Of a DNA stretch of 45,610 nucleotides, positions 1 through 45,610 are shown in pieces. The position numbers and the translations under genes are program-made. The DNA is from Haloterrigena salifodinae (GTDB lineage: Archaea > Halobacteriota > Halobacteria > Halobacteriales > Natrialbaceae), in contig NZ_RQWN01000010.1 of NCBI RefSeq assembly GCF_003977755.1, forward strand, positions 1 through 45,610, given 5' to 3'. The notes under the pieces are model-generated. The model was not told where the DNA came from. It did no database searches and saw nothing but the letters and a program-made list of their open reading frames with translations. How positions within the stretch are numbered: position 1 is the stretch's first letter; each line of letters starts with the position of its first letter.

Positions 1-92
1 ACTACTACTACTACTAGAAAGTAGTAGTGTAGTGTGTACACAGCAGGTACACTCTTTGGGAAAACCTAAGTGCCTGTGTACACACTGTGTAC
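1..92. repeat. Terminal direct repeat, left copy
   Basis: Bases 1-92 are identical to 45519-45610, from the ACT-trinucleotide run through the third TGTGTACA box. This is either assembly overlap of a circular genome or a short true terminal redundancy. The unit length without the duplicate is about 45518 bp. The repeat lies inside the operator region upstream of the first gene, not next to the terminase genes, which favours a circular molecule cut at an arbitrary point. Confidence 0.97.
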
Positions 93-98
93 ATAGAC
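7..98. promoter_or_regulatory. Repeat-rich operator, partition-site or origin candidate
   Basis: A run of ACT repeats forms a 9-bp hairpin (ACTACTACT at 7-15, loop AGAA, AGTAGTAGT at 20-28). Then come perfect 10-bp palindromes TGTGTACACA at 33-42 and 75-84, a third box TGTGTACATA at 86-95, and a half box GGTACACT at 46-53. The last box ends just before the ATG at 100. Such repeated palindromes ahead of an RHH and ParA operon are typical of autoregulatory operators or centromere sites. Binding by the RHH proteins encoded downstream is inference. Confidence 0.6.
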
Positions 99-99
99 G

Positions 100-1191
100 A
101 TGGGACGTACTAACGGCTCCAAGGTAAAGCGGCATCTTGCACTCCGGAAAGAGGCTTCCGACACTCTCGACGAACTGGCGAAGGACTCGACGATGAACCT
201 CGGAGAGATCGTGAGCGAGGCGATTCTCGAGTATTCAGACCGTGACCGGCTTGCACGAGTCGAAGGAAAGGTCGACAACCTTCTCGAGGAACTGGGGGCA
301 TCTCAGGACTCTACCCACGCCTCCGGAGTAACTCCGGTTGAAAAGAAAAAGAACTCGCAGGCGATCTCAGATTTTGATCCACTCGAGTACGATCCCGACG
401 AGTTCGAGGGGACGCTCTCGAAAGACGGGCTCGAGGAGTTGATCCAACTCGAGGAGCCCGAGATCGCACTCGATCACGTGGATACATCCGACCTGCCGGG
501 CAACACTGACGATAAGGCGACAGTGCTGGCGGCAACGCTCCGGCACGAGAATGACAAATTCGTGTTCCAGGACCAGATCGTGGATCGAATCAGCGAAACG
601 CTTGGAAACAGCTACTACTACCACAACACGTACGACGACCTCATCGCGAGCCACTTCGACCAATTCGAGGACATCACACAGGGAGAAGATGGGTTCTATA
701 CGCGTGCCTCTGAAGACCGCTACTTCGTCACCGAGGAGGTCAAACTGGCGCACTATCGGACGCGCTTCAACGACACGAGAGAGTCCGCAAGCGGCGAGAT
801 AGCGGAGACATCTAGGGCGACAGGACCGCTGATTGACCTTCCACGAGAGAAGCCATATCCGTACTATCTGAAGTGGCTTAACGAGTTCAGTGGCGAGCTG
901 GTGAAACACGATATCGCTACCTCTGACGAGATCGCTACAATCAAGCGAGACCTCGCTTCGAGCTTTTCTGATGTCAGGGACTCGATAGCGGATCTGATCG
1001 ACTTGGCGAGTCGAAGCCCGCCTCACGATTGGTTTGAGTACGAGGAAGCAGTTGATATGCTCGAGTACAACGACGAACAGGCTCGAGACCTCCTCGAAAC
1101 ACTCGATGAGTGGGCGTATATCGCAGAGAATGCGGACCGGAAGGACCACTGGAAGGTTGTGGCCGGAAACCTTCCCGGAGGTGAACTCTAA
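100..1191 (+). CDS. RHH-domain DNA-binding protein, first gene of the partition operon
   Basis: 363 aa. Residues about 8-50 look like a ribbon-helix-helix fold: a basic strand, then two helices ending near EIVSEAILEYSDRD. A short helix or coiled coil follows at about 50-66, then an acidic linker, and the last 80 residues (from about DWFEYEEAVDMLEYN) resemble a winged helix. The ATG at 100 lies directly downstream of the TGTGTACA boxes, so autorepression is likely. Gene order RHH, ParA, RHH suggests a role in partition or copy control. No catalytic motif of a replication initiator is visible. The exact function is unknown. Confidence 0.75.
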   Translation: MGRTNGSKVKRHLALRKEASDTLDELAKDSTMNLGEIVSEAILEYSDRDRLARVEGKVDNLLEELGASQDSTHASGVTPVEKKKNSQAISDFDPLEYDPDEFEGTLSKDGLEELIQLEEPEIALDHVDTSDLPGNTDDKATVLAATLRHENDKFVFQDQIVDRISETLGNSYYYHNTYDDLIASHFDQFEDITQGEDGFYTRASEDRYFVTEEVKLAHYRTRFNDTRESASGEIAETSRATGPLIDLPREKPYPYYLKWLNEFSGELVKHDIATSDEIATIKRDLASSFSDVRDSIADLIDLASRSPPHDWFEYEEAVDMLEYNDEQARDLLETLDEWAYIAENADRKDHWKVVAGNLPGGEL

Positions 1192-1283
1192 TGGATAACT
1201 CCCCCGACGGTTTCGACCACGGCTACCCCGTTAAGACGGTCAAACTTTCCGCAGAACAGATCCTCGAGCAGTATCGCGTCTGA
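1191..1283 (+). CDS. 30-aa small ORF coupled to the RHH gene
   Basis: The ATG overlaps the stop codon of the preceding gene (TAATG at 1189-1193) and the frame stays open for 30 codons to a TGA at 1281-1283. The peptide begins MDNSPDGFDHG and ends with an amphipathic LSAEQILEQYRV. The tight stop-start overlap supports translation by reinitiation. It matches no family I know and could be a spacer peptide without function. Confidence 0.45.
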   Translation: MDNSPDGFDHGYPVKTVKLSAEQILEQYRV

Positions 1284-1335
1284 CGTAGCTTTAAGCTCTC
1301 CGAGATCTTTGCTCTCTTTGAGGCAGGAGAGCTAT

Positions 1336-2109
1336 ATGAGAATCGGAGTTACCAATCAGAAGGGAGGAGCCGGCAAGACGACAACCACGCTGAACGTGGC
1401 CGGCGCGTTGAACCAACTCGGGAACGATGTCCTCGTGATCGACTTGGATCCACAGGGCCACGCCACCGAAGGACTCGGATGCGAGGATCTGTACGACGAC
1501 CGCGAGCGCGACTCGTTGTTCGATGTACTCCCCGACCTGGACCGAATGGACGACCTTGACCAACTGATCATCGAGCACGATGAGGTCGATGCCGTCCCGT
1601 CGCACGAGAAGATGATTAATGCCGAGGACGCGCTCGCGAACGTGATGAAACGCGAGGAGCGCCTCGACATGCTCCTCGAGGAGACTGACCAAGACTACGA
1701 CTACGTGCTGGTCGACTGCCCGCCGAACCTCGGCGTGCTCACGGACAACGCGATCGTCGCGACGGGAAACGTGCTGATCCCGGCACAGGCGAAGACAACG
1801 TCGATCCGTGCAATCAAACTCCTGTTCAAGCAACTCCGCTCGATCGAGTCCGCGTTCGGCGATGTCGACGAACTCGCGCTGGTCGCGAACGAGGTCGAGG
1901 TCGACGGCGAGGCCGACGAAATGATGGACTGGTTCAGAAATGTCTTTGAGGACAAAGACGGGTGCGAGGTTTTTGAGGTCAGAAAGCGAGTCGCCTTGCA
2001 GCGCGCCTGGAACAACGGCGTCTCGATCTTCGAACACGAGGAAGAGTCTGATATGGAAGATGTGTATCTCGATGTCGCCCGGCACCTGGAGGCGTTCGGC
2101 GATGAGTGA
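1336..2109 (+). CDS. parA: ParA-family partition ATPase
   Basis: 257 aa from the ATG at 1336. An upstream TTG at 1309 is open in frame, but the ATG has a GGAGA-type ribosome site 5 nt upstream and begins right at the first strand of the fold. Deviant Walker A KGGAGKT is at residues 9-15, Walker A-prime DLDPQG at 36-41, and Walker B VLVDCPP at about 124-130. These define the ParA/Soj/MinD class of ATP-dependent DNA-segregation ATPases. The gene ends in an 8-nt overlap (ATGAGTGA) with a small RHH gene, the usual arrangement of ATPase plus centromere-binding adaptor in type I partition. Confidence 0.93.
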   Translation: MRIGVTNQKGGAGKTTTTLNVAGALNQLGNDVLVIDLDPQGHATEGLGCEDLYDDRERDSLFDVLPDLDRMDDLDQLIIEHDEVDAVPSHEKMINAEDALANVMKREERLDMLLEETDQDYDYVLVDCPPNLGVLTDNAIVATGNVLIPAQAKTTSIRAIKLLFKQLRSIESAFGDVDELALVANEVEVDGEADEMMDWFRNVFEDKDGCEVFEVRKRVALQRAWNNGVSIFEHEEESDMEDVYLDVARHLEAFGDE

Positions 2110-2470
2110 CAAGCGCGATTACGACCCGTGGGACGACCGCTACGACGGGAGAGACAACTCAAAGAGCGAGGAGACGACAGAGACGGCAGATACATCAAAG
2201 ATGCAACAGAGCACACAGACGGAAGAGAGTTCAGAGAACTCAAAGGGTGAAGGTGGTTCAGAAACAGTCCGCGAGCGCAGGAACGTAAACATGTACTTGC
2301 CGGACGACCTCGTCGACGACCTGCAACTGCGGTACTCGGAACTGAACGTCAAGTGGCGACGGGAGCACGGTGACGATCTCCCGAAGAATGGCGAGTTCTA
2401 TCCAGCGGCGATCCGCGCAGCGCTGAACGAAACGTCGATCGAGGAGGAGCTCGGCCTCGACGACGAGTGA
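2102..2470 (+). CDS. RHH protein, candidate centromere-binding partner of ParA
   Basis: 122 aa. The start ATG overlaps the ParA stop. Residues 1-55 are a disordered, polar, Ser/Glu/Thr-rich tail. Residues about 58-112 (RRNVNMYLPDDLVDDLQLRY and beyond) fit a ribbon-helix-helix domain. A flexible N-terminal tail plus RHH domain is the architecture of small ParB-type adaptors, where the tail stimulates the ATPase. Position directly behind parA supports that role. Binding to the TGTGTACA boxes is a prediction. Confidence 0.75.
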   Translation: MSDKRDYDPWDDRYDGRDNSKSEETTETADTSKMQQSTQTEESSENSKGEGGSETVRERRNVNMYLPDDLVDDLQLRYSELNVKWRREHGDDLPKNGEFYPAAIRAALNETSIEEELGLDDE

Positions 2471-2587
2471 CGGGTTCGGGGCGTCCTTTTCTAGCGCGGC
2501 ATGTGATTCACACCGGTCTCGCGGCATCAACCCTTTCCCTCGAGCCGCCGAGACTGGGGATCCGGACACTGATCACTCGAGACACAA

Positions 2588-3136
2588 TCAGTTGTCGGGG
2601 TAGCCGATCGGTCGCGGATCCTCGAGTCGATCTTCGACGAAGTCGTTAGCCGGCCCGAACTCCCGGTCGGTCTCTGCGACGTGCTCGTTGGGATGGTGCC
2701 ACAGCGTCGGCTCTTCCAGAGCCATCACCTCGACACCGCCGTTCATCTCGAATAGTCGGACACGGACCTGACGGTTCGGGAGCGGATGATCTGGATCGTA
2801 GAAGTATAAACGCATGCACTCGTCCTCTCCCTCGAATCTCGATCCAACTGGCCACCCCTGGACAAAGCCCTGCTCAGCGAGGGTCTGTCGGACCTCCTCG
2901 AGGGATCGCTCCCTGAAAAACGACGGGTGGTTGGGCTTGGCGACGGTGCCATAGTTACGTCTGACCCAGCGAGCCAGCTCTCGCTTCGCTGCCCAGGGGA
3001 GCTTCTTGAGTGGGATTTTGCCGTTGTCGCGGAAGCTCCGGGCACTTTTGATCATCCCGCCGATGAGCATGAGCAGAGCGACGGCTAACTGAGGGTCGAT
3101 ACTGTTGACTAATCGGATGAGTTCTGCGTTGGTCAT
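2588..3136 (-). CDS. Hypothetical protein with N-terminal membrane segment
   Basis: 182 aa. One hydrophobic segment (LAVALLMLIGGMI, residues 17-29) is followed by a basic stretch and then a soluble alpha/beta-looking domain rich in Trp, His and Pro. The stop lies about 117 bp from the convergent RHH gene. It sits at the end of the late minus-strand cluster with two other small membrane proteins. I do not recognise the family. A role in virion release or membrane modification is possible but unsupported. Confidence 0.65.
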   Translation of the reverse strand: MTNAELIRLVNSIDPQLAVALLMLIGGMIKSARSFRDNGKIPLKKLPWAAKRELARWVRRNYGTVAKPNHPSFFRERSLEEVRQTLAEQGFVQGWPVGSRFEGEDECMRLYFYDPDHPLPNRQVRVRLFEMNGGVEVMALEEPTLWHHPNEHVAETDREFGPANDFVEDRLEDPRPIGYPDN

Positions 3137-3138
3137 AT

Positions 3139-3408
3139 CTAATCGTCGTCGCTCTCGAGGCTGACCTTCAAGCCATTTCCGAGGAACAATTCAAGGATGT
3201 CCGGAGCGCCCACTGCCAGAATGAAGAGTGCAATCTGATAGCCTTGCATACCCGTCTGAAGGCCAATGTAGGCGATTAGTAGCGACAGTAAGAGGTTCTT
3301 GGCTGCTTTGTATATTTCTACACCCATTCCGTATCTACCCCTCAACTCCCGGTCTAACCCGACTGTGAACTCGCCGATTGACTGGTCGTCGTCGTGTCTG
3401 ATACCCAT
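3139..3408 (-). CDS. Small membrane protein
   Basis: 89 aa. A charged N-terminus is followed by two predicted membrane helices (about NLLLSLLIAYIGLQTG and YQIALFILAVGAPDILELFL) and an acidic C-terminus. The stop is 2 nt before the start of the next gene downstream at 3136, so the two are co-transcribed. Small two-helix proteins at the end of a late operon are often holins, but no sequence signature proves that here. Confidence 0.65.
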   Translation of the reverse strand: MGIRHDDDQSIGEFTVGLDRELRGRYGMGVEIYKAAKNLLLSLLIAYIGLQTGMQGYQIALFILAVGAPDILELFLGNGLKVSLESDDD

Positions 3409-3604
3409 GACTAATATTGCTCCCTAGGTTTATCGTGGTGTTCGTAAACAGTGCTAGAGCCTCGGGATCTCTCTTGCATGGAGGAATCCCTTGGCCGCCG
3501 TAGGGGTTCTCTCCCCTGCGTTTTCGTACCCTCATTCATATGATTAGTTGGATTCAATTCATCCACACGCAGACAGTTTCTTATCGTACTATTCGGTTTG
3601 CCGG
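3409..3604. other. Intergenic region between two small membrane protein genes
   Basis: About 196 bp without a convincing gene. It is more AT-rich than its surroundings and presumably holds the 3-prime end of the upstream minus-strand transcript and a promoter for the 3408 gene. I see no strong hairpin or repeat. Confidence 0.4.
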
Positions 3605-3847
3605 CTATCTCTCCCGTCCGCCGTCCCCAATGAGCTTCTCTCGAGAGGCATCAACGCTGACGGCATCCGAGAGAACCCACAAAAGGAGCGAGACAGCCGT
3701 CAAGATGAGGAAATCCTGCACGATCGGGGTGACTACATATCCTTGTTCAACGAACTTCTTGGCGGATTCTGAGAAGAATAGCAGCGTCAGCCACGGGTTT
3801 TCGATTATCTCGCTATAGATGCGTCTCAGGTTGCGGTGTTCAGTCAT
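3605..3847 (-). CDS. Small membrane protein
   Basis: 80 aa, one clear hydrophobic helix (FLILTAVSLLLWVLSDAV) and a shorter hydrophobic stretch near residue 20. It starts at an ATG preceded by an ACACACAC-rich leader and no obvious ribosome site. It is separated by about 200 bp from the next membrane protein gene and by 89 bp from the lyase-like gene. Codon use and base composition are less GC-rich than in the head genes. Function unknown. Confidence 0.5.
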   Translation of the reverse strand: MTEHRNLRRIYSEIIENPWLTLLFFSESAKKFVEQGYVVTPIVQDFLILTAVSLLLWVLSDAVSVDASREKLIGDGGRER

Positions 3848-3936
3848 TATGGAGTGTGTGTGTGGTTGGTTAGTTCGCTATGCTCGAGGGGTCGGACGAT
3901 TGGTTGGCCTCGCTCTCGGGTCATCGACCTGCCATC

Positions 3937-5274
3937 TCACATTTCGGGGACGTTATCGTCGACCCAGATCGAGAGGTTCCGCTCGTAGAGATCGTTATCG
4001 ACCGGCGATCCCCAGTCCCCTCCAAAGTGGTAGTGGCGGCGCCAGTACGGGATCCCTCGGTCGGCGAACTCCTCTTCGAGAAACAGATACTCGTCGTAGT
4101 CCCACGCCTTGACGCCATTCACCCACCCCTCGAGCCGCCCGTCTGGCACGCCAGGAGTGTTCAGCGTGATTCGGTAGTCGATTGTGGTCCACTCGCCTTT
4201 GCTCCCGCCTTCGGTCCAGCAGTGATGCCACCCGTGCTTGTGTTCGTCAGGGTCAACAGTCGCATCATAGACCTGCGATAAGAACGGCACCTCAGCACCT
4301 CCCGAGGCGTCGTGGATGCCACCCTGACACGGCGACCCCATCCGCATCGAGTAAGAGGCACCCTGATTATGATTGCCACCCGCAGCGCCGCCGGGGTCCT
4401 CCTCAGTACCACGATGATCGGCCCAACCTGGCAGCTTGGTGCCGCCATTGATACCGTCGTCCCACGTCTGCCAGTCCTCCGGGAAGAACAACTCGAAACG
4501 AGCGTGTGCGACTCGAGGCTCGTAGCCGACCGCGTTCTCGAGGTACACTCGCTCGTTGATTCCGAGAATTTCATCCTCCGGATAGAACACCTCGAGCGCT
4601 TTCCCGCCACCGCCCGCAGGGTCATCCACGATGTGGCAGCGCTCTGCTCGCGTGGCCTCGACGCCAGTCGCGGAGTGGTAGTCGGGCGTCGGCTCGGATG
4701 GCTTCACGCCGCCGAGAGACTCCTGTGGTTGATCCTCTTCGACCGACCGGAGCGGACGGATCTGATTGATGTTGTAGCGGTATCTCGTCGTCTCGGTACC
4801 GCCTCCAGTGTAGATTCCGGCTGTCGCGACTAACGCCTCACTTTTGATGGGATACTCGATATGGCTCCGACCACGATCGTAGGGAGCTCTGCCGGCAGCG
4901 CAAACGACCTGATAGCCTTTGCCGGCCTCGAGAGGCGTCGTGAACGTGAAGGAGTCCCCCGCCTCGAGAGTATCGATCGACCGCCGCTCGAGGATGTCGC
5001 CACCGCCGTCCTTGAGATAGGCCATCACGAGGCCGGACGTCTGCTCAGAGAGTCGACACTCGAGGCCTTCGAGATTTTGCTCTGCACGGATTCGAACTCC
5101 GGAGTGGTGGCTCTGTCCGGCCTGTTGCTGGTCGTCAGACTCGAGGTCGAGCGCCTCAAGCGGTTCTGGTTCCTCAGGTTCTTCCGGTTCTGGTTCTGTG
5201 TCTGTCCTATTGTCTCGGTCTTGTCCTCTGAGTAGCCACTCAAGGCACTCGAGGATTGCATTCAGTGGGTTCAT
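3937..5274 (-). CDS. Tail-associated protein with polysaccharide-lyase-14-like domain
   Basis: 445 aa. A short amphipathic helix (1-15) is followed by an acidic Pro/Glu linker (25-45), a beta-rich domain (about 58-165) and a C-terminal domain (about 225-445). The C-terminal domain carries the pattern of alginate/glucuronan lyases of PL14: GGTKLPG (277-283), SYSMRM (307-312), LNTPG (371-375), GWVNG (383-387) and HFGGD (416-420). In that family this is a beta-jelly-roll that cleaves acidic polysaccharides by beta-elimination. The gene abuts the beta-helix spike gene (5275), so it is probably a virion depolymerase acting on host surface glycans. The family call is from motif memory; catalytic residues were not verified. 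Confidence 0.72.
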   Translation of the reverse strand: MNPLNAILECLEWLLRGQDRDNRTDTEPEPEEPEEPEPLEALDLESDDQQQAGQSHHSGVRIRAEQNLEGLECRLSEQTSGLVMAYLKDGGGDILERRSIDTLEAGDSFTFTTPLEAGKGYQVVCAAGRAPYDRGRSHIEYPIKSEALVATAGIYTGGGTETTRYRYNINQIRPLRSVEEDQPQESLGGVKPSEPTPDYHSATGVEATRAERCHIVDDPAGGGGKALEVFYPEDEILGINERVYLENAVGYEPRVAHARFELFFPEDWQTWDDGINGGTKLPGWADHRGTEEDPGGAAGGNHNQGASYSMRMGSPCQGGIHDASGGAEVPFLSQVYDATVDPDEHKHGWHHCWTEGGSKGEWTTIDYRITLNTPGVPDGRLEGWVNGVKAWDYDEYLFLEEEFADRGIPYWRRHYHFGGDWGSPVDNDLYERNLSIWVDDNVPEM

Positions 5275-7245
5275 TCAGAAATTGCCGCGTTCGACGTAGT
5301 TGGCCGCCCAATTCGCCGGATCGTCGTAGTGGCCGATCGCACTATTCACTTCGTCGTTGTCAACGAGTCGTAGGGAGCCGCCGTACCCAATCGAGTAGTA
5401 TTCGATGTCGAGCGAGTTTCGGACGACGTTGACCGTCCCCCCAGTGTCCACCCGGCAGGCGGTCCCACCGCTCAGCTCGGAGATGATATTTGAGTTCTGG
5501 ATCGTGATCTTCGACCGATCGGTCGATGCTCCGACAACGGCACGATACTGCTCGCCGCCACCATCCTTACAGATGTACGTAATGCCATCGACAACGACGT
5601 TATGGACGTTCGAGTCGATCGCACGATTCTCAACGGAGTCGTTCGACACCTCATAGATCATCCCGCCCTCGATTCGGACGGTCCCCTCATTATCCTGGTA
5701 GTTGCGGTACTCGTAGTTATCGTCCGCGATAGAGTTCCTGCTCGAGGTGATCCGAATGACCTCATACGGGACCTCGTGGTACACCTCAAGATCTGTAATT
5801 CGAAGCGTCTCGACGTTCTGTCGGGCCGCTACAGTAGCGTTGGTACTACTAAGATTGATGAGCTTCGCGCCTTGGACAGACGTTGCGCCGTTCGAATCGC
5901 TGATGCTCAGTAGGTTGGGATCCATCTGCGAATCCCAACCATCCGGTCGAGCAGGCCCACTGGAATGGCCGAGATTGAAGATACTTACAGGGTTCTCGAC
6001 CGTGTCGTTGCGGCCGATCCGGACGTTTGCTTTCGCGTCATTTTTGTACAGTCCTCCGATGACTCTGTTCGACCCAGGGCTCCCGTTCACGAACAGCCCG
6101 TAATCACTGAACCCGTGGGCCTCGCAACCGATCCAGTCGATCGTCCCATGGTGACCGGAGTCGGCGCTAAAACCAGTCACTTCGTTGTTCCCGTATCCGT
6201 TCGGCACAGAACCATCGCGGAGATGGACGTTCCGAACCGTGCCGTGGCCACTCTCTGAGGCGATCTGGCAAAGTAGTGTGAATCGATCTCCGGTAGCGTC
6301 AGTCACTCGGTCTCGCTGGCCGATAAGCTGGACATTCTCTATATCCAGCGAGTCCTCTACTGTGATCCGTCCAATCCCACAGTCATTCGAGTCCCCGGAG
6401 ATATCTATATCAAGGTTGTAGAGTCCCAGACTCTCGATCGCATTGGATCCGTCATAGTCTCCCGTCACAAACAGCTTGTGGAACCGTCCGTTGACGTTAA
6501 GAGTGGCCTTCGGCCGGCCGTCGATCACAAGACGCTCGAGATTTGTGTCACGAACGCTCAACTCGCTCTCGACGTTGTAAGTGCCGTCGGGTAGGACTAG
6601 ATAGATCCGGTCGTGGTCGACGATAAGGTCCCGGATGTAGTCCATCAGGTCGCCTCCGGACCCATCCCCTGGATATCCCGCGTCGGCGGGGTTGAACATA
6701 CTCCAGTCTTCGAGATCGTCGTAGGGCAGGGTATCGACGTAGTCTTCCGTCGCGACATCCTGCCCTGCGATCGACAGTGCCTCGAAACTCCCAGTGCCAC
6801 CGATCACCTCCTGGGCATCGAGCACTCCGATTTCGACGTCGACCCGCTCGATATCATCAGGATTGCCGTCAGCATCGGGGACGTCGACGACCTCGATCGT
6901 GATAACCTGATTGCCACGCGGGGCTGACCACTGTTGGTCGCCCTCGAACCGGGCGATGAACACACCGGCGTGGGTACCCGTTCGCGACAGCTGGTCTGCC
7001 TCGAGCTGGTAGCTCACTTCGCCGGTCGTTGCGTCCTCGATCGTGGCGACGTCGTTGACGATCGTCTCGTTTCGAGCGGTGTGCACGAGGTAGAACCGAA
7101 CAGAGAGGGCGTCGCTCAGATCGAGTGGGTCGCCATCATCGATCGGCCTCGAATCTGGTGGTTCTCCGCGAAACGTCTCCTCGATCGGGATGTAGCTATC
7201 TCCTCGCTTGCGGATGTGGTCGGGTCGTGGTTTATGTGTGGACAT
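5275..7245 (-). CDS. Tail spike or fibre: BppU-like N-terminus plus right-handed beta-helix
   Basis: 656 aa. Residues about 40-125 resemble the N-terminal domain of phage baseplate upper protein BppU (RFYLV, NDVATIED, GEVSYQLEADQL, then ITIEVVD). A connector includes a repeat-like SIAGQDVATEDYVDTLP segment. From about residue 200 to the end there are short beta-strand turns rich in Asn, Asp, Gly and Val (for example VVDGITYICKDGG), typical of a right-handed parallel beta-helix, the fold of receptor-binding and depolymerase tail spikes. The stop is adjacent to the start of the lyase-like gene. Its N-terminus is paralogous to that of the 7327-8829 gene. Confidence 0.82.
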   Translation of the reverse strand: MSTHKPRPDHIRKRGDSYIPIEETFRGEPPDSRPIDDGDPLDLSDALSVRFYLVHTARNETIVNDVATIEDATTGEVSYQLEADQLSRTGTHAGVFIARFEGDQQWSAPRGNQVITIEVVDVPDADGNPDDIERVDVEIGVLDAQEVIGGTGSFEALSIAGQDVATEDYVDTLPYDDLEDWSMFNPADAGYPGDGSGGDLMDYIRDLIVDHDRIYLVLPDGTYNVESELSVRDTNLERLVIDGRPKATLNVNGRFHKLFVTGDYDGSNAIESLGLYNLDIDISGDSNDCGIGRITVEDSLDIENVQLIGQRDRVTDATGDRFTLLCQIASESGHGTVRNVHLRDGSVPNGYGNNEVTGFSADSGHHGTIDWIGCEAHGFSDYGLFVNGSPGSNRVIGGLYKNDAKANVRIGRNDTVENPVSIFNLGHSSGPARPDGWDSQMDPNLLSISDSNGATSVQGAKLINLSSTNATVAARQNVETLRITDLEVYHEVPYEVIRITSSRNSIADDNYEYRNYQDNEGTVRIEGGMIYEVSNDSVENRAIDSNVHNVVVDGITYICKDGGGEQYRAVVGASTDRSKITIQNSNIISELSGGTACRVDTGGTVNVVRNSLDIEYYSIGYGGSLRLVDNDEVNSAIGHYDDPANWAANYVERGNF

Positions 7246-7326
7246 CTCAGCTTATTCTCGCATGATTGTCTACTTTTATCCCCAAATGGTTGTGCACATC
7301 TCCCGTTTCTGGTCCGAAATGACAGG

Positions 7327-8829
7327 TCATTTGATCCTCCCGTATGCTGTTATTGTTGGCGTTCGCAAATCAATCTCCTTCCCACCTTGCGACTTTCTCC
7401 TTATTTCCAGATTTATGTCTCCGCTCCCTGAATAAGGTCCGATAGAACTGGAAAACTCGGGATAACTTGCTGGTCCTGAAACCGATTTTGAAGTGATGGT
7501 TTCTCTCGATCCCCCCGAAAAAACAAATAGCTCTGTATCGGCCGTTTCGCCGTCAGGAACCGCCCAACTTGCCGAATAACCGAAGCCAATGGCGTCGAAT
7601 CCTGAAAGACTCGCAAGACTATCAAAGTCTACACGGATACGTCCGTCAAACCCCAGTGTATTCGTATAACTGGTCGAGGTGGTTTTATGATCGCCACTCT
7701 CTCGCTGTACCCAGAGGGGCCACCAATCGCCAGAGTCGCCCATTATCCCCGTTACTGGGCCTGTACCCCCGACCGTTATTTCGTCTGCACTTACCGAGTC
7801 GGCGTTGACTGTACCGGCCTCCGTGATGTCGTGACCATGTGCCCTGATATCTCCGTTTTCACGCAACTCGAGGAAGTCGGTGGTAGCCGCGTTCGAGTTC
7901 TGGAGACGGACACTTCTCCGCCCCGAGTCGTACATGATGTTCGCTACCGGGGAACCGTCATGGTCGAGCCGGAGGTTGATGTTCCCGTCCGATTCAGCTT
8001 CGATGATGAAGTCCATGTTACCGTCATGAGAACCGTCCTCCGTCCGGGGCCCAATGTGGTACTGGTCGACTTTGTAGTAATCGGCCTTAGTGACCGGAGA
8101 TCCACCGGCGATATTGAATCGCTTGACGGGCTGGGCGTCAGTTCCGTCGAAGGGACGGCCTCGAGTATAGATGCCCCAGTGGTTGTGGGCCTTGTCCGCG
8201 GCCATGGTAGCGATCCGCTCCCCAGCCTCGGTGAGAAAGTGAGCACCGGTCGCGTAGCCTGCATCTCCCACGGCCGCGCTGTCGTCCCCCATCTGGAAGA
8301 CGTGCATCCCACGGGCACTGAGCCCCGGCTCACCGCCCCAGAAGCCAACAATTAGATTATCGAGGTTCTTCACCCCGTGGGCTCTCAGAACACTATCAAC
8401 ATCCAGTGGCGACCCGACAGTCACGCCCGATGCCGTATTCGCCCCGATAGAATCGACCTGCAGATTCTCGAGCGAGAGATTCGGGTCGTCGTACTCTCGA
8501 ACGTCGGCCTGTCGATCGAGGATCTCCCGGACGTGGATCTCTTTCGGAGAGCCGTTCGGGACCGTCTGCGTCCCACCGTCGCTGTAGTTGATAACCCATT
8601 CGGCCTCATACGTCCCCGCAAGGGGCCAGCCGCCATCCATCTCGTATTTGACCTCGCTTTCGGGTCGATCCTCGATCGTCGCGACGTCGTTGATGAAGAT
8701 CTCTCCCTCGGGGTCCTCGACGTAGAGTTGGACAGTGTCGTTTGGGCCGAGCGGGATCGTCGCCCGCCCGCGCGTCAGCTGGTCGCGAATGATCGGTCGG
8801 TCGTCTCCTTTTGCGTAGTCTGTGTGCAT
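7327..8829 (-). CDS. Tail fibre with BppU-like N-terminus and divergent C-terminal head
   Basis: 500 aa. The N-terminal about 110 residues match the BppU-like pattern (VQLYVEDPEG, INDVATIEDRPESEVKYEMD) and share INDVATIED-type sequence with the neighbouring spike. The middle contains Gly/Asp-rich fibre sequence with a repeated NADSVSADEITVGG-type knob-shaft motif. The last about 110 residues (WWPLWVQRESGDHKT and on) form a separate domain encoded by noticeably more AT-rich DNA (7330-7650), as expected for an exchangeable receptor-binding tip. Function is host adsorption by position and architecture. Confidence 0.8.
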   Translation of the reverse strand: MHTDYAKGDDRPIIRDQLTRGRATIPLGPNDTVQLYVEDPEGEIFINDVATIEDRPESEVKYEMDGGWPLAGTYEAEWVINYSDGGTQTVPNGSPKEIHVREILDRQADVREYDDPNLSLENLQVDSIGANTASGVTVGSPLDVDSVLRAHGVKNLDNLIVGFWGGEPGLSARGMHVFQMGDDSAAVGDAGYATGAHFLTEAGERIATMAADKAHNHWGIYTRGRPFDGTDAQPVKRFNIAGGSPVTKADYYKVDQYHIGPRTEDGSHDGNMDFIIEAESDGNINLRLDHDGSPVANIMYDSGRRSVRLQNSNAATTDFLELRENGDIRAHGHDITEAGTVNADSVSADEITVGGTGPVTGIMGDSGDWWPLWVQRESGDHKTTSTSYTNTLGFDGRIRVDFDSLASLSGFDAIGFGYSASWAVPDGETADTELFVFSGGSRETITSKSVSGPASYPEFSSSIGPYSGSGDINLEIRRKSQGGKEIDLRTPTITAYGRIK

Positions 8830-8844
8830 GTGGTGTACCTCTGG

Positions 8845-9582
8845 TTAGCTTTCTGGTGGCTCGACGCGCTCAACCTCGTGAATACGCAGTGAGACGTGCT
8901 CTCCACTCCGATATCCCCATCTCCCGGGACCATCGTTCGGACCGATCCCATCGATACTGCTCCCGTTATCGTACGGATGGTCCGCAGAATCGATGTACAC
9001 GATCGCCTCCGACTCGAGCGGATAGTTCGAGTTCGCGTGCCAGACCCCGCCAAGGACCCCGCCGCCGGGCTTGCGGTAGATCCCTACGGCATAGGTCACG
9101 CCGGTCGAAAACCAGTCGTAGGTTTGATCGCTCTCGGCGTCGGTCGCAACGTCCACCTTGTTATCGGAGTTGTCCCGGGACTGGATGCGAAACGTCTCGC
9201 CGGAGTTGATGAGATGCATCTCGTAGCTTGGGTCGCGATCGCCCTCGTTGCTCGGATCGCCAAAGACTGGGAACCAGATCTGGTCGACGTTCTCCCAGCT
9301 GTCGATCGTCATCACGAAGATAATCCATTCGCCGGTGTCCGGGTAGCGCTCGAAACCGGACCCGGGGACCGTCCACATAAAATTGAATCCCTCAAGGCGA
9401 AGCCCGCCGGCAGTGTAGTAGCCAGCGTCGTCGACGATCGTCGTCTCGCCGAGAGTCGAACGCTCGTAGTACGCCGCCATCCTGTCTTCATCGAAGTTTT
9501 CGAAGAAGGTGCGGTCAACACCGTCGACGAGGCCGCCGGACGATGCCGACAGCCCGCCAGCACTAGCTGGATAGCCGCGCAT
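8845..9582 (-). CDS. Tail or baseplate protein with lectin/LamG-like domain
   Basis: 245 aa. After a Gly/Ser-rich start, residues about 25-235 have the alternating beta pattern of a concanavalin-type jelly roll (FFENFDEDRMAAYYER, YDWFSTGVTYAVGIYRK, VSLRIHEVERVEPPES). Its start overlaps the hub gene stop by ATGA (9582-9585). Position between hub and fibres suggests a carbohydrate-binding baseplate appendage. The lectin assignment rests on pattern only. Confidence 0.6.
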   Translation of the reverse strand: MRGYPASAGGLSASSGGLVDGVDRTFFENFDEDRMAAYYERSTLGETTIVDDAGYYTAGGLRLEGFNFMWTVPGSGFERYPDTGEWIIFVMTIDSWENVDQIWFPVFGDPSNEGDRDPSYEMHLINSGETFRIQSRDNSDNKVDVATDAESDQTYDWFSTGVTYAVGIYRKPGGGVLGGVWHANSNYPLESEAIVYIDSADHPYDNGSSIDGIGPNDGPGRWGYRSGEHVSLRIHEVERVEPPES

Positions 9583-10715
9583 CAGCGGATCATCTCCTTG
9601 GTGCTGCTAAGGTCGGCGTCAACCTCCTCAGTACGCTCAGCAACCGAATACGGACGCTCGATATCGAGCGTCCCGCTCGCCTCTCCGAGGCTCTCCTGGT
9701 AGGAGACGCGCTCGAGATCTCGCTCCTCGCCGTAGTACGGGACGTCGACGCGAACCCCTGGCGGCAGCAGCCGCGGGAGGATGTCGACCGAGCCCTCTTG
9801 CTGATCCTCCGCGAGCCGATCCTCAAGAGTGCTGTCGGCGATCTGCTGACAGTCCTCGTCGCTCTCGAGATCAGGCTCGGGACCGATCGACTCCTCAAGA
9901 CGTTCCCCGACACGCGCGATCTCGTCCTCGGCGACGGCCTCGCCGCGATAGCGCCGCCCAAGTTCCTCGGAGTAGGCGCCCTCGACGACGACGGCGTTGC
10001 GGTAGTCGCCGACGTCCCAGCGTGGATCGATATCGATCCGCGTCCATCCGCTTGGTCGGACGATCCGTCCTGGCCGGAACGAGATCACGTCGGGGCCGTC
10101 CGTTGGGAGCATCGTAAAGTAGAACCGCATCCCGGCGCGGTCGTGGAGCTCTTTGAGGATCGACTTCGGCGTCCCAGAAAGCTCGATCTTCGAAAACGCC
10201 TGCGGTTCTTCCGGACTCAACACAAGTGCGTCGAACGGCGTATGGTCGCGCCAGACGCGTTCGATCACTCGATAGAGGTTGACGTTCTGCTCTTCAACCC
10301 GAACGTGACCGAAGCGGATCGCCGAGCCGGGCCCGTATCCCTCAAGGACGGTTTCGGCATCCGTGACCGATGGATCGACGCGCTGCAGCGTCCCGGTAAA
10401 GAGCGTGTTGCCCTGATATCGGACTTCGACGTCGGCAAAGCGCCACTCGGGAAGCGTTGGATCCTCGGGGACGGTCGCCTGCCAATCCGAGGAGTCCGTG
10501 TGCTCGCGGACGACATCGACCGACTCGATATCGGTGAGCGTCCGCGTCTCGCCGGGGTTGCGCTCGAGGTGGATTGAGTACCGCGACGGAACGTCTCCGG
10601 GATCGGTCGGGGAGTAGGACTCTGGAGAGCCAGCAACACCCGGCTGCGGCCCGCTGGCAGTCATCGGCGCCGGCCCTCCTGCCGTTCGTCCTGGAGGCGT
10701 CTCGGGGAGCGTCAC
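9582..10715 (-). CDS. Baseplate hub / tail-associated protein (gp27-gpD type)
   Basis: 377 aa from a GTG placed immediately after the upstream stop (TAAGTG). The first 50 residues are Pro/Gly-rich. Then come features of phage hub proteins: a short SH3-like segment (VEVRYQGNTLFTGTLQRVDP), a VLEGYGPGSAI turn, YRVIERVWRDHTPF, and a long domain ending in an autotransport-like DIERPYSVAERTEEV. Order after the Dit-like gene and before fibres matches the Tal/hub position. An internal ATG at codon 18 is an alternative start. Confidence 0.75.
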   Translation of the reverse strand: MTLPETPPGRTAGGPAPMTASGPQPGVAGSPESYSPTDPGDVPSRYSIHLERNPGETRTLTDIESVDVVREHTDSSDWQATVPEDPTLPEWRFADVEVRYQGNTLFTGTLQRVDPSVTDAETVLEGYGPGSAIRFGHVRVEEQNVNLYRVIERVWRDHTPFDALVLSPEEPQAFSKIELSGTPKSILKELHDRAGMRFYFTMLPTDGPDVISFRPGRIVRPSGWTRIDIDPRWDVGDYRNAVVVEGAYSEELGRRYRGEAVAEDEIARVGERLEESIGPEPDLESDEDCQQIADSTLEDRLAEDQQEGSVDILPRLLPPGVRVDVPYYGEERDLERVSYQESLGEASGTLDIERPYSVAERTEEVDADLSSTKEMIR

Positions 10716-11591
10716 TTAGATCGGCCTCCGGTCGACCGTCACGGCGAGCTGGGCCGACCAGTACTCCTCGTTATCCATGTCGCTGCTCCCGGTGTTGTGC
10801 AGTTGGATCCAGTAGGGCTGGATCTCGTCGGGCGACCCGCCGACGGCGATCTGCCAGGCAGGGTTACCACCGGCGAACTCGGATTCGGCGATCGTCGACT
10901 GGGCGGCGGTGTCCGGGTCACCGGGCTCCATGATTGAGAGTTCCCAGTTGGTATCCCACGACGCCCTGGATCCCTCGAGAAAACGATACTGTGCGACCGA
11001 CCAGACGTGGAGCCACGAATCGCCGGGAACCGCCAGCGGCTGGGCGTAGAAGTCGCCGCTCTCGAGATTGACCGTTGGGGTCGTGATGTTGGGTTGCTGC
11101 CAGCCCTGTCGGCCGGACGGTGCGGGTTCCCGCCGACGGTCCTCGACGTCGTCGATCCCCGACGACTGTGTTGCGTTAGGCCCGATCGAGACGACAGCCA
11201 GGACGACCGCGTCGTTGCTAGCCGTATCGGGTGGCTGGGGTTCCCAGGCGTTCGCGTACCGGTACTCGTTGCCCGAGTCGTCGGTCGGCCACGAGCCAGG
11301 ATCTCCCTCCTGGACGATGGCCTCGCCAGTCCCGTCGCCGGCGTCTTGGACGAGGACAACGTCGCGCCGAGGATCACCGGACCCGTCCGGGTGAGTGACA
11401 GCGGTCGGCGCGAACTCGAGCACGTTGCCGTCGATCTGAACGTAGCCACCGTCGACTTCGGTCTCGACGCTCGAACTCGAGTCGCCCGCCGAGACCTGGC
11501 AGCCCTCGAGGACGCCGTCGCCGCGGGTGGCTCGCCTGTTCTGGTTTTGCGTCAGTGCCGTGTGTGCGTGGCCGATTTGGTACTCGTGCAT
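10716..11591 (-). CDS. Virion-associated baseplate protein
   Basis: 291 aa. The N-terminus MHEYQIGHAHTALTQNQNRRATRGDGVLEGC and a following beta-rich segment (GYVQIDGNVLEFAP) resemble baseplate/fibre-attachment proteins of haloviruses. The C-terminal half is a beta sandwich-like acidic domain ending in AVTVDRRPI. It lies tightly between the Dit-like gene and the hub gene (the hub GTG follows its stop directly), so it is a tail-tip component. I cannot assign a named family. Confidence 0.6.
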   Translation of the reverse strand: MHEYQIGHAHTALTQNQNRRATRGDGVLEGCQVSAGDSSSSVETEVDGGYVQIDGNVLEFAPTAVTHPDGSGDPRRDVVLVQDAGDGTGEAIVQEGDPGSWPTDDSGNEYRYANAWEPQPPDTASNDAVVLAVVSIGPNATQSSGIDDVEDRRREPAPSGRQGWQQPNITTPTVNLESGDFYAQPLAVPGDSWLHVWSVAQYRFLEGSRASWDTNWELSIMEPGDPDTAAQSTIAESEFAGGNPAWQIAVGGSPDEIQPYWIQLHNTGSSDMDNEEYWSAQLAVTVDRRPI

Positions 11592-11607
11592 GTGTGGTCA
11601 GGTCAGG

Positions 11608-12105
11608 TCAGAAGGACAGTTCGGCGACGACCTCGTCGCGAGTCTCGTAGTCGTCGGTCGTCGCGAGCATCGTCACGTCGAGCGTGACGGTGAGCCCCGT
11701 TTCGGGGAGCGCGTTCGTCTCATCGTAGCCGTCGACGAGCCCCCAGACGCCACCGGCTGGCGTCTCGTAGGCTGGCTGGAGGCCGACGAGCAGTGACGGA
11801 TTCCCTGGAGGGACCTGCTCTCGGTAGCGTGGCTCGGCCTCGAGGGGCTCGCGGAGAACGTAGCGTCCGGCCCAACGGCCGATCTCGACGACGCGGTCGT
11901 AGCGATCCGTGTGCTCGAGCGGATCGTAGCTCCGGGGACCGGCGGGATCGTGGCGGAAATTGAACTGCCACGAGCCGCTCTCGGCGACTGTCCGCGGCGG
12001 GATCTCCTCGACGAGGCCGTCTGCGAACGTGACGTACTCCTCGGTGCCGTCATAGAGATAGACATACCATGCGGTCCTCGGGACTGATTTCGGTAGATCT
12101 GGCAT
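11608..12105 (-). CDS. Distal tail (Dit-like) protein
   Basis: 165 aa, directly downstream of the tape measure (9 bp gap) and upstream of hub genes, the classical position of Dit. Sequence is beta-rich, with GRWAGRYVLREPLEAEPR and LTVTLDVTMLATTDDYE, consistent with a tail-tube-like beta-sandwich. The assignment is by synteny plus fold impression. Confidence 0.6.
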   Translation of the reverse strand: MPDLPKSVPRTAWYVYLYDGTEEYVTFADGLVEEIPPRTVAESGSWQFNFRHDPAGPRSYDPLEHTDRYDRVVEIGRWAGRYVLREPLEAEPRYREQVPPGNPSLLVGLQPAYETPAGGVWGLVDGYDETNALPETGLTVTLDVTMLATTDDYETRDEVVAELSF

Positions 12106-12114
12106 GAATGTGGA

Positions 12115-14709
12115 TTACGCAGTTCGATTCTTTTCGCGCCGGCGGCGGTTGCGGACGGCCTCGTCGGCCATGTCCTCGAGGTCGCCGATCGAGACGAGGG
12201 CGTCCCGCGGGAGATCGCCGAAGTCGATCATGATCGGGCGTGGCTCTCTCCCGCTGTTCTGGTTGCCACCATCGCTCGAGTCGGCCGCATTAGCCAGACT
12301 CTCGAGGCGCTGGACCTGATCCGCTTGCATCACCTGCTCGCCCTTGTGAACCACCGCACGACCGGTCTCTCGAATCCGACCACCGACGTCGAGCTGCGGG
12401 AGTGAGATTGAGCCACCACTAATGTCTGCTCCCAGTGCATTTGCAGCCGCTACAGCAGCATCAGGGATATCAATACTACTGGGAATGGCCTCGTTGAACG
12501 CGCCGCGGAACCCTTCTGCGGCGGCGTCGCCAGCCGCGGAGAATGCTGACGAGAGCGTGCCAGCGATGTCCCAGTCGTTATCGAGCCAATTCGTGAGGTC
12601 GCCGAACATCCCCGTTACGTCGCCGTATAGCGTGTCATCGCCGGTCCCGGTCAGCCACTCGGCGGCCGACTCGGCCTTGGAGACGACAGTGTCGATTCCG
12701 CCCTCAACTTTCGAGCTCCCTGTATCCGTAATCCAGCTTGCGATACTCGAGAGGCCCGAGGTGACGGAGCCGTAGAGTGAGTTGTCGCCGGTCCCGTAGA
12801 ACCACTGGAACCCGGTCTTGACGGCGGAGATGTAGCCGTTGATCGCGCCCTTGACGAGCGAGACCGCGGTCGACTTGATATACGCCGCGATATCCTCGAA
12901 CATATCGGGAATCAGCGAGTTCCCGATCAGGCCCTGGTAGAGCCCCTTGGCAGCAGCCATGATCGCGTCGAACGCGAGTTTCGCGGCTGCCTTGAGGATC
13001 CCTGGTCCTTCGTTGATCAGCCATGACCCCGCGTCGATGATCATCGACTTGATAATCGAATCACCGTTCCCGGTAACCGCATTGTAAATATCAAGTGCGA
13101 TGAACCGGATGCCTTCCCCAATCTTCCTAAAGGCGGATTTGAGAAGAGCGGGCCCGTTCGCCTCCAGCCACGTGGCCGCGTCTGATGCGACGCTCTTCAG
13201 CTTCCCGATCGCCTGATTGGCGAACTTGCGAACCACTTCCCTGTTTTCACTCAGAACATAGCCGATTCCGCCGATGGCTGCCACGAGCAAGCCGATCGGG
13301 CCGAGGACTCCTACCACAGCAGTACCGAACGTCCCCATTGTCCCAACGAGGCCAGTGAGTGGCGCTAAGAGTCCACTCACCATTGCTGTAAGCGCGCTGA
13401 ATGGACCGATCACAGTACCGAGGAGTGCGTTGACTGGGCCGAGTACCGCAGTGAGACCTCCGAGCGTACCCACAGCCGTCGAAAGTGGGCCGATAAGCGC
13501 ACCGAACGCGATGAGCAGCGGGCCGAGCGCCGCAGCAACCCCGCCGACGCCGACGATAACTGTCTGTGTCGTCCTGTCGAGCCCCGAGAACCGGTCTGCA
13601 AGATTCGTCGCGAGGTTGGCAGCCTGCCGGATGTACGGCGTCAGTACACTTCCGAACTCGATCGCAAGGTCAGCGACCGACGACTTGAGCATCTCGATCG
13701 AGCCGTGCAGCGTGTCTCGCTGCGTCTCGGCGACTTTCTGCGTCTCGCCGTCGAGTTCGGAGAGGGCCTGAGCCTCGTTTCGGAGTGCGTCGCTCCCCTG
13801 GTCGACAAGCGCCTGCATGGCCGGTCCAGCCTGGTTCCCGAACAGGGCCATGATGTCGGCTGTCTTGGCGCCACTCTCCTCGAGCTGGCCGATGATCTCG
13901 TGGAGGGGGAGCATGTTCCCCTCGGCGTCGTTGACCTTGATGCCGAGGGACTCGATCGTCTCGGCAGCTTTCCCGGTCGGGTTCTGCAGCGACGATAAGG
14001 CAGACCGGAGGCCAGTACCCGCCTTTTCCGCCTTGATACCGACGTCGCCCATCATCCCGATCGCGGCCGAGGTCTCCTCGATCGACATCCCGAGACCGGA
14101 TGCAACCGGCGCAACCTGGCTCATCGCCGAGCCGAGACCCTGCATGGTCTGATTGTGTCGGTTGACCGTACCGGTCATCGTGTCAGTGACCTTGGAGAGT
14201 TCCGAAGCCTCCATTCCGAACGCTGACAGTGTATCTGTGGCTACGTCAGTGGCCTCCTGGAGACCCATTTGCCCCGCCTCAGCCATGGCGGCGACTTGTG
14301 GCATGGCCTCCATCGATTCGGCCGCGTCCATGCCCGCACTGGCGAGGTAGTAGTACGATTCTGCCGCTTGGTTATGCGACATCGTCGTACTCTTTGCGAC
14401 GTCCCGCGCCGTCTTCTCGAGTTTATTACGTTCAGCAGTTGACACATCGCCCATTATTGATATGGACTGCTGCATCGACTTTTCAAAGTCAGCAGCAGTC
14501 TTTGCTGCGGCGCCGCCCATCGCAGCAAGCGGCGCAGTGACGCCGGCGGTCATGGACTTCCCTGCGGATTGCATCCGCTGGCCGGTCGACTCGAACGACG
14601 CGCCCATGTCCTCGGCCTGGCCCTGGACGTCCTCGATCGCGGACTTGGCGCCAGAATGATCTATCTCGATACTGCCGCGTAATTCGCTTAGTGCTCCGAT
14701 AATTGACAC
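12115..14709 (-). CDS. Tail tape measure protein
   Basis: 864 aa from a GTG at 14707-14709 with an AGAGG ribosome site. The N-terminal 50 residues are helical. Residues about 60-340 match the phage minor-tail/TP901 core (KTAADFEKSMQQSISIMGDVSTAERNKLEKTARDVAK). A long hydrophobic, Gly/Ala/Leu-rich block follows (about 385-490), then repeats near 640-720 (SLYGSVTSGL.., TLYGDVTGMF..) and a basic C-terminus. Its length sets tail length, and at roughly 1.5 angstrom per residue it predicts a tail of about 130 nm. It forms the tail-assembly core with the chaperones encoded upstream. Confidence 0.93.
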   Translation of the reverse strand: MSIIGALSELRGSIEIDHSGAKSAIEDVQGQAEDMGASFESTGQRMQSAGKSMTAGVTAPLAAMGGAAAKTAADFEKSMQQSISIMGDVSTAERNKLEKTARDVAKSTTMSHNQAAESYYYLASAGMDAAESMEAMPQVAAMAEAGQMGLQEATDVATDTLSAFGMEASELSKVTDTMTGTVNRHNQTMQGLGSAMSQVAPVASGLGMSIEETSAAIGMMGDVGIKAEKAGTGLRSALSSLQNPTGKAAETIESLGIKVNDAEGNMLPLHEIIGQLEESGAKTADIMALFGNQAGPAMQALVDQGSDALRNEAQALSELDGETQKVAETQRDTLHGSIEMLKSSVADLAIEFGSVLTPYIRQAANLATNLADRFSGLDRTTQTVIVGVGGVAAALGPLLIAFGALIGPLSTAVGTLGGLTAVLGPVNALLGTVIGPFSALTAMVSGLLAPLTGLVGTMGTFGTAVVGVLGPIGLLVAAIGGIGYVLSENREVVRKFANQAIGKLKSVASDAATWLEANGPALLKSAFRKIGEGIRFIALDIYNAVTGNGDSIIKSMIIDAGSWLINEGPGILKAAAKLAFDAIMAAAKGLYQGLIGNSLIPDMFEDIAAYIKSTAVSLVKGAINGYISAVKTGFQWFYGTGDNSLYGSVTSGLSSIASWITDTGSSKVEGGIDTVVSKAESAAEWLTGTGDDTLYGDVTGMFGDLTNWLDNDWDIAGTLSSAFSAAGDAAAEGFRGAFNEAIPSSIDIPDAAVAAANALGADISGGSISLPQLDVGGRIRETGRAVVHKGEQVMQADQVQRLESLANAADSSDGGNQNSGREPRPIMIDFGDLPRDALVSIGDLEDMADEAVRNRRRREKNRTA

Positions 14710-14775
14710 CTCTGTTGAAGACTCCGGATTGCAGGATTCGTGGGCGCGAGCAGCGTGCTCGAGCGTGACCGAACG

Positions 14776-14814
14776 CTTAACTTACTAGTTGTTATCATTA
14801 TAACTAGAGTCGCT
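14776..14814 (+). promoter_or_regulatory. Candidate promoter and operator of the inserted plus-strand gene
   Basis: An AT-rich island in otherwise GC-rich DNA. CTAGTT (14785-14790) and AACTAG (14802-14807) form an inverted repeat around GTTATCATTAT. A TTAACTTA/TTATCATTATAA-like TATA region lies 15-35 nt before the ATG at 14815, compatible with a leaderless haloarchaeal transcript. The inverted repeat could bind a repressor. Confidence 0.45.
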
Positions 14815-15132
14815 ATGGATACTGAGACCCAGGCGGTCGAACCAACCGAATTGAAAACGTGCGAGCGCTGCGAGGGAGAGTTGCCGAAGGGGACGCGCTG
14901 GAAGTGCCCTCACTGCGGGATGCGGCCGTGGCTTGATGCCGTCGTGATGGGCAGCGTCTGTGTGTCGGTCGGGTTGTTCCTGACCGTCACGGTTGTCCTC
15001 GCGATTGTCGGCGTTCCGTTGATGGTTCTCGGAGGGCTAATCGTCTTGCTCGCACCGTTGATGCGGCCACACCGCTCCGATCTCATGTCGGGGCAAGAGA
15101 GAACGATAACCGGCGACGTCGTCGAGAACTAA
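14815..15132 (+). CDS. Zinc-ribbon membrane protein, plus-strand insertion in the tail operon
   Basis: 105 aa from the ATG at 14815. The frame is open upstream, but this ATG sits at the typical spacing from an AT-rich promoter and at the natural start of the domain. A C-x2-C...C-x2-C zinc ribbon (CERCEG, CPHCGM) is followed by two membrane helices (about 45-90). It is encoded opposite to all surrounding tail genes and has its own promoter-like region, as expected of a moron gene expressed outside the late operon. Its stop codon overlaps that of the convergent 15129-15335 gene. Function may be host-envelope modification or exclusion (inference). Confidence 0.75.
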   Translation: MDTETQAVEPTELKTCERCEGELPKGTRWKCPHCGMRPWLDAVVMGSVCVSVGLFLTVTVVLAIVGVPLMVLGGLIVLLAPLMRPHRSDLMSGQERTITGDVVEN

Positions 15133-15335
15133 TCCTCGAGCTCCGAGAGATCGAGCTGCAGCGGGATCCCGTCGGCGATCGCCTCACGCTCGAGTTCGTT
15201 CGTCTTGTTCACGATGTCATCAAAAGCGAGGGCGCCGGCACGGTTCCCGTGCTCACGGGCCGCGTCGCGCTGCTCTTTCGCGTACTCCCGGAGCTCGGCG
15301 AGCGGGCCAAGCGGGCGGACAACATCGTCGGTCAT
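15129..15335 (-). CDS. Small hypothetical tail-operon protein
   Basis: 68 aa, largely helical and charged (LAELREYAKEQRDAAREHGN). Its start overlaps the upstream gene stop by ATGA (15332-15335), and its TAG overlaps the TAA of the plus-strand zinc-ribbon gene. It lies between the chaperone GT and the tape measure. No recognised family. Confidence 0.6.
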   Translation of the reverse strand: MTDDVVRPLGPLAELREYAKEQRDAAREHGNRAGALAFDDIVNKTNELEREAIADGIPLQLDLSELED

Positions 15336-15679
15336 GCTCCCCTCTCTCCGAAAAAGTATGGCCGGGTCTCGATCGACTCGTAGTCACCACCAACCCAGTG
15401 GGCCGTCCCACAGGCGCCGGCATCGAGCTCTCGATCGGGCCCGTAAATCTGGATGTACAGCTCGTCGGCACCCGGCCAGTCAGGATCGTCGATCTGGGCA
15501 ATCGCCTCGAGGACGGCGTCGGCGATCTCTCGAACGTCGTCGTCCGACGGCGCCGAGTCGACCGCGTCGTCTAGCTGGACAACAACCTCGTAGCAGTACT
15601 GTCGACCGTCCGGCGCCGGCGGCAGTTGCTCGGCGTCGACGACGTGAGCAGTGTCCGAACCGGGGAGTAGCGAGCGCAT
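15332..15679 (-). CDS. Hypothetical tail-operon protein
   Basis: 115 aa from the ATG at 15679. A longer in-frame start would be a TTG at 15703 and is less likely. Contains an alternating pattern (YCYEVVVQLDDAV, ELYIQIYGPDREL) suggesting a small alpha/beta fold. It follows the frameshifted T domain by about 30 bp and is coupled by ATGA to the 68-aa gene. No family recognised. Confidence 0.6.
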   Translation of the reverse strand: MRSLLPGSDTAHVVDAEQLPPAPDGRQYCYEVVVQLDDAVDSAPSDDDVREIADAVLEAIAQIDDPDWPGADELYIQIYGPDRELDAGACGTAHWVGGDYESIETRPYFFGERGA

Positions 15680-15708
15680 GAGTAGTATGAAAAACGGATA
15701 CAACTCTA

Positions 15709-16568
15709 CTAGTTGTTCTGGTTGGCTTGCTCGGCCCGCTCACGCTTGGCGGCGGCCTTCGAGCGCACGTACTGCCGGATCGCATAGCGCTCTTTCGGCT
15801 CCGTATCCCGACCGAACTCGATCGGCGTTTTCCCGAGCCCTTCGACGACGACCTCCATCCAGGCGACGCCGTAGTAGTCGTCGCGCCCGACGAAGTCGTC
15901 GATCGCCTCACGTTCGTCGGGGGTTAGTTTCCCTCGCCCTCGTCGGTCGCCTCGAGGCGCTCGGCGACAACCTGCTGAGAGAGCGTCGATAGCCCCTCCT
16001 TGATGACGTTACCGTCGGCGTCGGTCTCGTCCTCGAGCTTGAACCGGCCCCAGCGCTGGGCGCCTCGGGAGAGATCATCGCCCTCGGGGACGGTCTCGTC
16101 GCCCATCACGGGGTCGGTACAGAGCTCGGTGATCGTCTCGAGCTGGTGATCGTAGAGCCCGACAACACTCTTGATCGACTCGGGATCGAGGTTCTCCTCG
16201 ATCGTCTCGTTGACTGCCTCGTCGTCGTCGGGATCAACGTCCTCGAACGTCTCGGGGTCCGACTCGGAGAGGATCTTCATCGTCTGCCGGCGGTGGATCA
16301 CGCCGGGCTGAGAGAACTCGAACTCACGGCCACGGAACGAGATCGTGTCGACGTCGCGGGTCGTCTCCTGAGTGAGCCAGTCCTCGATCGCCTGGCCGTC
16401 GGCAGCGCTCTCGAGTTGTTCTTGTTTCTGCTCTTGGCGCTCGTCTTCGGCAGCCTCGTGCTTTTGCTCGCCACGCTCGAGCTGCTCGTCGACGTTCTCG
16501 CCACCGAGGTCCTGGAGGACTTCCTCGCGATCCTCCGGCTCCGGCGGCTTGGTAGGTGCCTGGGACAT
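15709..16568 (-). CDS. Tail assembly chaperone GT fusion, made by -1 frameshift
   Basis: Predicted 286-aa fusion. Codons 1-214 are shared with protein G. At GGGAAAC (minus strand, complement of 15927-15933) the ribosome would slip -1 and continue for 72 codons to a TAG at 15709-15711 (sequence LTPDEREAIDDFVGRDDYYG and on, ending in AKRERAEQANQNN). The T segment has no start codon of its own near its beginning (the first in-frame Met is well inside). In phages the G/GT pair chaperones the tape measure during tail assembly, and GT recruits tail tube subunits. Position just before the tape measure fits exactly. Confidence 0.82.
15886..15933 (-). promoter_or_regulatory. Programmed -1 ribosomal frameshift signal
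   Basis: Reading the minus strand: heptamer G GGA AAC in the zero frame (complement of 15927-15933), followed immediately by the TAA stop, a 5-nt spacer TAACC, then a perfect 9-bp stem CCCGACGAA / TTCGTCGGG (complement of 15913-15921 and 15886-15894) with an 18-nt loop. Slippery site, spacer length and stem match the textbook -1 frameshift arrangement. After the slip the frame reads GGG AAA CTA ACC. Confidence 0.85.
15924..16568 (-). CDS. Tail assembly chaperone G
   Basis: 214 aa, the zero-frame product. The N-terminal 60 residues are charged and coiled-coil-like. The core is at about 70-200 (TISFRGREFEFSQPG, SIKSVVGLYDHQLETITELC, RWGRFKLEDETDADG). The protein terminates right after the slippery heptamer. 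Located between tail tube and tape measure genes, where tailed viruses encode this chaperone. No sequence-level family match is claimed; position and the frameshift carry the call. Confidence 0.82.
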   Translation of the reverse strand: MSQAPTKPPEPEDREEVLQDLGGENVDEQLERGEQKHEAAEDERQEQKQEQLESAADGQAIEDWLTQETTRDVDTISFRGREFEFSQPGVIHRRQTMKILSESDPETFEDVDPDDDEAVNETIEENLDPESIKSVVGLYDHQLETITELCTDPVMGDETVPEGDDLSRGAQRWGRFKLEDETDADGNVIKEGLSTLSQQVVAERLEATDEGEGN

Positions 16569-16574
16569 GAGTGA

Positions 16575-17078
16575 TCAGCTCCCGTCGTTGAGTGCTGCGG
16601 CGCCGTCGAACCAGTACTTGCCCTCGATGAACAGCGTGAACGTGAACTCGTAGGGCCCGTCGGACAGGCTCTCCTCACCAGTCTGGACGCGAACGTTCTC
16701 GCCGACGCGCTTGATCGCGGTCGTGTCGTCGGTTTCATCGGCGCTCGGCCAGATCACGAAGACGATCGCCTCTTGGCGGACGTTGTGGAGCTCGGCGCCG
16801 TCGTCGTCGACGAGGCCGAGCGTCTGGAGGTCGGCGTTCTCGGAATCCGGATAGATACCGAACTCGGCTTCGCGCGTGACGTGACCCTCCTCGGTGATCG
16901 TGTACTGCGATCCGTTGTACTGGAACTCGTCGCTGTCCGAGTCTTTCGAGATCGACGTGTCGGCGTAGACATGGTCGAGCCACTCGATCGTTTCCTCCGT
17001 GGTTCCGAGGTCGGTGACGACGCCGATGTCGACCCACCGGCCCTGAAAGTTCGCTTCGGTGTTGGGATCTGCGTTCAT
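16575..17078 (-). CDS. Major tail tube protein
   Basis: 167 aa, beta-rich and acidic, with the feel of siphovirus tail tube subunits (FQGRWVDIGVVTDLG, TREAEFGIYPDSEN, DGPYEFTFTLFIEGKYWFDG). It directly precedes the chaperone pair (6-bp gap) and follows the terminator gene region. A 70-bp gap with a 6-bp inverted repeat upstream could give it a separate promoter, useful for a highly expressed structural protein. Confidence 0.78.
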   Translation of the reverse strand: MNADPNTEANFQGRWVDIGVVTDLGTTEETIEWLDHVYADTSISKDSDSDEFQYNGSQYTITEEGHVTREAEFGIYPDSENADLQTLGLVDDDGAELHNVRQEAIVFVIWPSADETDDTTAIKRVGENVRVQTGEESLSDGPYEFTFTLFIEGKYWFDGAAALNDGS

Positions 17079-17122
17079 GGTATGTTTGCGTTTTCGTTTT
17101 CGATCGCGTTTGCGCGTAGGAT

Positions 17123-17143
17123 CCGGTCGTTATCCGGGACCGG
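17123..17143. other. Inverted repeat upstream of the tail tube gene
   Basis: CCGGTC (17123-17128) and GACCGG (17138-17143), 9-nt spacer, in the 70-bp gap between the 107-aa gene and the tail tube gene. It could be a weak terminator of the upstream transcript or a promoter-linked operator. It is followed on the minus strand by AT-richer sequence leading to the ATG at 17078. Confidence 0.3.
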
Positions 17144-17148
17144 AGCGG

Positions 17149-17472
17149 TTACTCGTCGGTCGGTTCGCCTTCGCTGTCGTCGGCATCGCTGCCGCCGGCG
17201 CCGACGGCCTCGAGGATCGCCGCTTTCGTCGAGTTCCCGTTGACGGCGTCGTAGGTATCGCTCGCCGCGATCCGCTGCAGCGTGCGATACTTGAGGCCCT
17301 CGAGGACGTCGCGATCGACGGCCCCAGTATCGGGATCGTCGAGGCGCTCGAACTCATCGCCGAACTTCTCGAGGATGTGCTCGGGCGGCGCGACGATGAT
17401 CTCGCCGCGGCGGTAGGCGCGGTCAGAACCGGCCCACGACAGCGTGCCTTTCTGGTTGCGATATACTGACAT
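17149..17472 (-). CDS. Small virion-region protein, paralogue of the 106-aa HeH-like protein
   Basis: 107 aa. The N-terminal part (YRRGEIIVAPPEHILEKFGD, then FERLDDPDTG) parallels YANGDELEV...TLERVDGPDSG of the protein at 19494-19814, suggesting a shared small beta domain followed by a helical tail that here reads STKAAILEAVGAGG. Acidic, disordered C-terminus. It sits between terminator and tube genes. The exact role is unknown; it may cap or link tube components. Confidence 0.6.
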   Translation of the reverse strand: MSVYRNQKGTLSWAGSDRAYRRGEIIVAPPEHILEKFGDEFERLDDPDTGAVDRDVLEGLKYRTLQRIAASDTYDAVNGNSTKAAILEAVGAGGSDADDSEGEPTDE

Positions 17473-17481
17473 GATGATCTC

Positions 17482-17967
17482 CTAGTTGCGAGACTGCTCG
17501 AACTGCCACAGCCGAGCGGCGGCCTTCTCCCCGCCCTCCATCGGCGAGTCGAGGATGCCCGATCCACCGCCAGTGCCAGCATCGGAGGGGGCGAGGTGGT
17601 CGACCCCGAAGCCGACGTTCGCGCGTTCGCTGACGGCGTCGAGGATACTCGAGAACGCGAGCTCGGCGTTCGGGCCCGGTCGGTTGCCCTCGATCCAGCC
17701 GGCGGTGACCGTGAGCCCGGCCTCAACCTCGTAGTCGACGAGGGCGGCGACGCCACGATCCGCCGAGGCGACGGCTTGGACGTCGATGATCAGCAGCGCC
17801 GGTGGGATGTCGTCAGGATCGGGAGCGGTCAGCGGGGTCCGGATCTGCTCGGTCGCATCGCCTGGAGAATCGCCGTCGCCGAGCGCCTCGAGCAGCGGGT
17901 CGTAGCTTCGCAGATCCGTGAGCGCCGCCTGCGTGAGGCCGGCCTCGTTGTCTGATCGGCGGGGCAT
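17482..17967 (-). CDS. Candidate tail terminator protein
   Basis: 161 aa. The pattern LTDLRSYDPLLEALGDG, IPPALLIIDVQAVASADRGV, DYEVEAGLTVTAGWIEGN, ELAFSSILDAVSERANV matches the fold order of tail terminators (helix, beta-sheet, long helix). Position between the gp10-like gene and the tube gene is as expected. It would stop tail polymerisation and join tail to head. The start abuts the stop of the 106-aa gene. Confidence 0.62.
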   Translation of the reverse strand: MPRRSDNEAGLTQAALTDLRSYDPLLEALGDGDSPGDATEQIRTPLTAPDPDDIPPALLIIDVQAVASADRGVAALVDYEVEAGLTVTAGWIEGNRPGPNAELAFSSILDAVSERANVGFGVDHLAPSDAGTGGGSGILDSPMEGGEKAAARLWQFEQSRN

Positions 17968-18287
17968 TACTCCTGGCCCTCGTCTCGATCTCGGTCGCCT
18001 AGATCGTGCGGCCCGACGCCGAACGCCTCGGCAATAGCGCGGACGTTCGCGGGACGTCGCGACCAGTCCTCGAGGTCGGCAAGTTCCCAGTACGCCTCGG
18101 GGCCGTCTTGGGCGAGTGCTTTCAGCATCTCCTGATGGATCGGACAGCTTTCGATCGGATCAGTGACGTCGCAATCCTGGCAGCGAGATCGGCGCTGAGC
18201 GAGATCTATGAACTCGGTACGCTCGGTGACTGCGAATCGCCATAGAGTCCGGGCTAGCGATGGGAGTGCTTTGAGTGTTCTGAGCAT
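17967..18287 (-). CDS. Small protein with Cys/His cluster in the head-tail region
   Basis: 106 aa. A basic N-terminus is followed by CQDCDVTDPIESCPIHQEM, a possible zinc site (C-x2-C-x9-C-x2-H), and then a helical, acidic tail (LADLEDWSRRPANVRAIAEAFGV). It overlaps the downstream terminator gene by one base. Small Cys/His insertions of this type occur in haloviral morphogenesis modules. Function unknown. Confidence 0.6.
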   Translation of the reverse strand: MLRTLKALPSLARTLWRFAVTERTEFIDLAQRRSRCQDCDVTDPIESCPIHQEMLKALAQDGPEAYWELADLEDWSRRPANVRAIAEAFGVGPHDLGDRDRDEGQE

Positions 18288-18289
18288 GG

Positions 18290-18664
18290 TCAGAGAGCTC
18301 GAGCGGCCTGGTCCCAGCTTTTCGTGACCCGGTCGACAAGGTCCTGCTCGACCTTCCGCAGTGCCGGCCGGATCATCGGCTGAGCGCTCATATACACGGT
18401 CCCGAATTCGTTGTAGGCGCTGTGCTCAGCGCCGGCGATCAGGTGCGCAACGATCTTGCCAGTCATCTGCTCGACCTTGTTTCGGATCGAGTCGCGGAGC
18501 TCACCAGTGTCCACTCTGGCCCGGGACTGGGCCTCCTCGACGGCCTCATCGACAGTCGTTTCGACGTCGTCCTCGAGGCGGCCGAAGAACTCGTCTTTGA
18601 ATGTCTCGAGATCCTCGACAAGCGCGTCCGGACCCTGGCCGCTCGTCCAGTTGAAGTCGATCAC
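18290..18664 (-). CDS. HK97 gp10-like head-tail joining protein
   Basis: 124 aa starting at a GTG that overlaps the upstream stop (GTGA, 18661-18664). Carries the gp10 family signature: helix, then ARVDTGELRDSI, then YNEFGTVYMSAQPMIRPAL. In HK97-type phages this protein is a neck/tail-completion component. Position among connector genes agrees. Confidence 0.85.
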   Translation of the reverse strand: MIDFNWTSGQGPDALVEDLETFKDEFFGRLEDDVETTVDEAVEEAQSRARVDTGELRDSIRNKVEQMTGKIVAHLIAGAEHSAYNEFGTVYMSAQPMIRPALRKVEQDLVDRVTKSWDQAARAL

Positions 18665-19065
18665 GACGTGACCACCTCGAGCTCGAGGCGGACGGCCTCG
18701 GGAACGCGACCGTTCGGGCCCGGTACCTCCGCGACGCTTTCGATCGAGCGCCGTCGAGGGTCGCGATCGCTACGATGGAGCTCGACGCGACGGTCGATGC
18801 CTGGACGGAGCCGATCGTCGAGAAGGTAGGTACCGTCGCCGGCGATCTCGCCGACATGGCGCGGATGGATCGAGACGAAAGCGGTGTCTTGGATGCGCTC
18901 GCCAGTGTCCTCGTCGACGATCGTTTTGCCTTCGGGGGAGTAGCGGGCAGGGATCTCCTCGGCGATCGCGACCCAGTCCTCGATCGGCTGGGTGCCGCCC
19001 ATGCCGTCATCCTCGGTCTCGCCGGTCTCGACGTAGGCCGAGATCGTGATTGTGGCGTTCTCCAT
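18661..19065 (-). CDS. Head closure / head-tail stopper protein
   Basis: 134 aa, beta-rich, with GETEDDGMGGTQPIEDWVAIAEEIPARYSP and GDGTYLLDDRLRPGIDRRVELHRSDR. This resembles the SPP1 gp16 / HK97 gp9 class of small beta-barrel stoppers (DGMGG then a barrel). It is coupled by overlap to the gp10-like gene. Assignment rests on pattern and synteny. Confidence 0.68.
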   Translation of the reverse strand: MENATITISAYVETGETEDDGMGGTQPIEDWVAIAEEIPARYSPEGKTIVDEDTGERIQDTAFVSIHPRHVGEIAGDGTYLLDDRLRPGIDRRVELHRSDRDPRRRSIESVAEVPGPNGRVPEAVRLELEVVTS

Positions 19066-19074
19066 GATGGGCCG

Positions 19075-19488
19075 TTATCTGACCTCGGGGACGTCTATCG
19101 ACGCCGTCGGCTTGTTGGCGTCAGCCAGCTTGCCGGACTGGTCGAGGTTGACAGCCTGCTGCCCGAGCGACGTGCTTCGGTAGTCGTCATGGTTGTAGTC
19201 GCCGACGTAGGACGCAGATGAGCCGTCCGCATCCGATTCGGACGTCGTCTGTCGGAGCTCGTCGATGTCGCTCGCGAGGATGAAGTGGCCTGCAAGGTAC
19301 GTCTCGATCTTCTCGAGCCGGCGATCGGACTGCTCAGTCTCGCTGAGGTCTTCGGTGACGACCATGTTCGCGTCGTCGATGAAGACCGTTAGTTGGTTGT
19401 CCTCGAGGCCGGTCGTGTCCCATCCGTCAAGCGTGAGTCGCTGACGAACCTTCCCCGGAGTCGTCCGGTGGTCCTCGGTTGTCGCCAT
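19075..19488 (-). CDS. Head-tail connector (head completion adaptor)
   Basis: 137 aa. Mostly helical with RRLEKIETYLAGHFILASDIDELRQTTSES and STSLGQQAVNLDQSGKLA, as in HK97 gp6/SPP1 gp15-type adaptors that bind the portal. Lies after the major capsid and HeH-like genes and before the stopper gene, as expected. Confidence 0.7.
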   Translation of the reverse strand: MATTEDHRTTPGKVRQRLTLDGWDTTGLEDNQLTVFIDDANMVVTEDLSETEQSDRRLEKIETYLAGHFILASDIDELRQTTSESDADGSSASYVGDYNHDDYRSTSLGQQAVNLDQSGKLADANKPTASIDVPEVR

Positions 19489-19493
19489 GTGCG

Positions 19494-19814
19494 TTACTCC
19501 TCGAGCTCGCCGATCCGAGATTCGATAGCGGAGACGGCCGTGTCCCGTTCGTCGTTCTTGTGCTCGCGCTCGAGCATCGCCTCGGCAGTCTCGATGTCCT
19601 CGACGTCACCGAGGGCGGCCTTGATCTCCTCGACCGTGGATTCGGCTGGGTCAGGTGGCTTTTCGCCGCTGTCTGGGCCGTCGACTCGCTCGAGCGTTCG
19701 CGGGTGGTTCTCGAGAGTGGCCTCGTCGACCTCGAGCTCGTCACCGTTTGCGTACCGTTCGCCGCCGTAGCCGAACGAACGACCGGCGACGCGGACAGGG
19801 ATCTCGTCAGCCAT
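19494..19814 (-). CDS. Small head-region protein with HeH/LEM-like C-terminal motif
   Basis: 106 aa. The N-terminal beta segment (VRVAGRSFGYGGERYANGDELEVDE) is related to the 107-aa protein at 17149-17472. The C-terminal part AESTVEEIKAALGDVEDIETAEAML resembles HeH/LEM helical extension motifs found in small phage head proteins. One base separates it from the major capsid gene. Confidence 0.6.
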   Translation of the reverse strand: MADEIPVRVAGRSFGYGGERYANGDELEVDEATLENHPRTLERVDGPDSGEKPPDPAESTVEEIKAALGDVEDIETAEAMLEREHKNDERDTAVSAIESRIGELEE

Positions 19815-19815
19815 G

Positions 19816-20967
19816 CTAGATCCCCGTCATTCGGACGATGCCGCGAATACCGTCAGGCTGGCGCCGGACGAACGGCATCCGGCTCGCGACGAGCTTGTGT
19901 CGGCGTGCGTGTCCTCCATCGATGTCCCAGGCAGTGTTGGTCATGCCCTGGGCGTTGACGATCCCGAAGTAGCGCGGGTCGTTGAGCAGGAAGATCGCGG
20001 TGTCGCCGGCGAGACGCGGCGCCGGGAGCACGTTGATGTAGGGGTACTTCCGCTCGATGCGATCGATGAGCGGCTCGTCGACCGCACCGGAGTCAGGCTG
20101 GTAGTCCTGTCGAGTGACGTTGCCCCACTGCTGGCGCGGGACCAGCAGGTAGCCGCCGACCTGGTCGACGAGCGGGACGTCGTCAGTGTCCTCGACGTCC
20201 TCCTGGTCCTCGATCTGGTCGTGGAGGTGGTCGAAGTCGTCAAGGACGACCTGCGCGTCGTCCCAGCCGGCGCCGGTCGAGCCGGTCTGAATGATCTGCG
20301 AGGTGTCGGAATTGAGGCCGGTGACGCTAACGGATCCGAAGTCCTCCATCTCCCACGTTCCGCCCCAGCCGTTGAACAGGACATGAGCCTCGCGACGGTT
20401 GATCGCACGACGGGCTTCTCGAGCCTGGTCAGTCTCGGGCTCCTCGCCGTGGGCTCGGCGAACCTCCATCTCGCGGCCGTCGAGCTCGTAGTCGACGTGA
20501 ACCACGGGCTGTGCGACGGCGTCGACGCCCGATCGCGTTCGGTCCTGGCGGGAGCGCGATCGCGGGTTCATGGAGACGTCGGCCTCCATCCGGCCAGCCT
20601 GTAGGCTCGTCGCGTACACGTAGTTCGCGAGCGAGGATGGGATGTTGAAACCGGCGCCGAGTAGCGTGTCAATGATCGTCGACTGGACGAACTGCTCGTT
20701 CAGTACCTCATCACCGAACTCGATGCCCGACTGGTACCCGTAGGGACTGTCGGCGGTGATCTCCTCTTTCCCTTCGGGCTGCTTGATGCCGGCCTGGATG
20801 TCAAGCTGCTCCCACATCTCGGGGGAGTGGCCCGACTTGGCGCGAATCTCTTTGAGTGCGCGCTCTCGAGCGTCCTTGAAGGGGTTGAAGAACGCCGTGA
20901 TGTGCTCGTCCTCTGCTTCGTCCTGGAACTCACTGTGCGTCGAAACGTACGTCTCACTAGTTGCCAT
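19816..20967 (-). CDS. Major capsid protein, HK97 fold
   Basis: 383 aa. Helical N-terminal region (residues 1-55), then features of an HK97-type subunit: FVQSTIIDTLLGAGFNIPSS, a loop with SRSRQDRTRSG, REARRAINRREAHVLFNG (spine helix), LVDQVGGYLLVPRQQWGNV, and a C-terminal AIFLLNDPRYFGIVNAQGM with KLVASRMPFVRRQPDGI. Immediately downstream of protease-scaffold and decoration genes. Long acidic loops suit high salt. Confidence 0.92.
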   Translation of the reverse strand: MATSETYVSTHSEFQDEAEDEHITAFFNPFKDARERALKEIRAKSGHSPEMWEQLDIQAGIKQPEGKEEITADSPYGYQSGIEFGDEVLNEQFVQSTIIDTLLGAGFNIPSSLANYVYATSLQAGRMEADVSMNPRSRSRQDRTRSGVDAVAQPVVHVDYELDGREMEVRRAHGEEPETDQAREARRAINRREAHVLFNGWGGTWEMEDFGSVSVTGLNSDTSQIIQTGSTGAGWDDAQVVLDDFDHLHDQIEDQEDVEDTDDVPLVDQVGGYLLVPRQQWGNVTRQDYQPDSGAVDEPLIDRIERKYPYINVLPAPRLAGDTAIFLLNDPRYFGIVNAQGMTNTAWDIDGGHARRHKLVASRMPFVRRQPDGIRGIVRMTGI

Positions 20968-20978
20968 CTTGAATCACC

Positions 20979-21437
20979 TCACTCGAACTCCACGATCGCC
21001 ATGTCCGTTCCGTCGACGTCGATGATCTCCTTGACGTGGCCGACGATCGTCCCAGGGTCGCCAGTCCCGTCACTACCAGTCGAAGTCAGCGCTCCATCGG
21101 CGTCCCAGCCGACAGCGTCATCGGCAGTGGCATCGGATACCTGGCAACGGGCCTGGTCGTGATCTCCGAAGCCGACCGTCTCGACGTGTTCGTCCGTGCT
21201 GTAGCTCTGGGAAAGCGGGCTCTCACCCTCGACGCCGAGACCGCGGGGCGGGTTACGAGCTTCACGGACGACTCGACTCGTCGCCTCGTCGGCGTTCGCC
21301 GAGCGCACGCGCTTCTCGCCGTTCTCATCCTCGTAGATGACACAGCCCGTGCCGGGGTCGAGTGCCTCGTCGGCGAAACCCTCCTCGTAGGAGGCCTGGT
21401 TGTGGAGCTTTGCGATGACTGCGTTAGGGGTTGCCAT
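20979..21437 (-). CDS. Head decoration protein
   Basis: 152 aa, beta-rich small protein (ASYEEGFADEALDPGTGCVIYEDENGEK, then SYSTDEHVETVGFGDHDQ) with a C-terminal GTIVGHVKEIIDVDGTDMAIVEFE. It sits between protease-scaffold and major capsid genes, the standard place for a decoration/stabilisation protein. An AT-rich leader of about 20 bp precedes its ATG. Confidence 0.68.
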   Translation of the reverse strand: MATPNAVIAKLHNQASYEEGFADEALDPGTGCVIYEDENGEKRVRSANADEATSRVVREARNPPRGLGVEGESPLSQSYSTDEHVETVGFGDHDQARCQVSDATADDAVGWDADGALTSTGSDGTGDPGTIVGHVKEIIDVDGTDMAIVEFE

Positions 21438-21461
21438 ATATTGTCACCTCTAGAATTGTTG

Positions 21462-23000
21462 TTATTCCTGGACGCCGGTACCGAAGGCATCGAGGTCGTC
21501 CTCGTCGGCGTCGGCGCCGGCCGTGACCTGCGAGCGCGCTCCCGCGGATCCCGGTAGCGAGGCGCCCGTCGTTCGCGTAGCCTGCGAGTGGATCTTCTCG
21601 AGCATGTCCGAGGCGACGAGCTCCTCGCGGTCGTCCTCGTCCCACTGCTCGCTCGAGGCGATGACCTCCTTGGCCATCTCCTCACGGTCCTGCGAAGCCG
21701 TGGCCTCACTGACAGCTTCGGTTACTTTCGTCTCGAGGAACCTGTCGAAGTCTTCGTGATCGCCGATGTCGACCTCGACCGTATTGCCATCGTCGCCGGC
21801 GTCAGCGTCGGGATCGTCGGGGTCGTCGGGAGTCTGTCCACCGTCGTCCGTGGGATCGTCTGGATCGCTCATGTCGTTCTCCGTGTCTGTGTCGTCGTCC
21901 GCTCCGGGTTCCGCCGGTTCGTTAGGTTCCTGTTCCTGATCACTCGCGACGATCACGCCGTCGGGAGCTACGGTGACGGTCGCCGAGTCAACGTAGTAGC
22001 CGCCGTCGCCGGTCGGGATGTGTTCGGACTTTTCGCCGTCCTCCGTGACATACCGAAGCGATGCGTAGACCGTCGCCGCCTCCTCGAGCGCTTCATCGAG
22101 CTCGACCTCCTCGTCGGTTCGATGATCGCCAGGTTGATGCGGCATCCCGTCACCGATCGACGGTCCGAGGCCAGGCCCGACGTCAGGGAACTCCTCGCCC
22201 TCAAGGTGGAGGCTCGCCATCCAGCCGGCGTCATCGAAGGCGGCATCGGAGACGGTGACCGTCTCGCCATCGGACGTCTGATCCGAGAGATACAACATGC
22301 CGCTCGTACCACCCTGTGGGAGCAGGCCAACATCCTCGGCCATCTCCCGGATCTTCTCTCGCAGCGAACTCGACTCGTCTGCTGTATCAGCCGCCGTCAC
22401 CGAGTCGATCTCCTTGCCGATGTCTGCCTGGCGTGTCCAGGAAGCAAGCGCCCGGTTCGGACCCCACTCGGCAGTGTTGCTCTCACTCATTCCCTTCGAG
22501 ACTACCGACAAATCTAGGAAGTTGACCGACTCGGGATCCGGGATGTAGGCGCCGGTCTCGGGATCTCGCTCGTCAGTGAGTTCGAACTGCGGATGTACCG
22601 AGACCTCGTAGTTGCCGGCCTCGACGCCGCTCGCGATCGCCTCGTCGTGGGTGTTGGCCTCGTAGATGAGGCCCTTCCCCTCAACGTAGCCTGCCTTTGG
22701 AACTTTCCCAGGAGACTTGTCGACCGGCGGGGGATAGATCGGGTTCCCGTTGTCGTCAGCGGGGTGATCAATTGATAGCGGTTCGCCTGCTTGAGTCTCG
22801 GCAGCTGTCGCGAGGACCTCCGGAGTAAACAGGACCGGCGTGCCGTCGTCCGTGTAGAGGATGTCGTTCTCTCCGACGGCGACCCCGCCGAAGCGCCAGC
22901 CGTCTGTATCCTCGTCGTCCTCGTCACCGGCCGTAAGTTCGACCGTGCGAGCCGAGACGCGAATGTTGTGTTCGTCTTTCATCTTTCCTCCGGAGCCCAT
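21462..23000 (-). CDS. Prohead protease fused to scaffold-like domain
   Basis: 512 aa. Residues about 10-190 look like a capsid maturation protease: FGGVAVGENDILY, PLSIDHPADDNGNP with a candidate catalytic His79, and NFLDLSVVSKGMSESNTAEW with candidate Ser. Residues about 230-350 are an additional beta-containing segment. After a disordered acidic DPDDPTDDGGQ linker, a helical region (about 420-490) resembles a scaffold or delta domain. Codon 7 (ATG at 22980-22982) has a strong GGAGG ribosome site just upstream and may be the real start. Fusion of protease and scaffold is known in HK97-like phages. Confidence 0.75.
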   Translation of the reverse strand: MGSGGKMKDEHNIRVSARTVELTAGDEDDEDTDGWRFGGVAVGENDILYTDDGTPVLFTPEVLATAAETQAGEPLSIDHPADDNGNPIYPPPVDKSPGKVPKAGYVEGKGLIYEANTHDEAIASGVEAGNYEVSVHPQFELTDERDPETGAYIPDPESVNFLDLSVVSKGMSESNTAEWGPNRALASWTRQADIGKEIDSVTAADTADESSSLREKIREMAEDVGLLPQGGTSGMLYLSDQTSDGETVTVSDAAFDDAGWMASLHLEGEEFPDVGPGLGPSIGDGMPHQPGDHRTDEEVELDEALEEAATVYASLRYVTEDGEKSEHIPTGDGGYYVDSATVTVAPDGVIVASDQEQEPNEPAEPGADDDTDTENDMSDPDDPTDDGGQTPDDPDDPDADAGDDGNTVEVDIGDHEDFDRFLETKVTEAVSEATASQDREEMAKEVIASSEQWDEDDREELVASDMLEKIHSQATRTTGASLPGSAGARSQVTAGADADEDDLDAFGTGVQE

Positions 23001-23049
23001 GTCCTCGCCATCAGGCGTGTTAGAGGTGGGTCATCGGTGGGCCCAGAAC

Positions 23050-23895
23050 CTAGATCGTCTCTTCTGTCGGAATCAGCCAGCAACGGCACCGCGGATGGGT
23101 GTCGCGAACTGGTTTCGGCGCCTCGCCGCTGCGTATCTCGGATATCTTGTAGGCGTTGCCCTCGAGCGCTTGGCACTGTTCGCAGACGTTCGAGTCGCCT
23201 GCAGTGGTCCACGAGTTCAAGGGCTCGTCGTCAATCGTGATCGCGGGCTCCTCGACCTCGACACCGAGCTCGTCGATCCCAGCCTGTTCGTATCGGGAGA
23301 GCCCGCCGTCGGCGATGAGCTCGACGCCGCGGGCCTCCGAGATGAGGTCGGTCCGGTTGCGACCAGTCTTGTCGACGCGGTCGTTCACTGCAGCAACGAG
23401 CCCAGCGACCGCAGCCCCCTCACGAACACCGGATCGGTACTCGCGAGTGGCCTCCTCCTCGGCTGCTCGGACAGCATCCTCGACGTCTTGATAGACCTCG
23501 AGGCGCTCCTCGCGGAGCTCGTCAGCGTAGGGCTCGCTCTTGGCGAGCTGTCGATAGTCCTGTCCGGTCGGGACGTCAACGCCAACCTTCCGGAGTTCCT
23601 GGTCGGCTCGCTTGAGCGCGTGAGTGTAGAGTTCGTCAACGTGCTCGGCAGTCCAGTGGCGACCGCGCTCAACGTCGCGAGTTGCGGCGGGCTCGAGGAC
23701 GGTCGTGTAGACGAGATCCTCGAACCAGTCACGAAAGTCGCCAACTTGTCGGGCGTCGGACCGATCCGACTGCGGCCGGAACCGGTCGCGCTTGAGTGCT
23801 CGACGAACCTCACCTCGGACGTCACGCCAGCGCCGGCGAAACTTCCGAGCGAATCGGTCGCGCTTGCTCGCCGATCGAGTGGGATCTGTCGCCAT
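23050..23895 (-). CDS. Mu gpF-like minor head protein
   Basis: 281 aa. The C-terminal part carries the SPP1 gp7/Mu gpF signature: WTTAGDSNVCEQCQALEGN, then a PVRDTHPRCRCWLIP end with Cys and His positions typical of this family. The N-terminal half is helical and basic. Such proteins associate with the portal inside the procapsid and are encoded right after it, as here (gap about 10 bp). Confidence 0.88.
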   Translation of the reverse strand: MATDPTRSASKRDRFARKFRRRWRDVRGEVRRALKRDRFRPQSDRSDARQVGDFRDWFEDLVYTTVLEPAATRDVERGRHWTAEHVDELYTHALKRADQELRKVGVDVPTGQDYRQLAKSEPYADELREERLEVYQDVEDAVRAAEEEATREYRSGVREGAAVAGLVAAVNDRVDKTGRNRTDLISEARGVELIADGGLSRYEQAGIDELGVEVEEPAITIDDEPLNSWTTAGDSNVCEQCQALEGNAYKISEIRSGEAPKPVRDTHPRCRCWLIPTEETI

Positions 23896-23904
23896 GCGTG
23901 AGCG

Positions 23905-25521
23905 TTAGTCGTCGTCCGCCGGCGCACCGTTGGCATCTGCGCCGTTGCTCTCGGCGCCGGTGCCGATCCCCATCTCTTCGGCTGCCTGTTGGACGTCGGC
24001 ATCGCTTTCGTCAATGTTCGACTCGGCACTGTTCGCGATTTCGTCGTCGAGCTCGGTCGGGAGCGTTCCCTCGCGATAGAACTCGAGTTGCTGCTCACGA
24101 GTCAGCAGGTCGTCGGGATAGCCTGCGGTCGCTGTGTTTAGGAACTCCGCACGAGTCTTCTTGATCGACGCGACCTCGGACTCGTCCGTTTCGGCGAGCG
24201 GCGGCCAGGAGACGTCGTACCCGCCGATCTCTCGATTTTCAGCCTGGCCGGCCGGCGCAATGAGGACCCCGTACCGGAGACAGCGATCGATGATCTCACG
24301 AACGAACGTCGGAGTCACGAACTCCTCGCGGCGGGACTGGATCTTGCCGTACCACTCTCGGAGATCCTGCTGGGTCGCCCGCTCGCCCGTCTCGTTGCCC
24401 TTGAGGACCGACTGCGGAATGCCGACCTGAGCCGAGATGGCTGCGACGTTCGGATCGATGATCGGCTGGGGGTCAATCGTTTCGCCGCCGAGGTTCTGGA
24501 CGTCGTCGGCGCCCTCGGTCCGCAGGATCGGCTCGAGTCCGTAGTACCAGCGCTGGAGGTGATCCCGGAGGTTGTCCCCTCCATCCTCGAGCTGGTAGTC
24601 CGGCGAGATGTTGACGTTGATCCCCCACGCCGAGGCGCGGTAGGCGACCTCGCCAGCGGAGCCGAGTGCCTTCTCGATGTCGACGAGATTGTTCCAGATC
24701 GGTTCCTGGCGCGGCGTCCCGCGGATCTCGTCGTCGAGCAGGCCGTCGCTCGGGATGTGGACGACTCGAGAGTGGTGAATCTCGAGCTCGGTCGGCCCGT
24801 TGTGGCTGACTGCGTCATCCTCGTCGTCGAGATCGACGTGGTAGACGTTGGGCTCTCCCCAGCGTCCGGATCCCGGCCCACCGAGCTCGATCTCGTCGAC
24901 GGAGGCCTGCGAGAAGGGGCGGAGGCCGTTGAGCTCTGAAACCGAGTTTTCGTCGACCTCGTCGGCGAACCCTTCCGGCGAATCAATGTCGTCGAACTCG
25001 AGGACGAGGATGCCGAACTCACCGATCCCCGAGAGCTTGTCTGCTCGGTGCGTGTAGTGCCACAATCGAAGATCCTCGACGAGGTGCTCGACCTCTTGCT
25101 CGAACTCGGTCTGTTCGTCGTCGGCAGTCTCACCTCGATCCTCGATCTGTGGGGCATCACGCCAGGTCGTGTCGACGGGCTGGTCGCAGACCGCCCTCGC
25201 GTAGGCGTTCCGCAGGTACATCCCGTAGTAGTCTTCGACCTCGGGATCCTCGTCCCAGCCGAAGACGTCGTACTTGTCCTGGCCACCGCCGATCTCGGAA
25301 TCGATCGCGGCCGTCAGCGCGTGCCGCATCTGCATGTCTGCACGCTGGCGCTGCTCGGCAGCCGTGATCTCGTAGGTCTCCGAGTCGTCAGTCTCCGCGC
25401 CGGCGGCTGCCCGGAGATCGATCGACGGTGCCTCGTGAACGTCGCTGGCCTCGAGGACGCCCCGGATGTCTCTGTGCGTCGGGCCGTAGACCTCGCGTTT
25501 GTCGTCGGTAGGTGCACCCAT
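23905..25521 (-). CDS. Portal protein
   Basis: 538 aa. The sequence follows the DUF1073-type portal plan: helical N-terminus, YYGMYLRNAYARAVCDQPVDTTWRDAP, an ELEIHHSRVVHIPSDGLLDDEIRGTP segment, GIPQSVLKGNETGERATQQDLREWYGKIQSRRE (the characteristic helix before the crown) and an acidic disordered C-terminus. It lies directly downstream of the large terminase. Forms the dodecameric DNA gate at the capsid vertex. Confidence 0.9.
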   Translation of the reverse strand: MGAPTDDKREVYGPTHRDIRGVLEASDVHEAPSIDLRAAAGAETDDSETYEITAAEQRQRADMQMRHALTAAIDSEIGGGQDKYDVFGWDEDPEVEDYYGMYLRNAYARAVCDQPVDTTWRDAPQIEDRGETADDEQTEFEQEVEHLVEDLRLWHYTHRADKLSGIGEFGILVLEFDDIDSPEGFADEVDENSVSELNGLRPFSQASVDEIELGGPGSGRWGEPNVYHVDLDDEDDAVSHNGPTELEIHHSRVVHIPSDGLLDDEIRGTPRQEPIWNNLVDIEKALGSAGEVAYRASAWGINVNISPDYQLEDGGDNLRDHLQRWYYGLEPILRTEGADDVQNLGGETIDPQPIIDPNVAAISAQVGIPQSVLKGNETGERATQQDLREWYGKIQSRREEFVTPTFVREIIDRCLRYGVLIAPAGQAENREIGGYDVSWPPLAETDESEVASIKKTRAEFLNTATAGYPDDLLTREQQLEFYREGTLPTELDDEIANSAESNIDESDADVQQAAEEMGIGTGAESNGADANGAPADDD

Positions 25522-25524
25522 AAG

Positions 25525-26850
25525 TTACCAGACCCCCGTGCCGGAGTTGTCCTCGTCCTCCTCGACGTAGCGGTCGCCCATCACGGCGTAGCGGGTGACG
25601 TCGAGGCAGTGATCATCAGCTCGAGCAGTCCCGACGTCGTCCTCCTTGTAGGACTGGAACTCCTGGATGAGCTCGGTGAGGTCGTCGACGACGATCAGTC
25701 CCGGTCCAACCTCGTCGACCTCGAGGACAGCCTGCACTTCTTGGATCCCCTCGTCGAGGTCCTTGGTCGCCGCCTCGGCAGGGTAGCCGGCGTCGCGGAA
25801 CTTCTGGATGTGCTCGGGGTCGTGGTCGCAGTAGATCGGACCGACCGGCTTGTCGTTGTCCTGCAGCCACGAGATCGCGTGCTCGACGGACTTCCCCGTC
25901 TCGTAGTAGGCGTCCCAGGCGACGTACTGATCGGCGTGGGTCTTCCCGTACTCGATCAGCACTCGCGGGTCGCCCCACCCGTAGTCGTAGCCGTACAGGC
26001 GGATGTCGTCGCGGATCTCGATGTCCTCGCGCGGACGGACGTGCGTGTTTCGAGAAAACGAGTCGTAGACCAGTCCCTCCGCAGCGGCGAAGCCGCCATG
26101 TAGGCCCTGCTCTTCGCGAGCGGTGCCTTTGAACTGGCGCTTGATCTTCTCGAGGCCGTCCTCCGGGAGCAGCGTGTTGTGCTCCGTGCTCGCGACGACG
26201 ACCTCGAGGCGATCGCGCCACGGGAGCGGCATCTCGCCGCCGTCGCCGTCGGGCTGGACCTGGCGCTCGGTGATGTCGAAGTACTGGTTGAATCCGTTCC
26301 CGGTCGACGTCCAGAGCGTCGTGTTGGGCCCGACGTCGGTCCGCTGTCGGGTCGTGAGCATCCGGTGGAGGTCGTACAGATCGGTCTGCGGCGGGTAGTG
26401 GGCGACCTCGTCGCACCAGATCCTCGCGAACTCCCCGCCGGCGAACCGCGACCACTTGTCGGCGCCGCCGAGCCAGACGGTGTGGCCGGTCACGTAGACG
26501 ACGCGCTTGTCGTTGGCGTTGTAGTCGTCGACGATCGGCGAGTTCTCCGGGTCGCCATCCTTGAACGGGTTCGTGTCCTCACCAGGTAGCGTCTTGAAAT
26601 AAACGCTGTAGGTCGTCGATTTGCCCTTTTCGTAGTCCTGGGCCATCACGAGGCTTTCGCCGACGCCCTCGGTATCTGTCATCCCGCCGCGATGGATCCA
26701 CTGCGCACCGCATCGGGACTTGCCACCCCCGTAGCCGATCCGGAGTACGACGACGTCGCAGTCGCCGTCCTCGAGGAGATCGCGGACGTGCGCCTGGTAG
26801 TCGGTCCACTGGTAGCTGACAGTCTCGACGGTTTCGGTGCTCGAGCTCAT
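25525..26850 (-). CDS. Terminase large subunit
   Basis: 441 aa. ATPase domain: Walker A RIGYGGGKS (37-45) and Walker B RIWCDE (143-148). RNase H-like nuclease: YDYGWGDP (288-295), CDHDPEH (341-347) and DDHCLDVTRYA (412-422), giving the acidic residues expected for metal binding. Packages DNA into proheads through the portal. Its start overlaps the stop of the small subunit gene (ATGA, 26847-26850). Confidence 0.95.
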   Translation of the reverse strand: MSSSTETVETVSYQWTDYQAHVRDLLEDGDCDVVVLRIGYGGGKSRCGAQWIHRGGMTDTEGVGESLVMAQDYEKGKSTTYSVYFKTLPGEDTNPFKDGDPENSPIVDDYNANDKRVVYVTGHTVWLGGADKWSRFAGGEFARIWCDEVAHYPPQTDLYDLHRMLTTRQRTDVGPNTTLWTSTGNGFNQYFDITERQVQPDGDGGEMPLPWRDRLEVVVASTEHNTLLPEDGLEKIKRQFKGTAREEQGLHGGFAAAEGLVYDSFSRNTHVRPREDIEIRDDIRLYGYDYGWGDPRVLIEYGKTHADQYVAWDAYYETGKSVEHAISWLQDNDKPVGPIYCDHDPEHIQKFRDAGYPAEAATKDLDEGIQEVQAVLEVDEVGPGLIVVDDLTELIQEFQSYKEDDVGTARADDHCLDVTRYAVMGDRYVEEDEDNSGTGVW

Positions 26851-27338
26851 TCGTCGTTGTTCTCTTCGCTCCAGGGTGTTTCGACGACCTGTTCGCTAAA
26901 GTTGATCTGGACCGGACCGCCGCCGTCGCCAGTGTGCTCGATCTTGTCGTTCGGGAAGATCCCCGCCTTGTCGCAGATCTGTCGGTACTCGCGAAGGAAT
27001 CGCTCGTCTCCGGAGCGCTTGAACTGCTCGAGCGCGACGCCGGCCATCATCCGGGCGTGCTGCTGCGACCCCTCGGGTGTCGAGAGGATCTTCTCGAGAT
27101 TCGTGACTCGGTCGGCCTCCTCCTCAGTGAGGTAGTCCTCGAGGAAGCTCTCGCGATAGGCGCCATGCTTCGCGGCATTCTGTGATGATGTGTCCTTCCC
27201 TTCCTCCGTATTGGGGCCTGTCGAGCTCCCGCCGTGGAACTTGCACGGACCGTCATCGTTCTCGGTTCCCCACCCCTTCGGGTGGCCGCACGGCTCGCCG
27301 TTCCGGTTCGTTCCGGGGCACCTATCCTCGTCGTTCAT
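26847..27338 (-). CDS. Terminase small subunit with N-terminal zinc-binding motif
   Basis: 163 aa. A Cys/His cluster (CPGTNRNGEPCGHPKGWG, then CKFHGGSSTGPN) at residues 8-42 precedes AAKHGAYRE and a helical core with KIL, HARMMAGVALEQFKRSGDERFL. This Cys-rich head plus HGAY motif is common in small terminases of halophilic and other phages. It overlaps the large subunit gene and follows the HNH gene. Confidence 0.8.
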   Translation of the reverse strand: MNDEDRCPGTNRNGEPCGHPKGWGTENDDGPCKFHGGSSTGPNTEEGKDTSSQNAAKHGAYRESFLEDYLTEEEADRVTNLEKILSTPEGSQQHARMMAGVALEQFKRSGDERFLREYRQICDKAGIFPNDKIEHTGDGGGPVQINFSEQVVETPWSEENNDE

Positions 27339-27368
27339 GGGGTTCGTTTCGTTATATTTCGGAGACCG

Positions 27369-27656
27369 TCAGAATCCGGGCGCGTCAGGACTCGGTGACG
27401 GTGCTGACGTATCTCGAGGTGACGGTGGTTGCATCCGCTTCGAGACACGCCGGTTGCCGTGCTTGCCGTCCTGGTGGCAGTCGGTACAGAGCCCGATCAG
27501 ATTGTTCGGGTCGTTGTTGTGTTTCCGTTCGTCCTGGTGGTGGAGCTCGATCCCGTCGACGGCGTCTCGAGGCCGGCCGCAGCCAGGGCACCGATAGGAG
27601 CTCCCGTCTCGATCGGACCAATAGAGATCGCGACCGAGTTGGCGTTGGTCAGCCAT
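27369..27656 (-). CDS. HNH endonuclease next to terminase
   Basis: 95 aa. CPGCG (23-27), DGIELHH (34-40), N52 and CTDCH (57-61) give the HNH beta-beta-alpha metal motif with two Cys pairs. HNH proteins beside the terminase pair act with the large subunit to cut cos sites in phages such as HK97. That knowledge, together with position, predicts cos-type packaging here. The C-terminus is a Pro/Ser-rich tail. Confidence 0.87.
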   Translation of the reverse strand: MADQRQLGRDLYWSDRDGSSYRCPGCGRPRDAVDGIELHHQDERKHNNDPNNLIGLCTDCHQDGKHGNRRVSKRMQPPSPRDTSAPSPSPDAPGF

Positions 27657-27843
27657 CGATGATCAGGAGTGTGTAGGTACACTCCTCACAGAGGGTCACG
27701 GTATCGCCCTCGTTGTAGCCAGCTTCTGAAAGGTCGCCGGCGAGCTGGCTGGTTCTGAAAAACTGCGGCGAGAACTGTGCGAGGAGCGCTGGCGACGGAT
27801 CGCACCGTCCTCCACAGCGGTCGCAGGCTGCTTTGTATCCCAT
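27649..27843 (-). CDS. Small zinc-ribbon protein
   Basis: 64 aa from the ATG at 27841-27843. A longer reading upstream exists but overlaps another small gene. CDRCGGRC and CEEC form a zinc ribbon. The 8-nt overlap ATGGCTGA at its end couples it to the HNH gene. Probably a helper of late gene expression or packaging, but unproven. Confidence 0.65.
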   Translation of the reverse strand: MGYKAACDRCGGRCDPSPALLAQFSPQFFRTSQLAGDLSEAGYNEGDTVTLCEECTYTLLIIDG

Positions 27844-27857
27844 ATTTCTGAAAACTG

Positions 27858-27992
27858 CTATCGCCACCGCTCGAGGTCGCAAACGACCAGGGACCGGAGC
27901 CAGCCGTCGGGCGTCCCATCCCAGAGGATAAGCCAGCCACACCCTTCGATCTCTTTCACGTCGTCTTCGCGGTCGAGAGGGTCGATAGCCAT
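27858..27992 (-). CDS. 44-aa acidic small protein
   Basis: ATG at 27990-27992, TAG at 27858-27860. The peptide MAIDPLDREDDVKEIEGCGW then LILWDGTPDGWLRSLVVCDL is acidic and Trp-rich, with a haloarchaeal residue bias unlike random frames. It lies 14 bp upstream of the zinc-ribbon gene, in the same direction. Function unknown. Confidence 0.55.
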   Translation of the reverse strand: MAIDPLDREDDVKEIEGCGWLILWDGTPDGWLRSLVVCDLERWR

Positions 27993-28014
27993 ATCTCAGC
28001 CCGTGGTCAGAGTT

Positions 28015-28293
28015 TCACTTGTCCGTCGGAAGTAGGCGTTCGGCCTCGAGGTTCCAGAGGCGACCGACCAGCAGGAACACGAGCGCCGTGAACAGCCCGT
28101 AGTAAGGCGGGGCGACTGCCGCAACCCCCTCAAACGTGAGCGAGAGGGAGATCACCGACCAGAGAACGACCAAAATTAGCGCAACAACCTTCGGGACCGT
28201 CTCAGTCTCATCCTGCGGCATCAGTGCCCTCCAAAGTCCGACAGCCTCGATTTTCGCGCGCTCGTACGACGGAGTGTGTGGTTTGGCAGACAT
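28015..28293 (-). CDS. Small two-helix membrane protein
   Basis: 92 aa. Cytoplasmic-looking N-terminus, then two membrane helices (VVALILVVLWSVISLSL and YYGLFTALVFLLVGRLW) and a charged end. Next to another small membrane protein gene and upstream of the packaging genes. Topology resembles holins, but no archaeal holin family is recognisable by eye. Confidence 0.65.
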   Translation of the reverse strand: MSAKPHTPSYERAKIEAVGLWRALMPQDETETVPKVVALILVVLWSVISLSLTFEGVAAVAPPYYGLFTALVFLLVGRLWNLEAERLLPTDK

Positions 28294-28302
28294 AGGTCAT
28301 CC

Positions 28303-28563
28303 TCAGTCCGTGAGTCCGCCGACGATCTGGTCCGCTACGGGGATCACCGCCCCCATCGCCACCTCGAACGATCCTGGTTCTGGCTCCTCGCCACGAGCCG
28401 CAACCAAGACACCAGCGATTGCACCAATTGCCAGCGTCCGACTAAATTTGCGTGGCTTAAATTCCTTCTCGTCGTTTAAGACTGCGTGAGCGTATCCCGA
28501 AACGGCATACGCAGCGCCCAAGACGACGTACAGTGCAAGCATCACCGCCTTATTTTCTGCCAT
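28303..28563 (-). CDS. Small membrane protein
   Basis: 86 aa. Hydrophobic helices at about 6-28 (AVMLALYVVLGAAYAVSGYA) and 44-57 (LAIGAIAGVLVAA), plus a weaker C-terminal one (VAMGAVIPVADQIVGG). It starts an apparent operon that continues through the 92-aa membrane protein into the late genes, after a 546-bp gene-poor gap. Confidence 0.65.
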   Translation of the reverse strand: MAENKAVMLALYVVLGAAYAVSGYAHAVLNDEKEFKPRKFSRTLAIGAIAGVLVAARGEEPEPGSFEVAMGAVIPVADQIVGGLTD

Positions 28564-28893
28564 GATTGCATTGAAAGTCTTCGAACCGCAGTACGGAAAG
28601 GTGGGGAGGCGGACTGGCTGATGAGGATCAGTTCGCGGCAGGAGGTCGCTCGAGAGAGATCCTCGCTTTCGCTCGGGCTCTCAAACGAACCGGCAGATCC
28701 TGAGTTGTCCCCAGGGCACTGCCGGCCTACCCGCACCGCGGACTCGCTGACTCGTAGCGCGTAGCGCTTAGACCGAAGAAGATGAACAATCGAAGAACTC
28801 CTGTCCAGGACACGACGTCCGAACGCTTGCCGACGGCAGCGTCACGTACCGTGTCAGTCGTGTACCAGCCCTCGAGTACAACGAGAAACTCAC

Positions 28894-28912
28894 AGCGCTC
28901 TATCAGAGCGCT
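28894..28912. other. Perfect 8-bp hairpin
   Basis: AGCGCTCT (28894-28901), loop ATC, AGAGCGCT (28905-28912). Isolated in the gene-poor gap, upstream (in the minus direction) of the late operon. It could be a terminator, an operator or part of a packaging site. No T-run follows on either strand. Confidence 0.5.
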
Positions 28913-28973
28913 CGGGTATCCTCAGCCAGCTATGCTCGAGCGCAACACGAGCAGGGAACTGACTTCACCGGAA

Positions 28974-29029
28974 ACCGGAGCCGGGAGTCGAACCCGTTTG
29001 ACCTGGCCCATTGGTGCCAGTACTCCGGC
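28974..29029 (-). ncRNA. tRNA-like fold without an anticodon arm, or tRNA remnant
   Basis: Read on the minus strand: GCCGGAG (29029-29023) pairs with CTCCGGT (28980-28974) as a 7-bp acceptor-like stem with a terminal G-T pair. Then come TA, a stem-loop CTGGC/GCCAG resembling a D-arm, a short linker GTCAAA, and a canonical T-arm CGGG-TTCGACT-CCCG. Total length is 56 nt instead of about 72 because no anticodon arm fits. It may be a tRNA pseudogene, an attachment-site remnant, a tRNA-like structure or chance; a 43-codon frame also crosses it. Confidence 0.35.
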
Positions 29030-29109
29030 GACGTCCGCAATCCCCTCGGGCATCGAACGATAGGATACGATCGGTTAGCCGAGCCACGGCGCCGTCATCG
29101 GAGAGGATG

Positions 29110-29340
29110 TTATAGCTGCGACCACTCTGGGAGCGTCGTCTGTCCTTTCACGACCGGGCGCTCTGGTTCAGCTGGCTCCTCTTCGGGATCGGTCGTCGTC
29201 GGGACGTTCTCGGCTCGTTCCTCGCCGACATCCTCCGGGTCGGTCGCGTAGACGACGTCGTCGGCCTCGTCCTCGAGCGATGGCCGCTCGGTAATCGACT
29301 GGTAGGTGGCGTCGAGCGGGTCGCCATCGTAGGAGTGCAT
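29110..29340 (-). CDS. Small acidic protein
   Basis: 76 aa, extremely acidic and Pro-rich (SLEDEADDVVYATDPEDVGE, DPEEEPAEPERPVV), probably disordered. Its start overlaps the stop of the upstream zinc-ribbon gene by one base, so both are co-expressed. Function unknown. Confidence 0.6.
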   Translation of the reverse strand: MHSYDGDPLDATYQSITERPSLEDEADDVVYATDPEDVGEERAENVPTTTDPEEEPAEPERPVVKGQTTLPEWSQL

Positions 29341-29906
29341 CAGAGGATCTCGAGTTGGTCGATGTGGTGGTCATCAGTTGCGAATGTCTCGTTGTACCGC
29401 TCGCACACGAGATTGCGAATCACCCCGTCGACGTCCCCATGCTCCGCGCTCGAGGCGCAATAGCCGATCGGGTCAACCCCCTGCTTGAATTTTAGACCAG
29501 AGCCACAGTGGGGACACCGCGGCGTAAAGTGATCTAGCATCCACACGACCCAGTAGCCCTTTCGACAGAGGCGCTCGGCGAGGACAAGCCACGCGACGGA
29601 GTCGTAAATCCGTTTGTGGTCGGCTTTGATACGCTTGACTGCAAGCGCTGCAGATCGGTCAAGAGACGTGTTCGGATCGTCTCGTACTGTCCGGTGGATC
29701 TTGCGGAAGTAACCGAGGAGCCCCTGCGAAGAACTCTCGAGTTCGCCGTTCGTCAGTGCAGCATCCCGATTCGCTTTCCAATTGGCGTCGGGATCCCTGA
29801 CCGGGGAGCGAACGCCCGACCCGCCACCAGTCTCGTAGGGCGGATATTCCTTAGTCTCCGAGAGCGGTGCTCCCGTCGCTGGGTCAAAGCGTACCTTTCC
29901 TAGCAT
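29340..29906 (-). CDS. Zinc-binding accessory protein
   Basis: 188 aa. N-terminal polar region, then a helical segment (DRSAALAVKRIKADHKRIYDSVAWLVLAERLC), then CPHCGSGLKFKQ and a second Cys pair (YCASS...NLVCERYN) forming a likely zinc ribbon. Proteins of this look are frequent in haloarchaeal proviruses, but I know no function. Transcription probably starts close to the ATG (no ribosome site visible). Confidence 0.65.
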   Translation of the reverse strand: MLGKVRFDPATGAPLSETKEYPPYETGGGSGVRSPVRDPDANWKANRDAALTNGELESSSQGLLGYFRKIHRTVRDDPNTSLDRSAALAVKRIKADHKRIYDSVAWLVLAERLCRKGYWVVWMLDHFTPRCPHCGSGLKFKQGVDPIGYCASSAEHGDVDGVIRNLVCERYNETFATDDHHIDQLEIL

Positions 29907-30039
29907 GGTTTGAGAAGGGCGTAGCTACGGAGCCAAGCCGATCACTCGCCCATTGGCGTCACGGCGGGCAGGCTATCGCGCTGTTACCTACCACATTCCG
30001 TTTATTGGTAAATAAAGCGCCGTATAGTGACCTAATAAG
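29907..30039. other. Intergenic region with two small inverted repeats
   Basis: AGTGAC/GTCACT with a 7-nt spacer and CACTT/AAGTG with a 3-nt spacer overlap each other next to the stop of the winged-helix gene (about 30025-30055). They are candidates for its terminator or for an operator of the 29906 gene. Confidence 0.35.
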
Positions 30040-30273
30040 TCACTTGTCAAGTGAGTAGAGTAAGCGACGGGTGTCTGGGAGGTAGGTCTTTTTTGTGACC
30101 AGACCCTCATCTTCGAGCTCGGCAAGTGCACCACGGACCGTCCGTTGCGGGAGGTATGACTCCTCGGCGATCTCCGTCTGGGAGAGAGGTTCGTCCGCGT
30201 ACTCGAGCGTCTTGTAGACGAGTTTCTGTGCCGGGGTACACCCTTCGATCTCCCCGAGGTCAGCGTCACCCAT
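30040..30273 (-). CDS. Winged-helix DNA-binding protein
   Basis: 77 aa. CTPAQKLVYKTLEYADEPLS (helix 1), QTEIAEESYLPQRTVRGALAELEDEGLV (helices 2-3) and KKTYLPDTRRLLYSL (wing) make a compact MarR/TrmB-like winged helix. A strong ribosome site GGAGG lies about 10 nt upstream of its ATG. Likely a transcription regulator of the accessory arm. Confidence 0.8.
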   Translation of the reverse strand: MGDADLGEIEGCTPAQKLVYKTLEYADEPLSQTEIAEESYLPQRTVRGALAELEDEGLVTKKTYLPDTRRLLYSLDK

Positions 30274-30325
30274 CGTGATCAGCCTCCTCGCCGAGATGCG
30301 AGTGAGTGAAACGGCGGGCGCTCAT
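30266..30325 (-). CDS. 19-aa linker ORF between two coupled genes
   Basis: An ATG overlapping the stop of the 30322-30951 gene (ATGA) opens a 19-codon frame (MSARRFTHSHLGEEADHDG) whose TGA lies inside the first codons of the winged-helix gene (ATGGGTGA). It also contains the ribosome site for that gene. It may serve only translational coupling. Confidence 0.3.
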   Translation of the reverse strand: MSARRFTHSHLGEEADHDG

Positions 30326-30951
30326 TGGCTTCTCACCCCACTCACACCACCAGGGCTCTCAGACCGCTTATAACTCCGCCAGATGTGTGGCTTGAGTCTC
30401 GAATCTTCTGCAAGGATTTTAGAGACTTTCTTCTCGTCCCTTTCGGCAGAACCCGCATGGATGGATTTGCAGTATCCAACGACCGGCTCACCGTTGATTT
30501 CTGCTGCTGAAAGCGGCCAAGTCGTGTGTCGCTTAATCCCTGTCACGGGCTCTTTCTGTCGGTTATATTCTTTAGCTTCATAGCCGTCGAAGGAGTACGT
30601 CGTAGTGATATCCAGCACCCCTGTATGGAGATCAACAGAGAACTTTCGCTTCACTACGATGTCACCAGCCTGTCGAATCCCCAGCCAACTACTCTCTGTG
30701 AGTTGCTTAAACGAAGTCTCACAGTCTTCGAAAAACACTATCCCGTTCTCAGTGTCATTGTCCTCGCCCTCAGTTTCGAACTCACTAAAGGGCGGGAGTC
30801 GGTTCGATATCTTCTGAGAGGCGTCTACTCTTGACTTAGCGTCCTCTCTATCTTCACCCTCGTATTTCTCTTGAAGGAGATTTAGTGCCTCTCCAATGAC
30901 GTTCCGTTCGTGCTCCCCGTGGATTTGGAGATTCCTCGTTATCTGGCTCAT
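30322..30951 (-). CDS. Hypothetical protein of atypical base composition
   Basis: 209 aa. Helical N-terminus (NVIGEALNLLQEKYEGEDRE), a central region with FFEDCETSFKQLTESSWLGIR and DIVVKRKFSVDLHTGVLDITTTYSFDGYE (beta-rich), and a Ser/Arg-rich end. The coding DNA is visibly more AT-rich than neighbouring genes, suggesting recent acquisition. Overlaps the next upstream gene stop (ATGA). No family recognised. Confidence 0.65.
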   Translation of the reverse strand: MSQITRNLQIHGEHERNVIGEALNLLQEKYEGEDREDAKSRVDASQKISNRLPPFSEFETEGEDNDTENGIVFFEDCETSFKQLTESSWLGIRQAGDIVVKRKFSVDLHTGVLDITTTYSFDGYEAKEYNRQKEPVTGIKRHTTWPLSAAEINGEPVVGYCKSIHAGSAERDEKKVSKILAEDSRLKPHIWRSYKRSESPGGVSGVRSQ

Positions 30952-31190
30952 TCGTGGTCACGCCCCGTGGCCGATTCTATTGTCCACTCGTCCGATTCGA
31001 TGAGGTAGTCGCCAAGATCCGAAAACGCCTCATATAAATGGTATTCAGCGCCACGAATATCGCCCTCTGAAATCTTTTCAGCGGCTTTCGAATGGTGCGT
31101 CTGAACCGACGCCATAGCGATCATGAGGTCACGCCCCCACTCGCCCCCGCGATCAGTGTCGCTCGTAGACTTAACGTTCTCGTCACTCAT
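30948..31190 (-). CDS. Small helical protein
   Basis: 80 aa from the ATG at 31188-31190, which has GGAGG 5 nt upstream and overlaps the previous stop as ATGAGTGA. A longer start four codons upstream is possible. The C-terminal part (IAMASVQTHHSKAAEKISEG, GAEYHLYEAFSDLGDYLIES) is helical and TPR-like. Encodes NVKSTSDT through an 18-base sequence repeated exactly at 35340-35357. Confidence 0.6.
   Translation of the reverse strand: MSDENVKSTSDTDRGGEWGRDLMIAMASVQTHHSKAAEKISEGDIRGAEYHLYEAFSDLGDYLIESDEWTIESATGRDHE
31160..31177. repeat. 18-bp exact direct repeat, copy 1
   Basis: CGCTCGTAGACTTAACGT, inside the N-terminal coding region of the 80-aa gene (read in the VKSTS frame). The only other copy I see is at 35340-35357, inside a second gene in the same reading frame. 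Confidence 0.7.
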
Positions 31191-31692
31191 GCTGGCCTCC
31201 ATAGCGATCGTGTCCGAGCTGGGTCTCGTACTGCTCGCGCTGCTCGTCGCGACGCCGTCGGGCCTCGCGGATATGATCCGGGAGTCGAGCGTTGCGATCC
31301 CGGCGGTCGTCCTCGAGGTCGGTACCGTCGAAGCATTCGCTAAGCGCGCTGGCCACTGACTCGGCCGCCTCTGCGACTGCGTCCATCAACGGTTCGAGCG
31401 CATCGGAGAACGCATCGGAGAACGCTACCGCATGTGCACTGACAACCGTCGCGAGCGAGACGACGTCGCCGGGCTCGGCGTCAAGCCAGTCGCGTGTCCG
31501 CTCGGGAAGGATTATCCGGCCAGCGTTGTCGGTCGAGAGGGCCCTGGTCGCGTGCATGATCGCCGCGATCTCGTCTGGCGACCTCGGGAACGCTGGATAC
31601 ACAGGCTCGAGAACCCACTGGCCGTTCTCGTCGATGATCCGGTACTGCAACGCCTTGCTCTCTGGGTCTACATCCAGTTCTGGATTACTCAT
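31183..31692 (-). CDS. AbrB/SpoVT-like transition regulator fused to helical tail
   Basis: 169 aa. Residues 51-82 (ALSTDNAGRIILPERTRDWL, then DAEPGDVVSL) fit the swapped-hairpin AbrB motif (GRI.LP...R..L...PGD). The region after is Ala-rich helical (DALEPLMDAVAEAAESVASAL), with a charged C-terminus. AbrB-like domains bind DNA as dimers in archaeal regulators. Eight bases overlap with the next gene's start. Confidence 0.65.
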   Translation of the reverse strand: MSNPELDVDPESKALQYRIIDENGQWVLEPVYPAFPRSPDEIAAIMHATRALSTDNAGRIILPERTRDWLDAEPGDVVSLATVVSAHAVAFSDAFSDALEPLMDAVAEAAESVASALSECFDGTDLEDDRRDRNARLPDHIREARRRRDEQREQYETQLGHDRYGGQHE

Positions 31693-32002
31693 TGTGGTTT
31701 AGATTCTGCCGGGTCTGTCGTTTTATGATGCTCTCTACGCCTTTTTGCGGGACAGGATGTGCTGCTTCGGCCGATGACATTCGGGAAGCTGCCTGGGCCT
31801 GCTGGGCCGTCGTGATTGACTGATTCCCACGGAGGTTACCTGCGACCGTCGCTGTTCCGCCGCCAACGAGACAGACGATTCCAAGGATACCAGGTGGGAT
31901 CTCACACGAGGTACACGGGGTGTGGTTGTACTCGAGACACGCCCGACACCGGGACCAGTCTTCGATCCAGCCCCACCACGTCGGGAGCCAGTAGTCCGTC
32001 AT
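31685..32002 (-). CDS. Small membrane protein with Cys cluster
   Basis: 105 aa from the ATG at 32000-32002, which overlaps the upstream stop as ATGA (a longer in-frame start at 32038 is less likely). Trp-rich start MTDYWLPTWWGWIED, a Cys cluster (CRACLEYNHTPCTSC), one membrane helix (GILGIVCLVGGGTATVAG) and a polar tail. Function unknown. Confidence 0.6.
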   Translation of the reverse strand: MTDYWLPTWWGWIEDWSRCRACLEYNHTPCTSCEIPPGILGIVCLVGGGTATVAGNLRGNQSITTAQQAQAASRMSSAEAAHPVPQKGVESIIKRQTRQNLNHNE

Positions 32003-32244
32003 CGGTCCGAACCCTCCGATTCCGGGTACCGTCCCCACTCAATTTCGCCGTCGCAGACTGTCCGGAAATCAACAAACGAGTGGTACACCGATTGGTGACC
32101 AGACTCAATTTTGTCGTCGGTTTCGGGAACGCTCTTGGGGATCCACTCGAGGATGATGAACCCGGAGGGGAAGCGGTAGCCCCACGCTTCGAAGCCTTCC
32201 GAACCGGTGTAGTGAAACGGGCCAGCCCGATAGGGATCAGTCAT
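31999..32244 (-). CDS. Small aromatic-rich protein
   Basis: 81 aa from the ATG at 32242-32244, chosen because it overlaps the upstream gene end and gives the acidic reading (FHYTGSEGFEAWGYRFPSGF, then IILEWIPKSVPETDDKIESG). The longer upstream frame is Arg/Ser-rich and implausible for this organism. No family. Confidence 0.6.
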   Translation of the reverse strand: MTDPYRAGPFHYTGSEGFEAWGYRFPSGFIILEWIPKSVPETDDKIESGHQSVYHSFVDFRTVCDGEIEWGRYPESEGSDR

Positions 32245-32620
32245 CGTCCTCACCTCGAAGGTCGTCGACGCGCCGATTCGCGATGTTAAGACAGAGCGCT
32301 CCGTTGCGGGTTGTTCGGCTCGAGCGTTCGTGATACTCCCGTATCTTTCGCTCGAGGTCGTCCGGGTCGTCAATCCCGAGGTAGGTCCGCTCGTGCTCAC
32401 CTGAATCGTCAGTGACTCGAACAAGGTCGCCCCGAGACGTGGCCGCCGAGATCGCCGACCGGACCCGTGAAGGATGCTCGTCCGGGTAGCTCCACGAGAC
32501 GCTCGCGACGACCGGTGCCTCATGGATCAGCGGTGGCTGGGAGCCCCCGGTGTTGTGCTCGACGTAGCCAACCACGCTATCGTAGATCTCCTTCGACGAG
32601 GCGTCCGTCTGGTCACTCAT
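32237..32620 (-). CDS. Probable winged-helix protein
   Basis: 127 aa from the ATG at 32618-32620 (ATGAGTGA overlap with the upstream stop). A helical part (SKEIYDSVVGYVEHN), then PVVASVSWSYPDEHPSRVRSAISAATSRGDLVRVTDDSGEHERTYLGI reads like helix-turn-helix plus wing, and a basic tail follows. DNA-binding regulator by pattern. Confidence 0.55.
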   Translation of the reverse strand: MSDQTDASSKEIYDSVVGYVEHNTGGSQPPLIHEAPVVASVSWSYPDEHPSRVRSAISAATSRGDLVRVTDDSGEHERTYLGIDDPDDLERKIREYHERSSRTTRNGALCLNIANRRVDDLRGEDDD

Positions 32621-32987
32621 CGCGATCAGCTCCCGCTTGGGGTGATCGGTCAACCTCTACCCACTCGCCTTGTCTGACTAACTGGCTCTCCATCTGATCA
32701 CCGACGCTATAGTATTTTGACTGGGCCGCGCTGTGTCCCTTTCCTCGTCGCTCTTTCCCGTGGGTTTGGGCTTTCATGGCGATTTCGCACAGCCCCCCAG
32801 AAGGGGCCCTGAAACGCATCTTACCAGAGGGGTAGTTCTCTGGTTCGTCGGCGAACGCTCGGTACAGTTCTTCCATTGCAGGATGGTCGCGTTCCATCCC
32901 CATCTTAGACGCAGCTATGTGAGCGGTTCGCGCCTCAGATGCCGACAATTCGACTACTGATGTGCGTTCAGTATCGTCACTATTCAT
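32613..32987 (-). CDS. Hypothetical accessory protein
   Basis: 124 aa from the ATG at 32985-32987, which overlaps the upstream stop as ATGAATAG. ELSASEARTAHIAASKMGME, AMEELYRAFADEPENYPSGK and a basic HGKERRGKGHSAAQSKYYSVGDQ segment. No known motif. The extended upstream reading frame is not protein-like. Confidence 0.55.
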   Translation of the reverse strand: MNSDDTERTSVVELSASEARTAHIAASKMGMERDHPAMEELYRAFADEPENYPSGKMRFRAPSGGLCEIAMKAQTHGKERRGKGHSAAQSKYYSVGDQMESQLVRQGEWVEVDRSPQAGADRDE

Positions 32988-33330
32988 CGACCATCGCCTC
33001 CTCGAGTTCGATAAAGGACCAGCCACCTTTGGCGTAGAAGTCTGCGACCTCGGTGGCAGTCTCACAATGGGAGTGTTCCTTCCAATGAACGCCTGCGTTG
33101 TGTGGGCCAAGCCACGGTCCAGAGAAATCCTGGTAATTCTCAATCGAAATCGATTGAACCCCTGCAATGACGATTATCTGCTCTAATTCGTCCTTCGTGG
33201 CCGACGAATACATCACGTAGTCCAGAGTCTCCGCGTTCGAGAAGAACTCCCTCACCTCGTCGATTGAGACCGGACGGTCTGGAAAGAGGTTCTCGAGTGC
33301 GTACGTGAGTTGCGTTGTTGGGTCTGCCAT
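32980..33330 (-). CDS. Hypothetical accessory protein, first gene of the coupled cluster
   Basis: 116 aa from the ATG at 33328-33330, preceded by an ACACACAC leader. Helical, acidic (LTYALENLFPDRPVSIDEVR), with a Trp/His-rich middle (SGPWLGPHNAGVHWKEHSHC). It begins a chain of genes with 4-8 nt overlaps. No family recognised. Confidence 0.6.
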   Translation of the reverse strand: MADPTTQLTYALENLFPDRPVSIDEVREFFSNAETLDYVMYSSATKDELEQIIVIAGVQSISIENYQDFSGPWLGPHNAGVHWKEHSHCETATEVADFYAKGGWSFIELEEAMVDE

Positions 33331-33605
33331 GATTGCGTGCGTGTGTGTTGATGTTGAATTGGTGTGCGAACGATGCGGGACGGGAAGCCGACACCACGAG
33401 AGGACCGTCAGACGGGAAGGTCGTGGACAGATGACGGCCACGGGATCACCTCCGAATCGGTCCTTGGATTAGACCGACGACGGACCGATCGAGCGGTATA
33501 CGAGCTAGTAGCGGTACGTTGCTTACAACCGCGTGCTGTGTGCATTGTTTTCTTAGTGTTTGATGGCTGAGGGCTCACGCCCGGTCTGCTGGGCCGGGGA
33601 CAGGG
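33331..33605. other. Intergenic region, probable promoter of the accessory chain
   Basis: 275 bp. A GGGC-TGAG/TCAC-GCCC-type hairpin near 33573-33586 sits just after the stop of the coiled-coil gene and may terminate its transcript. The rest presumably holds the promoter for the 33330 gene. The open frame on the plus strand here is Arg-rich and rejected. Confidence 0.4.
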
Positions 33606-34454
33606 TCACTCGTGGACGCCAGCTGTCTCGTCCCCACCACCCGACGTGGTTTCTCCGGGGATCTCGGTTCCTTCCATGATCTTGACGCGGCGCTCCTTGC
33701 TGGTCACACCGCTCCGTCCACTCTTGGTCTTGCTAACCACGATCCGGTCCTTCGTGAGGTCCTTCATCGCACCGATCGTCCGACTAACCAACTTCTTTGC
33801 GTAGGCGTCGTCGACGGCACCGCGGCCGAGTTCACGGCGAATCCAGTGCTTTATCTCGCTCGCATCGATGTACTCTCGGACGCCCTTGCAGCCGTTCTTC
33901 CAGGGGTTGTCGACCTCGCTATCACGCGCCTGCCAGAGTCTCGCAGCGAGATAGTCGCCCTTCGTCTTGGCCGTCCGGTCGAGCATGTCGTCGTCCATCT
34001 GGGCCAGCTGCTGGATCGGGAGGAGATCAGCGTGCGCCAGGTTTGTCGAACCGCCGCGAGCCAGCGGATCCTCGCTCTCGGGGAGCCGGTAGTACTCGCC
34101 ACTGTCTTTCTGGATCTTCTCGAGGCGCCCCTCCTTGATCGGGAGGTCGAACTCGACGACGATCTCCGCGGGGAGGTGTGCTCCCTTCTCGAGCTCGCGG
34201 GCCATCAACTCGTTCAATCGATCGTCGTTGAGGTCAGTCGCGGCATCGAACCGGGCGTGCTTGACTTCTTGCTCGTCCTCGAGCTCATCGACGCGCGCTT
34301 CGAGCTCCTCGATACGCTCGTCCTTCTGCTCGTTCGCTTTCCGCAGCTCTTCGTTCTCGGCCTCAACGGTTTCGAGGCGATTGCGGATCTGTTCGAGTTC
34401 GGCAGCGAGTTGTTTGTTCGTCGGTGCGGTCGTCGTGTCGGGGTGGGCAGACAT
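33606..34454 (-). CDS. Coiled-coil protein with C-terminal winged-helix-like domain
   Basis: 282 aa. Residues about 14-68 are a long heptad coiled coil (LAAELEQIRNRLETVEAENE, ELEARVDELEDEQEV). Then comes a mixed domain (IVVEFDLPIKEGRLEKIQKD). The C-terminal part about 165-260 is helical and basic (KGVREYIDASEIKHWIRREL, SRTIGAMKDLTKDRIVVSKT, SGRSGVTSKERRVKIM), resembling a DNA-binding winged helix. It is transcribed away from the structured region 34455-34757. A regulator or replication protein of proviral type is plausible. Confidence 0.7.
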   Translation of the reverse strand: MSAHPDTTTAPTNKQLAAELEQIRNRLETVEAENEELRKANEQKDERIEELEARVDELEDEQEVKHARFDAATDLNDDRLNELMARELEKGAHLPAEIVVEFDLPIKEGRLEKIQKDSGEYYRLPESEDPLARGGSTNLAHADLLPIQQLAQMDDDMLDRTAKTKGDYLAARLWQARDSEVDNPWKNGCKGVREYIDASEIKHWIRRELGRGAVDDAYAKKLVSRTIGAMKDLTKDRIVVSKTKSGRSGVTSKERRVKIMEGTEIPGETTSGGGDETAGVHE

Positions 34455-34512
34455 CGTGTGTACAGAGTTGCCAGTTCGGTCGTCTCGCGATGCGTCTCGA
34501 AATACAAAGTAG

Positions 34513-34567
34513 CCTCTCGAGGGGTGGTGGAAGGCCGCGCAGGACAGAGCCGCGGCTCCTCGAGAGG
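34513..34567. other. Nested hairpin, 10-bp outer and 6-bp inner stem
   Basis: CCTCTCGAGG (34513-34522) pairs with CCTCGAGAGG (34558-34567). Inside, GCCGCG (34534-34539) pairs with CGCGGC (34551-34556). It falls in the predicted 5-prime leader of the coiled-coil gene, so it could be an RNA regulator of it or a DNA-level structure. Confidence 0.6.
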
Positions 34568-34572
34568 CGAAC

Positions 34573-34580
34573 TTTTATAG
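34573..34580 (-). promoter_or_regulatory. TATA-box candidate
   Basis: Minus strand reads CTATAAAA in otherwise GC-rich sequence, an archaeal TATA-like element. It would place transcription about 25 nt downstream, near 34548, giving the coiled-coil gene a leader of about 95 nt with the nested hairpin. The plus strand reads TTTTATAG and could equally drive a short RNA. Confidence 0.5.
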
Positions 34581-34586
34581 AGATCC

Positions 34587-34647
34587 GGAACGCAGGATTA
34601 TGCGACCAAGCATGGGGGCGAATTGACGCCCCCTTCTCCTGCGTTCC
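34587..34647. ncRNA. Three-way-junction structure, RNA or DNA element
   Basis: Outer stem GGAACGCAGGA (34587-34597) with TCCTGCGTTCC (34637-34647), perfect 11 bp. Inside are two hairpins: ATGC/GCAT (34600-34603, 34610-34613) and GGGGGCG/CGCCCCC (34614-34620, 34627-34633) with loop AATTGA. All stems are exact. It could be a small RNA, a riboregulator or a replication-origin cruciform. Strand is unresolved because the fold is symmetric. Confidence 0.6.
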
Positions 34648-34757
34648 ACACCTCGTAGCGGTGGGTGTGCTTCTCCTATCGTGTTGCCTAACCGGTAGAC
34701 GCGGGCGGCACTTAAATCCGGTAGTCACACCTAACGAGTCACGTAGGCGGGGATCCA

Positions 34758-34985
34758 TCACTCACCACCGTCCGAGTCGACGATCGAGTAGAGGTAGCGA
34801 CCGCCGAGCCCCTCTCGGTAGGAGACCAGCCCCTGCTCACGCAGCCGATCGAGCGCCCTCGAGGCGGCGTTGGCAGTGATCGCTCCCGATCGATCCGTGA
34901 TCTGGCTCCGAGTGAGTTCGCCCGAGTCCTCGAGGACGTCGTAGATCTCGCGCTGGGTCGGGCCCAGCTGCTCTGGGTTCATCAT
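34758..34985 (-). CDS. Winged-helix DNA-binding protein
   Basis: 75 aa from the ATG at 34983-34985, overlapping the upstream stop. PEQLGPTQREIYDVLEDSGE, RSQITDRSGAITANAASRALDRLREQGLV and YREGLGGRYLYSI form a compact winged helix with clear helix 2-3 and wing. Probably a regulator; last gene of the 35996-34758 chain. Confidence 0.8.
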   Translation of the reverse strand: MMNPEQLGPTQREIYDVLEDSGELTRSQITDRSGAITANAASRALDRLREQGLVSYREGLGGRYLYSIVDSDGGE

Positions 34986-35209
34986 CGCTCGACCACCTCG
35001 AGGAGGACTTCGGCGTCGCCGTCGGACGACCACGCCGCTACCGTCGATCGGACACGGCAGTCGGCCTCGTAGATCTGCTGATGGACGTCGTCGAGCTCGA
35101 TCGCGTCGGCGCCGTCGTGGCCCCGGCACGTCACGAGGATGTGGTCGTCCTCTTTCGAGACCGAGACATCATCGAGCTCAACCAGTGAGAGGACGAGTGC
35201 ACCCGTCAC
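34982..35209 (-). CDS. Small alpha/beta protein
   Basis: 75 aa with alternating strands (LVLSLVELDDVSVSKEDDHI, then VRSTVAAWSSDGDAEVLLEV). Coupled by ATGA at both ends. Ferredoxin-like small fold possible. Function unknown. Confidence 0.6.
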   Translation of the reverse strand: MTGALVLSLVELDDVSVSKEDDHILVTCRGHDGADAIELDDVHQQIYEADCRVRSTVAAWSSDGDAEVLLEVVER

Positions 35210-35619
35210 GCCGAGTCACCCCCTGGCCGTTCTGTTCCCGTGTCGCGTGAGCGGGCCCAGTCCTCCGCTGCATGGAGGATACACTGGTCCCCTCCGTCAA
35301 ATTCGACCGGCCAATCGCATTCGCCCCGGCGGCAAGTTCCGCTCGTAGACTTAACGTCGCGACCTCCGTCGGTTACCGGCTCTCGGATCTCGATGCCCAT
35401 GATCTCGGCCGCCTCATCCTGGTCGTCGAGAGTCAGCGTCCCGTAGCGACTGTTGAGCATCTGCTGTGTGCCCCGCTTAGTGAGTGCCGCAATCGCATCA
35501 GCGGACTCGGCGTCGTAGCGCCCGGCCAGTCGCTCGGGCTTGAGGCCGCGACCGACCTGGACACGGGCTTCGGTCAGGCGCTCCTGCCAGAGTTCCTCGG
35601 TGGTCTTTCCGTCAGTCAT
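35206..35619 (-). CDS. Accessory protein with Cys/His cluster
   Basis: 137 aa from the ATG at 35617-35619 (ATGA overlap). Helical N-terminus (EELWQERLTEARVQVGRGLK, SADAIAALTKRGTQQMLNSR), then CRRGECDWPVEFDGGDQCILH, a possible zinc site, and an acidic end. Contains the second 18-bp repeat copy encoding VKSTS. Confidence 0.6.
   Translation of the reverse strand: MTDGKTTEELWQERLTEARVQVGRGLKPERLAGRYDAESADAIAALTKRGTQQMLNSRYGTLTLDDQDEAAEIMGIEIREPVTDGGRDVKSTSGTCRRGECDWPVEFDGGDQCILHAAEDWARSRDTGTERPGGDSA
35340..35357. repeat. 18-bp exact direct repeat, copy 2
   Basis: CGCTCGTAGACTTAACGT, identical to 31160-31177 and translated in the same frame (DVKSTSGT here, NVKSTSDT there). The flanks differ, so it is not a recent gene duplication. 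Confidence 0.7.
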
Positions 35620-35996
35620 CGCGACCACCGCGAGTCCGCGGGATCGGTTCGGCGGAGGTGGTCCTTCTGGGGCTCGTAGATGTGGCCGCGGGACTGGAGC
35701 CACCCAATCGCATCGATCACGCCCGCGCGCTCGAGGTCGGTCCGATCAACGACCCAGTCGACGACGTCTCCTGTCGGGATCCCATTGTCGGCCTCCTGGT
35801 CGCCGAGGTCCTCGAGGGCCCGACCGACGAGATCGTGGGTCGAGCATTCCTCGAGGTCGGAACCGCCATCAGGCCGGAGCTGTTGTGCACCGCTCGAGTC
35901 ACCGTCGCCGTCGAACGGCTTCCCGCAGCGGTGGCACTTGTAACACTTCTTGCTCTCGGCGTCGCAGACAGGGCAGTACCGGCTACTACCCGCCAT
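35616..35996 (-). CDS. Zinc-ribbon protein with MCM-like winged-helix tail
   Basis: 126 aa. Two Cys pairs (CPVCDAESKKCYKCHRCGK) form a zinc ribbon. The C-terminal segment GIPTGDVVDWVVDRTDLERA, then VIDAIGWLQSRGHIYEPQKD follows the pattern of the winged helix found at the end of archaeal MCM and related proteins (ending in G.IYEP). It could act in replication or transcription. Coupled by overlap on both sides. Confidence 0.65.
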   Translation of the reverse strand: MAGSSRYCPVCDAESKKCYKCHRCGKPFDGDGDSSGAQQLRPDGGSDLEECSTHDLVGRALEDLGDQEADNGIPTGDVVDWVVDRTDLERAGVIDAIGWLQSRGHIYEPQKDHLRRTDPADSRWSR

Positions 35997-36796
35997 CAGG
36001 CGTTCACCCCAGCGTCTTCGCTGGCTTTGTCAGCGCAGACGAGGCAGAGTTCACGACCGTCGACAGAGTGGAGGCCGCGCTCGGGTTCGCGGCCACACTC
36101 TTCGCATGTCGATCGTCCGAGGACATCCTGATCGTCACCGGTGTCGTACTCGAGGTACGGGAGGATCTCGTCGCTGATCCAGGCGGCGAAGACGTCCTCT
36201 TGCGTGAGGTTGTAGGCGGCGACATAGCCGGACTTGGCGACCATCCCGCGGACCGGGTACCCGTCCCACTCGTAGGAAAAGCCGAGTGCGCTGATCCCGG
36301 TCGGCGGTAGGTTGTGCCAGGCGGCGTCCTTGTGGTACTGCGCGCCGGCGCGATCTTCGTCGTCGCCGTCGTCGATCGACTGCGAGTAGCTGGCGCCCCA
36401 GACGCTTCCGCCGTTCTGTTCGAACCGTTCGGCCCACGCGTCGAGGCGGATCATCGCGTCCTCCGCAACCATCCCCTCCTTAGCGAGGATCCAGTCGTGG
36501 ACAAAGCGGCCGTCGGAGGAACTGACCCCGACCCATCCCTCCTCGAGGTCGGCGTACCACTCGGTATCGACGCGGCGGGAGACCTCGTCCTGTTCTTTGA
36601 TGAAGCCGTCCTCGGTCGGGACGGGGACGCGCTTCTCCTCTTCGATCCACGCGGCAGCCTCGCCGTGGTAGAGCGTCTTTCCGTCGAGGTACTGCGTTCC
36701 GTCGACGACGATCGTCGGAAGGTCGCCGCCAAGCACGGACTCGAGTTCGCCTGTGTTGGGCTCGCCGGTCAGCAGCGAGAGGATCGCGGCGTGCAT
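35996..36796 (-). CDS. Accessory protein with C-terminal zinc ribbon
   Basis: 266 aa. Mixed alpha/beta central region (VDTEWYADLEEGWVGVSSSD, GRFVHDWILAKEGMVAEDAM, RGMVAKSGYVAAYNLTQEDVF) and CEECGREPERGLHSVDGRELCLVCADK at the end (C-x2-C...C-x2-C). I do not recognise the core. It shares its stop/start base with the 126-aa gene. Confidence 0.65.
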   Translation of the reverse strand: MHAAILSLLTGEPNTGELESVLGGDLPTIVVDGTQYLDGKTLYHGEAAAWIEEEKRVPVPTEDGFIKEQDEVSRRVDTEWYADLEEGWVGVSSSDGRFVHDWILAKEGMVAEDAMIRLDAWAERFEQNGGSVWGASYSQSIDDGDDEDRAGAQYHKDAAWHNLPPTGISALGFSYEWDGYPVRGMVAKSGYVAAYNLTQEDVFAAWISDEILPYLEYDTGDDQDVLGRSTCEECGREPERGLHSVDGRELCLVCADKASEDAGVNA

Positions 36797-37267
36797 CTAC
36801 GCACCACCTCCGACCTCCGAGACGTCGTCAGAAACGGCGCTGACTGCATCCTCGTTGAACTCGACTACCGCCGTCTGGTTGGACTCGCCATCGAACCGCT
36901 CCTCGAGATCGGCGCCGAAGTCAACGAACGCGTCGAAGTTCGGGCCCGGCTCAACGAGGTGGCCGCGTTCACCGATATCGATGACGTCGTGCACATCGAG
37001 TTTCGGTAGATGATTCTGGTAGAGGGTGCAGTACACTGACTTGCGGTTGTCGTCGGCGATCGTCGCGACGGCGTCCGCGAGTGCGCGGAGTCTCATCGGG
37101 CCGAGCTCGTTGACCAGCGCGACGGCCAGGCGCCGCCGCTGGTTTTTCATCAGATTCGCCGCCGTAGTGATCGGGACGTCGCAGGGCTCCGGATCAGCGG
37201 CCGAGTCTGACTCGGTGGTGGAGCTTTGGCTGAGGATACGGGCGATGCGCTCGAGCAGTCCGGACAT
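36797..37267 (-). CDS. Haloarchaeal winged-helix protein (DUF7344-like)
   Basis: 156 aa. ANLMKNQRRRLAVALVNELG, then PMRLRALADAVATIADDNRK and SVYCTLYQNHLPKLDVHDVI fits the halobacterial DUF7344-type winged helix, common in genomes and proviruses of this group. Acidic C-terminus. Likely transcription regulator. Confidence 0.72.
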   Translation of the reverse strand: MSGLLERIARILSQSSTTESDSAADPEPCDVPITTAANLMKNQRRRLAVALVNELGPMRLRALADAVATIADDNRKSVYCTLYQNHLPKLDVHDVIDIGERGHLVEPGPNFDAFVDFGADLEERFDGESNQTAVVEFNEDAVSAVSDDVSEVGGGA

Positions 37268-37827
37268 CAGACCCGCGCACCTCCGTTACCGGTGAACGCG
37301 TCGAGCGTCGCCTGCGACGAGTCCGCCTCTACGTCCGGGGACGGGAACTCGAGCGGTTCGGTGTCGTTGCCCCAGCGCTGGTTGGTGTGGTAGGTGCCGT
37401 GGTCAGACTTGTCGACCGGACCGACGTTCGATGGGCGGTTGTCCCACGGAATCTCGTTGTCGTGGTGGACGTCCATATCCGCGACCGCATCGAAGCCGTA
37501 CTCCGAGACGGCGAGCAGGCGGTGGACGTAGCAAATCTTGCTGACGCGCTCGTCGCCTTCCCAGAGTTTCGTCACCCAACACTCGTACGGATGATTTTCA
37601 TGAAGCGTCCGCATCTTGACGCGCTCGACGCGGTTCGCCTCAGCGGCCGCCTCCACGCCCGCCTTCCAGTTCTCGCGTGTCTCGATTTCGTGCCGGTTGA
37701 GCCAATCTGAGATGGTGCCGTTGGAACAGTTGAAGTGGTCGGCGATCTCCCGCGTCGTCATCTCGCGGTCGACGTACAGGTCGCGGAGTGTCTCCTCGTC
37801 GCGGTAGGCACGCTCCGGCACTGTCAC
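37267..37827 (-). CDS. HTH-HNH endonuclease-like protein
   Basis: 186 aa from the GTG at 37825-37827, which overlaps the upstream stop as GTGA. An in-frame ATG at 37863 would overlap the PadR-like gene by 40 bases. HTH at about 17-50 (MTTREIADHFNCSNGTISDWLNRH). The C-terminal half has VHRLLAVSEYG, DVHHDNEIPWDNRPSNV and DKSDHGTYH, an HNH-type metal core. Combination of HTH and HNH recalls homing endonucleases and phage-group HNH proteins; no intron host is visible. Confidence 0.75.
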   Translation of the reverse strand: MTVPERAYRDEETLRDLYVDREMTTREIADHFNCSNGTISDWLNRHEIETRENWKAGVEAAAEANRVERVKMRTLHENHPYECWVTKLWEGDERVSKICYVHRLLAVSEYGFDAVADMDVHHDNEIPWDNRPSNVGPVDKSDHGTYHTNQRWGNDTEPLEFPSPDVEADSSQATLDAFTGNGGARV

Positions 37828-38195
37828 TGCCCGTCGCCTCCGTTGATATGCTCCTCGAGCCAATTGAGCTCGTACTCGAGGACGTCCTCGCCCATCTCCG
37901 TGATCGCGTAGTTGTTCGTCCGCCGGTCGCGCTGCCCCTTCTCGACGAGGCCATAATCGACCAGCCTATCAAGGTTCGGAAAGAGTCGGCCATGCAACAG
38001 CTCCTCGCCGTAGTAGGTCTCGGCCTCGCGCTTGATCCCAAGGCCGTACCGGTCCTGCTGGGCGATCGTGGCGAGACAGCGGACTTGAAACTTCGTCAGG
38101 TCGGCCGCAATCGCTTGAATGTCCTCGTCCTCTGAGTTTCTAGTGCTGTGCGACGTGGCGTTGCGCTTATCTGTGTTGTTGTCGTCTGTTTGCAT
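37824..38195 (-). CDS. PadR-like winged-helix regulator
   Basis: 123 aa. TKFQVRCLATIAQQDRYGLG, IKREAETYYGEELLHGRLFPNLDRLVDYGLVEKG and QRDRRTNNYAITEMGEDVLE are the classic PadR pattern. It starts the 38195-34758 gene chain, directly next to three tandem copies of an 8-bp repeat that may be its own operator. Confidence 0.85.
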   Translation of the reverse strand: MQTDDNNTDKRNATSHSTRNSEDEDIQAIAADLTKFQVRCLATIAQQDRYGLGIKREAETYYGEELLHGRLFPNLDRLVDYGLVEKGQRDRRTNNYAITEMGEDVLEYELNWLEEHINGGDGQ

Positions 38196-38507
38196 GGTTG
38201 CAGGATTGCAGGATTGCAGGATTCGGAGCCGATTCTCGCTCCGGATTAGTGTCTGTGACCGGCGATCGGTCGGGGCGCGCTAGGACCTGGACAGTTGCAG
38301 CGGGCCCCGACGTAGATCGCAAGCGGCTGGTTGTTCGTTCGACACGATACCCTACTAAAGTGACGCGCACCGTTTCGGAGAGGATACACAACAGTAATAT
38401 GCTGTTAGAAGTGCTGAACGCTGCTGTAGGCAGCCATTTACGAAGTCGATTTTGGGTGTGTTGTGTCATCCTTGATGTTGTATGCCGACGCGAAATTACC
38501 GCGCCAG
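38196..38507. other. 312-bp regulatory intergenic region
   Basis: No gene. It contains three tandem TTGCAGGA units (38198-38221), GTTTCGGAGAGGATAC (38372-38387, near-copy at 40203-40218) and an inverted repeat AACAG/CTGTT around TAATATG near 38390-38406. Serves at least as the promoter of the PadR-like operon and as the 3-prime end of the RHH gene at 38508; an origin is possible next to cdc6. Confidence 0.5.
38198..38221. repeat. Tandem repeat, 3 x 8 bp
   Basis: TTGCAGGA repeated three times without gap, ending in TTCGG. It lies 3 bases before the PadR-like start codon on the minus strand. The 15-mer GGATTGCAGGATTCG from its end recurs at 14726-14740, just upstream of the tape measure gene. 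Confidence 0.75.
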
Positions 38508-38726
38508 TTATAATTCTGCCAAATGGCTTTCAGCGGTGCCTAGTGTTTGGCCGGATTTCTTCCAACCGTCCTCCACTTCGTCACTGTGTTCATCGACATA
38601 GTCCTCGAGAGCTTCGATGAGGACATCTGTCCGGTTTATATCGGAATCTGGGCTAGACCGTGCATGGACGATTGCGTCCAAGTCATTTTTGAGCCCATTT
38701 GGAATTCGGAACGAGGTTGTCGGCAT
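38508..38726 (-). CDS. CopG/RHH transcription regulator
   Basis: 72 aa from the ATG at 38724-38726. TSFRIPNGLKNDLDAIVHAR, then DINRTDVLIEALEDYVDEHS is a ribbon-helix-helix fold (strand followed by two helices). Divergent from a second RHH gene across an operator-like 100-bp region. Likely a repressor of itself and of the opposite gene. Confidence 0.8.
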   Translation of the reverse strand: MPTTSFRIPNGLKNDLDAIVHARSSPDSDINRTDVLIEALEDYVDEHSDEVEDGWKKSGQTLGTAESHLAEL

Positions 38727-38827
38727 ACGAATTCCTGTAATGCGGCAATTCACATAAATGTAATGCAGCAACTCAGTAATTCCGTCGGTGGAATGAAGTG
38801 CATTGGCTTAATACTGTAATGCAAGAG
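38727..38827. promoter_or_regulatory. Divergent promoter with three TGTAATGC operator boxes
   Basis: TGTAATGC occurs in the same orientation at 38736-38743, 38759-38766 and 38815-38822. The first two extend to a common TGTAATGCNGCAAYTCA. The region is AT-rich, with TATA-like CATAAATG and GCTTAATACTG. Located between two divergent RHH genes, which are the natural candidates to bind it. Confidence 0.65.
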
Positions 38828-39058
38828 ATGACCGACGAAGACAAACTGAAGACGCACTCTTTTCGCGCCAATGAGGACACAGTCGAATACCTGGACTGGC
38901 TCATTGACCAGAAGAATGCCCAGCTACCGCCAGGATCTGATGAAAGAATTAGCCGTAGTGACGTCCTCAGAGAGTGCATCAACGATGTAATCGAAGAGCT
39001 TGAGGACGAGGTTGATGTGGGAAACTCAACCAGTCAGAAGATGATGACGGCTGATTAG
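38828..39058 (+). CDS. RHH-like regulator, divergent partner
   Basis: 76 aa from the ATG at 38828 (GCAAGAG just upstream; the ATG at 38819 is an alternative). LKTHSFRANEDTVEYLDWLI, then RISRSDVLRECINDVIEELE fits strand-helix-helix of RHH proteins. Only plus-strand gene of this section. With the divergent RHH gene it forms a two-regulator switch beside cdc6. Confidence 0.7.
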   Translation: MTDEDKLKTHSFRANEDTVEYLDWLIDQKNAQLPPGSDERISRSDVLRECINDVIEELEDEVDVGNSTSQKMMTAD

Positions 39059-39087
39059 GCGGAACTCACATACGACACACACTCTCT

Positions 39088-40158
39088 CTATGATGCGTTC
39101 GCCAGTAGCTCCAGCTGAATCGGTACCTCGAGATTCTCGTCGATGACTTCGTACTCTGCCCATCTGTTTTCTCCGTGCTGCCTGACGAGATCGTACTCTA
39201 CCAGTTTCGATAGGTAGTCGTTCACCCGTCGCCTCGAGACAGGGTCGTGATCTCGATCGGCGTAGATCGCGGACCCATGAGTCTCGTACAGTGAGTGGAG
39301 CCGCGCGCCATCGACGAGATTGGCGTCGGCGTACCGAAGGAGTTCATAGATCACACAGGGGCCGAACGGTAGGCTCCGGAGATTCGTCTCTCGGATCTTC
39401 GTACGTGCGCGGCCAAACGCATCTCGGATATCGTGCTCTCGGATCCGGCTATGGTCTCGTTCTTCGGCGAACTCCGCCGCAGACAGCAGCGACTGGATCC
39501 CATAGCGCGCGACGCCGGCGACTTCGTCGGCGATCCACTCCAGTTGTTCATTATGGATGACGCCGGGCTCGAGGCCATGCTCAGCACGGTGCTCGAGAAT
39601 ATCCGCGAGTTCGTCGACAGCGTATCGTTCGAACTCGATCTGCGATTTGAGCGAGAAGTAGTTTTGAAGCTCGTCATCGAGGCGGGCCAGCCACTCTCGA
39701 GGTTCATGGACGATCGCGATGACCGAGAGCAGCGGAATCTCGTATAGATCGCGGAGGACCTTCAGGTCGCGGACTGTTTCGGCTTCGTCGAGGATCACGA
39801 CGTAGGGCTGGTCAACAATGCTCTCGAGAGCGTCAACCAGCTGGTCGGCTGGCGAGTTTGGCCGCACTGCGGCATCGACCCGATGCTTTATCGCGGCTTC
39901 GTGGAGGATCGCGCAACGTGTGTTGCTCGAGTTGATCAATGTCCAATCGATGCTGTAGTCACGAAATTCGCGGCGGAGAACGTGTCGAGCGGTCGTTGTC
40001 TTTCCGACACCCGATGGGCCATAGATCAGCACGTCCTCGCCGCGCTGACCTCTCGTTGCCGGCTCGAGAGCTCGCGTGAGTTGCTCGCACTCACTATGCC
40101 GATGGGGAACCTGTTCCGGGAGCCGCTCGTCGAGAAACACCCATCGTTTGGTAATCAT
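39088..40158 (-). CDS. cdc6: Orc1/Cdc6-family replication initiator
   Basis: 356 aa from the ATG at 40156-40158; an upstream in-frame start at 40218 is less likely. AAA+ ATPase with Walker A GPSGVGKT (47-54) and Walker B VILDE (121-125), followed by sensor regions and a C-terminal winged helix (SRRRVNDYLSKLVEYDLVRQ). Archaeal Orc1/Cdc6 proteins bind origins and load MCM helicase. A viral copy suggests origin specification for plasmid-like replication with host enzymes. Convergent to the RHH gene at 38828. Confidence 0.92.
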   Translation of the reverse strand: MITKRWVFLDERLPEQVPHRHSECEQLTRALEPATRGQRGEDVLIYGPSGVGKTTTARHVLRREFRDYSIDWTLINSSNTRCAILHEAAIKHRVDAAVRPNSPADQLVDALESIVDQPYVVILDEAETVRDLKVLRDLYEIPLLSVIAIVHEPREWLARLDDELQNYFSLKSQIEFERYAVDELADILEHRAEHGLEPGVIHNEQLEWIADEVAGVARYGIQSLLSAAEFAEERDHSRIREHDIRDAFGRARTKIRETNLRSLPFGPCVIYELLRYADANLVDGARLHSLYETHGSAIYADRDHDPVSRRRVNDYLSKLVEYDLVRQHGENRWAEYEVIDENLEVPIQLELLANAS

Positions 40159-40258
40159 TACTGACCGTTTCAATAGATGGTGTAAAAGGTCTGACGGGCG
40201 TTGTTTCGGAGAGGACACCGCGTACTTCCGCTGTAACCCACGAACAGCGAGAGAGACC

Positions 40259-40271
40259 CGCCCTTAGGGCG
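40259..40271. terminator. Hairpin after the lipoprotein gene
   Basis: CGCCC (40259-40263), loop TTA, GGGCG (40267-40271), located 14 bases past the lipoprotein stop on the minus strand. Probable terminator, or transcript-end stabiliser, between lipoprotein and cdc6. Confidence 0.45.
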
Positions 40272-40284
40272 AGAGGGCCGTGGA

Positions 40285-40716
40285 TTAGATCGACGTGCTG
40301 GTCTCGAGCTCGTACTCGTCGTATTCGGACGACCCAACGGTCGTCACAATTTCGAATGAGAGCGTTGAGCCGTCTGCCACATCATTGAAGTTATCCATCC
40401 CGTCACCGACGCGGGTACCCTCCGAATCGTAGAAGAGGGCTGAAACTTCAATGTAACTCTGTTCTTCGCCAGTGTTGTTCTGGATTTTCCCCTCGATGTT
40501 GACGGAGTCGCCGTACTCTGCCTCGACAGCCTCGTGTTCGAGGATTTCGACCGACCCACTGTCGCCGCCGTTCTCGTTCCCGTTCTCGTCACCGTTCTCG
40601 TCACCGTTGCTGCTTGCCGAGTCTCCGTTATCCTCGCTCCCACTGCACCCTGCGAGCAGCGCGGTAGTTGCTCCACCAATACCAACGATCGCTTTGCGTC
40701 GAGTTAGTTCCTGCAT
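40285..40716 (-). CDS. Tat-exported lipoprotein with FxLYD-like domain
   Basis: 143 aa. Twin-arginine signal TRRKAIVG (5-12), hydrophobic stretch, and lipobox LAGC (21-24), followed by a Ser/Asn/Asp/Glu/Gly-rich linker (25-52), then a beta-sandwich (SVNIEGKIQNNTGEEQSYIE, VSALFYDSEGTRVGDGMDNF) typical of FxLYD domains in haloarchaeal surface lipoproteins. A GGGGAGGT ribosome site precedes the ATG. Membrane-anchored on the outside of the cell. In a virus this could mediate exclusion of related viruses (inference). Confidence 0.87.
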   Translation of the reverse strand: MQELTRRKAIVGIGGATTALLAGCSGSEDNGDSASSNGDENGDENGNENGGDSGSVEILEHEAVEAEYGDSVNIEGKIQNNTGEEQSYIEVSALFYDSEGTRVGDGMDNFNDVADGSTLSFEIVTTVGSSEYDEYELETSTSI

Positions 40717-40855
40717 CTGTCAGTACCTCCCCTGTGCGGGGAATGCTACCCGCCCGCTGTGACACGGGATACACACTCCTAAAGTCAGGTAGTTGAACAT
40801 AATAGGTGATTTGAACCTTATGTAGCTGTTTATTTCAAATATTCATATATTCTGA

Positions 40856-41224
40856 CTATAGGAGTGAGCTATCCCCGAACCGTTCGCGCTGGGCCTCGAG
40901 TGACCTGCAGACGTCGGCGTCAGCCGGTGGCAAGACTTGCTTGATGGCCATCCCGACACGAGCCATGTGCTTGCATCGAGTAATCTCGCCACGACCAGGC
41001 CCGCCACGGAAGCGCCAGTCGTCACAAGTGCACCGACCGGCGCCGGCGTCAACGACGTACTCGCTGTAGTCTTCACTACCAGTCCCGACGCCCCAGAGGC
41101 CGCCGCCGATCTCCCAGATCCCCATCGGCTCCTCCGCTGCTCGCCGGTCCCGCGTGAGCGTCTCAGTATCGATGCCGACAGCGCCGTCACTCGAGCGAGC
41201 GTGGGTATGACTCGAGGCCGCCAT
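40856..41224 (-). CDS. SWIM zinc-finger protein
   Basis: 122 aa from the ATG at 41222-41224 (TGATG overlap with the upstream stop). CTCDDWRFRGGPGRGEITRCKHMARV is a SWIM motif (C-x-C...C-x-H). SWIM domains bind DNA or proteins and are frequent in haloarchaeal mobile elements. Last gene of a four-gene coupled set from 42424. Confidence 0.82.
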   Translation of the reverse strand: MAASSHTHARSSDGAVGIDTETLTRDRRAAEEPMGIWEIGGGLWGVGTGSEDYSEYVVDAGAGRCTCDDWRFRGGPGRGEITRCKHMARVGMAIKQVLPPADADVCRSLEAQRERFGDSSLL

Positions 41225-41640
41225 CACGAAGACACCTCGTCCCAGACGCCGGCGCGTTCGGCGGCCTCGTGGTGCGCTTGCAGCCAGTTTCGAGCCTCGT
41301 GCTTCGCCGCGGCGATCTCGTCGGCGCCCCAGGCGTCGTCCCAGTCGTCGATGTCCTCGAGGAGATCCGCGAGCGCAGCGGCGATCGTCTCGTCGACGAC
41401 GTCATCGATGTGGTCATCGATCGTCTCGGCGGCACCGAAGACGTCTAGCCGACGGTCCTCGCGATCCTCGTCAGCCGAGAGCTCGTAGACGTCCTCGGCG
41501 ACCGAGACGTACCGCTCGAGGTCGGGGCCGTGATCGTGGTGGCCCTGGACGACCTCGTAGACGCGGTTGTGGCAGATGGTCTCGTCGAACTCGTTCGCGC
41601 GCTTGTGGGCGAGTTCGTTGAGCCGCTTCCGAGCCTGCAT
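41224..41640 (-). CDS. Acidic helical accessory protein
   Basis: 138 aa from the ATG at 41638-41640, overlapping the previous stop (TGATG). Helical, with KRLNELAHKRANEFDETICH, then a HHDHGPDLE segment and strongly acidic EDIDDWDDAWGADEIAAAKH. Function unknown. Part of the SWIM operon. Confidence 0.6.
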   Translation of the reverse strand: MQARKRLNELAHKRANEFDETICHNRVYEVVQGHHDHGPDLERYVSVAEDVYELSADEDREDRRLDVFGAAETIDDHIDDVVDETIAAALADLLEDIDDWDDAWGADEIAAAKHEARNWLQAHHEAAERAGVWDEVSS

Positions 41641-42128
41641 CACTCGTCACCTCCCTCGGTGCCGTCGCGATCATGGACTCGATGAACGACCTCGAGGCGC
41701 TCCTTCGGATACGCGTACGTCTTCTTGTCCTCGAGGGAAAGGTCGGTCTGGTCGGGGAATACGCACTCGACGACGTCGTCGTTCGGCGGGTACTCTGGGT
41801 TGACGTCCGCGACGGTCAGCCCGTCCTCGAGCTCGTAGGCGTCAGCCTGGAGCGTGTCGAGGTTGACGACGAGCATCGTCGCGTCGGGGTCCTGCTCGTC
41901 CTGGACGTGGTCGCCGACGCCGATCGGCTGGGACTGACCCTGTTCTTCGCCGCCGTCGGCGCGCAGCCCGTCGTCGCTGGCGACGATGATCTCCGAGCCA
42001 TCGGTCCCGTCGACGTGCTCCGGGCCCGCTATCGCGCGAGCCTCGGCCAGCTTTCGCATTTCCTTTGCGGCCTCGCGCTCGAGGGCCTCCGCGCGCCGAC
42101 AGACGTGATCGTAGTCGCGGACCATCAT
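41640..42128 (-). CDS. Accessory protein of the SWIM operon
   Basis: 162 aa from the ATG at 42126-42128 (ATGA overlap). Helical N-terminus (VCRRAEALEREAAKEMRKLA), then a beta-rich acidic C-terminal part (TMLVVNLDTLQADAYELEDG, then VVECVFPDQTDLSLEDKKTY). No recognised family. Confidence 0.6.
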   Translation of the reverse strand: MMVRDYDHVCRRAEALEREAAKEMRKLAEARAIAGPEHVDGTDGSEIIVASDDGLRADGGEEQGQSQPIGVGDHVQDEQDPDATMLVVNLDTLQADAYELEDGLTVADVNPEYPPNDDVVECVFPDQTDLSLEDKKTYAYPKERLEVVHRVHDRDGTEGGDE

Positions 42129-42424
42129 CGGCGTTCCCCTCCGTCGGTCGCGACCGCTCGCCCGCCGATCGGGCCGATGTAGCGCCGTTCGCGGGCCCCG
42201 CAGTCGGGACAGGCACAGTCGCCGTCGTGGTCGTACTCCGTCCCGCAAGCGGTGCACTCGACGCGCTTCGTCTCGGCGCGCTTCGTCTCGACGTCATCCT
42301 CGTCGTCTCCCTCGTCCTCGAAGTGATCCGAGGGGACTCCGTGGCGGTTCTCGAGGGAGCAGTCGCGGCAGATCCGGCGGTTCGGGCCGGTTAGATGGCC
42401 GCACTGTTTACAGTTGCGCGTCAT
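42125..42424 (-). CDS. Double zinc-ribbon protein
   Basis: 99 aa from the ATG at 42422-42424. Two zinc ribbons (CKQCG...CRDC and CTACG...CPDCGA) separated by an acidic Asp/Glu/Lys linker. The longer upstream frame is possible, but the 18-codon reading (MNAQTRTHETISESVIDQ, 42421-42477) ends in an ATGA overlap at this start, suggesting a leader peptide. Likely regulator or adaptor. Confidence 0.7.
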   Translation of the reverse strand: MTRNCKQCGHLTGPNRRICRDCSLENRHGVPSDHFEDEGDDEDDVETKRAETKRVECTACGTEYDHDGDCACPDCGARERRYIGPIGGRAVATDGGERR

Positions 42425-42493
42425 TGGTCGATCACCGATTCCGAAATCGTTTCGTGGGTTCGCGTTTGAGCGTTCATTGCTGGTCTTCAGCAC

Positions 42494-42699
42494 GGTCGGG
42501 GGCGCTCTAACGCCCGCCGGCCACAGACTTCTGCGGCCGATCTCCCGTGCACAGTAATGTCTATGCGACCCATTTACTTAAAGGTTTGCCTATGTGGGAA
42601 CGTATTCCTATTTGGGATCATTTGCTTTTGTGGGAAGGTTTATTGATATGGGAACTGTGTGTCCATATGGTAATGGAGGTAAAACAACCCGCCACTACG
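42494..42699. promoter_or_regulatory. Promoter region with four TGGGA boxes at 18-bp spacing
   Basis: TGGGA starts at 42595, 42613, 42631 and 42649, exactly 18 bp apart, separated by AT-rich sequence. A TATA-like TACTTAAAGG lies at 42576-42585 just upstream. The array ends about 47 bp before the ATG at 42700. The periodic frame can also be translated as a Trp-every-sixth-residue peptide, but the DNA reading (iterons or operators) is preferred. Confidence 0.6.
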
Positions 42700-43083
42700 A
42701 TGGCACGACGACGCGCGTTGCTTACTGATCGTGAGCGGGAACTGATCGCTGAAGATGATCCGGACGACGAGAATCGCCGTTACCAGGCGATCTCGAGGGC
42801 CCGAAATAAGATTCAGGATGAGCTTCCCAACGACGTTGAGCTACTTGCGGAGAACCACCCACAACTCCTATCGGAGCTCCAGAACGTCGTTTGCGAGGAT
42901 GTAGGTACGCTCTCGGAGTACCGTGAGCAGCTACAGGTTGCGCACGAGCAGATCGGCGAGACCGAATCCGCGCTAGACGAGATCGAAGCTGCGTTCGAAC
43001 GCGGAGATCCTGACGCAGCACGCAAAGCACTCGAGCAAGCTCAAGACGCGATTTCAGACGGTGATCCGAATGACTCAGACTAA
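42700..43083 (+). CDS. Haloarchaeal helical protein, MARRRALLT family
   Basis: 127 aa from the ATG at 42700. The N-terminus MARRRALLTDRERELIAEDD followed by RRYQAISRARNKIQDELPND matches a small haloarchaeal family with conserved early basic stretch and helices, found in many proviruses and plasmids; I know no experimental function. C-terminal helices are acidic (LDEIEAAFERGDPDAARKAL). A longer frame upstream would include the TGGGA repeats as Trp hexads. First gene of the plus-strand chain. Confidence 0.7.
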   Translation: MARRRALLTDRERELIAEDDPDDENRRYQAISRARNKIQDELPNDVELLAENHPQLLSELQNVVCEDVGTLSEYREQLQVAHEQIGETESALDEIEAAFERGDPDAARKALEQAQDAISDGDPNDSD

Positions 43084-43312
43084 CCGAGAACCCCGATCCG
43101 ATCTCGAGTGTCGCGAGGAGGACGACGAACTGTGTTTGCTCCGAGGCGGCACGCTCGGCTACGACTATGAAGGCTCTCGCGCTTCGCTCGAGGCGTTTGC
43201 CGAAGACGACTCGGATGCGCACAAACTGGTACCGAGAGACGAAGAATACGCCGAACGGAAGCGCCTGACCAATGGCGAGTACGACACTCCGCAGGAGTGG
43301 GTGGAAGCATGA
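43070..43312 (+). CDS. Small acidic accessory protein
   Basis: 80 aa from the ATG at 43070, overlapping the previous gene by 14 bases (a GTG 9 bases upstream is an alternative). Very acidic, C-terminal AERKRLTNGEYDTPQEWVEA. Coupled to the next gene by ATGA at 43309. Function unknown. Confidence 0.6.
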   Translation: MTQTNREPRSDLECREEDDELCLLRGGTLGYDYEGSRASLEAFAEDDSDAHKLVPRDEEYAERKRLTNGEYDTPQEWVEA

Positions 43313-43662
43313 ACGACTTCATCCATCACCGTTGCCCACGTTGCGACGAATCGATTTTCTTCGACGAGGAGAACCAGATCTGCGACAAGTGCGAGTGGGG
43401 TCTGGATGAAGACGATGACGAAGCACTCCCGTTCAGGTGCGAATGGGAGGTCGGGATCAACGAAGCCGGTGATGCCGACGACTGGAACCACTACCATCCA
43501 CTTGCGAAGTCGGAAGAGGAAGCCAAGCGGAAGGCGCAGCAAGAGGCCCGAGAAGACGGTTACACCGATCCGTACCCGTACATGTGCACTGGGCCGTACA
43601 AGCCTCGAGACCCGATCCGTGTCGGCGAGGAGATGATCGAGGAGGTGTTTGAAGATGGCTGA
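43309..43662 (+). CDS. Zinc-ribbon accessory protein
   Basis: 117 aa from the ATG at 43309 (ATGA overlap with the upstream stop). CPRCDE...CDKCEW forms a zinc ribbon. The rest is charged with a Tyr/Pro-rich end (DGYTDPYPYMCTGPYKPRDP). Function unknown. Confidence 0.65.
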   Translation: MNDFIHHRCPRCDESIFFDEENQICDKCEWGLDEDDDEALPFRCEWEVGINEAGDADDWNHYHPLAKSEEEAKRKAQQEAREDGYTDPYPYMCTGPYKPRDPIRVGEEMIEEVFEDG

Positions 43663-43843
43663 GCGCACGTGGTCGTCAGTCCTGTGCCTACTGTTCGGCC
43701 ACAGTTGGGTCGGCCACACCGCCTACAAGCTCAAGAACGACATGGGGCGTGCTTTGCACGGTGACCTGTGCGAAGTGTGCGGTAAATTCCAGCCCCGTTC
43801 CGATGGAAAGGCGCGGTATGTAGACACGGGTAGTGAACAGTAG
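43655..43843 (+). CDS. Small Cys/His protein
   Basis: 62 aa from the ATG at 43655, 8 nt overlap with the upstream gene and a GGAGGT ribosome site 14 nt before. CLLFGHSWVGHTAYKLKNDM and LCEVCGK form a treble-clef-like Cys/His set known from many small haloarchaeal phage proteins. Function unknown. Confidence 0.62.
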   Translation: MAERTWSSVLCLLFGHSWVGHTAYKLKNDMGRALHGDLCEVCGKFQPRSDGKARYVDTGSEQ

Positions 43844-43852
43844 CGAGCGTCT

Positions 43853-43870
43853 GTTAAACTCCTGTTTAAC
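43853..43870. terminator. Inverted repeat after the small Cys/His gene
   Basis: GTTAAAC (43853-43859), spacer TCCT, GTTTAAC (43864-43870), 10 bases past the stop at 43843. It may end the upstream transcript or be an operator of the next promoter. Confidence 0.5.
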
Positions 43871-43920
43871 TGAGTGATCCACTCGGCGCAAGTACTCTCC
43901 TGCTCCCCTATACACCACAA

Positions 43921-43954
43921 GCTATAAGTGGTTGTCCCCCTATGTACTACATAG
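43921..43954 (+). promoter_or_regulatory. TATA box and overlapping palindromic operator
   Basis: CTATAAGT (43922-43929) is a good archaeal TATA element. Fifteen bases later CTATGTACTACATAG (43940-43954) is a perfect palindrome around one base, overlapping the expected transcription start. The ATG is at 43967. A repressor bound here would block initiation. Confidence 0.6.
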
Positions 43955-43966
43955 AGGCGAACACCA

Positions 43967-44842
43967 ATGCACGAACTCACCGACGCCACGAACATCGAAC
44001 TCGAATCGGCCACGTACGAGAACCTCTCCGACGACTACACCGACAACCGAACCGACGAGGTTGAGGTTAGCCGTTGGTCGAAGAAGGGCGACCGGCTGTA
44101 CATCAACGGCCCCGCGAAGTACAAAAAGAACAGTACCTTCTTCGACCTCGTCGCAGGCGAAATGCAGGATCTCCCCGGCAGCCGGGATGTTACAGTCGAG
44201 CGCGACGGCGACACCGTCACGATCACCGTGGCGGACACGGGCGGGCTCGGATACGACGAGGAGTGGACGTTCGTTCTCGAGATGGCGTTCCCCGGTCAGG
44301 AAGACGAAGACGAAGACGGTGGGAACGAGGACGATCGCGAGGTCGCGACCGACGGCGGCGAAGAAGAAGAAGAAGCCTCCGAGGACGAAACAACGAGTGA
44401 GCAGGATGACGTGGCCGAATCGCTGTCAACGAAGCGCCTCAGCGACGAGTCGCGAGAATGGACCGTCGAGGTCGACACCATCAACGACGGGCGGCCCGCG
44501 GTCCGCGTGTCCTGGGAGCCCGACACCGATGCCTCGCTCCCCACGGTCGACGAGGAGCGACTCCCGCACGACTGGCAAATCGTACAGTTTGGCGTCGGCG
44601 TCAGCAGCGAGATCGGCGAGAGCGACGACAAACGGTATCTGGTGATCGCGCCGCAGAAAGCCAACAGCGAACCCGCGATGTACGACGCGCTCGCACGAGA
44701 GTTGACCGCGTCGGAGCTACGCGACTACCTCGCCGTCGAGCGGTTTGGGTACTCTCAGACTGGTTGGGCCAAGGCGTCTGGTCTCAACAGGTCCAACGTC
44801 TCCGAGCGCGTCAATTCAGCGCGTCGGAAGATCAGCAAGTAG
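43967..44842 (+). CDS. Two-domain acidic protein with C-terminal helix-turn-helix
   Basis: 291 aa. N-terminal beta-rich domain (EVEVSRWSKKGDRLYINGPA, KYKKNSTFFDLVAGEMQDLP), very acidic linker (about 112-150, EDEDEDGG and EEEEEASEDE), second beta domain, and a C-terminal HTH (LAVERFGYSQTGWAKASGLN, then RSNVSERVNSARRKI). The HTH resembles those of archaeal regulators. Its promoter contains a palindrome that may be its own operator. Confidence 0.72.
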   Translation: MHELTDATNIELESATYENLSDDYTDNRTDEVEVSRWSKKGDRLYINGPAKYKKNSTFFDLVAGEMQDLPGSRDVTVERDGDTVTITVADTGGLGYDEEWTFVLEMAFPGQEDEDEDGGNEDDREVATDGGEEEEEASEDETTSEQDDVAESLSTKRLSDESREWTVEVDTINDGRPAVRVSWEPDTDASLPTVDEERLPHDWQIVQFGVGVSSEIGESDDKRYLVIAPQKANSEPAMYDALARELTASELRDYLAVERFGYSQTGWAKASGLNRSNVSERVNSARRKISK

Positions 44843-45165
44843 CCTCACAAGAGTCCATCTGAAACCGCAGTGTGGTCGGGACGCCAACTTCAACTGCTTC
44901 GAGCACCGTCTGAAGCGGTTTGGTCTGGTCTCCGCAACCACAAAACTGTATCGGCGTGGTTGGACACCCGACAACGGACGGACACAGGACATTACTCGCC
45001 TAATGTACACTGTCGGCACTACTCGTCAATAAATCACATACTGCGATACGTATGGTGTAGGAGGTCTTCAAAAGGGCGGATGTCGTCTAGACTAATAATA
45101 CGGTTCGCACATATCCACAGGAAATAAACCAAAGAACAATATGCGCGCGTGACGTGTCTATAACC
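44843..45165. other. Intergenic region upstream of the last gene
   Basis: About 320 bp without a gene. It holds AAACCGC/GCGGTTT (44862-44868, 44915-44921), palindrome ATACGTAT (45046-45053), a TGTACAC half box (45004-45010) like those at the junction, and an AT-rich stretch before 45166 compatible with a leaderless promoter. Confidence 0.45.
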
Positions 45166-45378
45166 ATGCAGGGGAACGATCCGGATGAGTTTGACCGTGT
45201 GGACGCAGCCCGTCTGATCGTCAAAGAACAGGACTCAGACGAGATGTACGAGACACTCAAGATGGTTGCTCGAGAGATGGCGAAGACAGGAAACGGCGTC
45301 CAAGCAGCGGACCTCATGCGGAAAGAGGCCAACCGGACGTTGACGAGTGTCTCCGACACCGAAGACGTTGCTGAATAA
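45166..45378 (+). CDS. Small helical protein
   Basis: 70 aa from the ATG at 45166; a GTG 12 bases upstream is an alternative. FDRVDAARLIVKEQDSDEMY, ETLKMVAREMAKTGNGVQAA then DLMRKEANRTLTSV is helical with a regular heptad-like pattern. An AATATG-like element about 25 nt upstream suggests a leaderless transcript. Ends before the terminator pair. Function unknown. Confidence 0.6.
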   Translation: MQGNDPDEFDRVDAARLIVKEQDSDEMYETLKMVAREMAKTGNGVQAADLMRKEANRTLTSVSDTEDVAE

Positions 45379-45422
45379 CGACGGCCCAGCCGAGATTTTC
45401 TTTTTCGAGCCCCAAACCAACG

Positions 45423-45446
45423 AAGGGGTCCCCCCGGGGACCCCTT
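45423..45446. terminator. Strong 11-bp terminator hairpin
   Basis: AAGGGGTCCCC (45423-45433), 2-nt loop CC, GGGGACCCCTT (45436-45446), all pairs perfect. It follows a T-rich stretch (TTTTCTTTTT at 45395-45405) after the last gene. Likely transcription end or insulator before the operator region. Confidence 0.7.
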
Positions 45447-45467
45447 GGAACTCTAATCCGCCGATAG

Positions 45468-45489
45468 AGGCCCCCTCTCGAGGGGGCCT
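45468..45489. terminator. Second hairpin, 9-bp perfect stem
   Basis: AGGCCCCCT (45468-45476), loop CTCG, AGGGGGCCT (45481-45489), followed by ATTGTTT. Together with the preceding hairpin it isolates the plus-strand accessory gene from the partition operon. Confidence 0.7.
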
Positions 45490-45518
45490 ATTGTTTCCTG
45501 CTGTGCTACTGCACAACT

Positions 45519-45610
45519 ACTACTACTACTACTAGAAAGTAGTAGTGTAGTGTGTACACAGCAGGTACACTCTTTGGGAAAACCTAAGTGCCTGTGTACA
45601 CACTGTGTAC
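45519..45610. repeat. Terminal direct repeat, right copy
   Basis: Exact second copy of bases 1-92. In the circular reading it follows the twin terminators at 45423-45489 and leads straight into the first gene, so the terminator pair and the operator region form one continuous intergenic segment. Confidence 0.97.

Follow-up and report, generated by a model that had tools for sequence, protein, structure and literature searches.

Programmed -1 frameshifting has been predicted for the tail genes of several haloviruses. Reviews list the G-T genes of HVTV-1, HCTV-1, HCTV-2 and HCTV-5 as cases of a -1 shift, and give the sites as G_GGA_AAC in HCTV-1, A_AAA_AAC in HCTV-2 and G_GGA_AAG in HCTV-5 (PMC5009743, PMC8211752). 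According to these reviews, the predictions for HVTV-1 and HCTV-1/2/5 were published in 2013. In 2021 Hardycor1 was predicted to shift on G_GGA_AAT and a Natronolimnobius provirus on G_GGA_AAG (PMC7911831). The halovirus shifts in these papers (PMC5009743, PMC8211752, PMC7911831) are predictions, and none is described there as experimentally tested. For the Archaea as a whole, a 2021 review counts one cellular gene for which programmed -1 frameshifting has been reported, and lists the halovirus tail genes as predictions (PMC8211752).

The G and T genes of HVTV-1, HCTV-1, HCTV-2 and HCTV-5 are joined coding sequences in GenBank, and we located their heptamers in the DNA. The same arrangement precedes the tape measure gene in these four viruses and in Hardycor1. 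The locus described here is a further example of this already predicted arrangement and not a new phenomenon. It lies in a stretch of 45,610 nt, called the window below. HCTV-1 (KC292029, genes 122/123) shares with the window the site G_GGA_AAC, the -1 shift, a short T (62 aa after the slip in HCTV-1) and a pair of small ORFs that separate the chaperone from the tape measure gene. Unlike in the window, where the distance is 0, its G stop lies 27 nt after the heptamer, and no significant protein similarity was found. In Hardycor1 (HrrHc1_110/115; PMC7911831) the heptamer G_GGA_AAT has the same place ahead of the tape measure gene, but the G stop follows 15 nt after it and the proteins are not detectably similar to those of the window. 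HVTV-1 and HCTV-5 (both G_GGA_AAG) and HCTV-2 (A_AAA_AAC) also have -1 joined tail assembly chaperones, and in HCTV-2 the stop directly follows the heptamer as in the window. These three differ in their heptamers and their longer T, and no protein similarity to them was detected.

Results

The window is one complete contig (C10) of a haloarchaeal genome and is identical to IMG/VR record IMGVR_UViG_2853968202_000001. A direct repeat of about 92 nt is found at both termini (1-92 and 45519-45610), and the contig is therefore probably a circular element. The related element in genome G003, unlike the window, is embedded in a 4.29-Mb contig. All tail genes of the window lie on the minus strand (Table 1).

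Table 1. Position of the G-T locus and neighbouring tail genes in the window
Feature	Position	Strand	Remarks
Gene preceding G, 167 aa, probable tail tube	16575..17078	-	role predicted from position; Humcor1 counterpart 30% identical, E 2e-16
G, putative tail assembly chaperone, 214 aa	15924..16568	-	3' end GAG GGA AAC TAA; relatives at 98% and 81%
Slippery heptamer GGGAAAC (G_GGA_AAC), 0 to -1 frame	15927..15933	-	kept in two relatives as GGGAAAT / GGGAAAC
TAA stop of G, immediately 3' of heptamer	15924..15926	-	displaced by 6 nt in G069
Inverted repeat, 9 bp, loop 18 nt; possible, unconserved stimulator	15886..15921	-
T, -1 frame extension, 72 codons + TAG	15709..15927	-	dN/dS 0.205
Tape measure protein, 864 aa	12115..14709	-	phrog_1533 E 1.6e-122; PF10145 E 3.6e-47

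When the slip site is read as GGG AAA CTA, 72 more codons follow up to the TAG ending at 15709, and the predicted GT fusion has a length of 286 aa. The -1 frame opens 75 nt upstream of the heptamer and overlaps G by 25 codons. Within 75 nt on either side of the heptamer the T frame holds no ATG, GTG or TTG; the first such codon stands 75 nt after the heptamer start. Downstream, a 5-nt spacer (TAACC) separates the heptamer from CCCGACGAA-N18-TTCGTCGGG, which forms a perfect 9-bp stem. A preliminary description of this DNA had reported G GGA AAC in the G frame with TAA directly after it, an open 72-codon -1 frame without a start near its beginning, and the spacer, stem and 18-nt loop, and all of these elements are present in the window (heptamer and stop at 15933-15924).

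The tape measure gene is certain from its profile matches, and the gene before G is probably the tail tube gene, as judged by its position and by synteny with Humcor1. The order probable tail tube, G, T and tape measure is that of Humcor1, where the G-T pair also carries an in-frame heptamer. About 1 kb separates T from the tape measure gene. This interval holds two small ORFs on the minus strand and, on the plus strand at 14815-15132, a zinc-ribbon gene. The latter encodes two CxxC motifs and hydrophobic helices, and it resembles a CxxC membrane protein found at the corresponding position in Humcor1 (39% over 33 residues, E 4e-6). Searches with Pfam and PHROGs profiles gave no match for G or T. 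BLAST found a distant match of G to the protein at the G position of HJTV-4 (25% identity, E 8e-4). A T profile had no similarity to HJTV-4 T. An AlphaFold model of G was too poor for a fold search (mean pLDDT 47.7). By position and architecture, G is a putative tail assembly chaperone.

Three close homologues of G were found, the window's own included; the other two are in G003 (98% identical) and in G069, Halostagnicola sp. A-GB9-2 (81% identical). The latter was the sole match of the genome contig search, and the viral contig search matched the window alone. The G protein had no match among phages, and the DNA from G to the tape measure none among plasmids. The heptamer is retained in 3/3 homologues. 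In G003 the site reads G_GGA_AAT TAA, and in G069 it reads G_GGA_AAC GAC GAC TAA, so that the stop has shifted by 6 nt and the heptamer has not moved. Here merely 9 nt of open -1 frame precede the heptamer and the G stop follows it at 6 nt, which confines the frame switch in G069 to about 20 nt. Purifying selection acts on T in the -1 frame, with a dN/dS of 0.205 overall compared to 0.17 for G, and the 23 T codons ahead of the first ATG give 0.21. The preliminary description had proposed to align relatives and ask whether heptamer, stop and stem covary, and it had named relatives lacking the heptamer as evidence against a frameshift. Neither of the two close homologues is of this kind, as G003 has GGGAAAT and G069 GGGAAAC; what did not stay together with the heptamer were the stop, which has moved in G069, and the stem, which is lost there.

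The frequency of such heptamers by chance was estimated from ten 20-kb stretches of host contig C1, with 119 long genes and 47,195 codon sites. In-frame X_XXY_YYZ occurs in these genes at 38 sites (0.081% of codons), with an A/T-type Y at 9 (0.019%) and as G_GGA_AAN at 3 (0.0064%). The 25-codon overlap would then hold 0.005 A/T-type and 0.0016 G_GGA_AAN sites by chance. With the residues E-G-N fixed, codon usage alone yields the heptamer in 12% of cases, and hence the argument rests on its position and conservation and not on codon choice. A GGGCCCG heptamer in a neck-region gene was rejected as a chance occurrence, its -1 frame being the next gene.

The preliminary description had counted the stem among the elements of a complete module. 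This has to be revised, because the stem does not persist in the 81% relative and most other halovirus sites have none. It might be that the 9-bp stem is a genuine stimulator recently gained in this virus, an addition to the frameshift reading and not an alternative to it, and we regard this as possible but less likely than not. Few sites have a perfect stem of at least 9 bp placed 3-9 nt downstream (0.33% of coding positions in the host, 0.07% of positions in the window genes), and the stem is identical in G003. In G069 three outer pairs are broken, and 6/9 positions still pair, one of them through a C-G to G-C swap. Against this, the matching stem weakens from -12.4 kcal/mol in the window to -2.8 in G069, and the 60-nt downstream fold is about as stable as its composition would lead one to expect (z -0.6). 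In folds of 45-60 nt the pair probabilities of the window stem are close to 1, and in folds of 80-100 nt close to 0, another fold winning at 80 nt or more, although a translating ribosome may see short RNA stretches. Unusually stable 40-nt downstream folds were found only in the window, G003 and G369 among 17 halovirus sites, and an Rfam search around the slip site gave no match. The stem is best described as an optional, unconserved and unproven stimulator.

A census extended the comparison to 20 loci that were retrieved by the similarity of their tape measure. An A/T-type in-frame heptamer is found in the G-T pair before the tape measure in 12/20 loci, a count that includes the two close relatives of the window and thus overstates the independent cases. 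Other heptamers elsewhere in the same 20 loci are of the G/C type, except for one GGGTTTG in L051. Humcor1, HJTV-4 and their relatives have U_UUU_UU(C/G) sites, retained in 10/11 viral contigs found with the Humcor1/HJTV-4 G proteins; in this type (L056:3426, L055:853, L076-L081, L083-L086) TTTTTTG or TTTTTTC lies 69-78 nt before the G stop and the T frame has 69-75 aa. In the eleventh contig, L082 (3001-3600), which has a distant Humcor1-type G at 49% identity, GAT TTT ACA replaces the heptamer and the T frame is still open; a one-tRNA slip at U_UUU is possible there. G_GGU_UUU sites are found in G369 and G239. GGGTTTT occurs in G-T pairs before the tape measure in two other haloarchaeal loci, at L046:5645 and in L053 (reverse complement 5785), with T parts 35% identical to each other. 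For Hardycor1 G no relatives were found in viral contigs. The U_UUU_UU(C/G) and G_GGU_UUU types are apparently unreported before: no report was found in the literature searched, the original 2013 papers being outside that search.

Discussion

We consider it very probable (about 0.9), from sequence comparison, that G and T are two parts of one tail assembly chaperone gene, joined by a -1 ribosomal slip on G_GGA_AAC to give GT. This reading follows from the conserved site, the conserved -1 frame, the lack of a start for T and the synteny with halovirus tail genes, and it agrees with the preliminary description, which had proposed a G/GT frameshift for this halovirus. In the mechanism that we infer, the majority of ribosomes would read G through to its TAA, and a minority, at a rate that is likewise a prediction, would slip one base back, with tRNA-Gly re-pairing from GGA to GGG and tRNA-Asn from AAC to AAA. 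The slipped ribosomes would continue into T and produce the GT fusion. By analogy with gpG/gpGT of lambda, where the heptamer is GGGAAAG, the tape measure protein would be coated by G, and the tail-tube protein would be brought in by the T part of GT; G and GT would both leave before tail maturation. Lambda shares with the window the gene order and a -1 heptamer near the end of G (PMC5009743). The window G, however, has no profile match to any phage chaperone family, and the chaperone role proposed here is one of analogy.

T might instead be a separate small gene, either started at its own ATG 75 nt downstream of the heptamer, with a product of about 48 aa, or translated by re-initiation after the G stop. 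All three relatives have this in-frame ATG, and the Humcor1 GenBank record annotates the equivalent downstream fragment as a CDS of its own. However, the codons between slip site and ATG are also under purifying selection, which speaks against T having its own start. There is no start codon close to the G stop, and the heptamer would be left unexplained. We therefore regard a separate T gene as very improbable. The Humcor1 annotation also bears on the claim of the preliminary description that gene callers miss T, which is borne out: HJTV-4 T is unannotated and Humcor1 T is annotated merely as a 34-aa fragment.

Two further explanations concern the frame break itself. The shift to -1 could be made by RNA polymerase slippage, and the frame alone cannot distinguish this from slippage of the ribosome. 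Yet GGGAAAC contains runs of three at most, too short for polymerase slippage, and the runs of six T at the U-type sites of other haloviruses are short as well. We regard polymerase slippage as hardly credible. Still less credible is a sequencing error or a decayed gene in which G and T were formerly one ORF. Nothing beyond the break itself points in this direction, and the same break with the heptamer occurs at the same place in three separately sequenced genomes, with both halves under purifying selection. The comparison with the relatives thus largely disproves this explanation.

The preliminary description had inferred from this locus that archaeal ribosomes slip at a bacterial-type heptamer. 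The idea is not new, as such shifts had already been predicted for Hardycor1 in 2021 and, as far as the reviews report the earlier work, for HVTV-1 and HCTV-1/2/5 in 2013. The window virus is a compact and clean test case, and its two close relatives alter the stop position or the third A-site base, which is useful for reporter design. Haloviruses appear to use varied -1 heptamers (G_GGA_AAN, A_AAA_AAC, U_UUU_UU(C/G) and G_GGU_UUU), mostly without a stem. We suggest tentatively, and with slightly less than even confidence, that archaeal ribosomes need little RNA structure to shift on them. To judge from the census, many natural slip sites for archaeal ribosomes can be found in haloviruses.
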